This document shows, in pieces, positions 1-64,000 of a DNA stretch of 64,000 nt (positions are counted from its first letter, which is position 1; each line of letters opens with the position of its first letter). Below the pieces are notes generated by a model. It saw only the letters and a list, made by a program, of their open reading frames with translations. It had not been told where the DNA came from and searched no databases. This DNA is from an uncultured Eubacterium sp. (GTDB lineage Bacteria > Bacillota > Clostridia > Peptostreptococcales > Anaerovoracaceae): NCBI GenBank assembly GCA_946555345.1, contig CAMNSS010000015.1, positions 1-64,000 on the forward strand. The letters are read 5' to 3'. A program made the translations under genes and the position numbers.

Positions 1-56
1 TCACCAGATATCTGGGACAAGCTGGGACTATCGAAAACGATAGTCCCAGCACAATA

Positions 57-101
57 AAAACGCTGCATAATCAGCACCACTACTGATTATGCAGCGTTTT
101 C
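57..101 (-). terminator. Intrinsic terminator downstream of the M24 peptidase gene
   Basis: AAAACGCTGCATAATCAG-CACCACTA-CTGATTATGCAGCGTTTT long perfect inverted repeat; T-run on the minus strand. A second hairpin GGGACTATCG..CGATAGTCCC follows at 26-49. Confidence 0.8.
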
Positions 102-132
102 CCAAAAAACAGCAATTTTCAATTCAAATCTG

Positions 133-837
133 TTAAACGACAATCAATTCCTTTGGTGAATGCACGGCGTTGATGATGCCAAAATCCGTAACCACAACCA
201 AATCCTCGATGCGGACGCCAAATTTTTCCGGGATATAAATGCCCGGCTCTACCGTCACCGGCATATATTCCGCCAGCACATCGTCGCTTTTGGCGTTCAG
301 CACCGGCGTTTCATGGACTTCCTTTCCCACGCCGTGGCCCGTGCCGTGCACGAAGTATTCCCCATAGCCAGCATCTGCGATGATGCCCCGGCAGACGTCA
401 TCGACCGCTTTGCAGGAAACACCCGCCTTGCAGGCGGCAAGACCAGCCGTCTGCGCACGCAGGACAACATCGTACACTTTTTTCTGTTCCTCGTCCAAAT
501 GGCCGATCCCGATCGTCCTGGTCATATCGCCGCAGTAGCCGTCTGCCACCGCGCCAAAGTCCATCGTCACCAGATCGCCTTCTTCAATTCGCTTTTCCGA
601 CGGTTCTCCGTGCGGCTTCGTCGTATTCACGCCCGAAACACAGATCGTTGGAAAGGAGAGCGCCTGTGCGCCAAGCTTTCGCAATGTCCGCTCGATTTCA
701 TCCGCTACCGCAAGCTCCGTCATGCCCGGTTTGATAAACTCCAGGATATGCGAAAAACACAGATCCCCCATGGCGGCAGCTTTAAGGATTTTCATCAGTT
801 CTTCCGGCGTTTTCACCATATTCGCTATTTCATTCAT
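133..837 (-). CDS. Methionine aminopeptidase / M24 family Xaa-Pro peptidase-like protein
   Basis: M24 fold motifs: MDFGAVADGYCGDMTRT, VHGTGHGVGKEVHETP, VEPGIYIP. Confidence 0.85.
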   Translation of the reverse strand: MNEIANMVKTPEELMKILKAAAMGDLCFSHILEFIKPGMTELAVADEIERTLRKLGAQALSFPTICVSGVNTTKPHGEPSEKRIEEGDLVTMDFGAVADGYCGDMTRTIGIGHLDEEQKKVYDVVLRAQTAGLAACKAGVSCKAVDDVCRGIIADAGYGEYFVHGTGHGVGKEVHETPVLNAKSDDVLAEYMPVTVEPGIYIPEKFGVRIEDLVVVTDFGIINAVHSPKELIVV

Positions 838-1190
838 CCCTGCTGTCCCCCAAACATTCCCATGTCCATGCCGGACGCTTCGCCGATGATTTTATAAACA
901 TCCGCCATCATCATCGAAAGGCGCATCTGGCATTGCAGATACTGCGCTGCGGCCGGATCTTGCATCAGCACAGCAGATAACTGTTGCAGCTTTTGCATGG
1001 ATTCTGCGTCCATCTGCTGTCCCATCATCTGCGCCGCTTGGATTTCCACCTGCTTGCCCATGAAATCCTTGATGGCGTTGTGAAGCTCTGGATTCGCTTC
1101 AACGGTTTTTTTGTGCTGGTCAAACTGCTTGAATTCCTCTGATTCCCTGATTGCAGCCGCCAGCGAATGCGCCTGATCATATACGTTCAT
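834..1190 (-). CDS. YlbF/YmcA family regulator
   Basis: MNVYDQAHSLAAAIRESEEFKQF..., all-helical YlbF-like; internal start preferred over the ORF-track start at 1271. Confidence 0.75.
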   Translation of the reverse strand: MNVYDQAHSLAAAIRESEEFKQFDQHKKTVEANPELHNAIKDFMGKQVEIQAAQMMGQQMDAESMQKLQQLSAVLMQDPAAAQYLQCQMRLSMMMADVYKIIGEASGMDMGMFGGQQG

Positions 1191-1314
1191 ATCTCGTTTG
1201 TTCCTTTCCTCGTATCTGTTTTCCGCCATAATTTTCAAATCATAACTGTTTCGAATCATGGCCGTTCCCAATCATGACAGTTTCCAATCTTTTCCTTCCA
1301 CCGCTTCCCCTGCA

Positions 1315-3171
1315 CTATACTTCCAGGAAAATCGGAAGGATCACAGGGCTTCTCTTCGTTTTGCTGTAAATATACTTTCGCAAGCCTTCCCGGACGGCTG
1401 TCTTCATGCCGTTCCAGTCCTTCATCTTCTTGGTCATGCAATCGATCAGGATGCTTTCCGCCAGATCGCAGGCTGCGTCGATCAAGTCCTCGTTTTCCCG
1501 CACATACACGAAGCCCCTCGATATGATATCCGGGCCGGAAGCGATCATATGCGAATCCCTGTCGATTGCGGCTACCAGAATAATCAGCCCCGATTCAGAC
1601 AAGAGCCTCCTGTCCCGCAGCACGATATTGCCGACGTCTCCCACGCCAAGCCCGTCTACCATGATGCCTTCCGCATCAGCGACGCCCTTCGTCTTAAACG
1701 CCCTATCCTGGGAAACGGTCAGGCTGTCGCCGTTTTCCAAGAGAAAAATATTCTCCTGCGGCATACCCAGCGTATGCGCCAGCTCGCCGTGCGTTTTCAG
1801 ATGCCTGTACTCCCCGTGTACCGGCATGAAATACTTCGGTTTAATCAGGGAATGCATCAGCTTCAGTTCTTCCTGGCATGCGTGTCCCGATACGTGGATA
1901 TCCGCAATATCGGAATAAATGACTTCCGCTCCCTTTTCCGCCAGTTGGTTGACCACGTTGGCTACCGTAAGCTCATTGCCCGGGACAGGCGTAGAGGATA
2001 AGATAACCATATCGCCTGGCCGGATGTTAATCGCCTTATGCTCCGAGGACGCCATCCTGGCAAGCGCAGACATCGGCTCGCCCTGGCTTCCCGTAGTGAT
2101 GACGACCAATTCCCTGTCCGGGATATTCTTCGTTTTATTGAGGTCAACCAGCACATTTGCCGGAATCTGGATATAGCCGAGTTCTTGCGCCAGATCCACC
2201 ACGTTCACCATGCTTCTGCCCGATATCGCCACTTTTCGGTTGCAAAGCACAGCGATATCGATGATCTTCTGTATCCTGTGGACATTCGAGGAAAACGTAG
2301 CGATGATAATTCTTTTTTCCGAACTGCGAAAAATCCCTTCCAATGTTCTTCCCACCACGCGCTCCGATGCAGTATAACCGTGCCGGAGTACATTGGTGCT
2401 GTCCGCCATCATCAAAAGCACGCCTTCTGCACCGATCTGCGCCAATCTGGCGAAATCGATCGGGTCGCCGTCTACCGGCGTATAGTCGATTTTAAAATCC
2501 CCCGTATGGAAGATGCGCCCAGCTGGAGTCGTGATCGACAGGCAAATCGAATCGGCGATGGAATGCGTGATTCGCAGCGCTTCGATGGTAAAATGCCTGC
2601 CCAGCTTAAACGTTTCCCCCGCATTGACCGTATGCAGTGCTGCCTTGAGCCCGTGTTCCTTGAGCTTATTTTCGATCAGCCCTAACGGAAGCCTCGTGCC
2701 ATAAATCGGCACATTCAATTCTTTCAAAAGGTATGGCACTGCGCCGATGTGATCCTCATGCCCATGGGTTATAATCAAGCCTTTTATCTTCTTGCTGTTT
2801 TCCGTCAAGTAAGTGAAATCGGGAATTACCTTGTCGATGCCGAACATATCGTCATCCGGAAATGACAGCCCGCAGTCTATGACGATAATTTCGTTCTCGT
2901 ATTCGATGGCCGTCATGTTCTTGCCGATTTCAAGAAGTCCGCCCAGCGGGATGATCTTGACCTTTGCCGCAGGCTCTTTTTTCTTTCCCCTGTTCTTTAC
3001 AGGCTGTGTCCGCTTCCCGCTTGCATGGCCGGCGATATGCCCCGTATGGCCGGCGGGATTGTTCTGTTTCGCTGCCCTGCCGCGGCCGCTGTTTTTCCCG
3101 CTTCCGTATTTATTTCCGGAAGCAGACGCCTTGCGCGGCTTGGCGGACGTATTTAATTTTTTTTCGTTCAT
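1315..3171 (-). CDS. rnj: Ribonuclease J
   Basis: KIIPLGGLLEIGKNMTAIEYENEIIVIDCGLSFPDDDM, THGHEDHIGAVPYLL, VHGEYRHL; beta-CASP MBL RNase. Confidence 0.93.
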   Translation of the reverse strand: MNEKKLNTSAKPRKASASGNKYGSGKNSGRGRAAKQNNPAGHTGHIAGHASGKRTQPVKNRGKKKEPAAKVKIIPLGGLLEIGKNMTAIEYENEIIVIDCGLSFPDDDMFGIDKVIPDFTYLTENSKKIKGLIITHGHEDHIGAVPYLLKELNVPIYGTRLPLGLIENKLKEHGLKAALHTVNAGETFKLGRHFTIEALRITHSIADSICLSITTPAGRIFHTGDFKIDYTPVDGDPIDFARLAQIGAEGVLLMMADSTNVLRHGYTASERVVGRTLEGIFRSSEKRIIIATFSSNVHRIQKIIDIAVLCNRKVAISGRSMVNVVDLAQELGYIQIPANVLVDLNKTKNIPDRELVVITTGSQGEPMSALARMASSEHKAINIRPGDMVILSSTPVPGNELTVANVVNQLAEKGAEVIYSDIADIHVSGHACQEELKLMHSLIKPKYFMPVHGEYRHLKTHGELAHTLGMPQENIFLLENGDSLTVSQDRAFKTKGVADAEGIMVDGLGVGDVGNIVLRDRRLLSESGLIILVAAIDRDSHMIASGPDIISRGFVYVRENEDLIDAACDLAESILIDCMTKKMKDWNGMKTAVREGLRKYIYSKTKRSPVILPIFLEV

Positions 3172-3204
3172 ATAGTTCCTTTCCCGTTAGAAGGCTGCAG
3201 CATT

Positions 3205-5673
3205 TTATTTTACTACGATATTAATCAGCTTGTTTGGTACTGCGATCACCTTCACAACATTTTTCCCTTCTGTAAGCCCCTTTACTTTTTCGTTTTCCAT
3301 AGCAATTTTTCCCATTTCCTCTTTGGATAAATCGCCCGGGAGGTTTATTTTTTCCTTTATTTTGCCGTTAATTTGAACGACGATTTCCACGGTGTCCTTC
3401 ACGAGGGCGCTTTCATCGTATGACGGCCACTCCTGCTCGTGGACAGAGCCTTCATATCCCAGATGTTCCCACATTTCCTCGGTGATATGCGGCACGAACG
3501 GCGCCAGCATGATGATCAGGTTTTTCACTACCGCGCGGTAAAGGCCTGCGTTCACGTCGCCTTCCTTGTACTTGTACATCTCGTTCACCAGCTCCATGAT
3601 GGTGCTGATGGCAGTATTGAAATTAAACCGCTCCCCGATATCATCGGAAACCTTCTTGATCGCGTAGTTCATCCAGTAGTTCATGTTCTTGTCCGCATCG
3701 GAAACAACCTCATAGCCTTCTGGGGCATCCGCATATTTCTGGGAATACTCATAGACAGCCCTGTATACCCTGCCCAGGAAACGGAAGCTGCCTTCCACGC
3801 CCTTATCGGACCAGTCAAGCTCCCGTTCCGGCGGCGCTGCGAAGAGGATGAAGAGCCTTGCCGTATCTGCGCCGTACTTTTCGATGATCTCTGCGGGGCT
3901 TACCACATTACCCAGAGATTTGCTCATCTTCGCACCATCTTTAATGACCATGCCCTGTGTGAGCAGGTTTTTAAACGGTTCGTCATCGCTCACATAGCCC
4001 AGGTCATAAAGCGCCATCTGGAAAAACCGCGCATACATCAGGTGCAGGATCGCATGCTCAACGCCGCCGATATACTGATCGACGTTCATCCAATAGTCCA
4101 CCTTGTCCTTGGCGAAAGCTTCGTTCTCATTTCTCGCATCACAGTAGCGCAGGAAATACCACGAGGAATCGAGGAAGGTATCCATCGTGTCCAGCTCCCG
4201 TTTCGCCGGCTTTCCGCACACTGGGCATACCGTATCGATAAATGTCTTGCTGGTAGCCAGCGGCGACTCGCCCTTGCCCGTAAATTCCACATCGGCCGGC
4301 AGCATCACAGGCAGGTTTTCTTCCTTTTCCGGCACCCAGCCGCACGTATCGCAATAAATCATCGGGATCGGCGTTCCCCAGTACCGTTGCCTGGAAATGA
4401 GCCAGTCCCGGAGGCGGTAGTTGATCGTCCTCTTGCCGATGCCCTTTTCTTCGGCAACCACTGCAATTTTCTGGATCGCATCCTTGTTGTTCATGCCGTT
4501 AAATTCACCGGAATTGATTACAATACCTTCTGCGGCGCAGGCTTCCTTCAAATCGTTGAGATCCACCTGCGGATCTTGCGGATCGATGACAGGAATGATT
4601 TCCAAATCAAATTTCTTCGCAAATTCAAAGTCGCGCTGGTCGTGCGCCGGAACGCCCATGACCGCACCGGTTCCGTAGCCCATCAATACATAATCGGAAA
4701 TGTAGATCGGCATCGATTTGCCCGTGAATGGATTGACCGCATACTGCCCGATGAAAACGCCCGTCTTCTCATTTGCGGTGGACGTTCTTTCGATTTCATT
4801 CATATGCGCACATCTTTCGATGTATTCTTTCGTAGCAGCTTCATATTCCGTGCCTTCCACCATATCCAGGACCGTCGGGTATTCCGGCGCAAGCACCATG
4901 AAGGTCGTACCGAAGATCGTATCCACGCGCGTCGTGAAAACGGTCAGCGTTTCGTCCCTGTCCTTGATCTTGAAATCGACCTCCGTACCCTGGGATTTCC
5001 CGATCCAGTTTTTCTGCATGATCTTAACCTTGTTCGGCCATCCTTCCAGCTTGTCGAGGTTGTCCAAAAGCCGCTCCGCATAATCGGTGATTTTAAAATA
5101 CCACTGCGAAAGGTTTTTCTTGCCGACCGAAGTCCCGCAGCGTTCGCAGCACCCATCCACTACCTGCTCGTTAGCGAGGACCGTCTGGCAGCTCGGACAC
5201 CAGTTTACCGGGTTTTCCTTCTTGTACGCCAGCCCTTTCTTGTAAAACTGTATGAAAATCCACTGCATCCACTTATAGTAGCTCGGATGTGCGGTCGCAA
5301 GCTCCCTGTCCCAGTCATAAGAAAGCCCCATCTCCCGGAGCTGCCGGTTCATTTCCTTGATGTTGCCCCAGGTCCATGCCGCAGGCTCGGCGTTGTTTTT
5401 GATGGCGGCATTTTCCGCCGGAAGGCCGAAGGCGTCGTAGCCCATCGGGTGAAGGACGTTGTAGCCGTTCATCTTCTTAAACCTTGCGATGACATCACCG
5501 ATGGAATAGTTTCTCACATGGCCCATGTGAAGCTTTCCGGATGGATAAGGGAACATTTCAAGGACGTAGTATTTTTCCTTATCGGGATCTTCCGTAACGC
5601 AGAAAGCGTTCTCCTCTTCCCATTTTTTCTGCCATTTCGCTTCGATTTCCCTGAAATTATACTTGTCTATCAT
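3205..5673 (-). CDS. leuS: Leucyl-tRNA synthetase
   Basis: [34 protein letters not shown] (HIGH), KMSKSLGN (KMSKS). Confidence 0.97.
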
Positions 5674-5686
5674 TTTCTTCCTCCCA

Positions 5687-6034
5687 TTATTGATTGATTT
5701 GAAGGCTTTCACAATCGCCCCATATTTTTTCCAGGTTGTATTTTTCCCGCATTTTCGTAGTCATGATGTTTACGACCACATCGCCGTAATCCATCAGAAT
5801 CCACCCGCCGCTGCGTTTTCCCTCTATGTTCTTTGGCAAAACGCCCGCAGGCTCAAGCATATCTTCAACATTGTCCATCAGCGCTTGCGCCTGCCTGTCC
5901 GTTCCGGCGGAAACGAGGACGAAATAATCCGTGAAAGACGCCCGCTGCGCGACGTCGATTACCGTGATATCCAACCCCTTTTTATCATCCAGCAGCCTTG
6001 CGATTTTGAGCGCTAATTCTTTTGATTCCATCAT
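5687..6034 (-). CDS. rsfS: Ribosome silencing factor RsfS
   Basis: [40 protein letters not shown].. [16 protein letters not shown]. Confidence 0.93.
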
Positions 6035-6660
6035 AAATCCAATTTCTCCTTTAAATCATTCAGTGCGTTTTGCGTATCGGGATCGAGGTATTCTCCCTGT
6101 TCCCGGATATAGGTGATCGTCCGTTCCAAAGAACGGATGCACGCTTGGTCTAAATCAACATATGCCAGCGTCCTGATTTCTTGGACAGCCGGATACTGCC
6201 TGAGCGGTTCGATGGCATCCGCGAGGAAAATGATTTTTTCCAGTTTGGACATCCCTGCCCTGCCCGTCGTATGAAAGGATACCGCGTTTACGATATCCGC
6301 ATCATCGATGTTGTACTCGCGTTCCATCGCGATCGCGGCAATCTTGCTATGCGATAGGTTGGGTCTTCCGATCAAATGCTCCGGCAGGCCAAACCATTTT
6401 ACCTGCCGGTCCAGCTCCGTCTCCGGCCTTCCCCGGAACATATCGTGAAAAAGCGCCGCCAGCTCCGCCTTTTCCATATCGCCGCCGTACCGCTCGGCTA
6501 GTTTCTTTGCTTCCTCTACGACGGAATACGTATGCCGCAGCCTGCGTTCCTTCAAATGGCTCTCAATATAGGCTTTGATCCGTGCCTTTTCCGCATCGTA
6601 TCTTCCCGCAGCGGACCGGTTATCTGTAAAGTCCATGGGTTTTGATATACCTTTCCACAC
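6031..6660 (-). CDS. yqeK: HD-domain YqeK family phosphohydrolase (Ap4A hydrolase type)
   Basis: RRLRHTYSVVEEAKKLAERYGGD..ALFHDMFRG HD motif; position between nadD and rsfS. Confidence 0.88.
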   Translation of the reverse strand: MWKGISKPMDFTDNRSAAGRYDAEKARIKAYIESHLKERRLRHTYSVVEEAKKLAERYGGDMEKAELAALFHDMFRGRPETELDRQVKWFGLPEHLIGRPNLSHSKIAAIAMEREYNIDDADIVNAVSFHTTGRAGMSKLEKIIFLADAIEPLRQYPAVQEIRTLAYVDLDQACIRSLERTITYIREQGEYLDPDTQNALNDLKEKLDL

Positions 6661-7225
6661 CAGCGGGAACCAGTGCCTGCGCCTGCCCTCCCGCTTCGAG
6701 CAATTCCCTGATCTCGGTGGACGATACGTCCACCTGCACGTTGGCGATGTTCCTCACCTCCGTGCCGTAACGTTGCCTAATCCTGTCCATGCAAGCATCG
6801 AGTTCTTCCTGCCTGTATCCGGGCCTGACCCCGACAATATAAGCGTAATCCGATAACAGTTCTTCTGCGTTTTTCCATGTCTCTATTTTGAGAAAAGAAT
6901 CCGTCCCCGTAATGAAATACAACTTCGTATCTGTGCCATATCGCTTTCGCATCGCCCGCATAGTCAGGTATGTATAGGAAATTCCGTCCGCCTCCAGCTC
7001 ATAGGCAGAAACTTCTAGGTTTTCCGCATCCCCCGTCGCGATTTTTAACATCTGAAACCGATCTATCTTGGAGGTTATCTTTTTATCCAGCTTAAACGGC
7101 TGCAGCCTGGCAGGAACAAAAATTACGCAATCCAATTTCACCTGCTCTGCCGCATCCTTTGCCAGGATGATATGCCCCCAGTGTACCGGGTCGAACGTTC
7201 CGCCGAAAATGCCAATTTTTTTCAT
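6620..7225 (-). CDS. nadD: Nicotinate-nucleotide adenylyltransferase
   Basis: MKKIGIFGGTFDPVHWGHI; ..STEIRELL. Confidence 0.95.
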   Translation of the reverse strand: MKKIGIFGGTFDPVHWGHIILAKDAAEQVKLDCVIFVPARLQPFKLDKKITSKIDRFQMLKIATGDAENLEVSAYELEADGISYTYLTMRAMRKRYGTDTKLYFITGTDSFLKIETWKNAEELLSDYAYIVGVRPGYRQEELDACMDRIRQRYGTEVRNIANVQVDVSSTEIRELLEAGGQAQALVPAGVERYIKTHGLYR

Positions 7226-7365
7226 CTCTATTTCTCCAGCCGTTTGATGGAGCGGCCTTCCTTTCATCATTTCATGCAAATCTCAAAATTTCATGAATGT
7301 TCCATCATCATTTCGCTTCATCTCACAATATTTTACGTAATTTTATCAACGCCAGGCCGATGCAT

Positions 7366-9135
7366 TTATTCCGATTTTTTAATTGCAATTCCCAGCTCTT
7401 CAAGCTGCGCTTCCTCCACTGCACCCGGCGCTTCGCTGACCATGCACTGCGCATTCTGGTTTTTCGGAAATGCGATTGTCTCCCGGATGGATTTTTCCCC
7501 GAGGAGCAGCATCACCAGACGGTCAAGTCCGTATGCCAGCCCGCCGTGGGGCGGTGTGCCGTATCGGAAGGCTTCCACCAGGAAACCGAATTTTTCGTCG
7601 ATTTCTTCCTCGGACATATCGAGCGCCCGAAACATATCCTCCTGCATCTTCTGGTCGTGGATTCTGATGCTGCCGCCGCCAAGCTCCACGCCGTTGAGCA
7701 CGATATCGTAAGCGTTGGCCTTAGCCTTCGTCGGATCTGTTTTGAGAAGCGCCGCATCCCCTGCCTTTGGAGAGGTGAAAGGATGGTGCATCGCATGGTA
7801 AGCGCCTGCCTCTTCGTCATATTCAAAGAGCGGGAAGTCAACGACCCACAGCAGGTTGTACTGATTGTCGTCCAAAAGCCCCATTTCATCGGCGATATGC
7901 CTGCGGAGGAAGCCGAGGCTGTCAAATACGACCTTGTTCCGATCCGAGACGATGAGGATCAGGTCTCCCGTTTTCGCATCCATCGCATCGGCGATTTCCT
8001 TCCGCTGCTGCGGCGAAAAGAACTTGTTGACAGAAGAAGAAACTTCGTTTTCTGCGACCTTCATCCATACCATTCCCTTTGCCCCGTAGCTTTTTACCGC
8101 TTCGGTCAGCTTGTCGATCTTCTTTCTCGTGTAAGCGTCTGCGCCGCCCGTGATGCAGATGCCCCTGACGCTGCCGCCTGCCGCGATGGCGTCGGTGAAC
8201 ACCTTAAATTCACAATCTGCCACAAGCTGCGTAATATCGCAAAGCTCAAAGCCAAACCGTGTATCGGGCTTGTCGCTTCCGAAGCGTTTCATTGCTTCAT
8301 CGTAGGAAATGCGCGGAAACGGCGTCTGGATCTCGACGCCCTTCAGCTCCTTGAACACCCGTTTCAGGTATCCTTCTTGTATTTCAATCACATCGTCAAC
8401 GTCCACAAAGGACATTTCCAGGTCGATCTGGGTAAATTCAGGCTGCCTGTCGGCCCGCAAATCCTCGTCCCGGAAGCATTTGACGATCTGCATATAGCGG
8501 TCCGTCCCGCCCACCATCAAAAGCTGCTTGAACATCTGCGGCGACTGCGGGAGCGCATAGAAGCGCCCTTGGTTTACCCTGCTCGGCACGAGGTAGTCCC
8601 TGGCGCCCTCCGGCGTCGATTTGATCAGCACGGGCGTTTCCACCTCCGTGAATCCGTTTTCGGCGAAGTAATCCCGCGTCAGCTTCGACAGGTTGTGGCG
8701 GAAGGTCAGGTTGTCCTGCATCTTTTTCTTCCGCAAATCGAGATACCTGTATTGCAGCCGTAAATTATCGTCAACGTTATCGTCGTCCTTGATGTAAATC
8801 GGCGGCGTATCGGCCTTCGAATAGATAATCAGATCGTCGGCAAACACTTCGATGTCCCCCGTGGGGATGCTGCCGTTCTTGGATTCCCGTTCCTTGACCA
8901 GTCCCTTGACTCCTACCACGTATTCGCTTCGCAGGGTGTCCGCCTTTTCGAATAATTCCTGGGGGATTTGATCGTCAAATACCACCTGCGTGATGCCTGT
9001 CTTGTCCCGCACATCGCAGAAGATCAGGCCGCCCAGGTTTCTTCTCTTTTGAATCCAGCCGTTGAGGACGACGTGCTTTCCGATATCTTCCTTCCGTAAT
9101 TCGCCGCACATGTGGGTTCGTTTGTATACGCTCAT
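7366..9135 (-). CDS. aspS: Aspartyl-tRNA synthetase
   Basis: MSVYKRTHMCGELRKEDIGKHVVLNGWIQKRRNLGGLIF; class II motifs; GLAYGLDRLVMLLLGE. Confidence 0.97.
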   Translation of the reverse strand: MSVYKRTHMCGELRKEDIGKHVVLNGWIQKRRNLGGLIFCDVRDKTGITQVVFDDQIPQELFEKADTLRSEYVVGVKGLVKERESKNGSIPTGDIEVFADDLIIYSKADTPPIYIKDDDNVDDNLRLQYRYLDLRKKKMQDNLTFRHNLSKLTRDYFAENGFTEVETPVLIKSTPEGARDYLVPSRVNQGRFYALPQSPQMFKQLLMVGGTDRYMQIVKCFRDEDLRADRQPEFTQIDLEMSFVDVDDVIEIQEGYLKRVFKELKGVEIQTPFPRISYDEAMKRFGSDKPDTRFGFELCDITQLVADCEFKVFTDAIAAGGSVRGICITGGADAYTRKKIDKLTEAVKSYGAKGMVWMKVAENEVSSSVNKFFSPQQRKEIADAMDAKTGDLILIVSDRNKVVFDSLGFLRRHIADEMGLLDDNQYNLLWVVDFPLFEYDEEAGAYHAMHHPFTSPKAGDAALLKTDPTKAKANAYDIVLNGVELGGGSIRIHDQKMQEDMFRALDMSEEEIDEKFGFLVEAFRYGTPPHGGLAYGLDRLVMLLLGEKSIRETIAFPKNQNAQCMVSEAPGAVEEAQLEELGIAIKKSE

Positions 9136-9195
9136 TTGATTCTCCTGATTTATCATTGCTTTTATCCTGTTAACATTCCTGCTTCATTGAAGCCG

Positions 9196-10449
9196 CTATT
9201 TTATAAGCGCCTTGGCGATCTCTTCCATCGGCACACTTTCCTGCTCTGATGTTGCCATATCTTTAATCGCAACGCTGTTCTTGGCAAGCTCATCTTCTCC
9301 GATCACGATGGTCTTTTTCGCATGAATCCGGTTCGCATACTTGAACTGGTTTTTGATATTCCTGCCCATGATATCCATCTGCACGGCAAGGCCTTCTTGC
9401 CGCAGCTGCCGCATCAATTTCAATCCGGCCGCCTTCGCTTCATCTCCCATCACTGCGATAAATGCATCGACGCCTTCCGTCTCGGGAATCTCGACGCCGC
9501 ACTTTTCCATCGTCAAAAGCAGCCGCTCCTTCCCCAGGCCGTATCCCACGCCCGGTGTTGACGGACCGCCGATTTCTTCTACAAGGCCGTCGTAGCGGCC
9601 GCCGCCGCATACTGTCCCCTGTGCGCCTATTTTGGTGGTGACAAACTCAAAAGCGGTTTTCGTATAATAGTCCAGCCCCCTTACGATTCCCGGATCGACC
9701 ACGTATTCGATCCCCATCGCATCCAGGTTGGATTTTAGCTGTTCAAATGCATCCCGGCAGTCATCGCACAGATAATCCAGCATCATCGGCGCACCCGCGG
9801 AAAGCTCCTGGCAAATCGGGGACTTGCAGTCCAAAATCCGCATCGGGTTTCGTTCGTACCTGTCCTTGCAGGTATCGCAGAGCGCATCGTACTTCGGTTT
9901 GAGAAATTCCCTAAGCGCCTCCCGGTGTTTTTTCCGGCAGTTCGGGCATCCCACGCTGTTGATCCGAAGCTCGATATCGGTGATCCCCATCGCCTGCAAA
10001 AAGTCATAAGCGTGGCTGATGCATTCGGCATCCGCCATCATGTCCGCCGTGCCGAAGGTTTCAACGCCGAACTGGTGAAATTCCCGCAGCCTGCCCGCCT
10101 GCGGCTTCTCGTAGCGGAAGCACGGGATACTGTAATAAAACTTGTTTGGCTGCACCCCTGCATAGAGCTTATGCTCAGCGAACGCGCGCACGGCCGGGGA
10201 AGTCCCCTCCGGCTTTAGGGTGATGCTCCTGTTTCCGTAATCGGTAAAAGTATACATCTCCTTCTGCACGATATCGGTCGTATCGCCCACGCCCCTCTGG
10301 AAAAGCTCCGTATGTTCGAAAACCGGCGTCCTGATTTCCTCGTATCCGTACTTTTTGCAAAGCTCTGCAAAAGCCTGCTCGATATAGTGCCATTTGTACG
10401 CCTGGCCAGGCAATACGTCCTTCGTTCCTTTCGGTGCATTCGTCAGCAT
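9196..10449 (-). CDS. hisS: Histidyl-tRNA synthetase
   Basis: MLTNAPKGTKDVLPGQAYKWHYIE; GRYDGLVEEIGGPSTPGVGYGLGKERL. Confidence 0.96.
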   Translation of the reverse strand: MLTNAPKGTKDVLPGQAYKWHYIEQAFAELCKKYGYEEIRTPVFEHTELFQRGVGDTTDIVQKEMYTFTDYGNRSITLKPEGTSPAVRAFAEHKLYAGVQPNKFYYSIPCFRYEKPQAGRLREFHQFGVETFGTADMMADAECISHAYDFLQAMGITDIELRINSVGCPNCRKKHREALREFLKPKYDALCDTCKDRYERNPMRILDCKSPICQELSAGAPMMLDYLCDDCRDAFEQLKSNLDAMGIEYVVDPGIVRGLDYYTKTAFEFVTTKIGAQGTVCGGGRYDGLVEEIGGPSTPGVGYGLGKERLLLTMEKCGVEIPETEGVDAFIAVMGDEAKAAGLKLMRQLRQEGLAVQMDIMGRNIKNQFKYANRIHAKKTIVIGEDELAKNSVAIKDMATSEQESVPMEEIAKALIK

Positions 10450-11996
10450 ATTCTTTCCCTCCACAAGTTGTCTGCTTTTCTCTGAATCATTTCCTCGATC
10501 CGCTCGATATATATTTCGTAGTTTGACACGTTGGCGACCCGTTCCAGCCTGTTTTCCGCCGGAAAATAAACCTTGCTGATTCCGCCCGCGCCAAGCGCTA
10601 AGATGGACTGCGCCTCCTCCATGATCCTGATGTTGTACACAGATAAGGCATCGTCCTTGCAAAACCCGATATTTTCCGTGTTGCCCGACGTATGCTTCTG
10701 CCGGTAAAGATAGTACGGCCTGTAGCCGTGTTTTCGAAGCGTCCTGTGGGCATCCGCCAGCATATCATCCCGCATAGCTTCATCCTTATAATGAAATGCC
10801 GAATCGAGTTCCTTGAGCCTCGACGCCCGCTTGACTGCCAGCGTATGGAGCGTGATATTCTCTGCGCCGAGTGCGATCATCTGCGCCAGGCTATGATTAA
10901 AATCATCCAAGGTCTCCCCCGGAAGCCCCGCAATCAGATCTGCGTTGATCCAGGAAAACCCGGCATCTCTTGCCAGCGAAAAGGCGCGAAGCGTATCATC
11001 CGCCGTGTGCGCCCTGCCGATGATTTTTAGCGTCTCATCCTTCATCGACTGGGGATTTATACTGATTCTGCCCACACCGCAGCGTTTCAAAACAGCGATC
11101 TTTTCCGCCGTAATGGTATCCGGCCGTCCCGCTTCCACTGTATATTCCGCAAGCGATGCCAGCTCGAAGCTGTCCGCGATTTTTTGCAAAAGCGCCGCAA
11201 GCTGGTTTTCATCCAGCGTAGTAGGCGTTCCGCCGCCGATATAAAGGGATTCCGGGATTCGCCCTCCCGCCTTCACCAGTCCTGCGCAATACGAAAGCTC
11301 TTTATAAAGCGCCTCCAAATACCTGTCGATTTCCGGCCTTGCCACCTGATTTGATGTAAAAGCGCAGTAAAGGCATCTGGTGGGACAGAACGGAATGCCG
11401 AGGTATATGGATATGCTTTCCGGTTTCGGCCGTCCCAAAAGATGGCGCTGGTAGTCCAAGATTTCCGTCACCAGCGCACTCTTTGCCGGGTGCAGCAGAT
11501 AGTCCCGCTCTAAGGTTTTCTGCACTTTTTTCAGCATTTCCGCATCGCACGCATTCGCCCCATGCATTCTTTTTTCATCATACGTTTTCGGATCGCACGC
11601 GCCCGCACCCTGCATCTTTGCAGCCTGCCCCGCAATAAGGCCGTCATACAGCTCCCCCGCCAGCTTTACCGGCCGGATGCCCGTCAAAATACCCCACTTC
11701 GGGGATTTTCCCGTCTCGCGCTGCAAGTCCCGGTAAAGTGCGCGTTTCAGTTCATCCTTATCGCCCTGAAAGCGAAATACCTTGCAGGAGATTCCGTCCA
11801 GCCCGCTGCCGCCCGCTGCCATGTTATCCCGGCAAATCCCGCCGCCAGCCGCACTAGGCCCGCCGCTTTCCGCCGTTTCCCTGCTAGCTGCACTTTCCCC
11901 TGTTAGCTGGTACTGCTCTTTCGGCAGAAATACCTTGATCAGCTCTTCATACTGATGAAGCTGCTGGCCGGCGCCTTCGATCCTGCACCTATACAA
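10443..11996 (-). CDS. hemZ: Coproporphyrinogen III dehydrogenase-like radical SAM protein HemZ (probable TTG start)
   Basis: IYLGIPFCPTRCLYCAFTS radical-SAM CxxxCxxC; SLYIGGGTPTTLDENQL; GGAG upstream of TTG at 11996. Confidence 0.85.
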   Translation of the reverse strand: MYRCRIEGAGQQLHQYEELIKVFLPKEQYQLTGESAASRETAESGGPSAAGGGICRDNMAAGGSGLDGISCKVFRFQGDKDELKRALYRDLQRETGKSPKWGILTGIRPVKLAGELYDGLIAGQAAKMQGAGACDPKTYDEKRMHGANACDAEMLKKVQKTLERDYLLHPAKSALVTEILDYQRHLLGRPKPESISIYLGIPFCPTRCLYCAFTSNQVARPEIDRYLEALYKELSYCAGLVKAGGRIPESLYIGGGTPTTLDENQLAALLQKIADSFELASLAEYTVEAGRPDTITAEKIAVLKRCGVGRISINPQSMKDETLKIIGRAHTADDTLRAFSLARDAGFSWINADLIAGLPGETLDDFNHSLAQMIALGAENITLHTLAVKRASRLKELDSAFHYKDEAMRDDMLADAHRTLRKHGYRPYYLYRQKHTSGNTENIGFCKDDALSVYNIRIMEEAQSILALGAGGISKVYFPAENRLERVANVSNYEIYIERIEEMIQRKADNLWRERIC

Positions 11997-12612
11997 AAGG
12001 ATTGCTCCTTTTTTCCACGCCGATTTCAGTCGGTCCCATGTGTCCCGGAAGAACCAGCGTATCATCCGGCAGCACGAACAGCTTCGCATGGATCGAATCC
12101 TTTAGCTGTTGAAAAGAGCATCCCGGAAAATCGGTCCGCCCGATGGACTGCTGGAACAGCGTGTCCCCGCTGAATAAAACCTTATCCTCCTCTGCGTAAA
12201 CGCACATCCCGCCCGGGGAATGGCCCGGCGTATGGAAAAACTTCAATTCGATGTTCCCCACCTGCAAGATATCGCCGTCTTTCACGAAAATATCCGCTTT
12301 CACCGTATCCGGCGTTCCAAAAGATGCGCTAAAATTAAAATCAACATCGCCCAGCATCTCTTCTTCCGCCTCATGCGCCACGACCTTGGCAGCAGGAAAA
12401 TCCTTTAAATGCTGGTTAACCCCGCAGATATGATCTGAATGACCATGCGTGAGAATGATATACACGATATCGATCCCTTCCTCCTCAACCAGGTTTGTCA
12501 GCACGGGATTATATCCGCCAGGGTCTACGATAAATCCTTTCTTGGTTTCCTCATCTACTGCTAGGTACGTATTGACTTGCAGTGCACCGCTCGGTAAATT
12601 TCTTACTTTCAT
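11989..12612 (-). CDS. MBL-fold hydrolase (glyoxalase II-like)
   Basis: ILTHGHSDHICGVNQ; HTPGHSPGGMC; LFSGDTLF. Confidence 0.9.
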   Translation of the reverse strand: MKVRNLPSGALQVNTYLAVDEETKKGFIVDPGGYNPVLTNLVEEEGIDIVYIILTHGHSDHICGVNQHLKDFPAAKVVAHEAEEEMLGDVDFNFSASFGTPDTVKADIFVKDGDILQVGNIELKFFHTPGHSPGGMCVYAEEDKVLFSGDTLFQQSIGRTDFPGCSFQQLKDSIHAKLFVLPDDTLVLPGHMGPTEIGVEKRSNPFV

Positions 12613-12689
12613 ATGCAATCTCCTCATGATTTCTTTTCGACTTTTCGCCGGGTCTTTATATAATCTATTTGCCTCTTTTTACTAGGAGC

Positions 12690-13139
12690 TTAAAAGTTTT
12701 TTCGGCTGTCCAGCAGGATCGTAACAGGTCCATCGTTGTGGATTTCGACCAGCATATCCGCCTGGAAAACGCCTTCTTCCACAGAAAGCCCAGCGTCCTT
12801 CATCTTCCCAATCACTGTTTTGTAAAGCGCATTGGCTTCTTCCGGCGGAGCGGCCTTCGTAAAACTCGGGCGCTTGCCCTTCCGCACATCGCCCAGCAAG
12901 GTAAACTGGGAAACGGCAAGAATCCCGCCGCCAATATCGGTTACGCTGCGGTTCATCTTTCCCGCATCATCCTCAAAAATCCGAAGCCCTGTTACCTTAT
13001 CCGCAATATAAACTGCATCCTTCTCAGTATCGCCTGCTTCAACGCCGATCAGGACCATCAGGCCATGCCCGGATTTTCCCGCCAGCACGCCATTCACTGT
13101 TACGCTGCTCCTCTTGACTCTCTGTACGACTGCCCTCAT
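12690..13139 (-). CDS. dtd: D-aminoacyl-tRNA deacylase
   Basis: [38 protein letters not shown]. Confidence 0.95.
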
Positions 13140-13186
13140 GCTTTTTTCCTTTTCGCTTGTTCCCTTTACACGTTCCCTTTTCCCGC

Positions 13187-15394
13187 TCACGCTTTCGCCC
13201 GGTACGCCTCCGATATGCCGGGAACGTTCTTTAAAGAACGGCATATTTTTTCAATTTGGTTCTTATCTTTAATGCTCAAAGTTAACATGATATTGACCGT
13301 TTCGTTCTTATCCGCCCGTGCGTTGATCCCAGATATTCCGACATCCATATCCTCGCAGATCTTGGATATATTAGACAGCAGGCCTTTTTGATCCTTTGCC
13401 ATCAAGTTGATCTGCGCATGGAAAGACTTGTCCAGTATATCCGGACTCCATGAAACCTTGATGCAGCGTTCCTTATCGCCGTCCGTAAATGCTTTAAGAT
13501 TATCGCAATCAGCCCGGTGTACCGATATGCCCCGTCCCTTCGTGATGAACCCGGTAATTTCATCCCCCGGTACAGGATTACAGCATTTCGCCATCCTGAT
13601 CATCAGGTTATCCACGCCTTCCACGATAACGCCTGAATCATCATCTGGCCTCCGTTTTTGATGGCTGATCCGCTTCTGTGTCTTTTCATTGATCTCATTG
13701 AGGTTTTCCAGGAGCGTTTTTTCCTTCTCTTCTTCCTCCGCTTGCTGCTCTGCCGCCTCATAATGCAGGAGCAGGTTGGTGAGCTTTGTCTGCAACGGAC
13801 CGCCGCCTGATAGCTGCTGATACAGTTCGTCGCTGTTTTTATAGCCCAGCTCCTTGATCGCCTTGTTGACATAGGCGTTCTTCATCAAAATGCGCGGATC
13901 ATAGCCCTTCTTTCTGATGTACCGGTCGATCTGGTCCTTCCCTTTGTCGATTGCATCCGATTTGTTTTCCTTTTTCAGCCACTGCCTGATCTTATTGCGG
14001 GCGGAACTGCTCTTGGCGATCTTGAGCCAGTCGATGGAAGGCCCAGCGGCGTTCGGCGAGGTGACGATTTCAATGATGTTGCCGTTCTCCAGCTTATGGT
14101 CGATCGTCACCATTTTTCCATTTACTTTTGCGCCCACGCACTTGCATCCCACGTCGGAATGGATTTTAAATGCGAAGTCGAGCGGGGTTGCGCCCGCTGG
14201 CAGTTCGATCACATCGCCCTGCGGCGTGAAGACGAACACCTGGCTGGAAAACAGATCCATCTTGAGGGATTCCATAAATTCCTTCGGATCTTTTACATCC
14301 TTCTGCCATTCCAAGGCCTGCCGCAGCCAGGACAGCTTGACTTCTTCTTTATCACTTTTAATGCCCTCTTTATATTTCCAGTGCGCCGCAATGCCGTATT
14401 CGGCGATCTTATGCATTTCATACGTCCTGATCTGTATTTCAAACGGCTTTCCGCTTTCCCCAAGCACTGTCGTATGAAGCGACTGGTACATATTTGGTTT
14501 CGGCATGGCGACGTAATCCTTGAACCTGCCCTGAATTGGCGTCCACATCGTATGGACCAGCCCCAGTACGGCATAGCAGTCCCGCACGGTTTCCACGATG
14601 ATCCGCACTGCCATCAGGTCAAAGATTTCATCCAGGTTTTTATGCTGGTATTTCATCTTTTTATAGATGCTGTAAAAGTGCTTGGAACGGCCGTATATAT
14701 CGTATTTGATATCGATTTCATCGAGGGATTTCTTAATCTGCGTTACGACCTGGTTGATCGCATCCTCCCGCTTTTCCTTGCGCTCGCTCACCTGCTCAGC
14801 CAAATCGTAGTAAGCTTCCGGCTCGAGGAATTTAAGCGCAATGTCCTCAAGCTCCATTTTCATGGCGTAGATGCCGAGCCTTGCCGCCAGAGGCGCATAG
14901 ATATCCAGCGTTTCCCGGCATTTTTCAATGATTTTATCGTGCGTCATATAGTTGATCGTGCGCAGGTTGTGAAGCCTGTCGGAGAGTTTCAAAATCAGTA
15001 CCCGGATATCTTTCGACATTGCGAGGAACATCTTGCGCAGGTTTTCAACCTGGCGTTCCTCCTTGCTTTCAAATTTCAAAGAACCGAGCTTGGTCACACC
15101 GTCAACCAAAAGCTCGACTTCCGTACCGAAATCAGCGATCAGCTCTTCCTTCGTATACGGCGTGTCCTCAACCACATCATGAAGAAGCCCGGCAACAATC
15201 GTCTCCTCATCCATGCCAAGGCCTGCCAGTATTTCCGCCACAGCCAGCGGATGGATCAAATAAGGTTCTCCCGACTTCCGCAGTTGTCCCCTATGCATTT
15301 CCTCAGCGACATCATAAGCCTTGCCGATCAGTTCCATGTCATAATTCGGATTGAATTCCGATATCGTGGTTAAAAACTCGCTTCTTCTCTTCAT
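13187..15394 (-). CDS. relA: Bifunctional (p)ppGpp synthetase/hydrolase RelA/SpoT
   Basis: HD domain ([11 protein letters not shown]), synthetase domain ([14 protein letters not shown]), TGS and ACT domains. Confidence 0.95.
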
Positions 15395-15410
15395 AATACA
15401 GTCTTACCCT

Positions 15411-17660
15411 CTATTTACCTTCGTGCTTTTTCTTGTTCTTTTTGCTCTTCTTGATCTGTTTTTCATATTTGGACAGGCTTCCCGCCTTGGAAAATCCATA
15501 ATAGAGCGGACTACATATGCCGATAGATGAATATGCGCCTGCGATGATGCCGACCATAAGCGGCAGTACGAACTCCCGGATCACATCCCCCGCCATGATA
15601 AGAAGCGGCACCATTACGATGAGCGTTGTAATAGAAGTCATGAGCGACCTGCCCAAAGTCTGGGTGATGCTGGAATCAATCATCTCCTCCGTGTTGCCCT
15701 TCTTCATATACTTGAGATTCTCACGTATCCTGTCAAATATAACGATGGTATCGTTTATCGAATAACCTACTACCGTCAAAATCCCTGCGATAAACGGATT
15801 ATTGACCGTAATGTTGAAAATCGCATAAAAGGCGATCACGATCAGCACATCATGAAGCACGCCCAGAAGCGCAGCGCCGCCAAATTTCCACTGGGAAAAC
15901 CGGAACCTGATATAAACCAGCATACAGGCAGCGGCAATCACGATCGCAAGGATCGCATTGTTTCTCAATTCTTTTCCAACAGAAGGACCGAACAATTCTT
16001 CCGCGATTACATCTTCCTCCGTCGTGCCGAAGGCCTTGTTGATCGCACCCACCACCTCGGTTCTCTCATCGCTATCAAGGGATTCAATGGTTCTGATCAC
16101 GACTTCTTCGTTTTTATCGCCGGAATAAATGATTTCAGGCTTCAGCTTATACGGCGCAATCGCATCCTCCACCTCTGAAATGGCAACCTTCTTGCCCATA
16201 TCCATCTGGATCATCGTTCCGCCGGTAAAGTCGATGCCGTAGTTCAGCCCCCTGGCGATGCCAAACGCCAGTCCGGCTACCAAGATGATAATTGACAAAA
16301 GGTAGAATTTCTTGCGATGCTTGATGAAATGCAGTTCCTTTTTAATGCAAAAGGACGCCTGGTTATCTGCGTTAATGCCAAAGAAAGATTTCTTCCCCAT
16401 CCTTTTGCTATCTGCCATGAGGCTGACATAAAGCTGCGTAATCACAACAGCGGTAAACAAGCTGACGATAATACCGATCATGAAGGTCCAAGCGAATCCC
16501 TTCACTGCGCTCGTGCCGACCTCATAGAGAATAACAGCTGCGATCAGCGTCGTTACCTGCGAATCGGTTACTGTAGTCATTGCCCGCTTGAAGCCGGTAT
16601 TGACAGCGACCCGGACCGTTTTCCCTGCCATGATCTCTTCACGGATGCGGGAAAAGATTACGACATTGGCATCTACTGCCATGCCGACCGAAAGGATGAT
16701 TCCTGCAATGCCCGGCAAAGTAAGCACGCTTCCCATCAGCACCATGATATTGAGTACGATGACAACATAGAACATCAGCGCTAAGTCAGCCGCAATGCCC
16801 ATGCCCCTATATGCAGCCAGCATGATCAAAAGGATCAGCGCTAACCCTGCAAGCCCAGCGTAGACGCTCATTTCCAGCGCATTATAGCCGATTTTTGCCG
16901 ATTGCACGGAAGAATTTACCTCTTCCAGCTCCAGCGGAAGCGCGCCGCCCCTGATCAATGCAGACAGGCCGGACGCTTCTTCCTGCGTGAATCCGCCCGC
17001 ACCGCCTGTTATCGTACAGTTTCCACCACTGATCGGCCCGTTTTGTACTCTCGGAGCCGATATGATCTGGCCATCCAGCAGAATCATAATCGCATCATTA
17101 AAAACCCCGTCTACCGCCGAGGTCACATTCCCGCTGTAAGCCGTGCTAGTTGCTTCATAAAATAAATCTGAACCTTTGCGGTCAAATTCCAGGGCCACCG
17201 CATATCCGGCCGACTTGTCATCAGTCGTGGCATATGCATCCTTGACATTACCGCCATCCAGTACGATTCGCCCGTCTGCCAAGGCAAACTGCAACTGGGC
17301 TGTCTGCCCGATCTGGTTTATCGCCTCCTGTGCATCCTCTGCGCCCGGAAGCTCTACCCTGATACGTTTTTCACCTTCTATTGTAACGACGGGTTCTGCC
17401 AATCCCAGTTGGTTTACCCGCTCTTCGATCACTGCCTGCGTTTGTTCCATCGCCTTGCGAAGTTCTTCGCCGTCCAGATCGGTCTTCGCTTCCATGACAA
17501 CATAAACGCCGCCTTTAATATCGAGCCCCAGCTTGATCCTCTCTTTTAACGGCTGCACCGGACCTGCCCCGAAAATAGTAAGATACCATCCTGCGGCAAT
17601 AATAAGCACAAATAGTATTGCTAAAACCTTTTTTAACTTATGATTCATCCAATCCTCCAA
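15411..17660 (-). CDS. secDF: Fused protein translocase subunit SecDF
   Basis: SecD part (LGLDIKGGVYVVMEA) fused to SecF part (GLNYGIDFTGGTMIQ..GYSINDTIVIFDRIREN). Confidence 0.93.
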   Translation of the reverse strand: MEDWMNHKLKKVLAILFVLIIAAGWYLTIFGAGPVQPLKERIKLGLDIKGGVYVVMEAKTDLDGEELRKAMEQTQAVIEERVNQLGLAEPVVTIEGEKRIRVELPGAEDAQEAINQIGQTAQLQFALADGRIVLDGGNVKDAYATTDDKSAGYAVALEFDRKGSDLFYEATSTAYSGNVTSAVDGVFNDAIMILLDGQIISAPRVQNGPISGGNCTITGGAGGFTQEEASGLSALIRGGALPLELEEVNSSVQSAKIGYNALEMSVYAGLAGLALILLIMLAAYRGMGIAADLALMFYVVIVLNIMVLMGSVLTLPGIAGIILSVGMAVDANVVIFSRIREEIMAGKTVRVAVNTGFKRAMTTVTDSQVTTLIAAVILYEVGTSAVKGFAWTFMIGIIVSLFTAVVITQLYVSLMADSKRMGKKSFFGINADNQASFCIKKELHFIKHRKKFYLLSIIILVAGLAFGIARGLNYGIDFTGGTMIQMDMGKKVAISEVEDAIAPYKLKPEIIYSGDKNEEVVIRTIESLDSDERTEVVGAINKAFGTTEEDVIAEELFGPSVGKELRNNAILAIVIAAACMLVYIRFRFSQWKFGGAALLGVLHDVLIVIAFYAIFNITVNNPFIAGILTVVGYSINDTIVIFDRIRENLKYMKKGNTEEMIDSSITQTLGRSLMTSITTLIVMVPLLIMAGDVIREFVLPLMVGIIAGAYSSIGICSPLYYGFSKAGSLSKYEKQIKKSKKNKKKHEGK

Positions 17661-17773
17661 ATATGCATTTCTATTTCAAAAGACAACAAAGAATCCATTT
17701 CATCATATCCTTAATATATTACTACTTTTTGGCTTTCTTCACAAGGGCAAATCCGTTGATTTTTCTATATTCG

Positions 17774-18142
17774 TCATGATTTCCCGCTATTTGATCCCAA
17801 GATGCCGCCAGCTCCGCCTAAAAGAAGCGGGATCACATAGGAAGCATGAAAACTCCGTATGCCAAACGAACCTGCGAAAACGCTGCCTGCGGCAAACAAA
17901 ATGAGCAAAAGGAAAAGCGCAGCGGCGCCAAGCCCTACGAACAAACCCTTTTTGCCAACGATTTTTCCTTCCAATATTCCCAGCAACAAGGCGGAAGCCG
18001 CCAGGCAGGACACGAGGCCGGCAAAAGTCCAGCTTTCCCGAAAAGCGGTGAAATTGAGCAAAGCCGCTAAAACGAGCGTCGAAAGCAGAAAAAGCCCCAA
18101 TGCGATAATGTACGCCTTTAACGATTTTCTTACGATTTCCAT
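17774..18142 (-). CDS. TIGR04086-type small multi-TM membrane protein
   Basis: Four predicted hydrophobic segments, ~120 aa; typical of the TIGR04086 family near secDF/yajC in Clostridia. Confidence 0.55.
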   Translation of the reverse strand: MEIVRKSLKAYIIALGLFLLSTLVLAALLNFTAFRESWTFAGLVSCLAASALLLGILEGKIVGKKGLFVGLGAAALFLLLILFAAGSVFAGSFGIRSFHASYVIPLLLGGAGGILGSNSGKS

Positions 18143-18263
18143 AATGCACCTCCCCTACAGTATATTGCAGCAAAGGCGGCGGTATACAAAAATTAAAAAG
18201 AAGCGGCCGCTGCGGCTTAGGCGATCTGCGCACCGGGCTATGCTTCGCACCATCAATAAAATT

Positions 18264-18307
18264 ATACACATAAAAAAAGATGGCTGCCCATCTTTTTTAT
18301 GTGTATA
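18264..18307. terminator. Bidirectional terminator-like perfect inverted repeat
   Basis: TACACATAAAAAAAGATGG-ctg-CCATCTTTTTTATGTGTA. Confidence 0.7.
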
Positions 18308-18318
18308 TCTTCAATGCT

Positions 18319-18801
18319 TTATTTTTCTTCCGTTTCATCAGAAACTTCCGCCTCAACAGTTTCTTCCTGCCCTGCCGCTTCTTCTGTTTCTTCCGGTTCA
18401 TCTTCCTGTGCGTCCGGTTCGTCTGCAACAGGAGCAGCCTTCTTCATCCTCTTAGGCTTTGCCTTCTTTACTTCAGCTTCATCGTCGTCATCCACATCAT
18501 AGTCTTCCGGCTTAGCCTTCGCAGAACGCCTCTTGCCTTCTTCTACAACCTTGGAAACGGCCCATCTCATGATTTCAAATTTCAGCTTGTCTGCGCCGAC
18601 CTGAATAATCAGGGACTCTTCCTTCGTCTTCACGATCTTGCCGCAGATGCCGCCGATCGTAATGATCTCATCGCCCACCTGCACGCCGCTTCTCATCGCA
18701 TTAATTTCCCGCTCGCGTTTTTTCTGTGGCCTGATCAATAAAAAGTACATTACTACAAACAGAATAATTAAAGGCAATAGCATTGTTAACGTTCCACTCA
18801 T
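18319..18801 (-). CDS. yajC: Preprotein translocase subunit YajC with long acidic C-terminal tail
   Basis: IILFVVMYFLLIRPQKKREREINAMRSGVQVGDEIITIGGICGKIV. Confidence 0.9.
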   Translation of the reverse strand: MSGTLTMLLPLIILFVVMYFLLIRPQKKREREINAMRSGVQVGDEIITIGGICGKIVKTKEESLIIQVGADKLKFEIMRWAVSKVVEEGKRRSAKAKPEDYDVDDDDEAEVKKAKPKRMKKAAPVADEPDAQEDEPEETEEAAGQEETVEAEVSDETEEK

Positions 18802-18862
18802 TTAGTACTCCTCCTATTTGGGTTTACAATTTTCCGGGCATTCTATCAAAACATGGATATAA

Positions 18863-18949
18863 TGGTGCCGGCGATGGGGGTCGAACCCATACGGTGTTGC
18901 CACCACGGGATTTTGAGTCCCGCACGTCTGCCAATTCCATCACGCCGGC
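18863..18949 (-). tRNA. tRNA-Leu (CAA)
   Basis: Reverse complement GCCGGCGTGATGGAATTGGCAGACGTGCGGGACTCAAAATCCCGT..GGTTCGACCCCCATCGCCGGCACCA; class II tRNA, encoded CCA, anticodon CAA. Confidence 0.95.
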
Positions 18950-18970
18950 GTAACAAAACCAATTATACCA

Positions 18971-21900
18971 CTATACTGATAGAATTTCAAGCTCTTCTTC
19001 CTTAATTTTCTCCATATGCTTTTTGCCAAAGATTTTGTACATAACCGGAATGATAACCAGCGTGGTCAATGTGCCATAAAGTACGCCGCCGATGCAGACC
19101 AAAGCGACTGGCTGCATCATTTCCGCACCCGTGCCGATCCCGATCGCCAGAGGCACTAAGCCCAAAACCGTAGTAATCGCTGTCATCAGCACGGGACGCA
19201 TCCTCACCGCGCCCGCAGAAACGATGGCTTCATCCATTTCCATTCCTTCCAGCCTGAACCTGTTGATGCAGTCTACCAGCACGATCCCGTTGTTTACAAC
19301 AATCCCCATCAGCATAACAAACCCCATCATGGCGACTACGCTCACCTCCTGCCCAGTGAGGAGAAGCGCAAGCATCCCGCCCGTAAATGCCAGCGGTATC
19401 GTGAAAATGATGATGAACGGCGAACGCAGCGATTGGAATTGGGCAACCATAACCAGGTACACAAGGAGGAAACCTACAAGCATCATCAGCATCATCTGCC
19501 CCATCGCTTCCATGATTTCTTCGTTCTCTCCGCCGTAATCCACCCTGACGCCATCCGGGATCAGATTTTGATCGGATATCATATCCTTTACGTCGTCGGT
19601 GATATGCGTGATATTGTACCCGTCCTTCAACGTAGCCGTTATCGTCAAGTTCCGCTTTTGATTGTTGCGGTTGATGGCATTGAGGGAAGCGTCCGTGCGG
19701 ATTTCCGCAATGGAAGAGAGGGTAACGTTTTCTTTCGTCCCATCCGGCCTATCGGCCGTGAGCTTAAAGTTTTCCAGATCCGTCCTGGTGAAACTTTCCG
19801 CCGCAGTGTTCTCCACCATCACATCGACTGTGCTGCCGGAATTTTGCAATGTCGTCGCCGTCTTTTCCTGCGAAAGCTTCTCGGAAAGCTGCTGGAATAC
19901 CTGTGCGGTCGTCAATCCCCGTTCCATCGCCAGGTTTTTATTGACGACGACTTTAAGCTCGCCCGTGCTTTCCGCATTCACATCGGAGACCTCTTCCAGC
20001 GCTTTCATCCCGCGGAGCGCGCGTTCGATTCCCGCCCCTGTGTTTCGCAAAAGGTCGAGGTCATCGCTGTACAGCTCCAGGCTAATGCCTGCGGCGCCTG
20101 TCATGGCGGACATATCCATGTCGGCGGAGGTCACAATCTCACAATTATACTTTTTCGCAAGCTTTTCCATCTTCTTCGCAATGATTTTGCCGTTTTCCGC
20201 CTTATCCTCATCCAAGACGATATACAGCATGGTCGATGTCACATCCTCGATTCCCGCCTGCACTCCCATCATGCTCATGGTATCGCCTGCAAGCATTGCG
20301 CCGACGGTCTTAACCCCGTCAACCTTGGATACCTCGCCGGCAACCGCATCGGTAACCGCTGATGTTTCTGCCAGGGTGCTGTCGTCCGGCATCTGGATCG
20401 TCGCTGAGATTTCCGGCGTGCTCATGGATGGCATGAAGGAAAAACCGCGCATCAGTGCAAGTGCACTGGAAGCGAATAAAATGACAACTGCGCCGATGAG
20501 GAAAATTTTCTTGTGATGCAAGCTCCATGCCGCAAGCCGTTTGTATTTTGTGATCGCTTTCCCATCCTGGCTCAGGAAGCTACTCTTCGCTTCTTTTTTC
20601 AAAAGGCCTTTCGCCATGGCCGGCACGAGCGTCAACGCAATCACAAGGCTGGCGAGAAGCGAATATGCGACAGTCAACGCCAGATCGACAAACAAATCCT
20701 TCGTCATGCCATCGACGAAGACGATCGGAACAAATACGCAGATCGTCGTAAGCGTCGATGCTGTAATCGCGCCTGCTACCTGTACTGCGCCTGACACAGC
20801 CGCCTGCACCTTGCTGTATCCCATCGAACGCAGCCTGTAAATATTCTCGATGACCACGATCGAGTTATCCACCAGCATACCGACGCCGATAGCTAGCCCC
20901 GAGAGGGAAATCATGTTGAGGGTAACGCCGGAAAAGTACATCAATGCGACGGCAAAGATGACGCTGATCGGAATGCTTACGGCCGTAATCGCCGTCGGCC
21001 TGATATCCCGTAGGAACAAAAAGAGGATGATGATCGCTAAAATTGCGCCGATCAACAGATTTTGCAACACGGAATTGATAACGATATGAATGTATTCCCC
21101 CTGGTCGGAAAGCGTGGTAAAGGTTACGCCATCGTATTCTTTTTCCAAAGAGGCAAACTTATCCGCTATATTTTCCGAAACCACGGCTGTCGCATAGCTG
21201 GACTGCTTCGTAAAGCTCAAGAGGACGCCGTTTTCCCCATTTATTTTCGCATAGGTATCCTCCGCCATATTCGCATAGGCCACGGTGCCGATATCGGACA
21301 GCTTGACCGGGTCAAGCCCGTCGATTCCCATATCGACGATGATCAGGTTTTCGAGTTCGTCCTTGTCTTTGATCTTGTCGCCTACGCTGACCAGCACTTC
21401 CGCTTTTCCATCGGTAATATATCCTGCCGGCATGGAAAAGTTCTGCGCATTCAAAATTGCGGAAACGTTTTCCATCGTCAGTATCCCAGTCAGATCGGCG
21501 CTGGCCAGCGCCGCATCCTTCGAGCTTTTGACCTCTTCCAGCGCGCTTTGCAACTGGTTGACGGTGGATTCCAGCGTACCCTCCGTGGCCGCAAGATCGG
21601 AATACTGCGTCCCCAGGCTGAAAGACATGGCCTCGCCCTGGGCATCCAGTTGCTTCAATGCCGTTTCCAGTCCTGCAATGGTGACCTGAAGCTCGGTGAT
21701 TTGCTCCATGTTGGCGGCCGGGTCTGCCTCTAGCTGTTTTAACGCAGCTTCCGCCTCCGCCTTGCTGGCCTCCATCTGCGCCTTGGAAGCCAGCAGTTCT
21801 TCATAACCTGCCTCATAGCCCGACTTAATGGCTTCCTTCCCTGCTTTCACCTGTTCTTTCCCGTTGTTTGCCGCTTTCAGCCCGCTGTTGATCTGGCCTT

Positions 21901-22531
21901 CCGCCTTTCCCACCTGCGCCGTTATTGCGGAGGCGGCTTTTTCGTTGGCCGCATCGATTTTATCCTGGGAGAGGACAATTTGAATATTGTCCGTCACCAG
22001 TCCGGAAACCGACAAGGATGCGACGCCTTCCACGCCTTCCAGCGGGCTTTCCAAGTTTTCCTTCGTAAACTGCGAAACCTCTCCCGGGGATTTGTCCTTC
22101 ATGCCGACTGCGGCATTGACGATCGGAACCATGTCCAGGTTGATTTTCATGACTACTGGCGTTCCCGCATTTTCCGGCATGAGCGACTCGATCTGATCTA
22201 TTTTATCCCTGATATCCACGGAAATCGCATCCATATTCACCTTGTCGGAAAATTCAAGCTGGATAACCGAATAGCTGGCAGATGAAATCGAAGTGACATT
22301 CAGGATATTGGATAGCGAAGCCATCTGCTGCTCCATCGGTTCTGTGATTTGCGTTTCGATCTCCTCCGGGCTTGCGCCAGGATACGTCGTCATCACGATG
22401 ACGTACGGCGTATTGATGCTCGGAAACAGGTCGGGCGTCATCCGCATAAACGAAATTGCGCCAAACACGAGTATGATGACGACTGCAACAAAAACAGTTA
22501 AAGGCTTTCTTACGCTGAATTTAGCTAGCAT
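18971..22531 (-). CDS. RND-family (HAE1/AcrB-like) efflux permease with periplasmic coiled-coil insertion
   Basis: 12-TM RND architecture (FPSINTPYVIVMTTYPGASPEEIE; GVGMLVDNSIVVIENIYRL; MGIVVNNGIVLVDCIN). Confidence 0.9.
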   Translation of the reverse strand: MLAKFSVRKPLTVFVAVVIILVFGAISFMRMTPDLFPSINTPYVIVMTTYPGASPEEIETQITEPMEQQMASLSNILNVTSISSASYSVIQLEFSDKVNMDAISVDIRDKIDQIESLMPENAGTPVVMKINLDMVPIVNAAVGMKDKSPGEVSQFTKENLESPLEGVEGVASLSVSGLVTDNIQIVLSQDKIDAANEKAASAITAQVGKAEGQINSGLKAANNGKEQVKAGKEAIKSGYEAGYEELLASKAQMEASKAEAEAALKQLEADPAANMEQITELQVTIAGLETALKQLDAQGEAMSFSLGTQYSDLAATEGTLESTVNQLQSALEEVKSSKDAALASADLTGILTMENVSAILNAQNFSMPAGYITDGKAEVLVSVGDKIKDKDELENLIIVDMGIDGLDPVKLSDIGTVAYANMAEDTYAKINGENGVLLSFTKQSSYATAVVSENIADKFASLEKEYDGVTFTTLSDQGEYIHIVINSVLQNLLIGAILAIIILFLFLRDIRPTAITAVSIPISVIFAVALMYFSGVTLNMISLSGLAIGVGMLVDNSIVVIENIYRLRSMGYSKVQAAVSGAVQVAGAITASTLTTICVFVPIVFVDGMTKDLFVDLALTVAYSLLASLVIALTLVPAMAKGLLKKEAKSSFLSQDGKAITKYKRLAAWSLHHKKIFLIGAVVILFASSALALMRGFSFMPSMSTPEISATIQMPDDSTLAETSAVTDAVAGEVSKVDGVKTVGAMLAGDTMSMMGVQAGIEDVTSTMLYIVLDEDKAENGKIIAKKMEKLAKKYNCEIVTSADMDMSAMTGAAGISLELYSDDLDLLRNTGAGIERALRGMKALEEVSDVNAESTGELKVVVNKNLAMERGLTTAQVFQQLSEKLSQEKTATTLQNSGSTVDVMVENTAAESFTRTDLENFKLTADRPDGTKENVTLSSIAEIRTDASLNAINRNNQKRNLTITATLKDGYNITHITDDVKDMISDQNLIPDGVRVDYGGENEEIMEAMGQMMLMMLVGFLLVYLVMVAQFQSLRSPFIIIFTIPLAFTGGMLALLLTGQEVSVVAMMGFVMLMGIVVNNGIVLVDCINRFRLEGMEMDEAIVSAGAVRMRPVLMTAITTVLGLVPLAIGIGTGAEMMQPVALVCIGGVLYGTLTTLVIIPVMYKIFGKKHMEKIKEEELEILSV

Positions 22532-22542
22532 TGAGGCTCCTC

Positions 22543-23376
22543 CTATTTTCCATCATATTTTCTAAAATCCCATTCTGACCCATTAAATACGTTATAATCA
22601 ACGTGCTTCGCATGATTGCCGACGGATGCGCTCGTTCCTGTAAATGTATACTGGCAGAAAAGCCATTCCCTATCGTCGGGAAGTGTCTCCGGTATGGCGT
22701 CAGGGCTGCTGATCCATATAGGATATTCGTCATATCTTCCGGATATGTACTGCTCGTATACGGAAAGATTGGTATAGATGATCGGCGTCCGGTGATATTC
22801 CTTTTCGAGCATTTCCAGCACGACGTCGAGAATCTCATACATTTCCTTCCGGCTCGGATGGTTATCCTCATATTCCCCGTATAATTCCACATCTACGACG
22901 GGAGGCAGCATACCCCATTTCTTGTTCACCGTATCGATGTAGTTTTGCGCCTGGGTCTTGCCCGGCGTCGTATAGGTCAGGAAATGGTATGCGCCGACCT
23001 TCATGTCCGTTTTATGCGCTTCTTCCCAGTTATGCGCAAATAAGCTGTCCACGAAAGTCGTTCCTTCCGTCGCTTTCACAAAGGCAAACCGGATGCCCTC
23101 CTTCTCAAGACCTTGCCAATCGACATCTGCCTGATGCGCTGAAATGTCAACGCCCTTCACCGGATAAGGCGTCTGCGGGTCGATTCCAGACTCCGTGAAA
23201 TAGAAATATGTATTTCTGATCAGAAAAAAAACAACGAAAAAAAAGAAACATACCGCAAAAACAAACAGCGCCTTTTTCTTGTCCACTTCCCTTTTCCCTG
23301 TGCGCCTGCCGGTTCTCCCGCCCCTGCGTGATTGTCTTTGATTGGCTGTGTTTTGTTTCTCTTTCCGCTGCTCCAT
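22543..23376 (-). CDS. Membrane-anchored GH25 family lysozyme
   Basis: VKGVDISAHQADVDWQGLEKEGIRFAFVKATEGTTFVDSLF; N-terminal TM helix. Confidence 0.93.
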   Translation of the reverse strand: MEQRKEKQNTANQRQSRRGGRTGRRTGKREVDKKKALFVFAVCFFFFVVFFLIRNTYFYFTESGIDPQTPYPVKGVDISAHQADVDWQGLEKEGIRFAFVKATEGTTFVDSLFAHNWEEAHKTDMKVGAYHFLTYTTPGKTQAQNYIDTVNKKWGMLPPVVDVELYGEYEDNHPSRKEMYEILDVVLEMLEKEYHRTPIIYTNLSVYEQYISGRYDEYPIWISSPDAIPETLPDDREWLFCQYTFTGTSASVGNHAKHVDYNVFNGSEWDFRKYDGK

Positions 23377-23581
23377 GCTTTACCTTATACAGACTCCAAT
23401 GCGAATGCAACATATACAACGATTATATACGGAAAGCGCCTGGCGCACAAGCAGGCAAAATGAATCATCACATATTGTTCACAAAAGTTCGGGCAAACCG
23501 GCTTGTTTTCCAGAATCGTGAAATATTTTCCGCACTTCTGTGAAAAATAGCGGTATCATATAAAAATACGGAGGTGTCACG

Positions 23582-25477
23582 TTGGAACATATGAATCATT
23601 TAAAAAACGAAACCAGCCCATACTTGCTACAGCATGCCGCAAATCCCGTCGACTGGTATCCATGGTGCGGGGAAGCCTTTATGCGCGCAAAAACGGAAAA
23701 TAAACCGATCTTTTTAAGCATCGGATATTCCACCTGCCACTGGTGCCATGTGATGGCGCATGAAAGCTTTGAAAATGAAAAAATCGCACAGAGCCTGAAC
23801 GATGCGTTTATCTGCATTAAAGTGGACCGGGAAGAACGGCCTGATCTCGATCACGTATATATGCAAGCTTGCCAGCTGATGACGGGAAGCGGCGGGTGGC
23901 CGATGAGCGTATTCCTTACGCCCGGCAAAAAACCGTTCTTCGCTGGAACGTATTTCCCGCCCAGCGCATTTTTGAAGCTCATCAAGATACTGTCCGCCCA
24001 ATGGAAAGCAAACAGGGATGAGCTTTTGAAAAGCGCGGCGCAAATCGAAGCGGCCATGCATACGGCTAGCCATGCGCAAGACGGTTCGATTGCTTCTGCC
24101 CCTGCCCCGGACCTGCTCTTAAAAGATGCACTGGAATATTTTCGCGCGTCTTTTGACCCAGTAAACGGCGGTTTTGGCACAGCGCCGAAATTTCCTTCGC
24201 CCCACAACTTGATGCTGCTGCTTGCCACTGCGCCGCAGATGGCGGAAAAAACGCTTTTGCAGATGTACAAAGGCGGGATATTCGACCACATCGGCGGCGG
24301 GTTTTCCAGGTATTCCACCGATGACAAGTGGCTTGCGCCCCATTTTGAAAAGATGCTCTATGACAATGCCTTGCTGGCGATTGCCTACACGCTGGCCTAT
24401 GCAAAGACGCAAAGCGTTTTTTTCCGATATGTGGCGGAACGGACCTTGCATTACCTGATGCGGGAAATGCGTTCTCCAGAAGGCGGCTTCTATACGGCGC
24501 AGGATGCCGACACGGATGGGGAAGAAGGAAAATATTATCTGTTTACGCCGAAGGAAACCGATGCGGTTTTAGGAAATGATGCGAAAGCGTTCTGCGCCCG
24601 CTATGATATCACGAATGCGGGAAATTTTGAAGGGAAAAGCATTCCCAACTTATTAAAATCGGCGGCAGGAATTGAAATTGCAGAGGCAGGCTCGCTAGCA
24701 GATATTGCCAAATACGGCGCTGCCACAAGCGACGGCGGATTCCTCGCTGCATCTGCGGAAAATCATGCTTTCGCAGAAGACCTGCAAAAGCTCTACGAGT
24801 ACCGCAAAGACAGGGCCTCCCTCCACCGGGACGAAAAAATCCTCACGGGATGGAATTCCCTGGCTGCGGCGGCATTTGCTTTTGCGGGCAGAATCTTTAA
24901 AAACGAAGAACTGATCTTTGTTGCAGAGAAAACGATGGATTTTATACAGGACTATCTCACTGCGAACGGTATGCTCTTCGCCAGCTTTTCGCCAGCAAAA
25001 AAAAGCATTCCTGCATTTTTAGACGATTACGCATTTTATACGCTGGCGCTGATCCAGACATACCACGCCACGCAAAATAGCGGGTATCTCTCCCAGGCCA
25101 TCGGCATGGCAACCCGGACGATCGAACAATTTTGGGATGAGAAAGACCACGGCTTTTTCTTTTCGGGCAAAGAAAACGAAACGCTCATAACAGCGGTCAA
25201 AGAAACTTATGATGGCGCGATCCCATCAGCAAATGCAGTCATGAGTTACAACCTGATGCAGCTCGCCAAGAACATCGAAAACGGCAAAACGCACCAGACG
25301 CCCACAGGCGTACTGGCGCAATTAAAGGATATCCTGTGCAAGCATAATGACTTCATGGACAAACAATCGTCGATACAACCTGCTGGCCACGGCTTTTACC
25401 TGTTCGCCCGGTTCCCGCTAAAGGAAACGGACTGCCGGGGCGGCATATGCAGGCTCACAGGTGAAGACGTGTTTTAA
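23582..25477 (+). CDS. Thioredoxin-domain YyaL/DUF255 family protein (probable TTG start)
   Basis: [51 protein letters not shown] upstream. Confidence 0.93.
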
Positions 25478-25483
25478 ATTCCT

Positions 25484-26779
25484 TTAAACCCTGGCGTTTT
25501 TTACAGCGGGATTGTCAAGGATGCGGCCATGTTCATCAAACCTCGAGCCGTGGCATGGACAATCCCATGTATTTTCATCCTCGTTGTGTTTCAAGGCACA
25601 GCCCAAATGGGAACACCGCTTCCCCTTTGGCGTGAAAAAATTCTTGATTGTTTCCGCGGCATTCAACGCAAGCTGTGGACGGAGCATCGGCCTGCCCGGC
25701 GAAAAGATTTCCGCATACTCGTTTTCCCGCCCCATGGCAAGATCCGTCAAAATCGACGCCGCCGCCATTGCGGAGGTCATGCCCCATTCGTTAAAACCCG
25801 TCGCTACGTAAACGTGCGGCAAAGCGCGGCTGTACGTTCCAATATAAGGGATTTCATCCAGGCTGATGCAATCCTGCGCAGCCCAAGCGTACTTCTCACG
25901 GGCATCCGGGAACACGCCCTTTACGAACTCCCGTACGAAAGAAAAACCGTCCTGCGCTGTCCCCGTGCGGGCGTCGCCCCCGCCTACGATAAGCAAATCC
26001 TTGTAGTTCCTGAGATAAATTCCCCTTTGCCCTGGATCGGCATACGTTCCGGGAAGCGCGGGCGCATGCGCAAGCGCAACGACAAAGGAACGCTTTTGAT
26101 ACAGCTTGAGCGGATAAAGCCCTTTCAGTTTCAGGAAAGGATAATGCGCCGCAATGATGATTTTTTTCGCAGTGATCTTTCCATGAGCCGTATATGCAGT
26201 CGTCCCTTTGACATCGACGATATGAGTATTCTCCTTTATATGCAGCCTTTTGGAAAGCGCACCCAACAGCTTCAATGGATGCATCTGCGCCGCCTTAGGA
26301 AAACGCACCGCCCCAGCGATCTCAAAAGGCAGCCCGCATTCTTCCGTATATTCCGCTTCCGCACCCAATTCCTTGAGAATCGCCGCCTCCACCTGCAAAT
26401 CCTGTTTTTCCGTCAGCGAATAGAGGTACGATGGTTTTTCCTCATATTCAAAATCATGCCGTCCGGAAAGCGCCTGGTATGCATGAAACGCATTCATGTT
26501 TGCAGCAAGATACCCGCGCGCAACTTCTTTGCCAAACCGTTTCACCATTTTCGTATATACATCGCTATGCTGCGCTGTGATAACCGCCGTCGTGCCTGCG
26601 GTCGTCCCGCTTCCGATCTGCCTGCCCTCTGCCAACAGATATTCAACGCCCTGTTCATGCAGCATATGTGCGCATAAAACGCCTGTAATCCCGCCTCCGA
26701 TAACCAATACATCCGTTTCTGCATCCCCTTGCAGACGGGGAAAATGCGGCAATTCCATCTTTTCTTCCCATAGTCTCAT
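25484..26779 (-). CDS. FAD-dependent oxidoreductase with C-terminal Rieske domain
   Basis: DVLVIGGGITGVLCAHML (FAD binding); C-terminal CSHLGCALKHNEDENTWDCPCHGSRFDEHG Rieske motif. Confidence 0.9.
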   Translation of the reverse strand: MRLWEEKMELPHFPRLQGDAETDVLVIGGGITGVLCAHMLHEQGVEYLLAEGRQIGSGTTAGTTAVITAQHSDVYTKMVKRFGKEVARGYLAANMNAFHAYQALSGRHDFEYEEKPSYLYSLTEKQDLQVEAAILKELGAEAEYTEECGLPFEIAGAVRFPKAAQMHPLKLLGALSKRLHIKENTHIVDVKGTTAYTAHGKITAKKIIIAAHYPFLKLKGLYPLKLYQKRSFVVALAHAPALPGTYADPGQRGIYLRNYKDLLIVGGGDARTGTAQDGFSFVREFVKGVFPDAREKYAWAAQDCISLDEIPYIGTYSRALPHVYVATGFNEWGMTSAMAAASILTDLAMGRENEYAEIFSPGRPMLRPQLALNAAETIKNFFTPKGKRCSHLGCALKHNEDENTWDCPCHGSRFDEHGRILDNPAVKNARV

Positions 26780-26975
26780 AATGCCACCTCCTATGGGATT
26801 AGTATTTGATGCAAAGGGAAACAGTATCCGCATTTTTAAGTCCGTACGCAAAGAAAGCACAAAAAACAGGAGGACGGGACGCCAGACGATGCTGGTACGC
26901 CACTCCTCCTGCTCATGGGATGATTTAGCGTTCTTTTCGTTGATGCATTACGTGTTTTTCTATCATTTCATGTGG

Positions 26976-29150
26976 TTACTTGCGCAATGCTTCCGCCATC
27001 TTCTCCATGGCTGCTATCTCTGCATTGCAGTATTCCGCTACATAAGGCAGAAGTTCCGCACGGGCATCTTCATAAGCCTTGATCGCTGCCGCATAATCGA
27101 TCTGCGGATTTTCTTCTTCCGCCTGCATTACCAGCTCATAAGTGGTATCACCCACATAGCATACCGGAATCATGCGGTTGAGCGCCCAATATTCCTTGCT
27201 GTCAGCGGATTTTTCAGGATCGTACTGCGCAAGCACTTCTTCTGCAACTTGTTTATCGAACAGATAGTAGATATACTCTTTCTCGCCATTGAGCGTCCAG
27301 GCGATATCGAGTGCGCCGGACTCCTCGTCCTCTGCATAAAGTTCTTCTTTTTCAAGCGCCTTTACCATGCCGCCTAGCGCATTGATGTCGTCGTCCAAGT
27401 TCGGATGGCCTACATACACATCGATATCATCGGTCTTCGTGCATTCTGCCTGGAGAATGCGGAACGCTTCCAGCGTCTTCTGGTTCAGCTGGGCGCCTTC
27501 TTCCCTAAGCCCCGCCAGTTCCTCGTCCGAACCCTCGCCTGCTACTGCTTCTTCGTACCTGGCATTTACATCCGCAATCGCTTCATTATGCGCCTTCACG
27601 GTTTTTCGCAGAGCTTTCACCGTATCCAGGTATGCGCCAGGGTCAGCCTCCGCTTCCTTGGCGATATCCTGGCCGAGGTTTTCTTTCAGCATATCGCATG
27701 CCGCCGTAAGGTCGAGTTCAAGCGCAGGCATCTTGTCGATATATATCGCGAAAGCGCCGTACCAGTTGAGGTTGCTTTTCATCGTGTCCTCATGCCACGT
27801 GTCCTTATCATCCGCAGCCGTATGGTAGCGCTGCTGCATAAACGCATCGTCTTCAAAGCCATTGATGATATATGGAACGCCGTGATACCTGTAAGATACG
27901 CCATCTTCCATCACGTTGACAGACCCTGCTTCCTCCGATATTGACACATCGCCCGCCGTAACCACAAGGCCTGACTCTGCCGCCATCTTGCTGATCAGCG
28001 AATGAAATTCGGGAACGCCTGCGATTACCAGGTTATCGTCCTTCACCTGGAAGGCCGGGAGTTCACAGTTAAGCATCGCCAGCGTTTTTCCCGCCCATTC
28101 CGGGTGCGCATCGTGGATCATGCCCCATGCGCCCGTCGTATAGTCGAACTGGGAATTGGTTGCGCCCCATTCTTCTGCGCCGTGCGCTACGACTACGATA
28201 TCGTTTTCAGGCGCATAGCCTGAATCAATAAGGGCTTTTGCTACTGCGAAATCAAGGGCTATCGCCGCTGAATCGTCCTGGAATCCGTACCAGTATTTGT
28301 CATAATGGCCTGCGATCATGATCTGCTGATCCGATGATTTTCCTTTGATTTTGCCGACGACATTATAGGTCGTCCCGCTGCCCTCTTCCACGACAGCATC
28401 CACCATCAGCGTGGCTTGGTTATTTCCTGCCTTGATGGCCTTTTTAATATCCTTCGCCTGGTTTGCGCTGATTGCCACGACAGGGATCAAGCTATCACAG
28501 CATACGTCCTGAACATTTACGGTGTCGTCGTTGAGTTCGCCATAGCCGCCGGCGGAATAAGTCACGATCGCCGCTGCGCCCCTTGCGTTCGCTTGCCTGA
28601 TGTAGTTATCGATCCACGCTTCATTCCACTGGTCTACCCCAGCCAAAACAATCTTTCCTTCCACATCCTTGCCGTCGTAATCAGCGGCAAATCCTGTGGC
28701 GACGTCTACGATTTCTGCGCTAATGCCATCCGCATCCGTACCGTTGCACTGGTACGATGCAGGCATCAGGTCGATGTCGGTTCCTTCTAATGTAAGGCTA
28801 GCGTCATTGAACTGGAACTTGTCTACGGCCGTTGCGACCTTTTCCACGTCGGTAAGCCCAATTTTTTTCATTTCCTGTTCCAGAAAATCGGCCGTCTTAT
28901 GCTCTGCATCAGAGCCGGAGGTCCTCCAGCCCAGCTCATTGTCCCAATACTGTTCATCATACGCCAAGGTTTCTGCAAGCCCATAAGCATATTCAAGGTC
29001 GATGCTGTCAATATAGCCCTGTACCTCTTCCGCCATGGACAGTTCCGAATTGATTTGGTTATCTGTGCTTCCGCAAGCCGCCAATGAAAAAACCATTGCC
29101 AGGGATACGGCCGCGCCAGCTATTTTGATGAAACCTTTCCTCATTCGCAT
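26976..29150 (-). CDS. M28-family peptidase lipoprotein
   Basis: Lipobox VFSLAACGS; IMIAGHYDKYWYGFQDDSAAIALDFAVAKAL; VVVAHGAEEWG. Confidence 0.85.
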   Translation of the reverse strand: MRMRKGFIKIAGAAVSLAMVFSLAACGSTDNQINSELSMAEEVQGYIDSIDLEYAYGLAETLAYDEQYWDNELGWRTSGSDAEHKTADFLEQEMKKIGLTDVEKVATAVDKFQFNDASLTLEGTDIDLMPASYQCNGTDADGISAEIVDVATGFAADYDGKDVEGKIVLAGVDQWNEAWIDNYIRQANARGAAAIVTYSAGGYGELNDDTVNVQDVCCDSLIPVVAISANQAKDIKKAIKAGNNQATLMVDAVVEEGSGTTYNVVGKIKGKSSDQQIMIAGHYDKYWYGFQDDSAAIALDFAVAKALIDSGYAPENDIVVVAHGAEEWGATNSQFDYTTGAWGMIHDAHPEWAGKTLAMLNCELPAFQVKDDNLVIAGVPEFHSLISKMAAESGLVVTAGDVSISEEAGSVNVMEDGVSYRYHGVPYIINGFEDDAFMQQRYHTAADDKDTWHEDTMKSNLNWYGAFAIYIDKMPALELDLTAACDMLKENLGQDIAKEAEADPGAYLDTVKALRKTVKAHNEAIADVNARYEEAVAGEGSDEELAGLREEGAQLNQKTLEAFRILQAECTKTDDIDVYVGHPNLDDDINALGGMVKALEKEELYAEDEESGALDIAWTLNGEKEYIYYLFDKQVAEEVLAQYDPEKSADSKEYWALNRMIPVCYVGDTTYELVMQAEEENPQIDYAAAIKAYEDARAELLPYVAEYCNAEIAAMEKMAEALRK

Positions 29151-29280
29151 ACACTCCTTCCTCTTGTAAAATAGAGATTGCATTTGTTATAATACGCAAA
29201 CTTGCCAACGCATATTTCAATAAACGCCTCCTTGCACTGGCGCCGTTAGAATGTCCAGCGTTTATAATACCATCCCGCCA

Positions 29281-30966
29281 TCAGCTTTTTTCTGTTTTTC
29301 TGGAAACAAAGAAGAAAATGATGCAAAGCACTGCGCATACGATCGTAAACACATTGAGGTACGTCCCGATCACGTTTACGATGGAATCCACGTTGACATT
29401 TTCTATGATTCCGTCGAAATAATCCCCGGATTCCCAGGCATCGTCCGTCCCCCAGCCTTCATACCAAGGAACAAATGCACATGTGATCACGTTCAATATC
29501 GTAATCAATAAGAACAGGAGCGAGATCCGTTTCGTATCGCCAACGGCAAGCCCCGTCTTCGGATTTCCCGGAAATGATGCGGCATCCTTTTTCGTAAGGC
29601 CGCCGTACCTTCTTCGCCAGATGAAGTAAAGTACCGGACCTGAAACCATCGCCGTCATGCCGCCGAGATAATAATCCGAACCATTGATTACCATCGCAAA
29701 AAGCGCAATGCAGATCGGCACGACGCAAAGGATCACGAGAACACCAAACCCGCCCGGGATCTTGAATTTGTATTCTTCCGCTGGGATCTTCTTCCGCAGG
29801 ATCATAGCCGAAATATATACGAGGATATACGATGCGATCAACATATGCACGTCTATGATGATGACAAATCCAAACGGCAGCATACATAAAATCATCGTGG
29901 ATATCGCTACCGACAGTACCGCAATGTACGGAACGCCATGCTTTTTATCGCACTTGACGAGTACCGGCGGCGCCAGATTATCGTCTGCCAGGGAAAAGAA
30001 GCCTCTCGACCCCGATGCAATATAAGTATTGAAAATCGAACACTGTGCGAATATAGCGACCAGTACGAAGAATACGCCCATCGCAGGACCCCAGAAGGTC
30101 TCTACTACATCCGAATATCCAACTGTGCCTGCTTCCGTACCCCAGTTGTCCCACTGGCCCAGCGAACCGAGGCCTGCAACCGTAGGCAGGATATAAACAG
30201 CCATGATCAGCGGAATGGTGATCAGCGTTCCTTTCGGGATCACCTGCGGATTCTTTACTTCACCTGCGATCGTGGACATGGATTCATAACCTGAATACAT
30301 CCACATGCATACGGAGATTCCGCCTGCGATGAAGAACAGCCAGTCGGAAGCGCCTTCCGCCTCATACGCCGTGAGCTGGAAAGAAACGGTATCCGCCGTT
30401 TCAGCGTTGCCGCCCCAATTCATAAAGCCGCATATGGCAACAAGGGCAAACGCTACCATGACCAGGATAGAGAGAATGGTGCTGGCAATCCCGACATCCT
30501 TGACGCCGCGGATATTGATATAAGTAAAGATGATGATCATTGCTGCTTTGATGGCAAATTCACCTGTCCAGCCCAGATCCCAGTATGCAGCAGCATACCC
30601 GCCCGCTAAAATAACATATACCGCATTATCAATATAGATGGAAATGGTTCTCCACCAGCCTGCCTGGAAACCCCAAAATTCTCCCAAGGCCTCCTGCACC
30701 CACTTGTAGTAACCGCCTTCCTGCGGCCTCACCGAACCGAGCTCCGACGCAACAAGCCCGAACGGCAGCGCCCATATAAACGGCATCACGCAGAGCATGA
30801 CGATGGAAAGACCCGGCCCGCATTCAGGAATCATCTCTTCGATTCCGTAGCATCCTGCGGCTACGAGGCAGAAGATCATGAATACGACGGTAGATACCTT
30901 CAAGTCATGCTTTTTCAACCCGTGTTCGCCTACCTCGGCGACATTGTTTTTTTGACTTTGTGTCAT
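29281..30966 (-). CDS. APC-family amino-acid permease
   Basis: 12+ TM segments; PFGLVASELGSVRPQEGGYYKWVQEALG; SGYESMSTIAGEVKNPQVIPKG. Confidence 0.88.
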   Translation of the reverse strand: MTQSQKNNVAEVGEHGLKKHDLKVSTVVFMIFCLVAAGCYGIEEMIPECGPGLSIVMLCVMPFIWALPFGLVASELGSVRPQEGGYYKWVQEALGEFWGFQAGWWRTISIYIDNAVYVILAGGYAAAYWDLGWTGEFAIKAAMIIIFTYINIRGVKDVGIASTILSILVMVAFALVAICGFMNWGGNAETADTVSFQLTAYEAEGASDWLFFIAGGISVCMWMYSGYESMSTIAGEVKNPQVIPKGTLITIPLIMAVYILPTVAGLGSLGQWDNWGTEAGTVGYSDVVETFWGPAMGVFFVLVAIFAQCSIFNTYIASGSRGFFSLADDNLAPPVLVKCDKKHGVPYIAVLSVAISTMILCMLPFGFVIIIDVHMLIASYILVYISAMILRKKIPAEEYKFKIPGGFGVLVILCVVPICIALFAMVINGSDYYLGGMTAMVSGPVLYFIWRRRYGGLTKKDAASFPGNPKTGLAVGDTKRISLLFLLITILNVITCAFVPWYEGWGTDDAWESGDYFDGIIENVNVDSIVNVIGTYLNVFTIVCAVLCIIFFFVSRKTEKS

Positions 30967-31166
30967 GTTTACCTCCTTTTTAAAATGATAAATGAAATAA
31001 ATATCTAAGTATATATTGTATTCTTTATGATACGCTTTATGAAATATACTTATTGCTGTCTTTTCAGCGATAAAAGGTGACTTTGCTTAAAAAAGCGGCT
31101 ATTCACCACTTTTTGGAAAACAAAAAGCAAAATGAAAGATGTTTTTGTGCAAGTTACCTATTGTTT

Positions 31167-31265
31167 TTAAGAGAAGCAACAATTTACCTTGTCTTCTATC
31201 AAGAATCTTTGCGGCACAAAAAAACAAACGGTTTCCAGTTCGCTAATTGGAATAATTTTAGGCAT
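31167..31265 (-). pseudogene. Possible truncated Phd/YefM-like antitoxin remnant (32 codons)
   Basis: AAAGGAG-N6-ATG then MPKIIPISELETV..., resembling the Phd/YefM N-terminus, then unrelated sequence and early stop. Confidence 0.35.
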
Positions 31266-31351
31266 ATTTCCGCTCCTTTTATACTTTAACGACAGCCTCA
31301 TTCTCCCCTTTTGAAAAGCATTAGATTCATTTCTTCATCGCATTATAAAAC

Positions 31352-31378
31352 CCCGCCATATTTTCCTTACAGCGGGGA
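31352..31378 (-). terminator. Terminator downstream of tRNA-Leu(GAG)
   Basis: Minus strand CCCCGCTGTAAGGAAAATATGGCGGGGTTTTAT. Confidence 0.75.
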
Positions 31379-31416
31379 ATCAATGATTGAACTTTTAACT
31401 TAGGATAAAGCCTATT

Positions 31417-31500
31417 TGGTGCGGCCGACCGGACTTGAACCGGTACGGTCTCCCACACGCCCCTCAAACGTGCGCGTCTGCCTATTCCGCCACGGCCGCA
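31417..31500 (-). tRNA. tRNA-Leu (GAG)
   Basis: Reverse complement TGCGGCCGTGGCGGAATAGGCAGACGCGCACGTTTGAGGGGCGTG..GGTTCAAGTCCGGTCGGCCGCACCA; anticodon GAG, encoded CCA. Confidence 0.95.
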
Positions 31501-31609
31501 TATGTGTACATCTGAATGTGCGCTTTTAATACCGCACATCGTTTCCAATCAGTACTTCTCTATTGTAAATATTCCGTCCTATTTTGTCAATAAAAGTTTT
31601 TGAAATAAG

Positions 31610-31955
31610 CAAAAAAATAATAATACCGATTGCTTGCGCTTAAAACCTATTTCCTTCCTCTGCAAAGCTTCCATCTTCTAACCTCTGACGTCTTAGACTT
31701 ACTCTTTCCATCTATTCTTTCTTACAGCTTGTCAGCTGCTACATTGTCTCTTGCTCTTTGGTTTCTTGAAGTTTCTGCTTCGCACTTAACCGAATCTCTC
31801 CTCTTTTTCGATCCGGCGGTTTTCACGTTTCGCAATCGGTATTAACGTTGTTCTTCTTGATGCACTTCTGGTGGAATCACCCTCTTTCCCATTCGATTCT
31901 ATTATCCAATAACTTATTTCTGCATTTTTAGGTTGGTGTACATATCTCCTTTCTT
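31610..31955 (-). ncRNA. Candidate structured non-coding RNA of unassigned family
   Basis: Minus strand TTGCAA-N17-TATAAT with extended TGC (31962-31990); purine-rich transcript with a 224-nt domain closed by perfect 13-bp TAATACCGATTGC/GCAATCGGTATTA (31621-31633 with 31832-31844) followed by TTATTTTTTT. Confidence 0.5.
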
Positions 31956-31962
31956 GGCTCTA

Positions 31963-32847
31963 TTATAGCACCATAGAAAAGCGTTTGCAAGAATTTTTTG
32001 AAAATTGTTGCAAAAAATTTTCAAGCTTTCGTGCAAGTTCCTCCTGGCTGCCCGAATTATCGATAATGATATCGGATTTTGCCTTTTTTTCATCATCGCT
32101 TAACTGGCTGTTGATCCTGTCCCGGACTTCCCGCTCAGTCACGCCATCACGGCTGCATACCCGGCGGATGCGCGCCGCCTCATCTGCAACGAACAATAAA
32201 ACCAAATCGCATCGTTCATCAAGTCCTGCTTCAAAGAGAAGCGGCGCATCCAGGAGGATGCCAATGGGGTTTTCCACGCCCGTTACCGCCCGTTCTCCGC
32301 TAAGTATCTCATCCGCATCGGTCTTGCGTTTCGTTTCTGCGCCGGGTGCGCCAGCCTTGTAAACTGCACTCCCCTGCACACCCACAGCTTCACCCGCATC
32401 CGCAGCGGCCTCACAATCCGCTCTCCTGCGCATACGCATCATTTTATCTGTATGCGCCGTTTCATCCATCCCCGCCGCAGCGGCCGCTTTCCGAAGCGCA
32501 TCGATCTGTGCATCAATCTCCGCAATAATCGCCTGAAACATCACCCGGTCCAGTTCCCGCTTCCGCTCTTTATCGGTAAACACGAGGGAGGCCAGCGCCG
32601 CCCGGTCCAAGCTGCCGTCGGGATGCAAAATTTCGACACCTTCTTTGCCAAACTGGCCGGAAGGCCCGAACAAACCGTCCAGCACAGACAGCATTGGACT
32701 GCCATCGGAAGTGATGCACCGGCTGATCGCATCAGCGTCTATATGCGCAAACCCTCTTCCCTTTAAATATTCTGCGGCGGTGGATTTTCCCGTACCGATC
32801 CCGCCTGTCAAGCCCACGACCCGAAATTTCTGTTCCATCCGTTCCAT
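31963..32847 (-). CDS. coaE: Dephospho-CoA kinase with ~70-aa low-complexity insertion
   Basis: VVGLTGGIGTGKSTAAEYL; HIDADAISR; LLDAPLLFEAGLDERCD. Confidence 0.92.
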   Translation of the reverse strand: MERMEQKFRVVGLTGGIGTGKSTAAEYLKGRGFAHIDADAISRCITSDGSPMLSVLDGLFGPSGQFGKEGVEILHPDGSLDRAALASLVFTDKERKRELDRVMFQAIIAEIDAQIDALRKAAAAAGMDETAHTDKMMRMRRRADCEAAADAGEAVGVQGSAVYKAGAPGAETKRKTDADEILSGERAVTGVENPIGILLDAPLLFEAGLDERCDLVLLFVADEAARIRRVCSRDGVTEREVRDRINSQLSDDEKKAKSDIIIDNSGSQEELARKLENFLQQFSKNSCKRFSMVL

Positions 32848-32929
32848 CTGCTGTATTCCTCTCCTGCCTCAACCGCTTTCCCGCAAATCATGCATCCTGA
32901 CGGAAATGCAATTTCTTTTAAAAGCGCGC

Positions 32930-35596
32930 CTACTTTAACTCATACCAGTTCGCACCCTCGTTCAAATCGGCCTTTAGCTTTACCGCCAGCTCGTAGGCAG
33001 CTTCCATATTTTCCACCAGCAGCATTTCGACCGTTTCCTTTTCGTCCGCATACGTATTGATGATCAATTCATCGTGTACCTGCAAAATAAGCCTTGACTT
33101 TAAGCCTCGCTCCTTGAGCGCATGATGCACCTTAATCATGGCGATTTTAATGATATCAGCGGCGCTTCCCTGGATCGGCGTATTCATCGCCAGCCGCTCG
33201 CCGATCTGCCGCACCATGTATGCCGATGCTTTGATTTCCTTGATATAACGTTTTCTGCCCATCACGGTCGTCACATAACCATGCTCCTTGCAAAATTCCA
33301 CCTGTTCGTCCATAAACGCTTTTACGGCAGCGTGCTTATTGAAATACGCCTTGATGTATTCATCGGCATCCTTCCTAGTGATGTGCAGTTCCGTAGAAAG
33401 CCCAAATGCGCTCATGCCATAGATTACGCCGAAGTTGACCGCCTTCGCGCGGCTTCTTTCCTCCACGGTAATTTCATCCTCGGAAACACCTAATACATTG
33501 GCCGCTGTCGCGCGGTGGATATCCTCGCCATTGTTAAACGCAGCAATTAACGCATCGTCCTTCGACATATGCGCCAAAACCCGCAGCTCGATCTGCGAAT
33601 AATCCGCACCAACCAATACGCAATTTTCGTTATCGGGGATAAACGCCTTCCGCAGCTGCCGCCCCAGCTCCTGCCTGATGGGGATGTTTTGCAGATTCGG
33701 CTCGGTGCAGCTGATCCGCCCCGTCGTCGTCACCGTCTGGTTGAAATGTGCATGCACCTTTCCATCCTCCGCATTGATGAGCGGAAGCAGACCGTCGATA
33801 TACGTGCTTTTCAGCTTCGCCAGCGTCCGGTACTCCAGCACCGCAGGGACGATCGGATGCTTGTCCTTGATCCGTTCCAGGATATCCGCACTCGTCGAAT
33901 ACCCCCGCTTGGTCTTTTTCCCCGCTTCCAGGCCGAGCTTTTCAAACAGGATGTCCCCTAGTTGAAACGGCGAATTTAAGTTAAAGGTTTCCCCCGCCAT
34001 ATCGTAGATGGAGGCGGAAAGCGCATCGATTTCCGCCGTCAGCGCTTCTCCAAACCGCACCAGCTCGTCCCTGTTGACGTTGAACCCCTCGCGTTCCATC
34101 GCCGCCATGACGAGGATCAGCGGCAGCTCAATCGTATAAAACACCTGTTCCAGGTTTTCCCGTGCCAGGTTTTTCGCCTGGATCTCTTTCAAGTTGAGAA
34201 TCGCCGAACAGACGCGGAATCCATAATCCATGAACGATTTTACGGTATCCGTAAACATTTCCACCTGACCGTTATTTGCCAGAAAATCCGCTTCCTCTTC
34301 CACCGTGGCGTGAAGGTATTCGTTGGAAAGCGCCGCCAAGCTGTAATTGCTCCTTCCCGAGTCCAGCACGTACTGTGCCACAGCGGTATCAAAGGCGGTA
34401 TCGAAGCTGTCCGCACCGCTGCACAGCAACATATGGTAGTCGCGTTTCAGCTCATGCCCTGCAAAGGATGTCTCTTGCGACGCCAGCCAAGGGATGAAGC
34501 CGTGCAGCTTCTGGTAATCAAAGTAATAGTATTTCCCTCCATTAAAAGCGGCGATTCCTTCTATTGCAGGCTTTGCCAAATGATTGTTGTCGCCCAGCAC
34601 TTTGAGGATCGTTTCCCCCGTAAAGGCAAGCCCTTCCAGCATATCGTCACGGTCCACCAGAATCTGCGCAAAAGAAGACGTATCGATAAAACTCTCTGGC
34701 TGCGCCGTCTCTTCTGGTGAAAAATCAGTCTTTCCAATATTGAGCTTTTTCAAAAACTTGTTAAATTCCAGCTTTGTATAGATGTCCGCCAAGGCATGAT
34801 AGTCCGGCTCAACCAGCCGAAATTCCTCAAAATCGATCTCGATGGGGACATACACGTTAATCGTCGCAAGCCGCTTGCTCATTACCGCCAGCTGCACATT
34901 TTCCTCCACCTTTGTCTTTAGCCCAGCGGGCGTGACGCTGTCTACGTTTTCGATGAGGTTTTCCACGCTGCCGTATTCCTTGATCAGCTTGGTTGCAGTC
35001 TTTTCCCCTACGCCCGGAATGCCCGGGATATTGTCGGACTTATCGCCCATAAGGCCCTTAAAATCGATAAACTGCTGCGGCGTAAACCCGTATTTATCGA
35101 TCATCGCCTGCCTGTCATACAGCTCAAATTCGGACACGCCTTTTTTCGTAAAGATGATGCTGGTAACATCGGTCGCCAGCTGCAGCTCGTCCTTATCGCC
35201 CGTGATGATATACGGTTTCAGCCCCGCAGCTTCCGCCTCCCGCGCAATCGTGCCGATAATGTCGTCAGCCTCAAAGCCTTCCTGCTCGATCTGTTTAATG
35301 TGCATCGCTTTCAGGATATCTTTTAAAAGCGGAATCTGCATCGCCAATTCCGGCGGCATTTTCTTGCGCCCTGCCTTGTAATCTTCAAATTCCTTATGCC
35401 GGAAGGTCGGCGCTTTCATATCAAAAGCGATTCCCATGTATTCCGGTTCATAGTCCCGCCTGATCTTATCGAGCATATTCAGAAAACCGAATATCCCATG
35501 GGTAAAAATACCATCCCGCGTGATCATCGGATTGCGCATGGCATAATACGCCCGATTGATTAAACTGTTCCCATCGATTATGGCGATGTTTTTCAT
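32930..35596 (-). CDS. polA: DNA polymerase I
   Basis: 5'-3' exo domain, palm motifs DYSQIELRVLAHMSKD, QVHDELI. Confidence 0.97.
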   Translation of the reverse strand: MKNIAIIDGNSLINRAYYAMRNPMITRDGIFTHGIFGFLNMLDKIRRDYEPEYMGIAFDMKAPTFRHKEFEDYKAGRKKMPPELAMQIPLLKDILKAMHIKQIEQEGFEADDIIGTIAREAEAAGLKPYIITGDKDELQLATDVTSIIFTKKGVSEFELYDRQAMIDKYGFTPQQFIDFKGLMGDKSDNIPGIPGVGEKTATKLIKEYGSVENLIENVDSVTPAGLKTKVEENVQLAVMSKRLATINVYVPIEIDFEEFRLVEPDYHALADIYTKLEFNKFLKKLNIGKTDFSPEETAQPESFIDTSSFAQILVDRDDMLEGLAFTGETILKVLGDNNHLAKPAIEGIAAFNGGKYYYFDYQKLHGFIPWLASQETSFAGHELKRDYHMLLCSGADSFDTAFDTAVAQYVLDSGRSNYSLAALSNEYLHATVEEEADFLANNGQVEMFTDTVKSFMDYGFRVCSAILNLKEIQAKNLARENLEQVFYTIELPLILVMAAMEREGFNVNRDELVRFGEALTAEIDALSASIYDMAGETFNLNSPFQLGDILFEKLGLEAGKKTKRGYSTSADILERIKDKHPIVPAVLEYRTLAKLKSTYIDGLLPLINAEDGKVHAHFNQTVTTTGRISCTEPNLQNIPIRQELGRQLRKAFIPDNENCVLVGADYSQIELRVLAHMSKDDALIAAFNNGEDIHRATAANVLGVSEDEITVEERSRAKAVNFGVIYGMSAFGLSTELHITRKDADEYIKAYFNKHAAVKAFMDEQVEFCKEHGYVTTVMGRKRYIKEIKASAYMVRQIGERLAMNTPIQGSAADIIKIAMIKVHHALKERGLKSRLILQVHDELIINTYADEKETVEMLLVENMEAAYELAVKLKADLNEGANWYELK

Positions 35597-35623
35597 TCTC
35601 CTTCACTATCTCCTTTTCCCATG

Positions 35624-36439
35624 TTATCTCTTATAAACAAACCAATAACCCATCCCTACGAAAACACATCCGCCCACGATGTTTCCCAAGGTAACGGGAA
35701 TCAAGTTATTGATCAGAAAATTTCCAAAAGTCAAACCCGAAACATCCAGGCCGAGAAGCTGCACGAACGCCTCATTGCCAGATGCCAGGATGCCTGCCGG
35801 GACGAAATACATATTGGCAATGCTGTGTTCAAAGCCTGCCAGCACGAACAGCATGATGCAAAAATAAATCGCAAAGATCTTACCGATGGCTGTCTGTGCG
35901 CCGGTTGCCATCCATACGGCCAAGCACACCAGCCAGTTGCACATGATCCCCAGGACAAAAGCCCTGCTGAAATCAAGCCCAACTTTACCGACAGCCGTCT
36001 TAACCGTGACTGCGCCCAAAAGCCCGCCCGCACTTTCCAAAAGCCCGGAATAACTGACCATGAAGACGACAAGCATCGCCCCGATGAAATTTCCTATGTA
36101 TACGATAATCCAGTTCCGCAGCATTGCCGCCGCCTTGATCCGCTTACCGAGCAGCCCCGTTATCATCAGGCAGTTACCGGTAAACAATTCCGCCCCGCAC
36201 AAAACGACCATCATCAGCCCGACCGGAAACACCATGGCCGACACCAGCCTGCCCAACCCAAAGGTCGCTGCATCGGCCGTCAAATTGAAAGACGCCATCG
36301 TAGACGCATAAGCGCCAAACGATATGTATGCGCCCGCCATGACAGCCAAAAGCAACAGCTTCACAAATCCCCCCTCCGCCTTCGTAACGGCGGAATCCTC
36401 TACTTGCCTTAAAATCTCAGTTGATGTAAGCGCTTTCAA
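35624..36439 (-). CDS. Formate/nitrite transporter family protein
   Basis: FNT fold: VLCGAELFTGNCLMI; NWIIVYIGNFIGAM; LGIMCNWLVCLAVWMA. Confidence 0.9.
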   Translation of the reverse strand: MKALTSTEILRQVEDSAVTKAEGGFVKLLLLAVMAGAYISFGAYASTMASFNLTADAATFGLGRLVSAMVFPVGLMMVVLCGAELFTGNCLMITGLLGKRIKAAAMLRNWIIVYIGNFIGAMLVVFMVSYSGLLESAGGLLGAVTVKTAVGKVGLDFSRAFVLGIMCNWLVCLAVWMATGAQTAIGKIFAIYFCIMLFVLAGFEHSIANMYFVPAGILASGNEAFVQLLGLDVSGLTFGNFLINNLIPVTLGNIVGGCVFVGMGYWFVYKR

Positions 36440-36474
36440 TCCTTTAGTCTCCTCTTAACCATATGAATCTTAAA

Positions 36475-36511
36475 ATTGCCTGCATGACAATTTATGTCAC
36501 GCAGGCAATAT
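36475..36511. terminator. Terminator between htpG and the FNT gene
   Basis: ATTGCCTGCATGACA-ATTTA-TGTCACGCAGGCAAT, T-run on the minus strand. Confidence 0.75.
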
Positions 36512-36526
36512 TTTATCACATCAAAT

Positions 36527-38428
36527 TTATTTTGTCATTAACCGGCATACGGAATTTGAAAATGCGACTGGATCTTCGATCGGCAGTCCTTCGATCAAAA
36601 GCGCCTGGTCGTAAAGCAGCGCCGCATAATCCTTTACAATATCTTTGTCGCTTTCATACGACTTGCGGAGCGTTTCCAAGATCGGATGCTTGGCGTTGAT
36701 TTCCAGCACCCGCTCGGCCTGCACCTTTTCGTCCGTCGGCATGGAGTTGAGTACCTTTTCCATCTCTATGGAAAGCCCGCCTTTTGCGGTGAGGCATACA
36801 GGGTGGCTTTTGAGCCGCTGGGAAAGACGCACCTCGGCAACCTTTCCATCGAGAGCCTCCTTCATGTATTCTAACATATCCTTGCTTTCCTCTGCCTGCT
36901 TTTCCGCTTCTTCCTTTTCTTCCTTGCTCTCTTCGATGTCCAAATCCTCGGCTGAAACGGATTTGAATTGTTTTTCATCAAATTCCCGCAGCATCTGGAT
37001 GGCAAATTCATCAATATCGTCCGTAAGGTAAAGGATTTCATAGCCCTTATCCTTCAAAAGCTCCGTCTGCGGCAGCTTGTCGATTTTATCGGTCGTCTCG
37101 CCGCTGGCGTAATAGATGTATTTCTGGTCCGGCTTCATCCTGCTGACGTATTCCGAAAGCGTCACCAGCGCCTTTTCCTGTGAGGAATAGAACATCACCA
37201 GATCCTGCAAGATTTCTTTATGTGCGCCGAAGCCTTCATAAAGGCCGTATTTGAGCTGCAAACCGAAGTTCTTGAAAAATTCCACGTACTTTTCCCGGTC
37301 GGTATTGCACATCGCCAAAAGCTCGCTCTTGATCTTCTTTTCCAGTCTCTGCGCGATTGCCTTGAGCTGCCTGTCATGCTGCAGCATTTCCCTGGAAATG
37401 TTCAGGGAAAGATCCTGTGAGTCAACAAGACCGCGGACGAAGCTGAAATAATCAGGCAAAAGGTCTGCACACTTGTCCATGATCATGACCCCGGACGAGT
37501 AGAGCTGCAAGCCCTTTTCAAAGTCCTTCGTATAGTAATTAAACGGCGCTTTCCCCGGAATGAACAATAAAGCGGTATAGCTTACGACACCCTCCACGTC
37601 GGTATGGATCACCTTTACTGGGTCGGCGTAATCGTAATATTTTTCCTGATAAAAATTATTGTAATCTTCATCCTTTAGCTCGCTTTTCGTCTTTTTCCAA
37701 AGCGGGATCATGCTGTTGAGCGTTTCAAGCTCCATATATGTTTCATATTCAGGTTTTTCATCCTCGCCTCCGTCTGTTTCCTTCGGCCTGGATTTCTCTA
37801 CCATCATTTGGATCGGATACCTGATGTAGTCCGAATATTTTTTGATCAGCCCTTTGATCTTATATTCGTCCAAAAATTCGCTATAGCGTTCGTCCTCTGT
37901 ATCCTCTTTGATGGTTAACGTAATTTCAGTACCGTTAACTTCCTTACCGACATCCTTGATGGTATAGCCATCTGCACCCGTGGATTCCCATTCATAAGCC
38001 TGGTCTTCGCCAAATGCCTTGCTGACTACGTTGACCTTGTCGCTGACCATGAAGGCGGAATAAAAGCCCACGCCAAACTGGCCGATAATATCGATTTCAT
38101 CCTTGTTTTCCATTTCTGCCTTAAAGTCAAGCGAGCCGCTCTTGGCAATCGTGCCGAGGTTCTTTTCCAGTTCCTCCTTCGTCATGCCCATCCCGTTATC
38201 GATGATTCGAAGCGTCCGCGCATCCTTGTCCGCTTCAATCGTGATCGTGAAATCATCCCGCGAAAAACCTGTGTTGCCGTCTGTCAGGCTGCGGTAGTAC
38301 AGCTTGTCTATCGCATCGCTGGCATTGGAAATCAGCTCACGCAAAAAAATTTCTTTATGCGTATAGATGGAATTGATCATTAAATCCAAAAGTCGTTTGG
38401 ATTCAGCCTTGAATTGTTTCTTTGCCAT
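36527..38428 (-). CDS. htpG: Molecular chaperone HtpG (Hsp90)
   Basis: [42 protein letters not shown]. Confidence 0.97.
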
Positions 38429-38705
38429 AAAAGTCTCTCCTCCGTATTTGAATCGTTTCTATTCTCTCTTGCCTGCGCCTATTGTCCTGGCTCGCACAAC
38501 CTGCATGGAGGTTGTATAGCGCTTCACCAACGCCCGCCGCATTCGCTTGCGCGCGGCTGGAACCGCCTTGCAAAACTCAATGTTGCGGGCTGCCTTGCAA
38601 GAAGATTCCCGCTTGCGTGCGGCTGTAACCGCCTTGTACAAGCTGCCCTCGGACTATGTCAAGCAACACCATGCCAATCATAAAACTATGGGCGCATTCG
38701 TTGAT

Positions 38706-38732
38706 TTGGCACTCACCGATATTGAGTGCTAA
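38706..38732. promoter_or_regulatory. CIRCE element (HrcA operator) upstream of htpG
   Basis: TTGGCACTC-ACCGATATT-GAGTGCTAA; one mismatch to TTAGCACTC-N9-GAGTGCTAA. Confidence 0.88.
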
Positions 38733-38826
38733 CAATATATTACGACAAAGAGAACCAGAAATCAAGGGGGTTTTGGAAAAATTTACGAAAATGCTTTTTC
38801 TCTCTCTTCTCCTATGATAATTTGTA

Positions 38827-38855
38827 TTGAATATATCAACCTGATCTGATATAAT
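38827..38855 (+). promoter_or_regulatory. Strong sigma-A-type promoter for candidate antisense RNA
   Basis: TTGAAT-N17-TATAAT. Confidence 0.75.
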
Positions 38856-38861
38856 TGGATC

Positions 38862-38948
38862 ATATCAGGAGAAAGTCGGAGAAACGGCTAACCGATTTTA
38901 GTCATGATGACCGCCACCTGGGTTCAAGCAAGGGCGGTCATTTTATTT
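38862..38948 (+). ncRNA. Candidate antisense RNA antitoxin (type I TA)
   Basis: Starts ~7 nt after the plus-strand TATAAT, ends at TGACCGCC..GGCGGTCA-TTTTATTT terminator (38908-38946) overlapping the 3' end of the small ORF on the other strand. Confidence 0.6.
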
Positions 38949-39006
38949 CCCGTACAATTCTGTACAGGATCAAAAGACAAATTACATCAAATATGTATTC
39001 TGCCAT
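38938..39006 (-). CDS. Candidate small hydrophobic type I toxin, 22 aa: MAEYIFDVICLLILYRIVREIK
   Basis: AAAGGAGTGGTGCAT-ATG start; hydrophobic core plus charged tail; stop codon inside the shared stem-loop. Not in the ORF track (too short). Confidence 0.6.
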   Translation of the reverse strand: MAEYIFDVICLLILYRIVREIK

Positions 39007-39085
39007 ATGCACCACTCCTTTCCCTAACCCCAACAGAGCCCTAAAAAGTGTGGCAAACCGCTTTGCTCATTATCCTGATATTTCC

Positions 39086-39114
39086 AAAATATCCTTTTAT
39101 TTCATATTTGTCAA
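39086..39114 (-). promoter_or_regulatory. Sigma-A-type promoter for the 22-aa ORF
   Basis: Minus strand TTGACA-N17-TATTTT. Confidence 0.7.
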
Positions 39115-39125
39115 CTTTTTCCACA

Positions 39126-39268
39126 CAAAAAATCCCGACATGCCGTCGAGGATATAATTCACACCCTATCTTGCAATAGGGGGGTGCCCTGTTCCCCGCT
39201 TCTGCCTTCCACTCGATGGAGGCTTGACATCCACGATGGGAAACGCGGACTCCCAATGTCGTTACGTA
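39126..39268 (-). ncRNA. Candidate structured ncRNA, possibly 6S-like
   Basis: Extended -10 TGCTATAAT at 39275-39280 (+flank); several hairpins (GACAUUGGGA..UCCCA..AUGUC; GCCUCCA..UGGAAGGC; CCCUAU..AUAGGG); ends UCCUCGACGGCAUGUCGGGAUUUUUU. The 3' part resembles the 6S 3' strand but the length is short for 6S. Confidence 0.45.
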
Positions 39269-39474
39269 GGTTGAATTATAGCACCTCAACGCACATTTCA
39301 GGATCTATTGTTAGTTTATGCTTTTTTCAGCGAAATAACCAGTCGAATCGTTTCTATATTTTTGTTTCAGTTTTTCGCTAGGTTTATTATAAATTCAGCA
39401 TACTGATTTTGCAAGCATTTTCGTAAGGATTCCCAATATTTCCAAGCTGCCGGGATTGCAAGATTGCACTAGGC

Positions 39475-41217
39475 TTACAGCATACTGGCGCGGTACAGCG
39501 CTGCATATTGCCCGTTCCGGGCCATCAGCTCCTCGTGCGTTCCCGCTTCTTTGATCTGCCCTTCATCCACTAGAATAATCCGGTCGACATTCTTGATGGT
39601 GGACAGCCTGTGGGCGATAATAATCGAAGTCCGCCCCTCCGCCAGCTTATCGAATGCCTGCTGGATCTTCGCCTCCGTAACGGTATCCAACGCAGAAGTT
39701 GCTTCATCCAAAATCAAAATCGGCGGGTTTTTGAGGAATATCCGCGCGATGGCGATCCGCTGTTTTTGCCCGCCCGACAAAAGCACGCCCCGCTCTCCCG
39801 TATACGTCTGGAATTTCTCAGGCATCTGCATGATATCGTCGTAGATTTCCGCCTTGCGGGCAGCATCCATCACCGCTTCATCGGAAGCCTCCGGCAACCC
39901 GTAACGGATATTTTCCATGATCGTATCGGCAAAGAGAAATACATCCTGCTGGATAATGCCGACGGCTCTTCGCAAATCTTCTTTGCGAATCTGGCGGACA
40001 TCGGTTCCATCGATCGCAACAAAGCCGCTGCTGACATCGTAGAAGCGCGGAATTAACTGGCAAAGCGTACTCTTGCCGCCACCCGAAGGACCTACGACGG
40101 CAACCGTTTTGCCGCCTTGTATCGTTAAATCGATGCCATGCAAAACTTCCGCCACGCCATCATATGTAAAATCGACATGATCCAGGCGGATATCGCCTTT
40201 TCCACAACGAAATACGGCTGGCTTCTGCGGATCTTTAATTTCCGGCGCAAGACGCATGATTTCGATAAACCTGGTAAGCCCCGCCCATCCGTTCATAAAC
40301 ATTTCCGTAAAGTTGGACAGCTTACGGATCGGGTTGATGAACGTGCTGACAAAGAGATAAAAAGTGATCAGATCCACATAATTCATCTGGTCCTTCATGA
40401 TCAGCCAACCGCCGCATGCCAAAATCGCCACGGGCATGATGCACAGGAAATATTCCAGCGATGAGTTAAACTGGCCGAACGCTTTGTAATTATCGCATTT
40501 TGCGGTTTTAAACTGCTCGTTGGCCTTGGCAAACTTTCCATAATCTGCCGCTTCATTGGCAAATGCCTTGGATGTCCTGATTCCCGATAAAGCCGATTCG
40601 ATTTCCCCGTTGATCTCCGCCATCTTTACCTTGACCTTCTTCGATGCCAGCACCATGCGTTTTCTGCAAAGGATCACGATAAAGAGGAAAATCGGAATGA
40701 TGACAACAATCAGCAAAGCGAGCTGCCACTGTATCGTAGCCATGATGATGACCGATCCTAAAATGGTGACGAAAGCGATAAACAAATCCTCCGGACCGTG
40801 GTGCGCCAGCTCCGTGATTTCAAAGAGATCCCCGGTCATGCGGTTCATGAGCTGCCCCGTTTTGTTGTTGTCAAAAAAACGGAAATCCAATGTCTGGATA
40901 TGGGAAAAGAGGTCGTCCCGCAGATCTGCTTCCACCCTGACGCCGAACATATGCCCCCAATAGGTGATGATGTAATTCATGGCGATCCGCAGCAAAAATG
41001 CCACGGCCACCAAGACCATCACCGTAAAAAACGTTTCATACTCCTTGCCGGGCAGCATATCGTACATCGCTTTTCTCGCAACCATCGGAAACGCTAAATC
41101 GATGAGGGAGGCCAGCAACGCACAGATCAGATCCAATAAAAATAACTTGTAATGCGGCCTGAAATAACTGAAAAATATCCGCATCGGCTTGCTGTTAAAG
41201 TTTTTGGCTGTTTTCAT
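39475..41217 (-). CDS. ABC transporter, fused permease/ATP-binding (exporter type)
   Basis: VAVVGPSGGGKSTLCQLIPRFYD; LLSGGQKQRIAIARIFLKNPPILILDEATSALD; 6-TM N-terminus. Confidence 0.93.
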   Translation of the reverse strand: MKTAKNFNSKPMRIFFSYFRPHYKLFLLDLICALLASLIDLAFPMVARKAMYDMLPGKEYETFFTVMVLVAVAFLLRIAMNYIITYWGHMFGVRVEADLRDDLFSHIQTLDFRFFDNNKTGQLMNRMTGDLFEITELAHHGPEDLFIAFVTILGSVIIMATIQWQLALLIVVIIPIFLFIVILCRKRMVLASKKVKVKMAEINGEIESALSGIRTSKAFANEAADYGKFAKANEQFKTAKCDNYKAFGQFNSSLEYFLCIMPVAILACGGWLIMKDQMNYVDLITFYLFVSTFINPIRKLSNFTEMFMNGWAGLTRFIEIMRLAPEIKDPQKPAVFRCGKGDIRLDHVDFTYDGVAEVLHGIDLTIQGGKTVAVVGPSGGGKSTLCQLIPRFYDVSSGFVAIDGTDVRQIRKEDLRRAVGIIQQDVFLFADTIMENIRYGLPEASDEAVMDAARKAEIYDDIMQMPEKFQTYTGERGVLLSGGQKQRIAIARIFLKNPPILILDEATSALDTVTEAKIQQAFDKLAEGRTSIIIAHRLSTIKNVDRIILVDEGQIKEAGTHEELMARNGQYAALYRASML

Positions 41218-41221
41218 CGCT

Positions 41222-41956
41222 TTAAGCTTCTATTTCTTCCAGGTCCACGCTGCAGTTATGGTGAACCTTCTGCACATCGTCATTGTCTTCCAGGATGTCG
41301 ATCATCTTTTTCAGCGCTTTCAGATCCTTCTCATCCTTTGGCGCAGCTTCCATCGACGGCACAAATTCCACATCTGAATCGACGATTTCATAGCCTGCGT
41401 CCGTTAATGCGCCGTGAACATCCGTATAGCTTTCAGGCGTTGTCTGGATTTCGAAGCTGTCTTCATGCGTGATCATATCATCCGCACCTGCTTCCAGCGC
41501 TGCTTCCATCAATGCATCTTCATCGATCGCATCGGTTTTCTCGATGAGGATAACGCCTTTCCTGGCAAACATATACGATACACAACCCGGCGTGCCCAAG
41601 TTGCCGCCGTGTTTATCAAAGGTCGAGCGCACCGCCGACGTCGTCCTGTTCCTGTTATCGGTAAGCGTCTCGACGATCACCGCTACGCCGCCAATACCGT
41701 ATCCTTCAAAGCTGAGTTCTTCGTAGGTTTCGCCTGCCAGCTCGCCAGTCCCCTTCTTGATCGCTCTTTTGATATTGTCGTTCGGCATCCCAATGCCCTT
41801 TGCCTTTTCTATGGCTACCCTGAGCGTAGCATTGTAATCAGGGTCTCCGCCTGCTTTCGCTGCTACGATAATGGCTCTTCCGTATTTTGTAAACATCGCT
41901 GCACGTTTGGAATCCTGTGCTGCTTTTCTGCCTGCTATTGTTCCGTGTCTTCCCAT
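41222..41956 (-). CDS. YebC/PmpR family protein
   Basis: MGRHGTIAGRKAAQDSKRAAMFTKYGRAIIVAAKAGGDPDYNATLR. Confidence 0.95.
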   Translation of the reverse strand: MGRHGTIAGRKAAQDSKRAAMFTKYGRAIIVAAKAGGDPDYNATLRVAIEKAKGIGMPNDNIKRAIKKGTGELAGETYEELSFEGYGIGGVAVIVETLTDNRNRTTSAVRSTFDKHGGNLGTPGCVSYMFARKGVILIEKTDAIDEDALMEAALEAGADDMITHEDSFEIQTTPESYTDVHGALTDAGYEIVDSDVEFVPSMEAAPKDEKDLKALKKMIDILEDNDDVQKVHHNCSVDLEEIEA

Positions 41957-42120
41957 GGAGACACCTCCTAACTTTTATAATTTTTTACTCACAAAATTAT
42001 ACACCTATATGGATTTTAATTCAAGGTCATATATCTGTGCAGCGGCGGCAAGTTCACTTCATTGTCAAGACAAATGCGGTGGAAAGGCTGATGCCCGGAA
42101 ACCAGCAAGCGGCAACAAAA

Positions 42121-42163
42121 AACTCTGTATAAATGAAGTTAAATCTCTCATTTATACAGAGTT
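42121..42163. terminator. Bidirectional terminator downstream of the amidohydrolase gene
   Basis: AACTCTGTATAAATGA..TCATTTATACAGAGTT, 16-bp stem, T-runs on both sides. Confidence 0.8.
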
Positions 42164-42320
42164 TGTAGATTTTTTCCAATCAAGCGGGGTGCATCTCCAG
42201 TTTTGCGAACATCTTCACGAAGGCTTTTGTTCATATAACGCTTCCGTTCCGCCAAAATGCAGCCGCAAACCATCCCGGTTTCGAGCTTTGCGAATGCTTT
42301 TGCCTGTAAAACGCATTCAC

Positions 42321-43946
42321 TTACCCTTTATAAACCGTCTCCCCATCCACGATCGTCTCGCACACCTTCACCTTATGAATCTCCGATACCGGCACATCGA
42401 ACAGATTCTTTTCAAGAATCACCAGGTCAGCATATTTCCCTGCCTCGATCGAACCGAGTTTATCCTCCATCCCCATCTGGTACGCATTGTTGATCGTATA
42501 GCTTGCAATACCGTCGTCCACCGAAAGTTTTTCTTCGTACGGCTTTAGCACTGGGAGCTCCGGATGATCGAAAAGCTGCCTGCTGCATCCCATTTCAATG
42601 CCTTTGAGCGGCTCGCGCCCAAATTCATCGACGGGGAAATCCGAGCCCTGTCCCATGCGGCATCCACCCTTTATCATCGTTTTGATACGGAACGTGTGGT
42701 TCTGGCGATCGCCGATCACCTTCTCCATATCAGGGTTGCCGTAGTGCCATACACACGTCGTATTGGCGATCACATCGTATTTGCCAAACAATGCCAGTTC
42801 TTCATCCTTGACATAATCACAGTGGGAATTTGTGATGCGGCAGTCGTCGTACCCCGCCTCGCGGATCGCCTTTGCCATGGCAAGCGTCCCGCTGATGGCT
42901 TCATCGCCGATGCCGTGGACGTTGATATTCAAGCCTTCTTTTGCCGCTTCAAGCCCCAGCTCTGCCATTTCCTCCCTTGTAAAGAGCGGATATACCATCG
43001 AGCCGTCTTCATCATACGGCTCGCTCAGAGCCGCAGACCTCGTCTCAAGCGTCCCGTCGTTGATGATTTTGAGGAAGTTAATCCTGAATTTATCCGTGTC
43101 GTACTGCTCTTTATAACGCTTTAAACGCGGCATGACGATCGGCACATCGCCCTTGTCTGCCACCATCCTGCCGCAGCCGTTAAACCGCTGCTTGTAAAGG
43201 CCTTTTTCGATCATTTCCGGCACTGTTTCAAAGTATACGCCAAGCCCAAATTCAGGAGTACCCATATCGCAGGTCGCGGTAACGCCCATGGCCGCATATT
43301 CGTCCGATGCCGCCGCCAGTACATCCTCGATAGTATCGGCATCGAAGAAGTTGACCTTTTCCATGATCATGTTCTCCGGTCCCATTTCCAGCAAATGCCC
43401 CGTCGGATTGCCGTCCGCATCCCTGTGAAAATAGTGGAATCCCGGGATCGGATCAGGCGTGTCCTTCGTAATCCCCGCCAGCTCCAAGGCTTTCGTATTG
43501 ACCCAGGCTTCGTGCGCGCTGCTGCCGAGGATCATCATCGGCTTATCGGCGCATATTTCATCGAGCATTTCTTTCTTCGGTCCTGTTTCATCGAAGATCC
43601 ATTCCGCATAGCCAATGCCGAAATACGTATCGTTTTCGGGATGCTGCTCCACAAACTTTTTGATTTCAGCGAGGCACTCCTCGGGGCTGTACTCGATCTG
43701 GAGATACACGCCGCACAAGTAATGCGCCGCCAGTACAGGGTGGCAATGCCCGTCGATAAAGCCCGGCAACATCATCTTGCCCGCCAGGTCGCATACTTCC
43801 GTATCCGCATCGCAGAGCTTTTTCGCACCGTCGTTATCCCCGGCATAGATGATTTTATTGTCCTCGATTACCACAGCCTCCGCCCAGTCGCGGTTTTCGT
43901 TGACCGTATAAATTTTTCCATTTGTGTACGCTTTTCGTCTGCTCAT
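42321..43946 (-). CDS. Amidohydrolase family protein (YtcJ-like)
   Basis: KMMLPGFIDGHCHPVLAAHYLCG; INVHGIGDEAISGTLAMAKAIREAG; GSDFPVDEFGREPLKGIEMG. Confidence 0.88.
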   Translation of the reverse strand: MSRRKAYTNGKIYTVNENRDWAEAVVIEDNKIIYAGDNDGAKKLCDADTEVCDLAGKMMLPGFIDGHCHPVLAAHYLCGVYLQIEYSPEECLAEIKKFVEQHPENDTYFGIGYAEWIFDETGPKKEMLDEICADKPMMILGSSAHEAWVNTKALELAGITKDTPDPIPGFHYFHRDADGNPTGHLLEMGPENMIMEKVNFFDADTIEDVLAAASDEYAAMGVTATCDMGTPEFGLGVYFETVPEMIEKGLYKQRFNGCGRMVADKGDVPIVMPRLKRYKEQYDTDKFRINFLKIINDGTLETRSAALSEPYDEDGSMVYPLFTREEMAELGLEAAKEGLNINVHGIGDEAISGTLAMAKAIREAGYDDCRITNSHCDYVKDEELALFGKYDVIANTTCVWHYGNPDMEKVIGDRQNHTFRIKTMIKGGCRMGQGSDFPVDEFGREPLKGIEMGCSRQLFDHPELPVLKPYEEKLSVDDGIASYTINNAYQMGMEDKLGSIEAGKYADLVILEKNLFDVPVSEIHKVKVCETIVDGETVYKG

Positions 43947-43986
43947 AATGAACCTCCTTTTGTCCTTTCACTTCTGCTATCTTCAC

Positions 43987-46900
43987 CTATTTTTTCTTCG
44001 CCGCTTCCTCCATGTTCTTATGCGCGGTGGCCATCATCAGCTTGATACGGTTTAGCTGGTTGACGTTCGATGCTCCCGGATCGTAATCGATGGCGGCAAT
44101 ATTTGCCTTAGGGTTTCTCTTTCGGAGCGGTTTCATCATGCCCTTTCCCGTCACGTGGTTCGGCAGGCAGGCAAACGGCTGCATGCAAACGATGTTTTCC
44201 ACGCCATCGTCCAAAAGGTCAACCATCTCTCCGGTCAGAAGCCAGCCTTCCCCGCACTGGTTGCCCAGCGAGGTGACTTCCATCGCCTTTTTAGCGATAT
44301 CCGCGATATGCATCGGCGGGTGAAAGCGCTTGCTCTCCGAAAGCGCCTTGCGCAACGGCTTTCGGAAATGCTCCACGACCTTGATCGCCGCCTTGTTGCC
44401 AGCCATCGCCTTATATGTACCCGATAAATTGATGTAATTGTATTCCTTGCTGTACATTCCATACATGAAGAAATCGATCAAATCCAAAACGACAGCCTCG
44501 CCGCCCTCCTGCTCGATAGTACTTACGATATCGTTATTGGCATTCGGATGGTATTTCACCAGGATCTCCCCGACGACGCCGACCTTTGGCTTCTTAATGT
44601 CCAAAAGCGGCAAGGCATCGAAGTCTTTGACGATTCCTTCAATGGTGGACTTGAATTTTCGCATACTGCCCGTATATACATTTCTCCGCGCCACCCTCGC
44701 CCACTTTTCATAAAGAGTATTGGCAGCGCCGGGCTGCTGTTCATACGGCCTTGTCGCATAGAGGACACGCATGAACAAATCGCCGTAGACCATCCCCATG
44801 AGCGCCCTTTTCAAAAGCTTATAGGAGGTAAGCTGAAAACCCGGGTTGGATTCCAGCCCCGACATATTGACGGAAACTACAGGGATCTGTTCCAGCCCCA
44901 TGTCCTTCAACGCTTTTCGCAGCAAGGCGACATAGTTGCTCGCCCTGCACTGCCCCCCCGTCTGGCTCATGAAAATCGCTACTTTATCCAGATCCACCTC
45001 GCCCGATTTCAGGTAGGAAATAATCTGCCCTAGCGACACGATCGTCGGATAGCACGCATCGTTATTGATGTATTTCAGCCCTTCTTCCACCGCATTTTTA
45101 TCAACCGTCGGAAGCCGCTTGGCGTGGTATCCAGCCCGTTCCAGCGCAGTTTCCATGAATTGGAAATGGATCGGCGCCATTTCAGGAATCAGCAGGGTAT
45201 AATCCTTTTTCATCTCTTCCGTAAAGTACACCCGCTCATACGGCGAATGATCGTCGATGTGCTTCACTTGACTCTTTTCGCGTTCATCCATGGCCGCTTT
45301 CAGGGAACGAATCCTGATCCTTGCTGCGCCCATGTTCGCACCCTCATCAATTTTGAGGACGGTATAGAGCTTATTATTTTTCTTGGTAATTTCCTCAACC
45401 TGGTCCGTCGTCACGGCGTCGAGCCCACAACCGAAGGAATTGAGCTGGACGATTTCTACATCGTCCGTCGTCCCAGCAAAGGTAGCCGCCTTGTACAGCC
45501 TGGAGTGATACATCCATTGATCCAGCACGCGCAATGACCTTGCCGGCTTCCCCAAGTGCGCCACGGAGTCCTCCGTAAGCACGACCATATCAAAGGAACT
45601 GATAATCTTATCAATGCCATGGTTGATTTCCGGGTCAAGGTGGTATGGCCTTCCCGCCAGGATCACGGCTTTTTTCTTATGCTCCCTCGCATACCGCAAT
45701 GCCGCCTCGCCCTGCTTCTTGATATCGCCTTTGAACCGCCTGTCCTCGGCTCTCGCCATTTTAATCGCTTCTTCCAGCTCCAAGCGCCCCACGCCCGTCC
45801 GCCGGAATACTTTATAAAGCTCCCTTAGAAGGAACGTATCGTTGTCATATGGCAGGAACGGATGGGAAAAGGTCACGTTGTATTCCGCAAATACGTCGTC
45901 CATGTTTCCTGCGATCACCTCAGGATATGTCGCCACGATCGGGCAATTATAGTGATTTGGCGCCCGTTCATCCTCTTCCCGTTCATAGTTGATGCTAGGG
46001 TAAAAAATCCAGCTCGCACCGTGTTCTGCCAACCACTTGATATGCCCGTGCACCAATTTTGCCGGATAACAAGCGGTATCGGAAGATATCGTCTCCATGC
46101 CCTTTTCATAAATTTCCTTGTTGGAAGGCGGCGACAGCATGACGCTGAACCCGAGCCTTGTGAAAAGCACGAACCAGAACGGATAATTCTCGTACATATT
46201 GAGAACCCTTGGAATGCCGACAATCCCCCGCTTGGACTGTTCGACCGTAAGCGGCTTGTAGTATTTAAACAGCCGCTCGAATTTGTATTCATAGAGGTTC
46301 GGCAGCTTCTGCCGTGCATCGGAAGCCTTGCCCTCTCCCTTCTCGCACCGGTTGCCCGTAAAAAATTTAATGCCGTTATTAAACTGGTTGATCGTCATCA
46401 GGCAGTTGTTCTCACAGCCCTTGCACCGCACATGGCTGGTCTTCACATGGAAGGAGAGGATCTCATCCGGGCCGATGATGGAAGAAACCGTATCCTCCAC
46501 ATAATGTTCCCTGGCGATGAGCGCCGCACCGTAAGCGCCCATCAGTCCTGCGATATCCGGCCTGACGATTTCCTTGCCCATGATGTTTTCAATCGCCCGC
46601 AACACAGCGTCGTTTAAGAACGTCCCGCCCTGCACCACGATCTTCTCCCCCGCTTCCTCCGGGTTTCGCAGCTTGATCACCTTGTATAAGGCGTTTTTAA
46701 TCACGGAATAAGAAAGCCCTGCGGAAATATCGCCGATGGTTGCGCCTTCTTTTTGCGCCTGTTTCACTTTGGAGTTCATAAAGACGGTACACCGCGTCCC
46801 CAGATCGACAGGCGACTTCGCAAACAGCGCTTCCCGGGCAAAGGATTCCACGTCCATGTTGACCGACTTCGCATAGGTCTCGATAAAAGAACCGCACCCC

Positions 46901-48237
46901 GAAGAGCAGGCCTCGTTGAGCATGATATTGTAGATCGCACCGTCCCGAATGCGCATGCATTTCATGTCCTGCCCGCCGATGTCCAGAATAAAGTCAACCC
47001 CCGGCAGAAATTCCTCGGCGGCCTTGTAATGCGCCATGGTTTCGATCTCTCCCAGGTCGGCTTTGAAAGCGGCTTTGATCAGCCCTTCCCCGTATCCCGT
47101 CGCAGTGACATTTGCGATGTACGCCTTGGATGGCAGCAGGGAATACAACTCCTTGAGCATATTCATGGTCGCTTCCAGGGGTTTTCCTTCATTTCCCGTG
47201 TAATAAGAGTACAGCAGATTCTTCTCCTCGTCAATCAAGGCGGCTTTCGTCGTCGTAGAGCCTGCATCGATTCCGAGGAAAACCTTTCCCCTCGCCTTCT
47301 TGATATCCTTGCGCTTGATCTTATGCACAAGATGCCTGTTGCGGAATGCCGTATAATCATCGGCATCGGCAAACAACGGATCTACGTGCTTCGTATCCGA
47401 CAAAGCGGATGGATCTGCCTGTTCGATCCGCTTGATAATTTCCTGAAAGCTGATCTCATCGTACTTCGCAGCATTTAAGGCTGCGCCGATGGCAACGAAA
47501 TACTTGGAGTCCTCTGGAAAAATGATATCCGCTTCCTTTAGCTCCAGCGTATCGATAAACCGCTTCCGCAGTTCGGACAAAAACGACAGCGGACCGCCCA
47601 GAAAAGCCGCCTTTCCCTTGATCGTGCGCCCGCAAGCAAGACCGCTGATCGTCTGGTTGACAACGGCCTGGAAGATGGACGCCGCCAGATCTTCGGCCGG
47701 AGCGCCCTCGTTAATCAATGGCTGAATATCCGTCTTGGCAAAAACGCCGCACCTGGCGGCGATCGGGTAAATCATGTTATGCTTCTTCGCCGCTTCGTTC
47801 AACCCAGCGGCATCGGTATTCAAAAGAACGGCCATCTGGTCAATAAAAGCGCCGGTCCCGCCTGCGCACGTACCGTTCATTCTCTGTTCGATGGTCTGGC
47901 CATAAAAGGTTATCTTGGCATCCTCCCCGCCCAGCTCGATCGCAACGTCCGTTTCCGGGATCATCGCTTCCACAGCTGCACTGCAAGTAACGACCTCTTG
48001 TTCAAAAGGAATTTTCAGCACATTGGAAAGCGAAAGGCCGCCTGAGCCTGTGATAACAGTCCTGAGCCTGATATCGCCGATTTCCTCGTACATATCGCAT
48101 AGCAACGCCACGACGGTTTCAAACACATTCGACATATGCCGCTCGTACCTGCTGTATGTAATCTGATCGTTGTCATCCAGCAAAACGAGCTTGACCGTCG
48201 TAGAGCCTACATCGATTCCTAATTTCATATGATCCAT
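43987..48237 (-). CDS. BcrA/BadF/HgdC-type acyl-CoA dehydratase activase fused to HgdB/DUF2229-like region (~1417 aa)
   Basis: Two ASKHA ATPase domains (MKLGIDVGSTTVKLVLLD; VFLGIDAGSTTTKAALID), ACSSGCGSFIE, long C-terminal 2-hydroxyglutaryl-CoA dehydratase-like region. Confidence 0.9.
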   Translation of the reverse strand: MDHMKLGIDVGSTTVKLVLLDDNDQITYSRYERHMSNVFETVVALLCDMYEEIGDIRLRTVITGSGGLSLSNVLKIPFEQEVVTCSAAVEAMIPETDVAIELGGEDAKITFYGQTIEQRMNGTCAGGTGAFIDQMAVLLNTDAAGLNEAAKKHNMIYPIAARCGVFAKTDIQPLINEGAPAEDLAASIFQAVVNQTISGLACGRTIKGKAAFLGGPLSFLSELRKRFIDTLELKEADIIFPEDSKYFVAIGAALNAAKYDEISFQEIIKRIEQADPSALSDTKHVDPLFADADDYTAFRNRHLVHKIKRKDIKKARGKVFLGIDAGSTTTKAALIDEEKNLLYSYYTGNEGKPLEATMNMLKELYSLLPSKAYIANVTATGYGEGLIKAAFKADLGEIETMAHYKAAEEFLPGVDFILDIGGQDMKCMRIRDGAIYNIMLNEACSSGCGSFIETYAKSVNMDVESFAREALFAKSPVDLGTRCTVFMNSKVKQAQKEGATIGDISAGLSYSVIKNALYKVIKLRNPEEAGEKIVVQGGTFLNDAVLRAIENIMGKEIVRPDIAGLMGAYGAALIAREHYVEDTVSSIIGPDEILSFHVKTSHVRCKGCENNCLMTINQFNNGIKFFTGNRCEKGEGKASDARQKLPNLYEYKFERLFKYYKPLTVEQSKRGIVGIPRVLNMYENYPFWFVLFTRLGFSVMLSPPSNKEIYEKGMETISSDTACYPAKLVHGHIKWLAEHGASWIFYPSINYEREEDERAPNHYNCPIVATYPEVIAGNMDDVFAEYNVTFSHPFLPYDNDTFLLRELYKVFRRTGVGRLELEEAIKMARAEDRRFKGDIKKQGEAALRYAREHKKKAVILAGRPYHLDPEINHGIDKIISSFDMVVLTEDSVAHLGKPARSLRVLDQWMYHSRLYKAATFAGTTDDVEIVQLNSFGCGLDAVTTDQVEEITKKNNKLYTVLKIDEGANMGAARIRIRSLKAAMDEREKSQVKHIDDHSPYERVYFTEEMKKDYTLLIPEMAPIHFQFMETALERAGYHAKRLPTVDKNAVEEGLKYINNDACYPTIVSLGQIISYLKSGEVDLDKVAIFMSQTGGQCRASNYVALLRKALKDMGLEQIPVVSVNMSGLESNPGFQLTSYKLLKRALMGMVYGDLFMRVLYATRPYEQQPGAANTLYEKWARVARRNVYTGSMRKFKSTIEGIVKDFDALPLLDIKKPKVGVVGEILVKYHPNANNDIVSTIEQEGGEAVVLDLIDFFMYGMYSKEYNYINLSGTYKAMAGNKAAIKVVEHFRKPLRKALSESKRFHPPMHIADIAKKAMEVTSLGNQCGEGWLLTGEMVDLLDDGVENIVCMQPFACLPNHVTGKGMMKPLRKRNPKANIAAIDYDPGASNVNQLNRIKLMMATAHKNMEEAAKKK

Positions 48238-48361
48238 ATCCTTCCTGGTTTGTTTATGAATGCTCACACATGGCCGAAAAGCGCAGCAAAGGAAAAATGC
48301 CTTGACGCACTTCAGCACATAAATATGTAAGAATTTTTTTATTTCTATTATTCGGTGTATA

Positions 48362-48931
48362 TTGTATAATAACTTTATGAAAACTGCAATCAAAAAACGC
48401 ACATTTAAAGCCATTTACCGCTTATTGGATAAAGTTTCTCCAATAAGCGGGGACTGCGGCAGATTATGCAATGCCGCCTGCTGTACCTGCCAAGAACCAG
48501 ACATGGGGATCTACCTGCTGCCCGGCGAAGAAAAGATGTTTTCCAGAAAAGAAAGCTGGCTGTCGTGGAACTGGAGCAGGGCTGAGGATTATGAATTTCC
48601 GGAAAGCTGGCGCGGCAAAGTCTATTTCCTGCAATGTACCGCCGCCCCGTTTTGCGATAGAAAAAACCGCCCATTGCAGTGCCGGACGTTCCCCTTAGCG
48701 CCGCACCTTTCCGAAAGCGGCAGGCTTTTCATGATCTATCACAGCAGCCCCCTCCCATACCGGTGTCCGCTGATCGATGAAGCAATCGCGCTGAACGAAT
48801 CCTTCCTCAAGGCGACCTATACCGCATGGCTGCACCTCCTGCGAGAACCGCTCATCTACGACCTCGTTGAAATGGATTCCCGATACAGGGAAGAAGACGG
48901 CGAGCCAATCCGCATCCTCTACCCAAAATAG
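48362..48931 (+). CDS. YkgJ-like cysteine-cluster protein
   Basis: Cys-rich: CGRLCNAACCTC .. CTAAPFCDRKNRPLQCRTFPL. Confidence 0.6.
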   Translation: MYNNFMKTAIKKRTFKAIYRLLDKVSPISGDCGRLCNAACCTCQEPDMGIYLLPGEEKMFSRKESWLSWNWSRAEDYEFPESWRGKVYFLQCTAAPFCDRKNRPLQCRTFPLAPHLSESGRLFMIYHSSPLPYRCPLIDEAIALNESFLKATYTAWLHLLREPLIYDLVEMDSRYREEDGEPIRILYPK

Positions 48932-48997
48932 CCAAGCGTTCGCCAGGCATTCTCCAGGCGGCCGGCAAACAAGCAACGAAGCAGACAGCTATCCAGG

Positions 48998-50392
48998 CTA
49001 TGCCGCCTCGTCCAGCCGCCTGATTTCTTTTCTGTAGACGTATCTTAATGCAGCCGCAAAGTATACCGTCCCGATGATTTCCGCCAGCGGGAAGGAATAC
49101 CATACGAGATCCAAGCCGGATATGCGGGCCAGTATCCATGCCAGCGGAAGAATCCCCACAAGCTGCCGCAGGAGAGAACCCCACAGGCTCATGAAACCAT
49201 GCCCGATCGCCTGAAAGATGGAAGATGACATGATGCCAAACGCTGCCGGCAAAAAGCAAATGCTAATTGTCCTAAGCGCAGGAACCCCGATATCATAAAT
49301 GCTCTGGCTGTTTTGCGAATTGAAAATCGCCAGCAACTGGTGCGGGAATAATTGGAAAATACACAAGCCCGCCGCCATGATGACAAATGCGATAATAAAG
49401 CCTTTCTTGAAAGTTTCCATCAGCCGCTTTCTATTCTTTGCCCCGTAATTGTATCCCATGATCGGAAGCACGCCCTGGTTGATCCCGAATACCGGCATGA
49501 AGATAAAGGACTGGAGACGCCCGTACACGCCCAGTACCGCAACCGCCGTTTCATTGATGCTGCCCAGAATAAAATTCATGCCAAACTGCATCACGGAAGC
49601 GATGGACTGCATCAGGATCGCTGGCGCGCCGACGGCATAAATATCCTTGATAACGCTTTTATCGGCTTTCCAGCCCCACAGCTTCACTTGTACGGAATGC
49701 GTTCCTTTAAACAATAGGATCTGGCCCACTGCCATGGAGAGCATCTGTCCGATTACGGTAGCGATCGCCGCCCCCGTCACGCCCATTTCCGGGAATGGGC
49801 CGATGCCAAAGATGAGCATGGGGTCCAATACGATATTGACCACTGCCCCTAGGAGGCTGCATACCATCGGCAGCATCATATTGCCCGTAGCTTGCAGGAT
49901 TTTTTCCGCCGACATCTGAACCATGAGGAATAAAGATGCGATGGTAATAATCCGCATATACACGATCCCATTCTCCACGATATACGGGGTATCCGACATG
50001 AGTTCCATGACCGGCCTCGAAAGAAAGATCCCGATCAGCAAAAAGAACAGCCAGTTAAAGAAAGACAAGCGGTATCCATGGCTTGCCGCCATGTTTGCTT
50101 CTTCCATCTTGCGCGCGCCGAGCCGCCTTGAAATCAATGAGTTGACGCCGACGCCAGTTCCTACGCCCACCGAAATCATCAGCATCTGGATCGGGAATAT
50201 GTACGTAACGGCCGCCAAGGCTTCTTCCCCGATCTGCGAAACAAAAAAACTGTCCACCACATTATAAAAGGCCTGTATCAGCATCGACAAAATCGCTGGC
50301 CAGGACATATTAAAAATCAACTTGCCAATGGGCATCTCCCCCATCTTGTTCATATGCTGCGGCTGTTTGCTTTTTTCCACATTTTCCATCAT
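48998..50392 (-). CDS. MATE family efflux transporter
   Basis: NMSWPAILSMLIQAFYNVVDSFFVSQIGEEALAAV; 12 TM. Confidence 0.93.
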   Translation of the reverse strand: MMENVEKSKQPQHMNKMGEMPIGKLIFNMSWPAILSMLIQAFYNVVDSFFVSQIGEEALAAVTYIFPIQMLMISVGVGTGVGVNSLISRRLGARKMEEANMAASHGYRLSFFNWLFFLLIGIFLSRPVMELMSDTPYIVENGIVYMRIITIASLFLMVQMSAEKILQATGNMMLPMVCSLLGAVVNIVLDPMLIFGIGPFPEMGVTGAAIATVIGQMLSMAVGQILLFKGTHSVQVKLWGWKADKSVIKDIYAVGAPAILMQSIASVMQFGMNFILGSINETAVAVLGVYGRLQSFIFMPVFGINQGVLPIMGYNYGAKNRKRLMETFKKGFIIAFVIMAAGLCIFQLFPHQLLAIFNSQNSQSIYDIGVPALRTISICFLPAAFGIMSSSIFQAIGHGFMSLWGSLLRQLVGILPLAWILARISGLDLVWYSFPLAEIIGTVYFAAALRYVYRKEIRRLDEAA

Positions 50393-50445
50393 TCTCCCAT
50401 CCTTTTCATTCTCTGCTTATTCATGTCAATTTCATATTTTGCCAA

Positions 50446-50482
50446 TTAAAACTCTGCCTAAACAAATTAGGCAGAGTTTTAA
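50446..50482. terminator. Terminator-like inverted repeat
   Basis: TTAAAACTCTGCCTAA-acaaa-TTAGGCAGAGTTTTAA. Confidence 0.75.
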
Positions 50483-50683
50483 AATCAATATATCGTTACT
50501 ACCATATTAACACCGCCGCCAGAAAAAATCAAGGGGCTGGAAAAAGGTTCTCCCGATTATCGAAACAATCGGGATGATCAACGCAGACAATGCAGGATTA
50601 CGATATATTGGGCAAGGCATATACCGCAATCCCAGCCGAAAAAGCTCCTGCCAGAAAAGAGCTTTCCCAGCCAGCGCCTTCCA

Positions 50684-50884
50684 TCAATCCTTTGATTTAT
50701 AGTACAGCATGCAATGGCAATATCCCTCGAAATCAGGATCTGCGATCTGCGCTTTAAATTCCTCGCAAACGCACTTGTTCGCTTCCGTCATTTCCAGGCG
50801 GCACGGACAGTAGCCATTCTTTTGCCGCAGCCCTTCCTTTATGGTATTCACGAGTTCTGCATCATCGTTCAATCTCACTGCCAT
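50684..50884 (-). CDS. Ferredoxin-thioredoxin reductase catalytic-domain-like protein (stand-alone)
   Basis: 66 aa; YCPCRLEMTEANKCVCEEFKAQIADPDFEGYCHCMLYYK matches the CxC..CxC..CHC layout of FTR beta. Confidence 0.82.
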   Translation of the reverse strand: MAVRLNDDAELVNTIKEGLRQKNGYCPCRLEMTEANKCVCEEFKAQIADPDFEGYCHCMLYYKSKD

Positions 50885-50901
50885 CTCAATATTCCCCTGG
50901 C

Positions 50902-51267
50902 TTATGCCTTCCAGAGACCGTGGAGATTGCAGTATTCATACACCGCTGCCAGCTTTTCGCCTGCAATATTGAACTCTGCTTCCGGCTTGTCTCCTGCCTT
51001 CAGGTACTTAATCTGGCTGCCTTTATCTGTCTCTACAGCGACCCACTGAATCGAATGCTCTTCCTGCATCGGATGTGCAACGGAGCTTACTTTAACGACA
51101 ACCTTATCCCCGTCCTGCTCTACGACTGGAACATGCTTTTCCTGCGCCGCATCTGCCGTATTCGGAACGAGCTCCGTCATCTTCTGCCCGCAGCACATTA
51201 CCGGAACACCCTTATCCTCTACAAATGTAATCTTATTTCCACAGTGCTCACATACATAAAATTTCAT
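50902..51267 (-). CDS. dfx: Desulfoferrodoxin (superoxide reductase)
   Basis: MKFYVCEHCGNKITFVEDKGVPVMCCGQKMTELVPN; HPMQEEHSIQWV; YCNLHGLW. Confidence 0.95.
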   Translation of the reverse strand: MKFYVCEHCGNKITFVEDKGVPVMCCGQKMTELVPNTADAAQEKHVPVVEQDGDKVVVKVSSVAHPMQEEHSIQWVAVETDKGSQIKYLKAGDKPEAEFNIAGEKLAAVYEYCNLHGLWKA

Positions 51268-51304
51268 TTTTTACCCTCCTTAAATTTGATAACATATTAT
51301 TATT

Positions 51305-51323
51305 GTGTACCTTTTTTGTACAC
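51305..51323. promoter_or_regulatory. Palindromic operator candidate at the dfx promoter
   Basis: GTGTAC-N7-GTACAC just downstream of minus-strand TTGACA-N16-TAAGAT. Confidence 0.5.
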
Positions 51324-51511
51324 TTTAATCTTAACATATTTTTCCGGGATGTCAATTATTTTTTTGCAAATTTATTTTTTATCGGTTTTATAGAAAAGAT
51401 GTACGGGTTTTCAGATAAAAATGAAAAACGAAAAAATGGTTTTTGTTCCATAAATTTCCGTCTTGACAAATGCATCGGAAACATCTAGTATAGTATTGAA
51501 TTGAATATTAT

Positions 51512-51626
51512 GATCTTCAGGGCAGGGTGAAATTCCCGACCGGCGGTAAAGTCCGCGAGCGTGAAAGCGCATGATTTGGCGAAACTCCAAAACCGACAGT
51601 ACAGTCTGGATGAAAGAAGAGAAAAT
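51512..51626 (+). promoter_or_regulatory. FMN riboswitch (RFN element)
   Basis: ATCTTCAGGGCAGGGTGAAATTCCCGACCGGCGGTAAAGTCCGCGAGC..CCGACAGTACAGTCTGGATGAAAGAAGA; TTGACA-N17-TAGTAT promoter at 51463-51491. Confidence 0.96.
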
Positions 51627-51653
51627 ACGAATTAATTTTATTTGTGTATCATC

Positions 51654-51689
51654 AGCCCTGAAACGAATTTTTGTTTCAGGGCTTTTTTG
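51654..51689 (+). terminator. Riboswitch terminator 1
   Basis: AGCCCTGAAAC..GTTTCAGGGCTTTTTT. Confidence 0.88.
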
Positions 51690-51769
51690 CGCCTCAATCG
51701 CTAGCCATGCGATGAGGAACGCTTTCGCAGGACGCACAAACATCGTAATATTTCATGTTTGAACAATCT

Positions 51770-51796
51770 GCCCTGAACTTAGGTTCAGGGTTTTTC
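51770..51796 (+). terminator. Second terminator-like hairpin immediately before the ribD SD
   Basis: GCCCTGAACTTAGGTTCAGGGTTTTTC followed by GGAGG-N6-ATG. Confidence 0.65.
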
Positions 51797-51811
51797 TTTG
51801 GAGGCAATGAA

Positions 51812-52933
51812 ATGATCGACACACAACATATGAAACGGGCAGTCGAACTGGCGAAACAAGGCTACGGCTACACAAACCCCAATCCCATGGTTGGCGCTGT
51901 CATCGTCAAGGATGGAAAAGTCATTGGCGAGGGATACCATGCCCGCTATGGAGACCTGCATGCGGAGCGGGCTGCCTTGAAAAACTGCAAGCAAGACCCC
52001 TGCGGCGCAGATCTGTACGTCACCCTTGAACCTTGCTGCCATCACGGAAAGCAGCCGCCATGTACCGACGCTATCATCGCATCGGGCATCAGCCGCGTGA
52101 TCGTCGGCTCTCCCGATCCCAATGCCCTCGTCGCCGGCAAGGGCATCGAAACATTAAAACAGCATGGAATCCAGGTACACGAGAATGTATTGCGGAAAGA
52201 ATGCGACCAGATCAACTACGTCTTCTTCCATTATATCAAGACGAAACGCCCCTATGTGGTGATGAAATACGCCATGACCATGGACGGCAAGATCGCTACC
52301 GTAACAGGCGCATCCAAATGGATCACGGGCGAAGCTGCGCGCCAGAAAGTCCACCAGGATAGAAACCGCTATATGGGCATCATGGTTGGCATCGGCACGG
52401 TATTGCAGGACGATCCCCTGCTCACCTGCAGGCTGCCGCAGGGAAACGATCCCGTCCGCATTATCTGCGACACGAATTTACGAATGCCTGTGGATTCCCA
52501 AATCATCCGCACGGCAGCAAAATACCAAACCATCATCGCCACCGGATGCAGCGACCCGGAAAAACAAAAACCGCTCCGCGACGCAGGCTGCCAGATCATA
52601 TGCTTGCCAAAAACAGATGCGCACATCGACCTAGATGCGCTGATGAAAGCTCTAGGTGAACAAAAAATAGATAGTGTACTCCTGGAAGGTGGCGGCCAGC
52701 TCAACTGGTCGGCTCTGCATACGGGTATCGTCAACAGGGTCCAGGCTTATATCGCACCGAAAATTTTCGGCGGCCTGGCAGCGCCCTCGCCCGTCAAGGG
52801 CGAAGGCGTATCCATTCCGGATAAGGCATTCCGCCTGAAGCCGGAAATGATTGAACGCCTTGGCGATGATCTTTTCATAGAAAGCGAGGTGATCCCTTGT
52901 TCACAGGAATCATTGAAGAAACAGGCACAGTAA
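51812..52933 (+). CDS. ribD: Bifunctional diaminohydroxyphosphoribosylaminopyrimidine deaminase/reductase
   Basis: [49 protein letters not shown]. Confidence 0.96.
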
Positions 52934-53535
52934 AAAGCATCCGCAAAGGCGCCGCCTCTGCCCTGCTTACCATCCAGGCATCGGTCGTGCTGGAAGACGT
53001 TCACCTGGGGGACAGCATCGCCGTAAACGGCGTATGTTTGACCGTAACGGATTTCACAAAAAATACGTTCACCGCCGACGTGATGCATGAAACCCTGAAC
53101 CGGTCCTCACTCGGCGCACTGCGCCCTAAAAGTCCCGTCAACCTGGAACGGGCCATGAAAGCAGACGGCAGGTTTGGCGGCCACATCGTCGCCGGCCATA
53201 TTGACGGCACCGGCACGATTACCGATATCAAAAAAGATGATAATGCCATCTGGTATGCCATCAATGCGCCCGCTTCCATCATGCGGTATATCATCGAAAA
53301 AGGTTCGATCGCCATCGACGGCATCAGCCTGACCGTTGCAGACACCGCAAAGGACAGCTTCCGGGTATCCATCATTCCCCATACAGCCGCCGAAACAACT
53401 CTTTCCGCCAGAAAAACGGGAGATATCGTCAATCTTGAGAACGACTGCATCGGAAAATACGTGGAAAAGCTGCTACAGCCATATAAACCGGACAGCGGCA
53501 TTACGAAAGAATTTTTGTTGCAGCACGGTTTTTGA
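52897..53535 (+). CDS. ribE: Riboflavin synthase alpha chain
   Basis: [15 protein letters not shown]; duplicated lumazine-binding domains. Confidence 0.95.
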
Positions 53536-53671
53536 TGCCGGAAGCTTTACGCAAACTATTTTATGTAAACTCATTTCGCACAGAGGAGTTTATAGAGGCA
53601 CGTTCATAAAAAACATTTCACACAAGCAATCAAACACAGACAGTTTCGCATAGAAAAAGAGGAGGTTTACA

Positions 53672-54871
53672 ATGAGCCATTTTAACACAATCGAAGAAGC
53701 GCTTGCTGATTTAAAGCAAGGAAAAATCATCCTGGTAACAGATGATGAAGATCGGGAAAATGAAGGCGACATGATCTGCGCCGCAGAATTTGCCACTACG
53801 GAAAACGTCAACCTGATGGCGAGCGTCGCCAAAGGCTTGATCTGCATGCCGATGAGCATCGCGCTTTGCCGGAAGCTGCGCGTTCCGCAAATGGTAACGG
53901 ACAATACAGATAATCATGAAACAGCATTTACCGTATCCATCGACCACGTGGATACCACGACCGGCATTTCGGCCGCTGAACGCGGCATGACGGCAAGAGC
54001 CTGCGTCAGCGACGATGTAAAGCCTGAGGATTTCAGGCGTCCCGGCCATATGTTCCCGCTCATGGCCAAAGAAAACGGGGTTCTGGAACGAAACGGGCAT
54101 ACGGAAGCTACCGTGGACCTGATGCGGCTTGCAGGCTTGAAGGAATGCGGCCTTTGCTGTGAAATCATGCGGGATGACGGCACGATGATGCGCACGCCGG
54201 AGCTGATTGAATTGGCGGACAAATACGGCTTCAAGCTCATCACGATCAAAGCGTTGCAGGACTACCGCAAAAAGAAAGACAATCTGGTAGAATGCGAAGC
54301 CATCGTCGATATGCCAACCAGGTACGGCCATTTCAAGGCCTACGGATATGTCAACAAACTCAATGGCGAACATCATGTTGCGCTCGTCAAAGGAGAAATT
54401 GGCGATGGAAAAAACTTGTTATGCCGCGTCCATTCCGAATGCCTCACTGGAGATGCTTTCGGCTCCTTGCGCTGCGACTGCGGACAACAGCTTGCTTCCG
54501 CCATGATGCAAGTGGAAAAAGAAGGCCGTGGAATTGTACTCTATATGCGCCAGGAAGGGCGTGGCATCGGGCTTATCAATAAGCTCAAAGCTTATGCGCT
54601 TCAAGACAAGGGCATGGATACGCTGGACGCCAACCTGGCGCTCGGTTTTCCGGGAGATCTGCGGGAATACTTTATCGGGGCGCAAATTTTAAGGGACTTG
54701 GGAGCGCATGAGCTGCGTCTTTTGACCAATAACCCGGATAAGGTTTACCAGCTCGCCGACTACGGCATGGAAATCGTCGAACGCGTACCAATCCAGATGG
54801 AAGCAACCGAAAACGACCTCTTCTATCTGAAAACCAAACAAGAGCGCATGGGGCATATCCTCGATTATTAA
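53672..54871 (+). CDS. ribBA: Bifunctional DHBP synthase / GTP cyclohydrolase II
   Basis: [42 protein letters not shown]. Confidence 0.97.
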
Positions 54872-55069
54872 ACACACCGTATTTTTCCAAGAACCGTCCC
54901 ATATGCCTGCGCCACTGTGATACCGTTTCACTTGATACGCTTGATGCGCTGAAAGCTGAAAAACGATTAGAACAATGAGCAAAACAAAAAGCGGGCAAAA
55001 TGAAAAATCCGCCAAAAAGCAAACAAGAAGAAAAAAAGCGAAGAAAAGAAAAAATGAAAGGGAGAAAAA

Positions 55070-55534
55070 ATGAAAGTATTTGAAGGAAAGTTAGTATCGA
55101 AAAAAATCAGAATCGGCATCGTCGCCGCCCGTTTCAATGAATTTATTACATCGAAACTGTTATCAGGCGCGCTCGACACCTTAAAACGCCACGATGTGGA
55201 AGAAGATGACATCCATATCGCATGGGTACCCGGCGCGTTTGAAATTCCGCTGATTGCGTCCAAAATGGCAAACAGCGGCAACTACGACGCTGTGATCTGC
55301 CTGGGCGCTGTGATCAGGGGAAGCACAACCCATTACGATTATGTGTGCAGCGAGGTTTCAAAGGGCATTGCCCAAACCTCCATGGCAAGCGGCATTCCTG
55401 TCATGTTCGGCATCCTGACGACGGAAAATATCGAACAGGCTATCGAGCGTGCCGGGACAAAAGCCGGAAACAAAGGCTCTGATTGCGCCGCCGGAGCGAT
55501 CGAAATGGTCAACCTCATCAGGGAAATGCAATAA
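55070..55534 (+). CDS. ribH: 6,7-dimethyl-8-ribityllumazine synthase
   Basis: [51 protein letters not shown]. Confidence 0.97.
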
Positions 55535-55564
55535 ACAGCAGGCAAAAATACAGATGAAAAGAAA

Positions 55565-55639
55565 AAGGGCAGATAAATCCAGGAGCTGTTTGAACGGCAA
55601 AGAGCCATAAGCCTTCCAAAATTTATCTGTCCTTTTAAA
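55565..55639 (+). terminator. Probable terminator of the rib operon
   Basis: AAAGGGCAGATAAAT ... ATTTATCTGTCCTTTT inverted repeat with long loop. Confidence 0.5.
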
Positions 55640-55780
55640 ATGCGCATAAAACACGGATACAATGCGCGCGCAATCGCCTGCCACGGGCAAAACTGCCGCA
55701 CCAAAGCGGCCGCATCAAGCCGAAAAAGCAACTGGGCAAAAGCGCCGCATCAAGAAAAAAACGCACCGTGCCGGCCTTAT

Positions 55781-56971
55781 CTAAAACCCCTTTTTTTCAT
55801 TATTCTTCATCGCATTGGATACCGCCGCAAAAATGCATCCCGCAACGGGCCAGATCACCCATGTGATATGCCAGTCATTGCTCAGGAAGCTCCAGAGGAG
55901 GTAAATCGCTGTCACGGCCGGCCAATAGATGCTGCCGAGCTTTTCTTCCCTTTTCACATTTTCCTGGAAGGCTGCATCATATTGGTTTTGCTTTAAAAGC
56001 TGCAAGAAGCCTCCCTTCATGATCCCCAGCCGGATAAAAAGACTGACGCCGGAAGCCACCATCAAAAGCAGTACCGACACCATCAGCACCACCAGCGGCT
56101 GGGAAAAACCGATCAAACTGACTACAATCAGCGGAACCGGGCTTAAAATGCAAAGCGCCACGCCTTTGGCAATGCCGTTGCTGAATTGCGGCGCGAAATC
56201 AGCGAAAACGCCTTCGATTACCTGCACGCTTTCCGCATCCAGAAAAAACATCCCGCTCTTAACATATTCATACCGCTTCATCATGATGCTCCCTCTGATA
56301 AACAGCATCACCGCACTTGCCACCATGATAAACAAGCACAACAATCCAATCAGCGCCGCCGCCCGTTCCGACAGGATTTCGCCGCCTTCCTTTCCGGTAA
56401 ATCCGGCTGCCCCGATGAGAACTGCCGGGGAAAGGATGCAGAGCATCACGCCCAATGCAACCTTCTTGCCAAATTCAGCAGTGTTCTCCATAAAACGGTT
56501 GATTTCTTCCGCTGCCATCTGCTTGCCCGCTCCGGATGCTTCAAAACCCTCCTGCTGGTTGCCTGCCCTGCCACGCATTGCCTCGCCATCTGCCATTTCC
56601 CGAAAAGCAGCAGGCGCAGTTTCCCCTGCTTGCTCGATTTTTGCATTCTCCCTTGCTTGCCCAGCTCGCCCAAACGCCCCTGTTTTCCCGGAAATAACCT
56701 GCCCTTGTTCCTCCGCTTCCTCGGAAACGGCCTGCCCCTGCGCCTCTATTTCTGGCGCTTCTATCCTTTTCCCGAAAGAGCCTTTTAACAAATAGTCAGT
56801 CGTCACAGCGAAAAGCTCCGACATTTCCAGTATCCGGTTGATATCAGGCATGCTTGTCCCGCTCTCCCACTTGGAAACGGATTGCCTGGATACGCCCAGC
56901 CGCTCCGCTAATTCTTCCTGGGACCAGCCGTTTTGCTTTCTATGCTTTATGATTCGTTCGCCGATATTCAT
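55781..56971 (-). CDS. XRE-family HTH regulator with multi-TM C-terminal domain
   Basis: MNIGERIIKHRKQNGWSQEELAERLGVSRQSVSKWESGTSMPDINRIL; Ala/Glu/Gly-rich linker; TM segments. Confidence 0.9.
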   Translation of the reverse strand: MNIGERIIKHRKQNGWSQEELAERLGVSRQSVSKWESGTSMPDINRILEMSELFAVTTDYLLKGSFGKRIEAPEIEAQGQAVSEEAEEQGQVISGKTGAFGRAGQARENAKIEQAGETAPAAFREMADGEAMRGRAGNQQEGFEASGAGKQMAAEEINRFMENTAEFGKKVALGVMLCILSPAVLIGAAGFTGKEGGEILSERAAALIGLLCLFIMVASAVMLFIRGSIMMKRYEYVKSGMFFLDAESVQVIEGVFADFAPQFSNGIAKGVALCILSPVPLIVVSLIGFSQPLVVLMVSVLLLMVASGVSLFIRLGIMKGGFLQLLKQNQYDAAFQENVKREEKLGSIYWPAVTAIYLLWSFLSNDWHITWVIWPVAGCIFAAVSNAMKNNEKKGF

Positions 56972-57091
56972 TTCCTTAATTCTCCTTATCCATATTATGC
57001 CACATAAACCCGCCGCAAACGCATGGCGTTTTGATTGCTGTCATTGTATCAAACATTCCCGGAAAAATGCTACCAATAGCGCTTGTAAATT

Positions 57092-57113
57092 TGTCAACCG
57101 ATGGTTGCATCGG
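57092..57113. promoter_or_regulatory. Nested palindromes overlapping a TTGACA upstream of the XRE gene
   Basis: TGTCAACCGATGGTTGCATCGG: CAACCGATGGTTG and CCGATG-GTTG-CATCGG; TTGACA on the minus strand. Confidence 0.4.
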
Positions 57114-57153
57114 CAAAAAAACAGGAAAAAACGATGTTCTGCCCTTTGCATCC

Positions 57154-57627
57154 TCAATTCAATACCCAGGCGATATAATTGAGATGCCCGCAAAAAGTGA
57201 CCCACATCAAGTACGGGAATTGAAGCCATGCTGCCAGCCTGTCAACTTTCCGGTATGATAAAATCATCAGTGCAATCAGAAGCCAAAGCAAAGACAGCCA
57301 GAGCAGCGCCCAGCCGAATGCCTGCAAGCAGAAAAAGATAGGGCTCCAGAAAAAATGAACCACCATCTGCAAAAGGAAAAACAAAAGGGCAGTAATCCGG
57401 TTTTGGGAAGAAGCTAGCCAGATGCGCGCCGCCCCGATTCCCATAAGCACATACAATGCCGTCCAGGCAATGGGAAACACAAATGCCGGCAAGCACAGGA
57501 AATTCCCCATGATATCTTCATACCCTTGTATCCCTGTCCTGCTCAATAGGCCCGAAAGAAGGCCTGCCGCCTCTGCAAATACGATAAAAAACACATATGC
57601 TTTCCATGCTTTTCCGCCCACAAACAA
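57154..57627 (-). CDS. TspO/MBR family protein
   Basis: Five TM segments; LPAFVFPIAWTALYVLMGIGAARIWL; VHFFWSPIFFCLQAFGWALLWL. Confidence 0.85.
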   Translation of the reverse strand: MFVGGKAWKAYVFFIVFAEAAGLLSGLLSRTGIQGYEDIMGNFLCLPAFVFPIAWTALYVLMGIGAARIWLASSQNRITALLFFLLQMVVHFFWSPIFFCLQAFGWALLWLSLLWLLIALMILSYRKVDRLAAWLQFPYLMWVTFCGHLNYIAWVLN

Positions 57628-57673
57628 TCACCCCCACGCAAATATATGCGCAGGGGCTTGCCCGATATGCAAA

Positions 57674-59308
57674 TCAGCTCATATTCTGTTGTTCAACCAA
57701 ACGTTCTGCGCCATATTTCTTGCGGAGCGCAGGCTTTTCGATCTTGCCGGTCGCATTTCGCGGCACTTCGGCAAAGATAATCTTCTTTGGCCGTTTATAC
57801 CGGGGCAGCTCCTTGCAATACTGATTGATTTCATCTTCGGTACACGTCATGCCCTCCTTAATGGATATGATCGCACCCGTGATTTCACCCAGCCTCCTGT
57901 CGGCAAGCCCGATCACCGCCACATCCTTCACCTTTTCGTATGCGCTGAGGAAATTTTCGATCTGGACGGGATAAATATTTTCGCCGCCGCTGATGATAAC
58001 GTCCTTTTTCCGGTCAACCAGGAAAATAAATCCATCCTCATCCTGCATCGCCATATCCCCGGTATAGAGCCAGCCATCCTTCAATGCACTGGCGGTAGCT
58101 TCCGGATCATTGTAATAGCAGGTCATGACGCCCGGGCCTTTCACGCAAAGCTCGCCCACTGCGCCCTGTTCCACTTCATCGCCGCTTTCATCGACGATTT
58201 TGCATTTCCAGCGGTATCCCGGAATGCCGATCGCACCCACCTTATGGATGTTTTCGATCCCCAGATGGACGCACCCCGGGCCTGTCGATTCCGATAAACC
58301 GTAATTTGTATCATACAAATGGTGCGGGAAATACTCTTTCCAATGCGTAATCAAAGACGGCGGCACGGGCTGCGCACCGATATGCATCAGCCGCCATTGA
58401 TCCAGCTTATAATCGGAAAGCTTCACATCGCCCCGGTCGAGGCTGTCCAGGATTTCCTGCGCCCAAGGGACGAGCAGCCATACCAGGGTACATTGTTCCT
58501 TGGAAACCGCTTCCAAGATGATTTCCGGCGTAGTTCCCGTCAAGAGCACTGCCTTGCTTCCTGCGCAAAGGCTGCCCATCCAGTGAAATTTCGCGCCCGT
58601 ATGGTAAAGCGGCGGGATGCATAAAAACACGTCGTCCCTGCCGGTCAAATGATGCTTTTGCTCCATCTGCGCCGCCTGCATCAAGCTTTCGTGGTTATGT
58701 AAAATCGCTTTGGGAAAACCCGTCGTTCCCGAAGAAAAATAGATCGCAGCATCGTCATCCTCTTCTAAACGGATGAGCGGCGCTGTGCTGGAGCAATCCG
58801 CAACCAGCTCTCGATACCCTTCCGCAAAGGTCGGACAGCCATCGCCTACGTAAATCAGCAGCCTGCCCTTTCCGATCTCTTCTTCGATCGACTCAATCCT
58901 GCCGATGAACTCCGGACCGAAGAACAGCACATGGACTTCTGCCAGATCCGCACAGTATTGGATTTCCTCCGCCGTAAAACGAAAATTAAACGGCACTGCG
59001 ATCGCGCCTGTCTTCAAAATGCCGAAATAGATCGGCAGCCATTCCAGGCAGTTGAACATCAGGATCGCCACGCGGTCTCCTTTTTTAATGCCCCTGCTCA
59101 AAAGCATATTTGCGACCCGGTTCGCCTTTTCATCGAAAACATTCCAGGTTATTTCCCTCCGGTATGGCGTCGATGAGGTCTGCTGCACCAGGTCGTATTC
59201 CTTCCAGGTCTTCTTTCTGGCATCTTTAATCGTCGGATTCAGTTCCACAAGCGCTATTTCCTCGCCATAAAGTTTATGATTTCTTTCCAGCAAATCGGTT
59301 ACAGGCAT
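57674..59308 (-). CDS. AMP-dependent acyl-CoA synthetase/ligase
   Basis: IYFSSGTTGFPKAILHNHESL; YTGDMAMQDEDGFIFLVDRKKDVIISGGENIYPVQIE; PRNATGKIEK. Confidence 0.92.
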   Translation of the reverse strand: MPVTDLLERNHKLYGEEIALVELNPTIKDARKKTWKEYDLVQQTSSTPYRREITWNVFDEKANRVANMLLSRGIKKGDRVAILMFNCLEWLPIYFGILKTGAIAVPFNFRFTAEEIQYCADLAEVHVLFFGPEFIGRIESIEEEIGKGRLLIYVGDGCPTFAEGYRELVADCSSTAPLIRLEEDDDAAIYFSSGTTGFPKAILHNHESLMQAAQMEQKHHLTGRDDVFLCIPPLYHTGAKFHWMGSLCAGSKAVLLTGTTPEIILEAVSKEQCTLVWLLVPWAQEILDSLDRGDVKLSDYKLDQWRLMHIGAQPVPPSLITHWKEYFPHHLYDTNYGLSESTGPGCVHLGIENIHKVGAIGIPGYRWKCKIVDESGDEVEQGAVGELCVKGPGVMTCYYNDPEATASALKDGWLYTGDMAMQDEDGFIFLVDRKKDVIISGGENIYPVQIENFLSAYEKVKDVAVIGLADRRLGEITGAIISIKEGMTCTEDEINQYCKELPRYKRPKKIIFAEVPRNATGKIEKPALRKKYGAERLVEQQNMS

Positions 59309-59355
59309 ATTTTAAATCCTTTCTCTCGCATATATGATACGTTTTCTGGCTAATA

Positions 59356-59403
59356 ATTTCTAACGGTATATATTTCTAACGATATGAATCAAAATCATAC
59401 GGC
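59356..59403. repeat. Short 16-bp-period direct repeat upstream of the acyl-CoA synthetase gene
   Basis: ATTTCTAACGGTATAT / ATTTCTAACGATATGA / ATCAAAATCATACGGC. Confidence 0.5.
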
Positions 59404-59464
59404 ATATATTATACACAATTTCAGGCGTTTCGTCCAGAATTATCAGGCGAAATCAAACAAAGCG

Positions 59465-59502
59465 CATGGGATGCTCCAAAACCGGAACGCCCCATGCGCA
59501 TG
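59465..59502. terminator. Terminator-like inverted repeat
   Basis: GCGCATGGGATGCTCC..GGAACGCCCCATGCGC. Confidence 0.5.
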
Positions 59503-59700
59503 ATTTATTTGGCGTGTATGTACCGAACATCATCTATTGATGCGCATTCATCTTGTTCTTCCATTTCATGGTTCTTCTGCCCATGCGCCCTTATTTGCCA
59601 TGGCTTGCGCGCATTTTACCGGATGGGACAATGGCAGGGCCAGCGGCTTTGGAGGTCATCTGCCGCACGCTTGCGCACATTTCACGGTACGCCCCGGCCG

Positions 59701-61698
59701 CTATATGTGGTTTGCCACCTCAAACGCATCCCAGATGCCGTACATGATATTCGATACCTTCTTCGCATCGCCCAGCACATAAAGCTCCGGAATTTCAAAT
59801 TGCAGCTCTTTATAAAGCGCATCGTTTTCCTGATAGCCCACAGCGAGGATCACGGAATCGCAATCAAACTTTCTTTCCCCGTCCGCAGTTTCCACGGTAA
59901 GCTGTTTTCCATCATAACCCTTTGCCTTCGCGCCTGCGATCACCTCGATCCCGTTATACGGAATCAGCCGTTCGAGCATTTCGCTGTTTGCATGGCAGAG
60001 CGGTCCGTTTACCGCCAGGATCTGGTCGAGCGCTTCGACGATCTTCACATCCTTTCCCTGCTGTGCCAGCCACAAAGCAGTTTCACAGCCGACAAGCCCG
60101 CCGCCGATTACGACAGCTTTTCCGCCTGCCTCTTTTTCCTTCATCAGCACCTGCGCCGCAGAGTACACCTTGTCGTCAGCGCCAAGCGAAAACATCTTCG
60201 GCGTTGAGCCGGTTGCCAGGATAACACCATCAACATCAGCGCTCTTAATCTGCTCTGCGCTGAGCTTTGTATTCAGATGCACCGGCACATGAAGCTTATC
60301 CAGCATCACGCCAAACCAATCAGCCAGCGCGATATCGTCCTCTTTAAAATCTGGCGCTCCGCCGGGCAGCAGGTTGCCGCCGAGACGGCTGCCCTTTTCA
60401 TAAAGCACGGGTTTATGCCCCCGCAACGCCAGAACCATTGCCGCTTCACAGCCTGCCACGCCGCCGCCGACGATCATGACATCTTTCGGCGTGCATACAG
60501 GCTGTAATGCCGTCGCCCGTTCCCGGCAAGCCTGCGGATTAACCGCACAGTTCAGCATCGAATATTCCTGAATCCTTCCCATGCAGCCTTCGTGGCACGA
60601 AATGCATGGCCTGATTTCCGCCTGCCTTCCGCTTCGCAGCTTATTCACATAGTCAGGATCTGCCAAAAGCGGTCTGCCCAGGCTGATCATATCCGTCTCC
60701 CCGTTCTCGATCGCTTCCAGCGCCATATCCGGATCGTCCATCCTGCCCGCACAGATGACCGGCACATCGACCGTTTCCTTCATCAGCTTCGCATACGGGC
60801 GGTAAAGCCCCTTCTTCTGGTACATAGGCGGATGGCTCCACCACCAGGAATCGTATGAACCGACATCCGTGTCAAGCGCATCATAACCGTACGATACGAG
60901 CAATTTGGCCGCTTCTGCCCCTTCGTCCAGATCCCTGCCCTTTTCCACAAATTCTTCGCCCGGCAGCGCACCGTCCCTGAAATCCTTAATAAAGCTCTTC
61001 GGGCTATAGCGCAGCGTTACAGGGAAATCCTCTCCGCAGGTTTTCTTGATTTCCTCTACGATTTCCCGTGCAAAGCGCAGCCTGTTTTCCAGGCTTCCGC
61101 CGTATTCGTCCGTACGCTGGTTGAAAAGCGCAATCGCAAACTGGTCGATCAGGTAGCCTTCGTGAACCGCATGGATCTGCACGCCGTCAAAGCCTGCCCG
61201 TTTCGCATTGAACGCACCTTTGCCAAACTGCTCCACGATCAGCCTGATTTCTTCCTTCGCCAGTTCCCGGCAGGTCTTATCAAGCCACCTGTGCGGGATC
61301 GGCGACGGCGCTACAGGCGGGTATTCACCGAGGTTCGTCGGTATGGTAACGCGCCCAAAGCCTCCTGACATCTGTAAAAACACCTTTGCGCCGTACGCAT
61401 GGATGCGCTCGGTCATCTCTCGTCCCGTTCTTACAAACTGGACGGAGTTATGCGTCGGGCACGGGCAATTCGGCATACCGTGTTCCTCCACCTCGTTATC
61501 GACAAAGGTAACGCCCGTTATGATCAGGCCCGTGCCGCCTTTGGCACGTTCGGTATAATAGTCGATTCCCCTCTGGTTAAAGCCGCCCTCCGCATCGGCA
61601 AGCCCGAGCGGTCCCATCGGAGCCATGGCAAACCTGTTTTTGATCCTGCATTTGCCAATGCTCACGGGCGTAAACAATTTCTCATACTTAAAATGCAT
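59701..61698 (-). CDS. NADH:flavin oxidoreductase / 2-enoate-reductase-like Fe-S flavoprotein
   Basis: OYE barrel (NRFAMAPMGPLGLADAEGG; IHAVHEGYLIDQFAIALFNQRTDEYGGSLENRLRF), CISCHEGCMGR Fe-S motif, C-terminal FAD/NAD domain (VMIVGGGVAGCEAAMVLALRGH). Confidence 0.93.
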   Translation of the reverse strand: MHFKYEKLFTPVSIGKCRIKNRFAMAPMGPLGLADAEGGFNQRGIDYYTERAKGGTGLIITGVTFVDNEVEEHGMPNCPCPTHNSVQFVRTGREMTERIHAYGAKVFLQMSGGFGRVTIPTNLGEYPPVAPSPIPHRWLDKTCRELAKEEIRLIVEQFGKGAFNAKRAGFDGVQIHAVHEGYLIDQFAIALFNQRTDEYGGSLENRLRFAREIVEEIKKTCGEDFPVTLRYSPKSFIKDFRDGALPGEEFVEKGRDLDEGAEAAKLLVSYGYDALDTDVGSYDSWWWSHPPMYQKKGLYRPYAKLMKETVDVPVICAGRMDDPDMALEAIENGETDMISLGRPLLADPDYVNKLRSGRQAEIRPCISCHEGCMGRIQEYSMLNCAVNPQACRERATALQPVCTPKDVMIVGGGVAGCEAAMVLALRGHKPVLYEKGSRLGGNLLPGGAPDFKEDDIALADWFGVMLDKLHVPVHLNTKLSAEQIKSADVDGVILATGSTPKMFSLGADDKVYSAAQVLMKEKEAGGKAVVIGGGLVGCETALWLAQQGKDVKIVEALDQILAVNGPLCHANSEMLERLIPYNGIEVIAGAKAKGYDGKQLTVETADGERKFDCDSVILAVGYQENDALYKELQFEIPELYVLGDAKKVSNIMYGIWDAFEVANHI

Positions 61699-61795
61699 CT
61701 GACACCTCCCGTTTTCATTTCGCTTCCTTGTTTTGTTACATTGCTTTGTTACATTCGAACCGCGCGTTCAATGAAATATTCCATTCGATTTACGA

Positions 61796-62065
61796 TTCAG
61801 CAAAACCATAATTTACTAGAATCATTTTAGAAGAAGCCCACACCATTAAAACCATACGTCTTCAAAATCACCCTCACTAAAACGATGACTCACGAGAGCC
61901 ATGATTTAGCAGAAATTACGGTTCACCCGGGTCTCGTCCTATTAAAACCACACGCCACCAAAATCGTACTTTGCCGAAGCGATAATCTACTGAAATCGTG
62001 ATCCAGCAGAACCGCAATTCACTAGAGCCGCGCATTACCAAATCTGAGATTCATTAGAATCATTT
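61796..62065. repeat. Degenerate tandem repeat array, ~16-bp period, ~17 units
   Basis: Units such as TTCACTAGAGCCGCGC, TCCAGCAGAACCGCAA, TCTACTGAAATCGTGA, CTCACTAAAACGATGA, CTCACGAGAGCCATGA; consensus ~TTCACTARAAYCRYGA. Core spacing mostly 16 bp (range 15-17). Confidence 0.8.
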
Positions 62066-62094
62066 CATTGAATATATTCTATGAAATGATTCTA
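62055..62094. promoter_or_regulatory. 14-bp inverted repeat, candidate TetR operator
   Basis: TAGAATCATTTCAT-N12-ATGAAATGATTCTA, ~55 bp upstream of the TetR start. Confidence 0.55.
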
Positions 62095-62147
62095 CCACAG
62101 ATAATTATCTATTGCAATCCCAAATACGGTCGGTTAAAATAAATCCC

Positions 62148-62726
62148 ATGAAGAAGAAACTGACAAACCGCGATAAACAGGCGCAAGCCACGAAAAAGAA
62201 AATCTACCAGGTCGGGATAAAGCTGATCCAAAAACACGGACTCGATGGCGTGAACGTGACGCAGATCGCCAAATCAGCGGGCGTTTCCGTCGGCACATTC
62301 TATCATTACTACAACTCGAAGCTCGATTTATTCATGGATCTTTACCGCAAAGCCGACCAGTACTACGAAACAGAACTAGTGCATTCACTGAAAGGCTGCT
62401 CCTATCCGAAAAATGTCTACCGCTTTTTCGATGAATATGCTGAACTTGCGGTAGAAAACGGCGTACCGCTCACGCAAAAAATGTACGTTCCCGAAAACAC
62501 GCTGTTCACTGCCAGGACACAGGGAATGCACGCCGTGCTGGAAGCGCTCATCTGCGATGCGCAAGTCTGCGGGCTTTGCAAGTTAAAAGACACGCCGCAG
62601 GAAATCGAAAAGGAATTATTCCTCATCGCCCGCGGCGTGATATTTGACTGGGCGCTGTATGAAGGCAGTTATGATTTAAAGGAAAAAATGCAGAAGATGC
62701 TGGCGCTCTATTTGGAAAGCGCATAA
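62148..62726 (+). CDS. TetR/AcrR family transcriptional regulator
   Basis: QATKKKIYQVGIKLIQKHGLDGVNVTQIAKSAGVSVGTFYHYYNSKLDLF. Confidence 0.92.
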   Translation: MKKKLTNRDKQAQATKKKIYQVGIKLIQKHGLDGVNVTQIAKSAGVSVGTFYHYYNSKLDLFMDLYRKADQYYETELVHSLKGCSYPKNVYRFFDEYAELAVENGVPLTQKMYVPENTLFTARTQGMHAVLEALICDAQVCGLCKLKDTPQEIEKELFLIARGVIFDWALYEGSYDLKEKMQKMLALYLESA

Positions 62727-63025
62727 GGCGCTCGCTTGCGCCCTATTGAAAGTGCGCATGAATCACTAGCTTGCTACATCGCATCAAGCAAATCGATTGC
62801 ACAAACGCTAATTGGCGGAAAGACCTACAAGGCACGTACTTGCTTCTACGTACCCGGCAATCGAGCTGGCGTCATGTTTTTTACCATATAGAAAACATCG
62901 CTGTAAACCATATACAAAGCCTGCCGATGAAAAAGGATCGAAGAAGCTGGCTTCGTTCCTTCTATCAAGCAATACGCCAACATCATAAATGAACTTTATA
63001 TTTCCAATCAAATGAGGAGGCTTCT

Positions 63026-63454
63026 ATGTATTTTGACGATTTTAATGTTGGAGATATCTTCCCTATCAAACGCATCCAGATAAAAAAAGAGAAAATGACA
63101 GCGTTTGCAAAAGAATACGACCCCCAGCAGATCCATACCGATGAAGCATTCGGAAAAGAATCTAAATTCGGCCAGATTATCGCACCCGGAATCATGAGCT
63201 TCATGTCCGTCTGGGCTGAATTTGTCAAAAGCAATGTCATTACCGATCATTTCATTGCGGCGCAGAGCTTCAAAATCAACTGGCTTTCCCCGGTATTCGC
63301 CGATGATGTCTTAACCGGGCAGGCCATCATCAAAAAACTGACGCCCCGCAATCCGTATAACGGCATTGTCGATATCAATCTCATCATCTTTAACCAGGAT
63401 GAAAAAATGGTGATGGATACAGTCACGGAAGCCATACTTGCCCGCAGGCCATAG
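63026..63454 (+). CDS. MaoC-like (R)-hydratase/dehydratase family protein
   Basis: FAKEYDPQQIHTDEAFGKESKFGQIIAPG hotdog hydratase motif; GAGGAGG SD upstream. Confidence 0.9.
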   Translation: MYFDDFNVGDIFPIKRIQIKKEKMTAFAKEYDPQQIHTDEAFGKESKFGQIIAPGIMSFMSVWAEFVKSNVITDHFIAAQSFKINWLSPVFADDVLTGQAIIKKLTPRNPYNGIVDINLIIFNQDEKMVMDTVTEAILARRP

Positions 63455-63490
63455 GCATTGCCGGCAAAAATAACGGCAAAGCCTTACGCA

Positions 63491-63988
63491 TTACTTTCCA
63501 TACCCTTCCAGAATCCCTTTTAAAAACGCCCGGTACTCGTTTTTCACCATCGCCGGACCATCAATATAGATCCCGCCTGAAAGACCTGTGACCCATCCGA
63601 AAAACTGCGGGCTGACGGATACGGTCACATTCACCCTGAAATGGCCAGCATCCTCCGGAATAATCATGACATCCTTGGAAAAGCGGTCGATGACCACCCC
63701 GACCAAATGCTTCGCACATACTAAACTGACACTCACATCGTCCCCGCCATACATCCCGAAGGTTTTCTTGGAAAACGCCGCAAGGTCGAAATCTGCGAAA
63801 CGCTCTTGTCCAAGCCGGCCTTCCGCTATGACCGCTGCATTTTTCATTTTATCCACACGGTAATGCTTGATCTTATCCGTTGCCTCCTCGTAAGCGATCA
63901 GATAATAATTTTCATCATCCCATGTAAGCGCCCATGGACTAACAACATAATGCGCCCCCGCCCGCTTGGCAACGAGTTCCTTGTCCAT
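63491..63988 (-). CDS. WYL-domain transcriptional regulator (probably truncated by the window end)
   Basis: YVVSPWALTWDDENYYLIAYEEATDKIKHYRVDKM, typical WYL core; N-terminal HTH expected beyond 64000. Confidence 0.75.
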   Translation of the reverse strand: MDKELVAKRAGAHYVVSPWALTWDDENYYLIAYEEATDKIKHYRVDKMKNAAVIAEGRLGQERFADFDLAAFSKKTFGMYGGDDVSVSLVCAKHLVGVVIDRFSKDVMIIPEDAGHFRVNVTVSVSPQFFGWVTGLSGGIYIDGPAMVKNEYRAFLKGILEGYGK

Positions 63989-64000
63989 GCTCCATTCAGT

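Follow-up and report, generated by a model that had tools for sequence, protein, structure and literature searches.

Within the window, by which we mean the whole 64,000-nucleotide stretch of DNA analysed, two small convergent genes lie between positions 38827 and 39114. On the minus strand, a promoter (TTGACA-N17-TATTTT, 39086-39114) is followed by a 75-nt leader (39007-39081) and an ORF for a hydrophobic peptide of 22 amino acids, MAEYIFDVICLLILYRIVREIK (38938-39006), the putative toxin. The leader contains the Shine-Dalgarno (SD) sequence of this ORF, AAAGGAG (39015-39021), which is predicted to be sequestered in the leader fold. On the plus strand, a second promoter (TTGAAT-N17-TATAAT, 38827-38855) precedes a putative antisense, or antitoxin, RNA of ~88 nt (38861-38948), with a 5′ hairpin, AGTCG-GAGAAA-CGGCT (38874-38889), and an intrinsic terminator (38908-38948) whose stem arms, TGACCGCC and GGCGGTCA (38908-38915 and 38933-38940), are followed by TTTTATTT. 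The toxin stop codon (38938-38940) sits within the 3′ arm of this stem. A first-pass annotation of the sequence had placed both promoters, the SD-preceded ORF, the stem, and the terminator at these positions, with the stop codon inside the stem and the RNAs overlapping tail to tail, and every one of these features was recovered. Its proposal that both RNAs share a terminator stem held in part: the stem is shared and terminates the plus-strand RNA, but the minus strand past it reads ATCATGACTAAAA, with no U-run. A U-run is present on the mRNA strand of the shared stem in some homologues; in the window copy, the stem is evidently a terminator for the plus-strand RNA alone. A 30-bp palindrome, CCTGATCTGATATAATTGGATCATATCAGG (38840-38869), covers the −10 element and start of the antisense promoter and was not seen in homologues.

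Promoter matches in the window were not above chance (7 found against 4.3 ± 2.3 in shuffles, in a 3-kb scan), and the case for the locus therefore rests on conservation. A DNA search of the same genome located two identical further copies on contig C11, 40,160 bp apart, which encode MAEYIFGVICLVILYRIVKEIK and have the same antisense layout. Judged by the translations of the neighbouring genes, these copies reside in a prophage, with a very large protein whose C-terminal region is M23-like on one side and a tail-type protein on the other. The 12.9-kb stretch around them is 100% identical (L006/L007, G000:C11:54000-72000 and 94740-112740), which points to either a prophage duplicated in tandem or a repeat created by the assembly. 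Family-wide DNA and protein searches identified three homologous loci in Emergencia (genus g122, Anaerovoracaceae), a degenerate C-terminal pattern also matched Emergencia genomes in a scan of the genome collection, and pattern scans detected homologues on two IMG/VR phage contigs. Several candidates were discarded: three of five matches from one pattern scan were attributed to chance, as were both matches to the leader 17-mer in viral contigs, and a match in genome G370 from the family-wide search had no ORF. A DNA search of phage records with the window locus returned nothing. The homologues (same-genome prophage, Emergencia, and IMG/VR contigs) have in common with the window copy the antisense RNA, the two promoters, and the stem shared by the RNAs. 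Promoters were found at the matching position for 19 of 19 antisense starts (6.4 expected) and 16 of 18 mRNA starts (4.4 expected), and this conservation supports the convergent layout.

The peptide itself is also conserved. Against its homologues, closest pairs excluded, the 22-aa ORF had a pS of 0.2-0.67 and a pN of 0-0.125, and pN was low between the window peptide and the prophage copy. As pN is far below pS, the peptide is, by this comparison, a real and constrained product under purifying selection. Conservation of both kinds that the first-pass annotation had singled out, a synonymous-biased ORF and retained promoters, was thus found. The window peptide had no match among Pfam (PF16935, Hol_Tox, included), NCBIfam, or PHROG models, in agreement with the earlier statement that it could be assigned to no described family, and peptide searches of phage and plasmid records yielded nothing of its type. 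An amphipathic helix was considered for the window peptide and rejected, its hydrophobic moment being no greater than in shuffles.

We then examined the chromosomal setting of the window copy. A 6S RNA lies directly upstream of the module (39128-39307, minus strand; Rfam RF00013, 71.9 bits), and the module is bounded by the 6S terminator on one side and, on the other, by the htpG promoter and its CIRCE site. The CIRCE operator (one mismatch, 38706-38732) is upstream of htpG at ~280 bp from the htpG start; it is much closer to htpG in relatives, and in several members of the genus 6S RNA comes directly before htpG. The 6S RNA-htpG junction of six genus relatives contained no such module, holding only the 6S terminator plus, in some, a CIRCE operator before htpG. 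Because these six junctions are without it, we conclude from the sequence comparison that the module was inserted at this junction in the window genome.

Covariance searches across Clostridia, as had been suggested in the first-pass annotation, proved productive. A first model, built on the antisense RNA plus the ORF, recovered about a dozen more family loci at E below 1e-6. In these, the antisense RNA and the leader of the toxin mRNA are retained but the encoded peptides differ, being of DYEIL types, MRITITFGRVRITIYIKK types, and RVTVTYSKGVLRITIS types. Near-identical leaders, up to 92% identical between loci with unrelated peptides, serve the mutually unrelated EYIFDV, DYEIL/Hol_Tox-like, and RITI types. 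Some of the other peptides on the scaffold gave sub-threshold PF16935 matches, including one DYEIL-type peptide (E 0.0042). A second model was built on the antisense RNA alone. The window antisense RNA, which was part of the model, scored 59.7 bits (E 1.9e-10), and the window's own genome held five loci at E below 1e-4. At the class level, weaker matches were obtained in 28 of 154 sampled genera; those in G708 and G683 had no matching 5′ ends and were rejected. Another Clostridia genome carries a five-copy tandem array encoding 22-aa peptides such as MEYVYIIIFMIVFITLIESIKK. In this array (L160 2170-3734), the modules are ~400 nt apart, with EYVY/DYMY-type peptides. A further module in the window's own genome (L169, G000:C2:186333-186426) encodes a Hol_Tox-like peptide, MQMYITLSELLAFGMFVIALTALLTSKR, with a sub-threshold PF16935 match.

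The stems of the antisense RNA covary. Among 25 antisense RNAs aligned with MAFFT, compensatory changes were present at 9 of 16 pairs and at 8 of the 9 terminator-stem pairs, though these counts are partly fitted, the loci having been collected with the antisense RNA model. No shuffle reached the covariation score. In the terminator stem (columns 56-64), all nine wobbles are G-U on the antisense strand and none on the mRNA strand, and of the 25 sequences, 11 have A-U and another 11 have G-C at one pair of the 5′ hairpin (columns 20/35). A comparison with Rfam type I models, also suggested earlier, was unsuccessful: Rfam contained no match for the window locus or the family loci, and its ratA and BsrG models had none in the window. 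At one class locus, the BsrG model matched below threshold (E 0.0014), on the other strand from the antisense match.

The exchange of peptides bears on a different function that prophage residence might suggest. The peptide could be a phage lysis accessory, either holin-like or a holin regulator, with the opposing RNA tuning lysis timing only and the window copy being a captured phage gene; the prophage copies do sit among tail, holin, and lysis genes that point the same way. We regard this as improbable, given that the module has retained its own promoter, antisense gene, and terminator, that unrelated peptides occupy the same RNA scaffold, and that the stand-alone copy at the 6S-htpG junction has its elements intact.

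We next compared the 5′ ends of the two RNAs, of which that of the mRNA lies outside the covariance model. Over ~30 nt, these ends are alike as same-sense sequences, with a mean local score of 14.6, whereas comparison with the complement gives 6.4. In the window, both RNAs begin with AUAUCAGGA (39081-39073 for the toxin mRNA), and the corresponding sequence at both ends of most family loci is GUCAAGAGGA. The two ends of each locus resemble each other more than they resemble those of other loci, a result matched by 0 of 20,000 permutations. A toxin mRNA that reads through would cross the antisense gene, and its 3′ end would therefore complement the antisense 5′ end and with it its own 5′ end. 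In the window, the 3′ partner of the predicted closing helix, complementary to the 5′ end of the antisense RNA, is at 38862-38893 (minus strand). Predicted 5′-3′ duplexes averaged −38.4 kcal/mol, whereas shuffling the 5′ ends gave −16.9, and cognate duplexes were stronger than non-cognate ones (P below 5e-5). The window duplex reached −25.5 kcal/mol, compared with −12.4 ± 2.7 when shuffled (0 of 2000 shuffles). Complementarity between the 5′ parts of the two RNAs gave no such signal, cognates equalling non-cognates (P 0.28 and 0.31). Contact between the antisense 5′ part and the leader exceeded shuffles only marginally, and in the window only (P 0.03); not being cognate-specific, it was dismissed as the main contact.

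In 39 of 43 family cells (39:4) and 28 of 33 cells at the class level (28:5), a transition difference between the two ends preserves G-U pairing on the mRNA strand, with 18 of 19 family loci leaning toward mRNA-strand G-U and none leaning the opposite way; the loci share ancestry, so that counts are not independent and the P values overstate the case. Such an asymmetry is expected if mRNA pairing is selected and unexpected for mere DNA repeats. It speaks against a reading in which the inverted end similarity is no RNA feature but marks the terminal repeats of a small, MITE-like mobile cassette. Imperfect ~30-bp inverted repeats do flank the module at each of the 20 family loci tested as well as at most class loci, and the module was inserted at a new site in the window genome. 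With the promoters outside the repeats, no target-site duplication seen by eye, and G-U biases that DNA-level repeats would not produce, we find a cassette end highly unlikely. Prediction and covariation instead indicate a cognate long-distance 5′-3′ helix of the hok/AapA type in the full-length mRNA. What is new here is the same-sense 5′ ends, which would enable 5′-3′ closure of a read-through toxin mRNA. Such closure, the multi-copy prophage family, and the swapping of toxins were all beyond the view of the first-pass annotation.

Of 37 loci, 14 have an intrinsic terminator on the mRNA strand immediately past the antisense promoter, against 0.8 expected, which gives the long toxin mRNA an end. 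None was detected at this place in the window copy, so a long mRNA could run toward htpG. This missing terminator, together with the finding that 0 of 48 other genus genomes searched hold a recognisable DNA match, is what a decayed, non-functional chromosomal remnant might look like. Its ORF, promoters, stems, SD, and 5′-3′ complementarity are, however, all intact, and pN against the prophage copy is low, making decay an improbable explanation.

Several described systems share parts of this architecture. BsrG/SR4 and TxpA/RatA, type I systems of Bacillus subtilis prophages (Rfam RF01412, Pfam PF16935 Hol_Tox), also have convergent genes with a 3′ overlap, a prophage location, and a small hydrophobic peptide, and the Rfam BsrG consensus likewise has a 5′-3′ closing helix. 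The window module differs in lacking a Hol_Tox, BsrG, or ratA match, in its 22-aa peptide (BsrG has 38 aa; PMC8309996), and in its shorter antisense RNA, whose 5′ end copies that of the mRNA. Fst/par of pAD1 (RNA I/RNA II) is alike in its convergent layout, its toxin 3′ end at the antisense terminator, and its SD-sequestering leader. The Fst peptide, however, carries a PxxxG motif in its helix (PMC8309996), whereas the window peptide lacks this motif and has no P and no G, and Fst has complementary direct repeats where the window RNAs have 5′ ends alike in sense. The first-pass annotation had likened the locus to the Fst/TxpA-RatA layout; the convergence stands, and the Fst likeness fails on these two points. 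Because the defining features of Fst and of TxpA/BsrG were tested and were absent, we do not claim membership of either group. In hok/Sok and aapA/IsoA, the toxin mRNA is inert through long-distance 5′-3′ pairing, as predicted here, and activation of the closed mRNAs by 3′ trimming is established for hok and aapA (PMC6733600); by analogy, trimming might activate the window mRNA. Unlike in those systems, the two genes here converge and the 3′ partner faces the 5′ end of the antisense gene itself, and the peptides and RNAs are unrelated. In its predicted control, the module thus resembles hok/AapA/BsrG fold-back and not Fst direct repeats. The CD2517.1-RCd8 group of Clostridioides difficile, compared by description, shares with it Clostridia hosts, prophages, and convergent overlapping genes, with toxins of 50-53 aa (PMC6563280, PMC7699646).

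The locus combines a small hydrophobic peptide under selection with an antisense RNA gene that, at the sequence level, has its own promoter and a terminator that overlaps the toxin gene. Conservation lends good support to the type I toxin-antitoxin reading put forward by the first-pass annotation, and we consider it likely that this is such a module under double control, by mRNA self-closure and by antisense RNA. From this anatomy we infer transcription, toxicity, read-through, RNase III action, and an order of events. A 22-aa membrane peptide would be translated from an mRNA that conceals its SD in the leader fold, while a convergent ~88-nt antisense RNA would stop at the terminator overlapping the toxin stop codon. 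The longest form of the toxin mRNA would read through the antisense gene, and its 5′ end could then pair with the complement of the antisense 5′ end, leaving a closed, untranslated mRNA. Silencing would come in two layers: in the first, the mRNA itself would hide its SD locally and close 5′ to 3′ once complete; in the second, the antisense RNA would pair with the whole 3′ region of the mRNA and bring about decay, probably by RNase III. The RITI-type peptides are not typical membrane helices, and they count against this reading.

More broadly, we lean toward an undescribed Clostridia-wide type I RNA scaffold in which a conserved leader and antisense RNA carry swapped toxins. In such a scaffold the antisense 5′ end would equal the mRNA 5′ end, and a single read-through 3′ sequence could be claimed either by the mRNA 5′ end, giving a closed and inert form, or by the antitoxin. 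This would tie antisense control and mRNA self-closure to one sequence, with a bearing on how the toxin is kept silent, and would add to the prophage-borne type I systems a group with a peptide unmatched in the libraries searched. It also offers a testable rule for finding type I modules when the encoded peptides are too variable and too short to be caught by protein searches: seek the antisense scaffold and matching 5′ ends. With its solitary copy flanked by 6S RNA and the heat-shock gene htpG, the window would offer an example of a phage-type module that has settled at a housekeeping junction.

Two minor observations were also made. The short RITI-repeat peptides (e.g., MRITITFGRVRITIYIKK; L118, L120, L126, and others) resemble cationic beta peptides, unlike the usual type I helices. 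Elsewhere in the window, an FMN riboswitch is present at 51509-51625 on the plus strand (Rfam RF00050, 111.1 bits).
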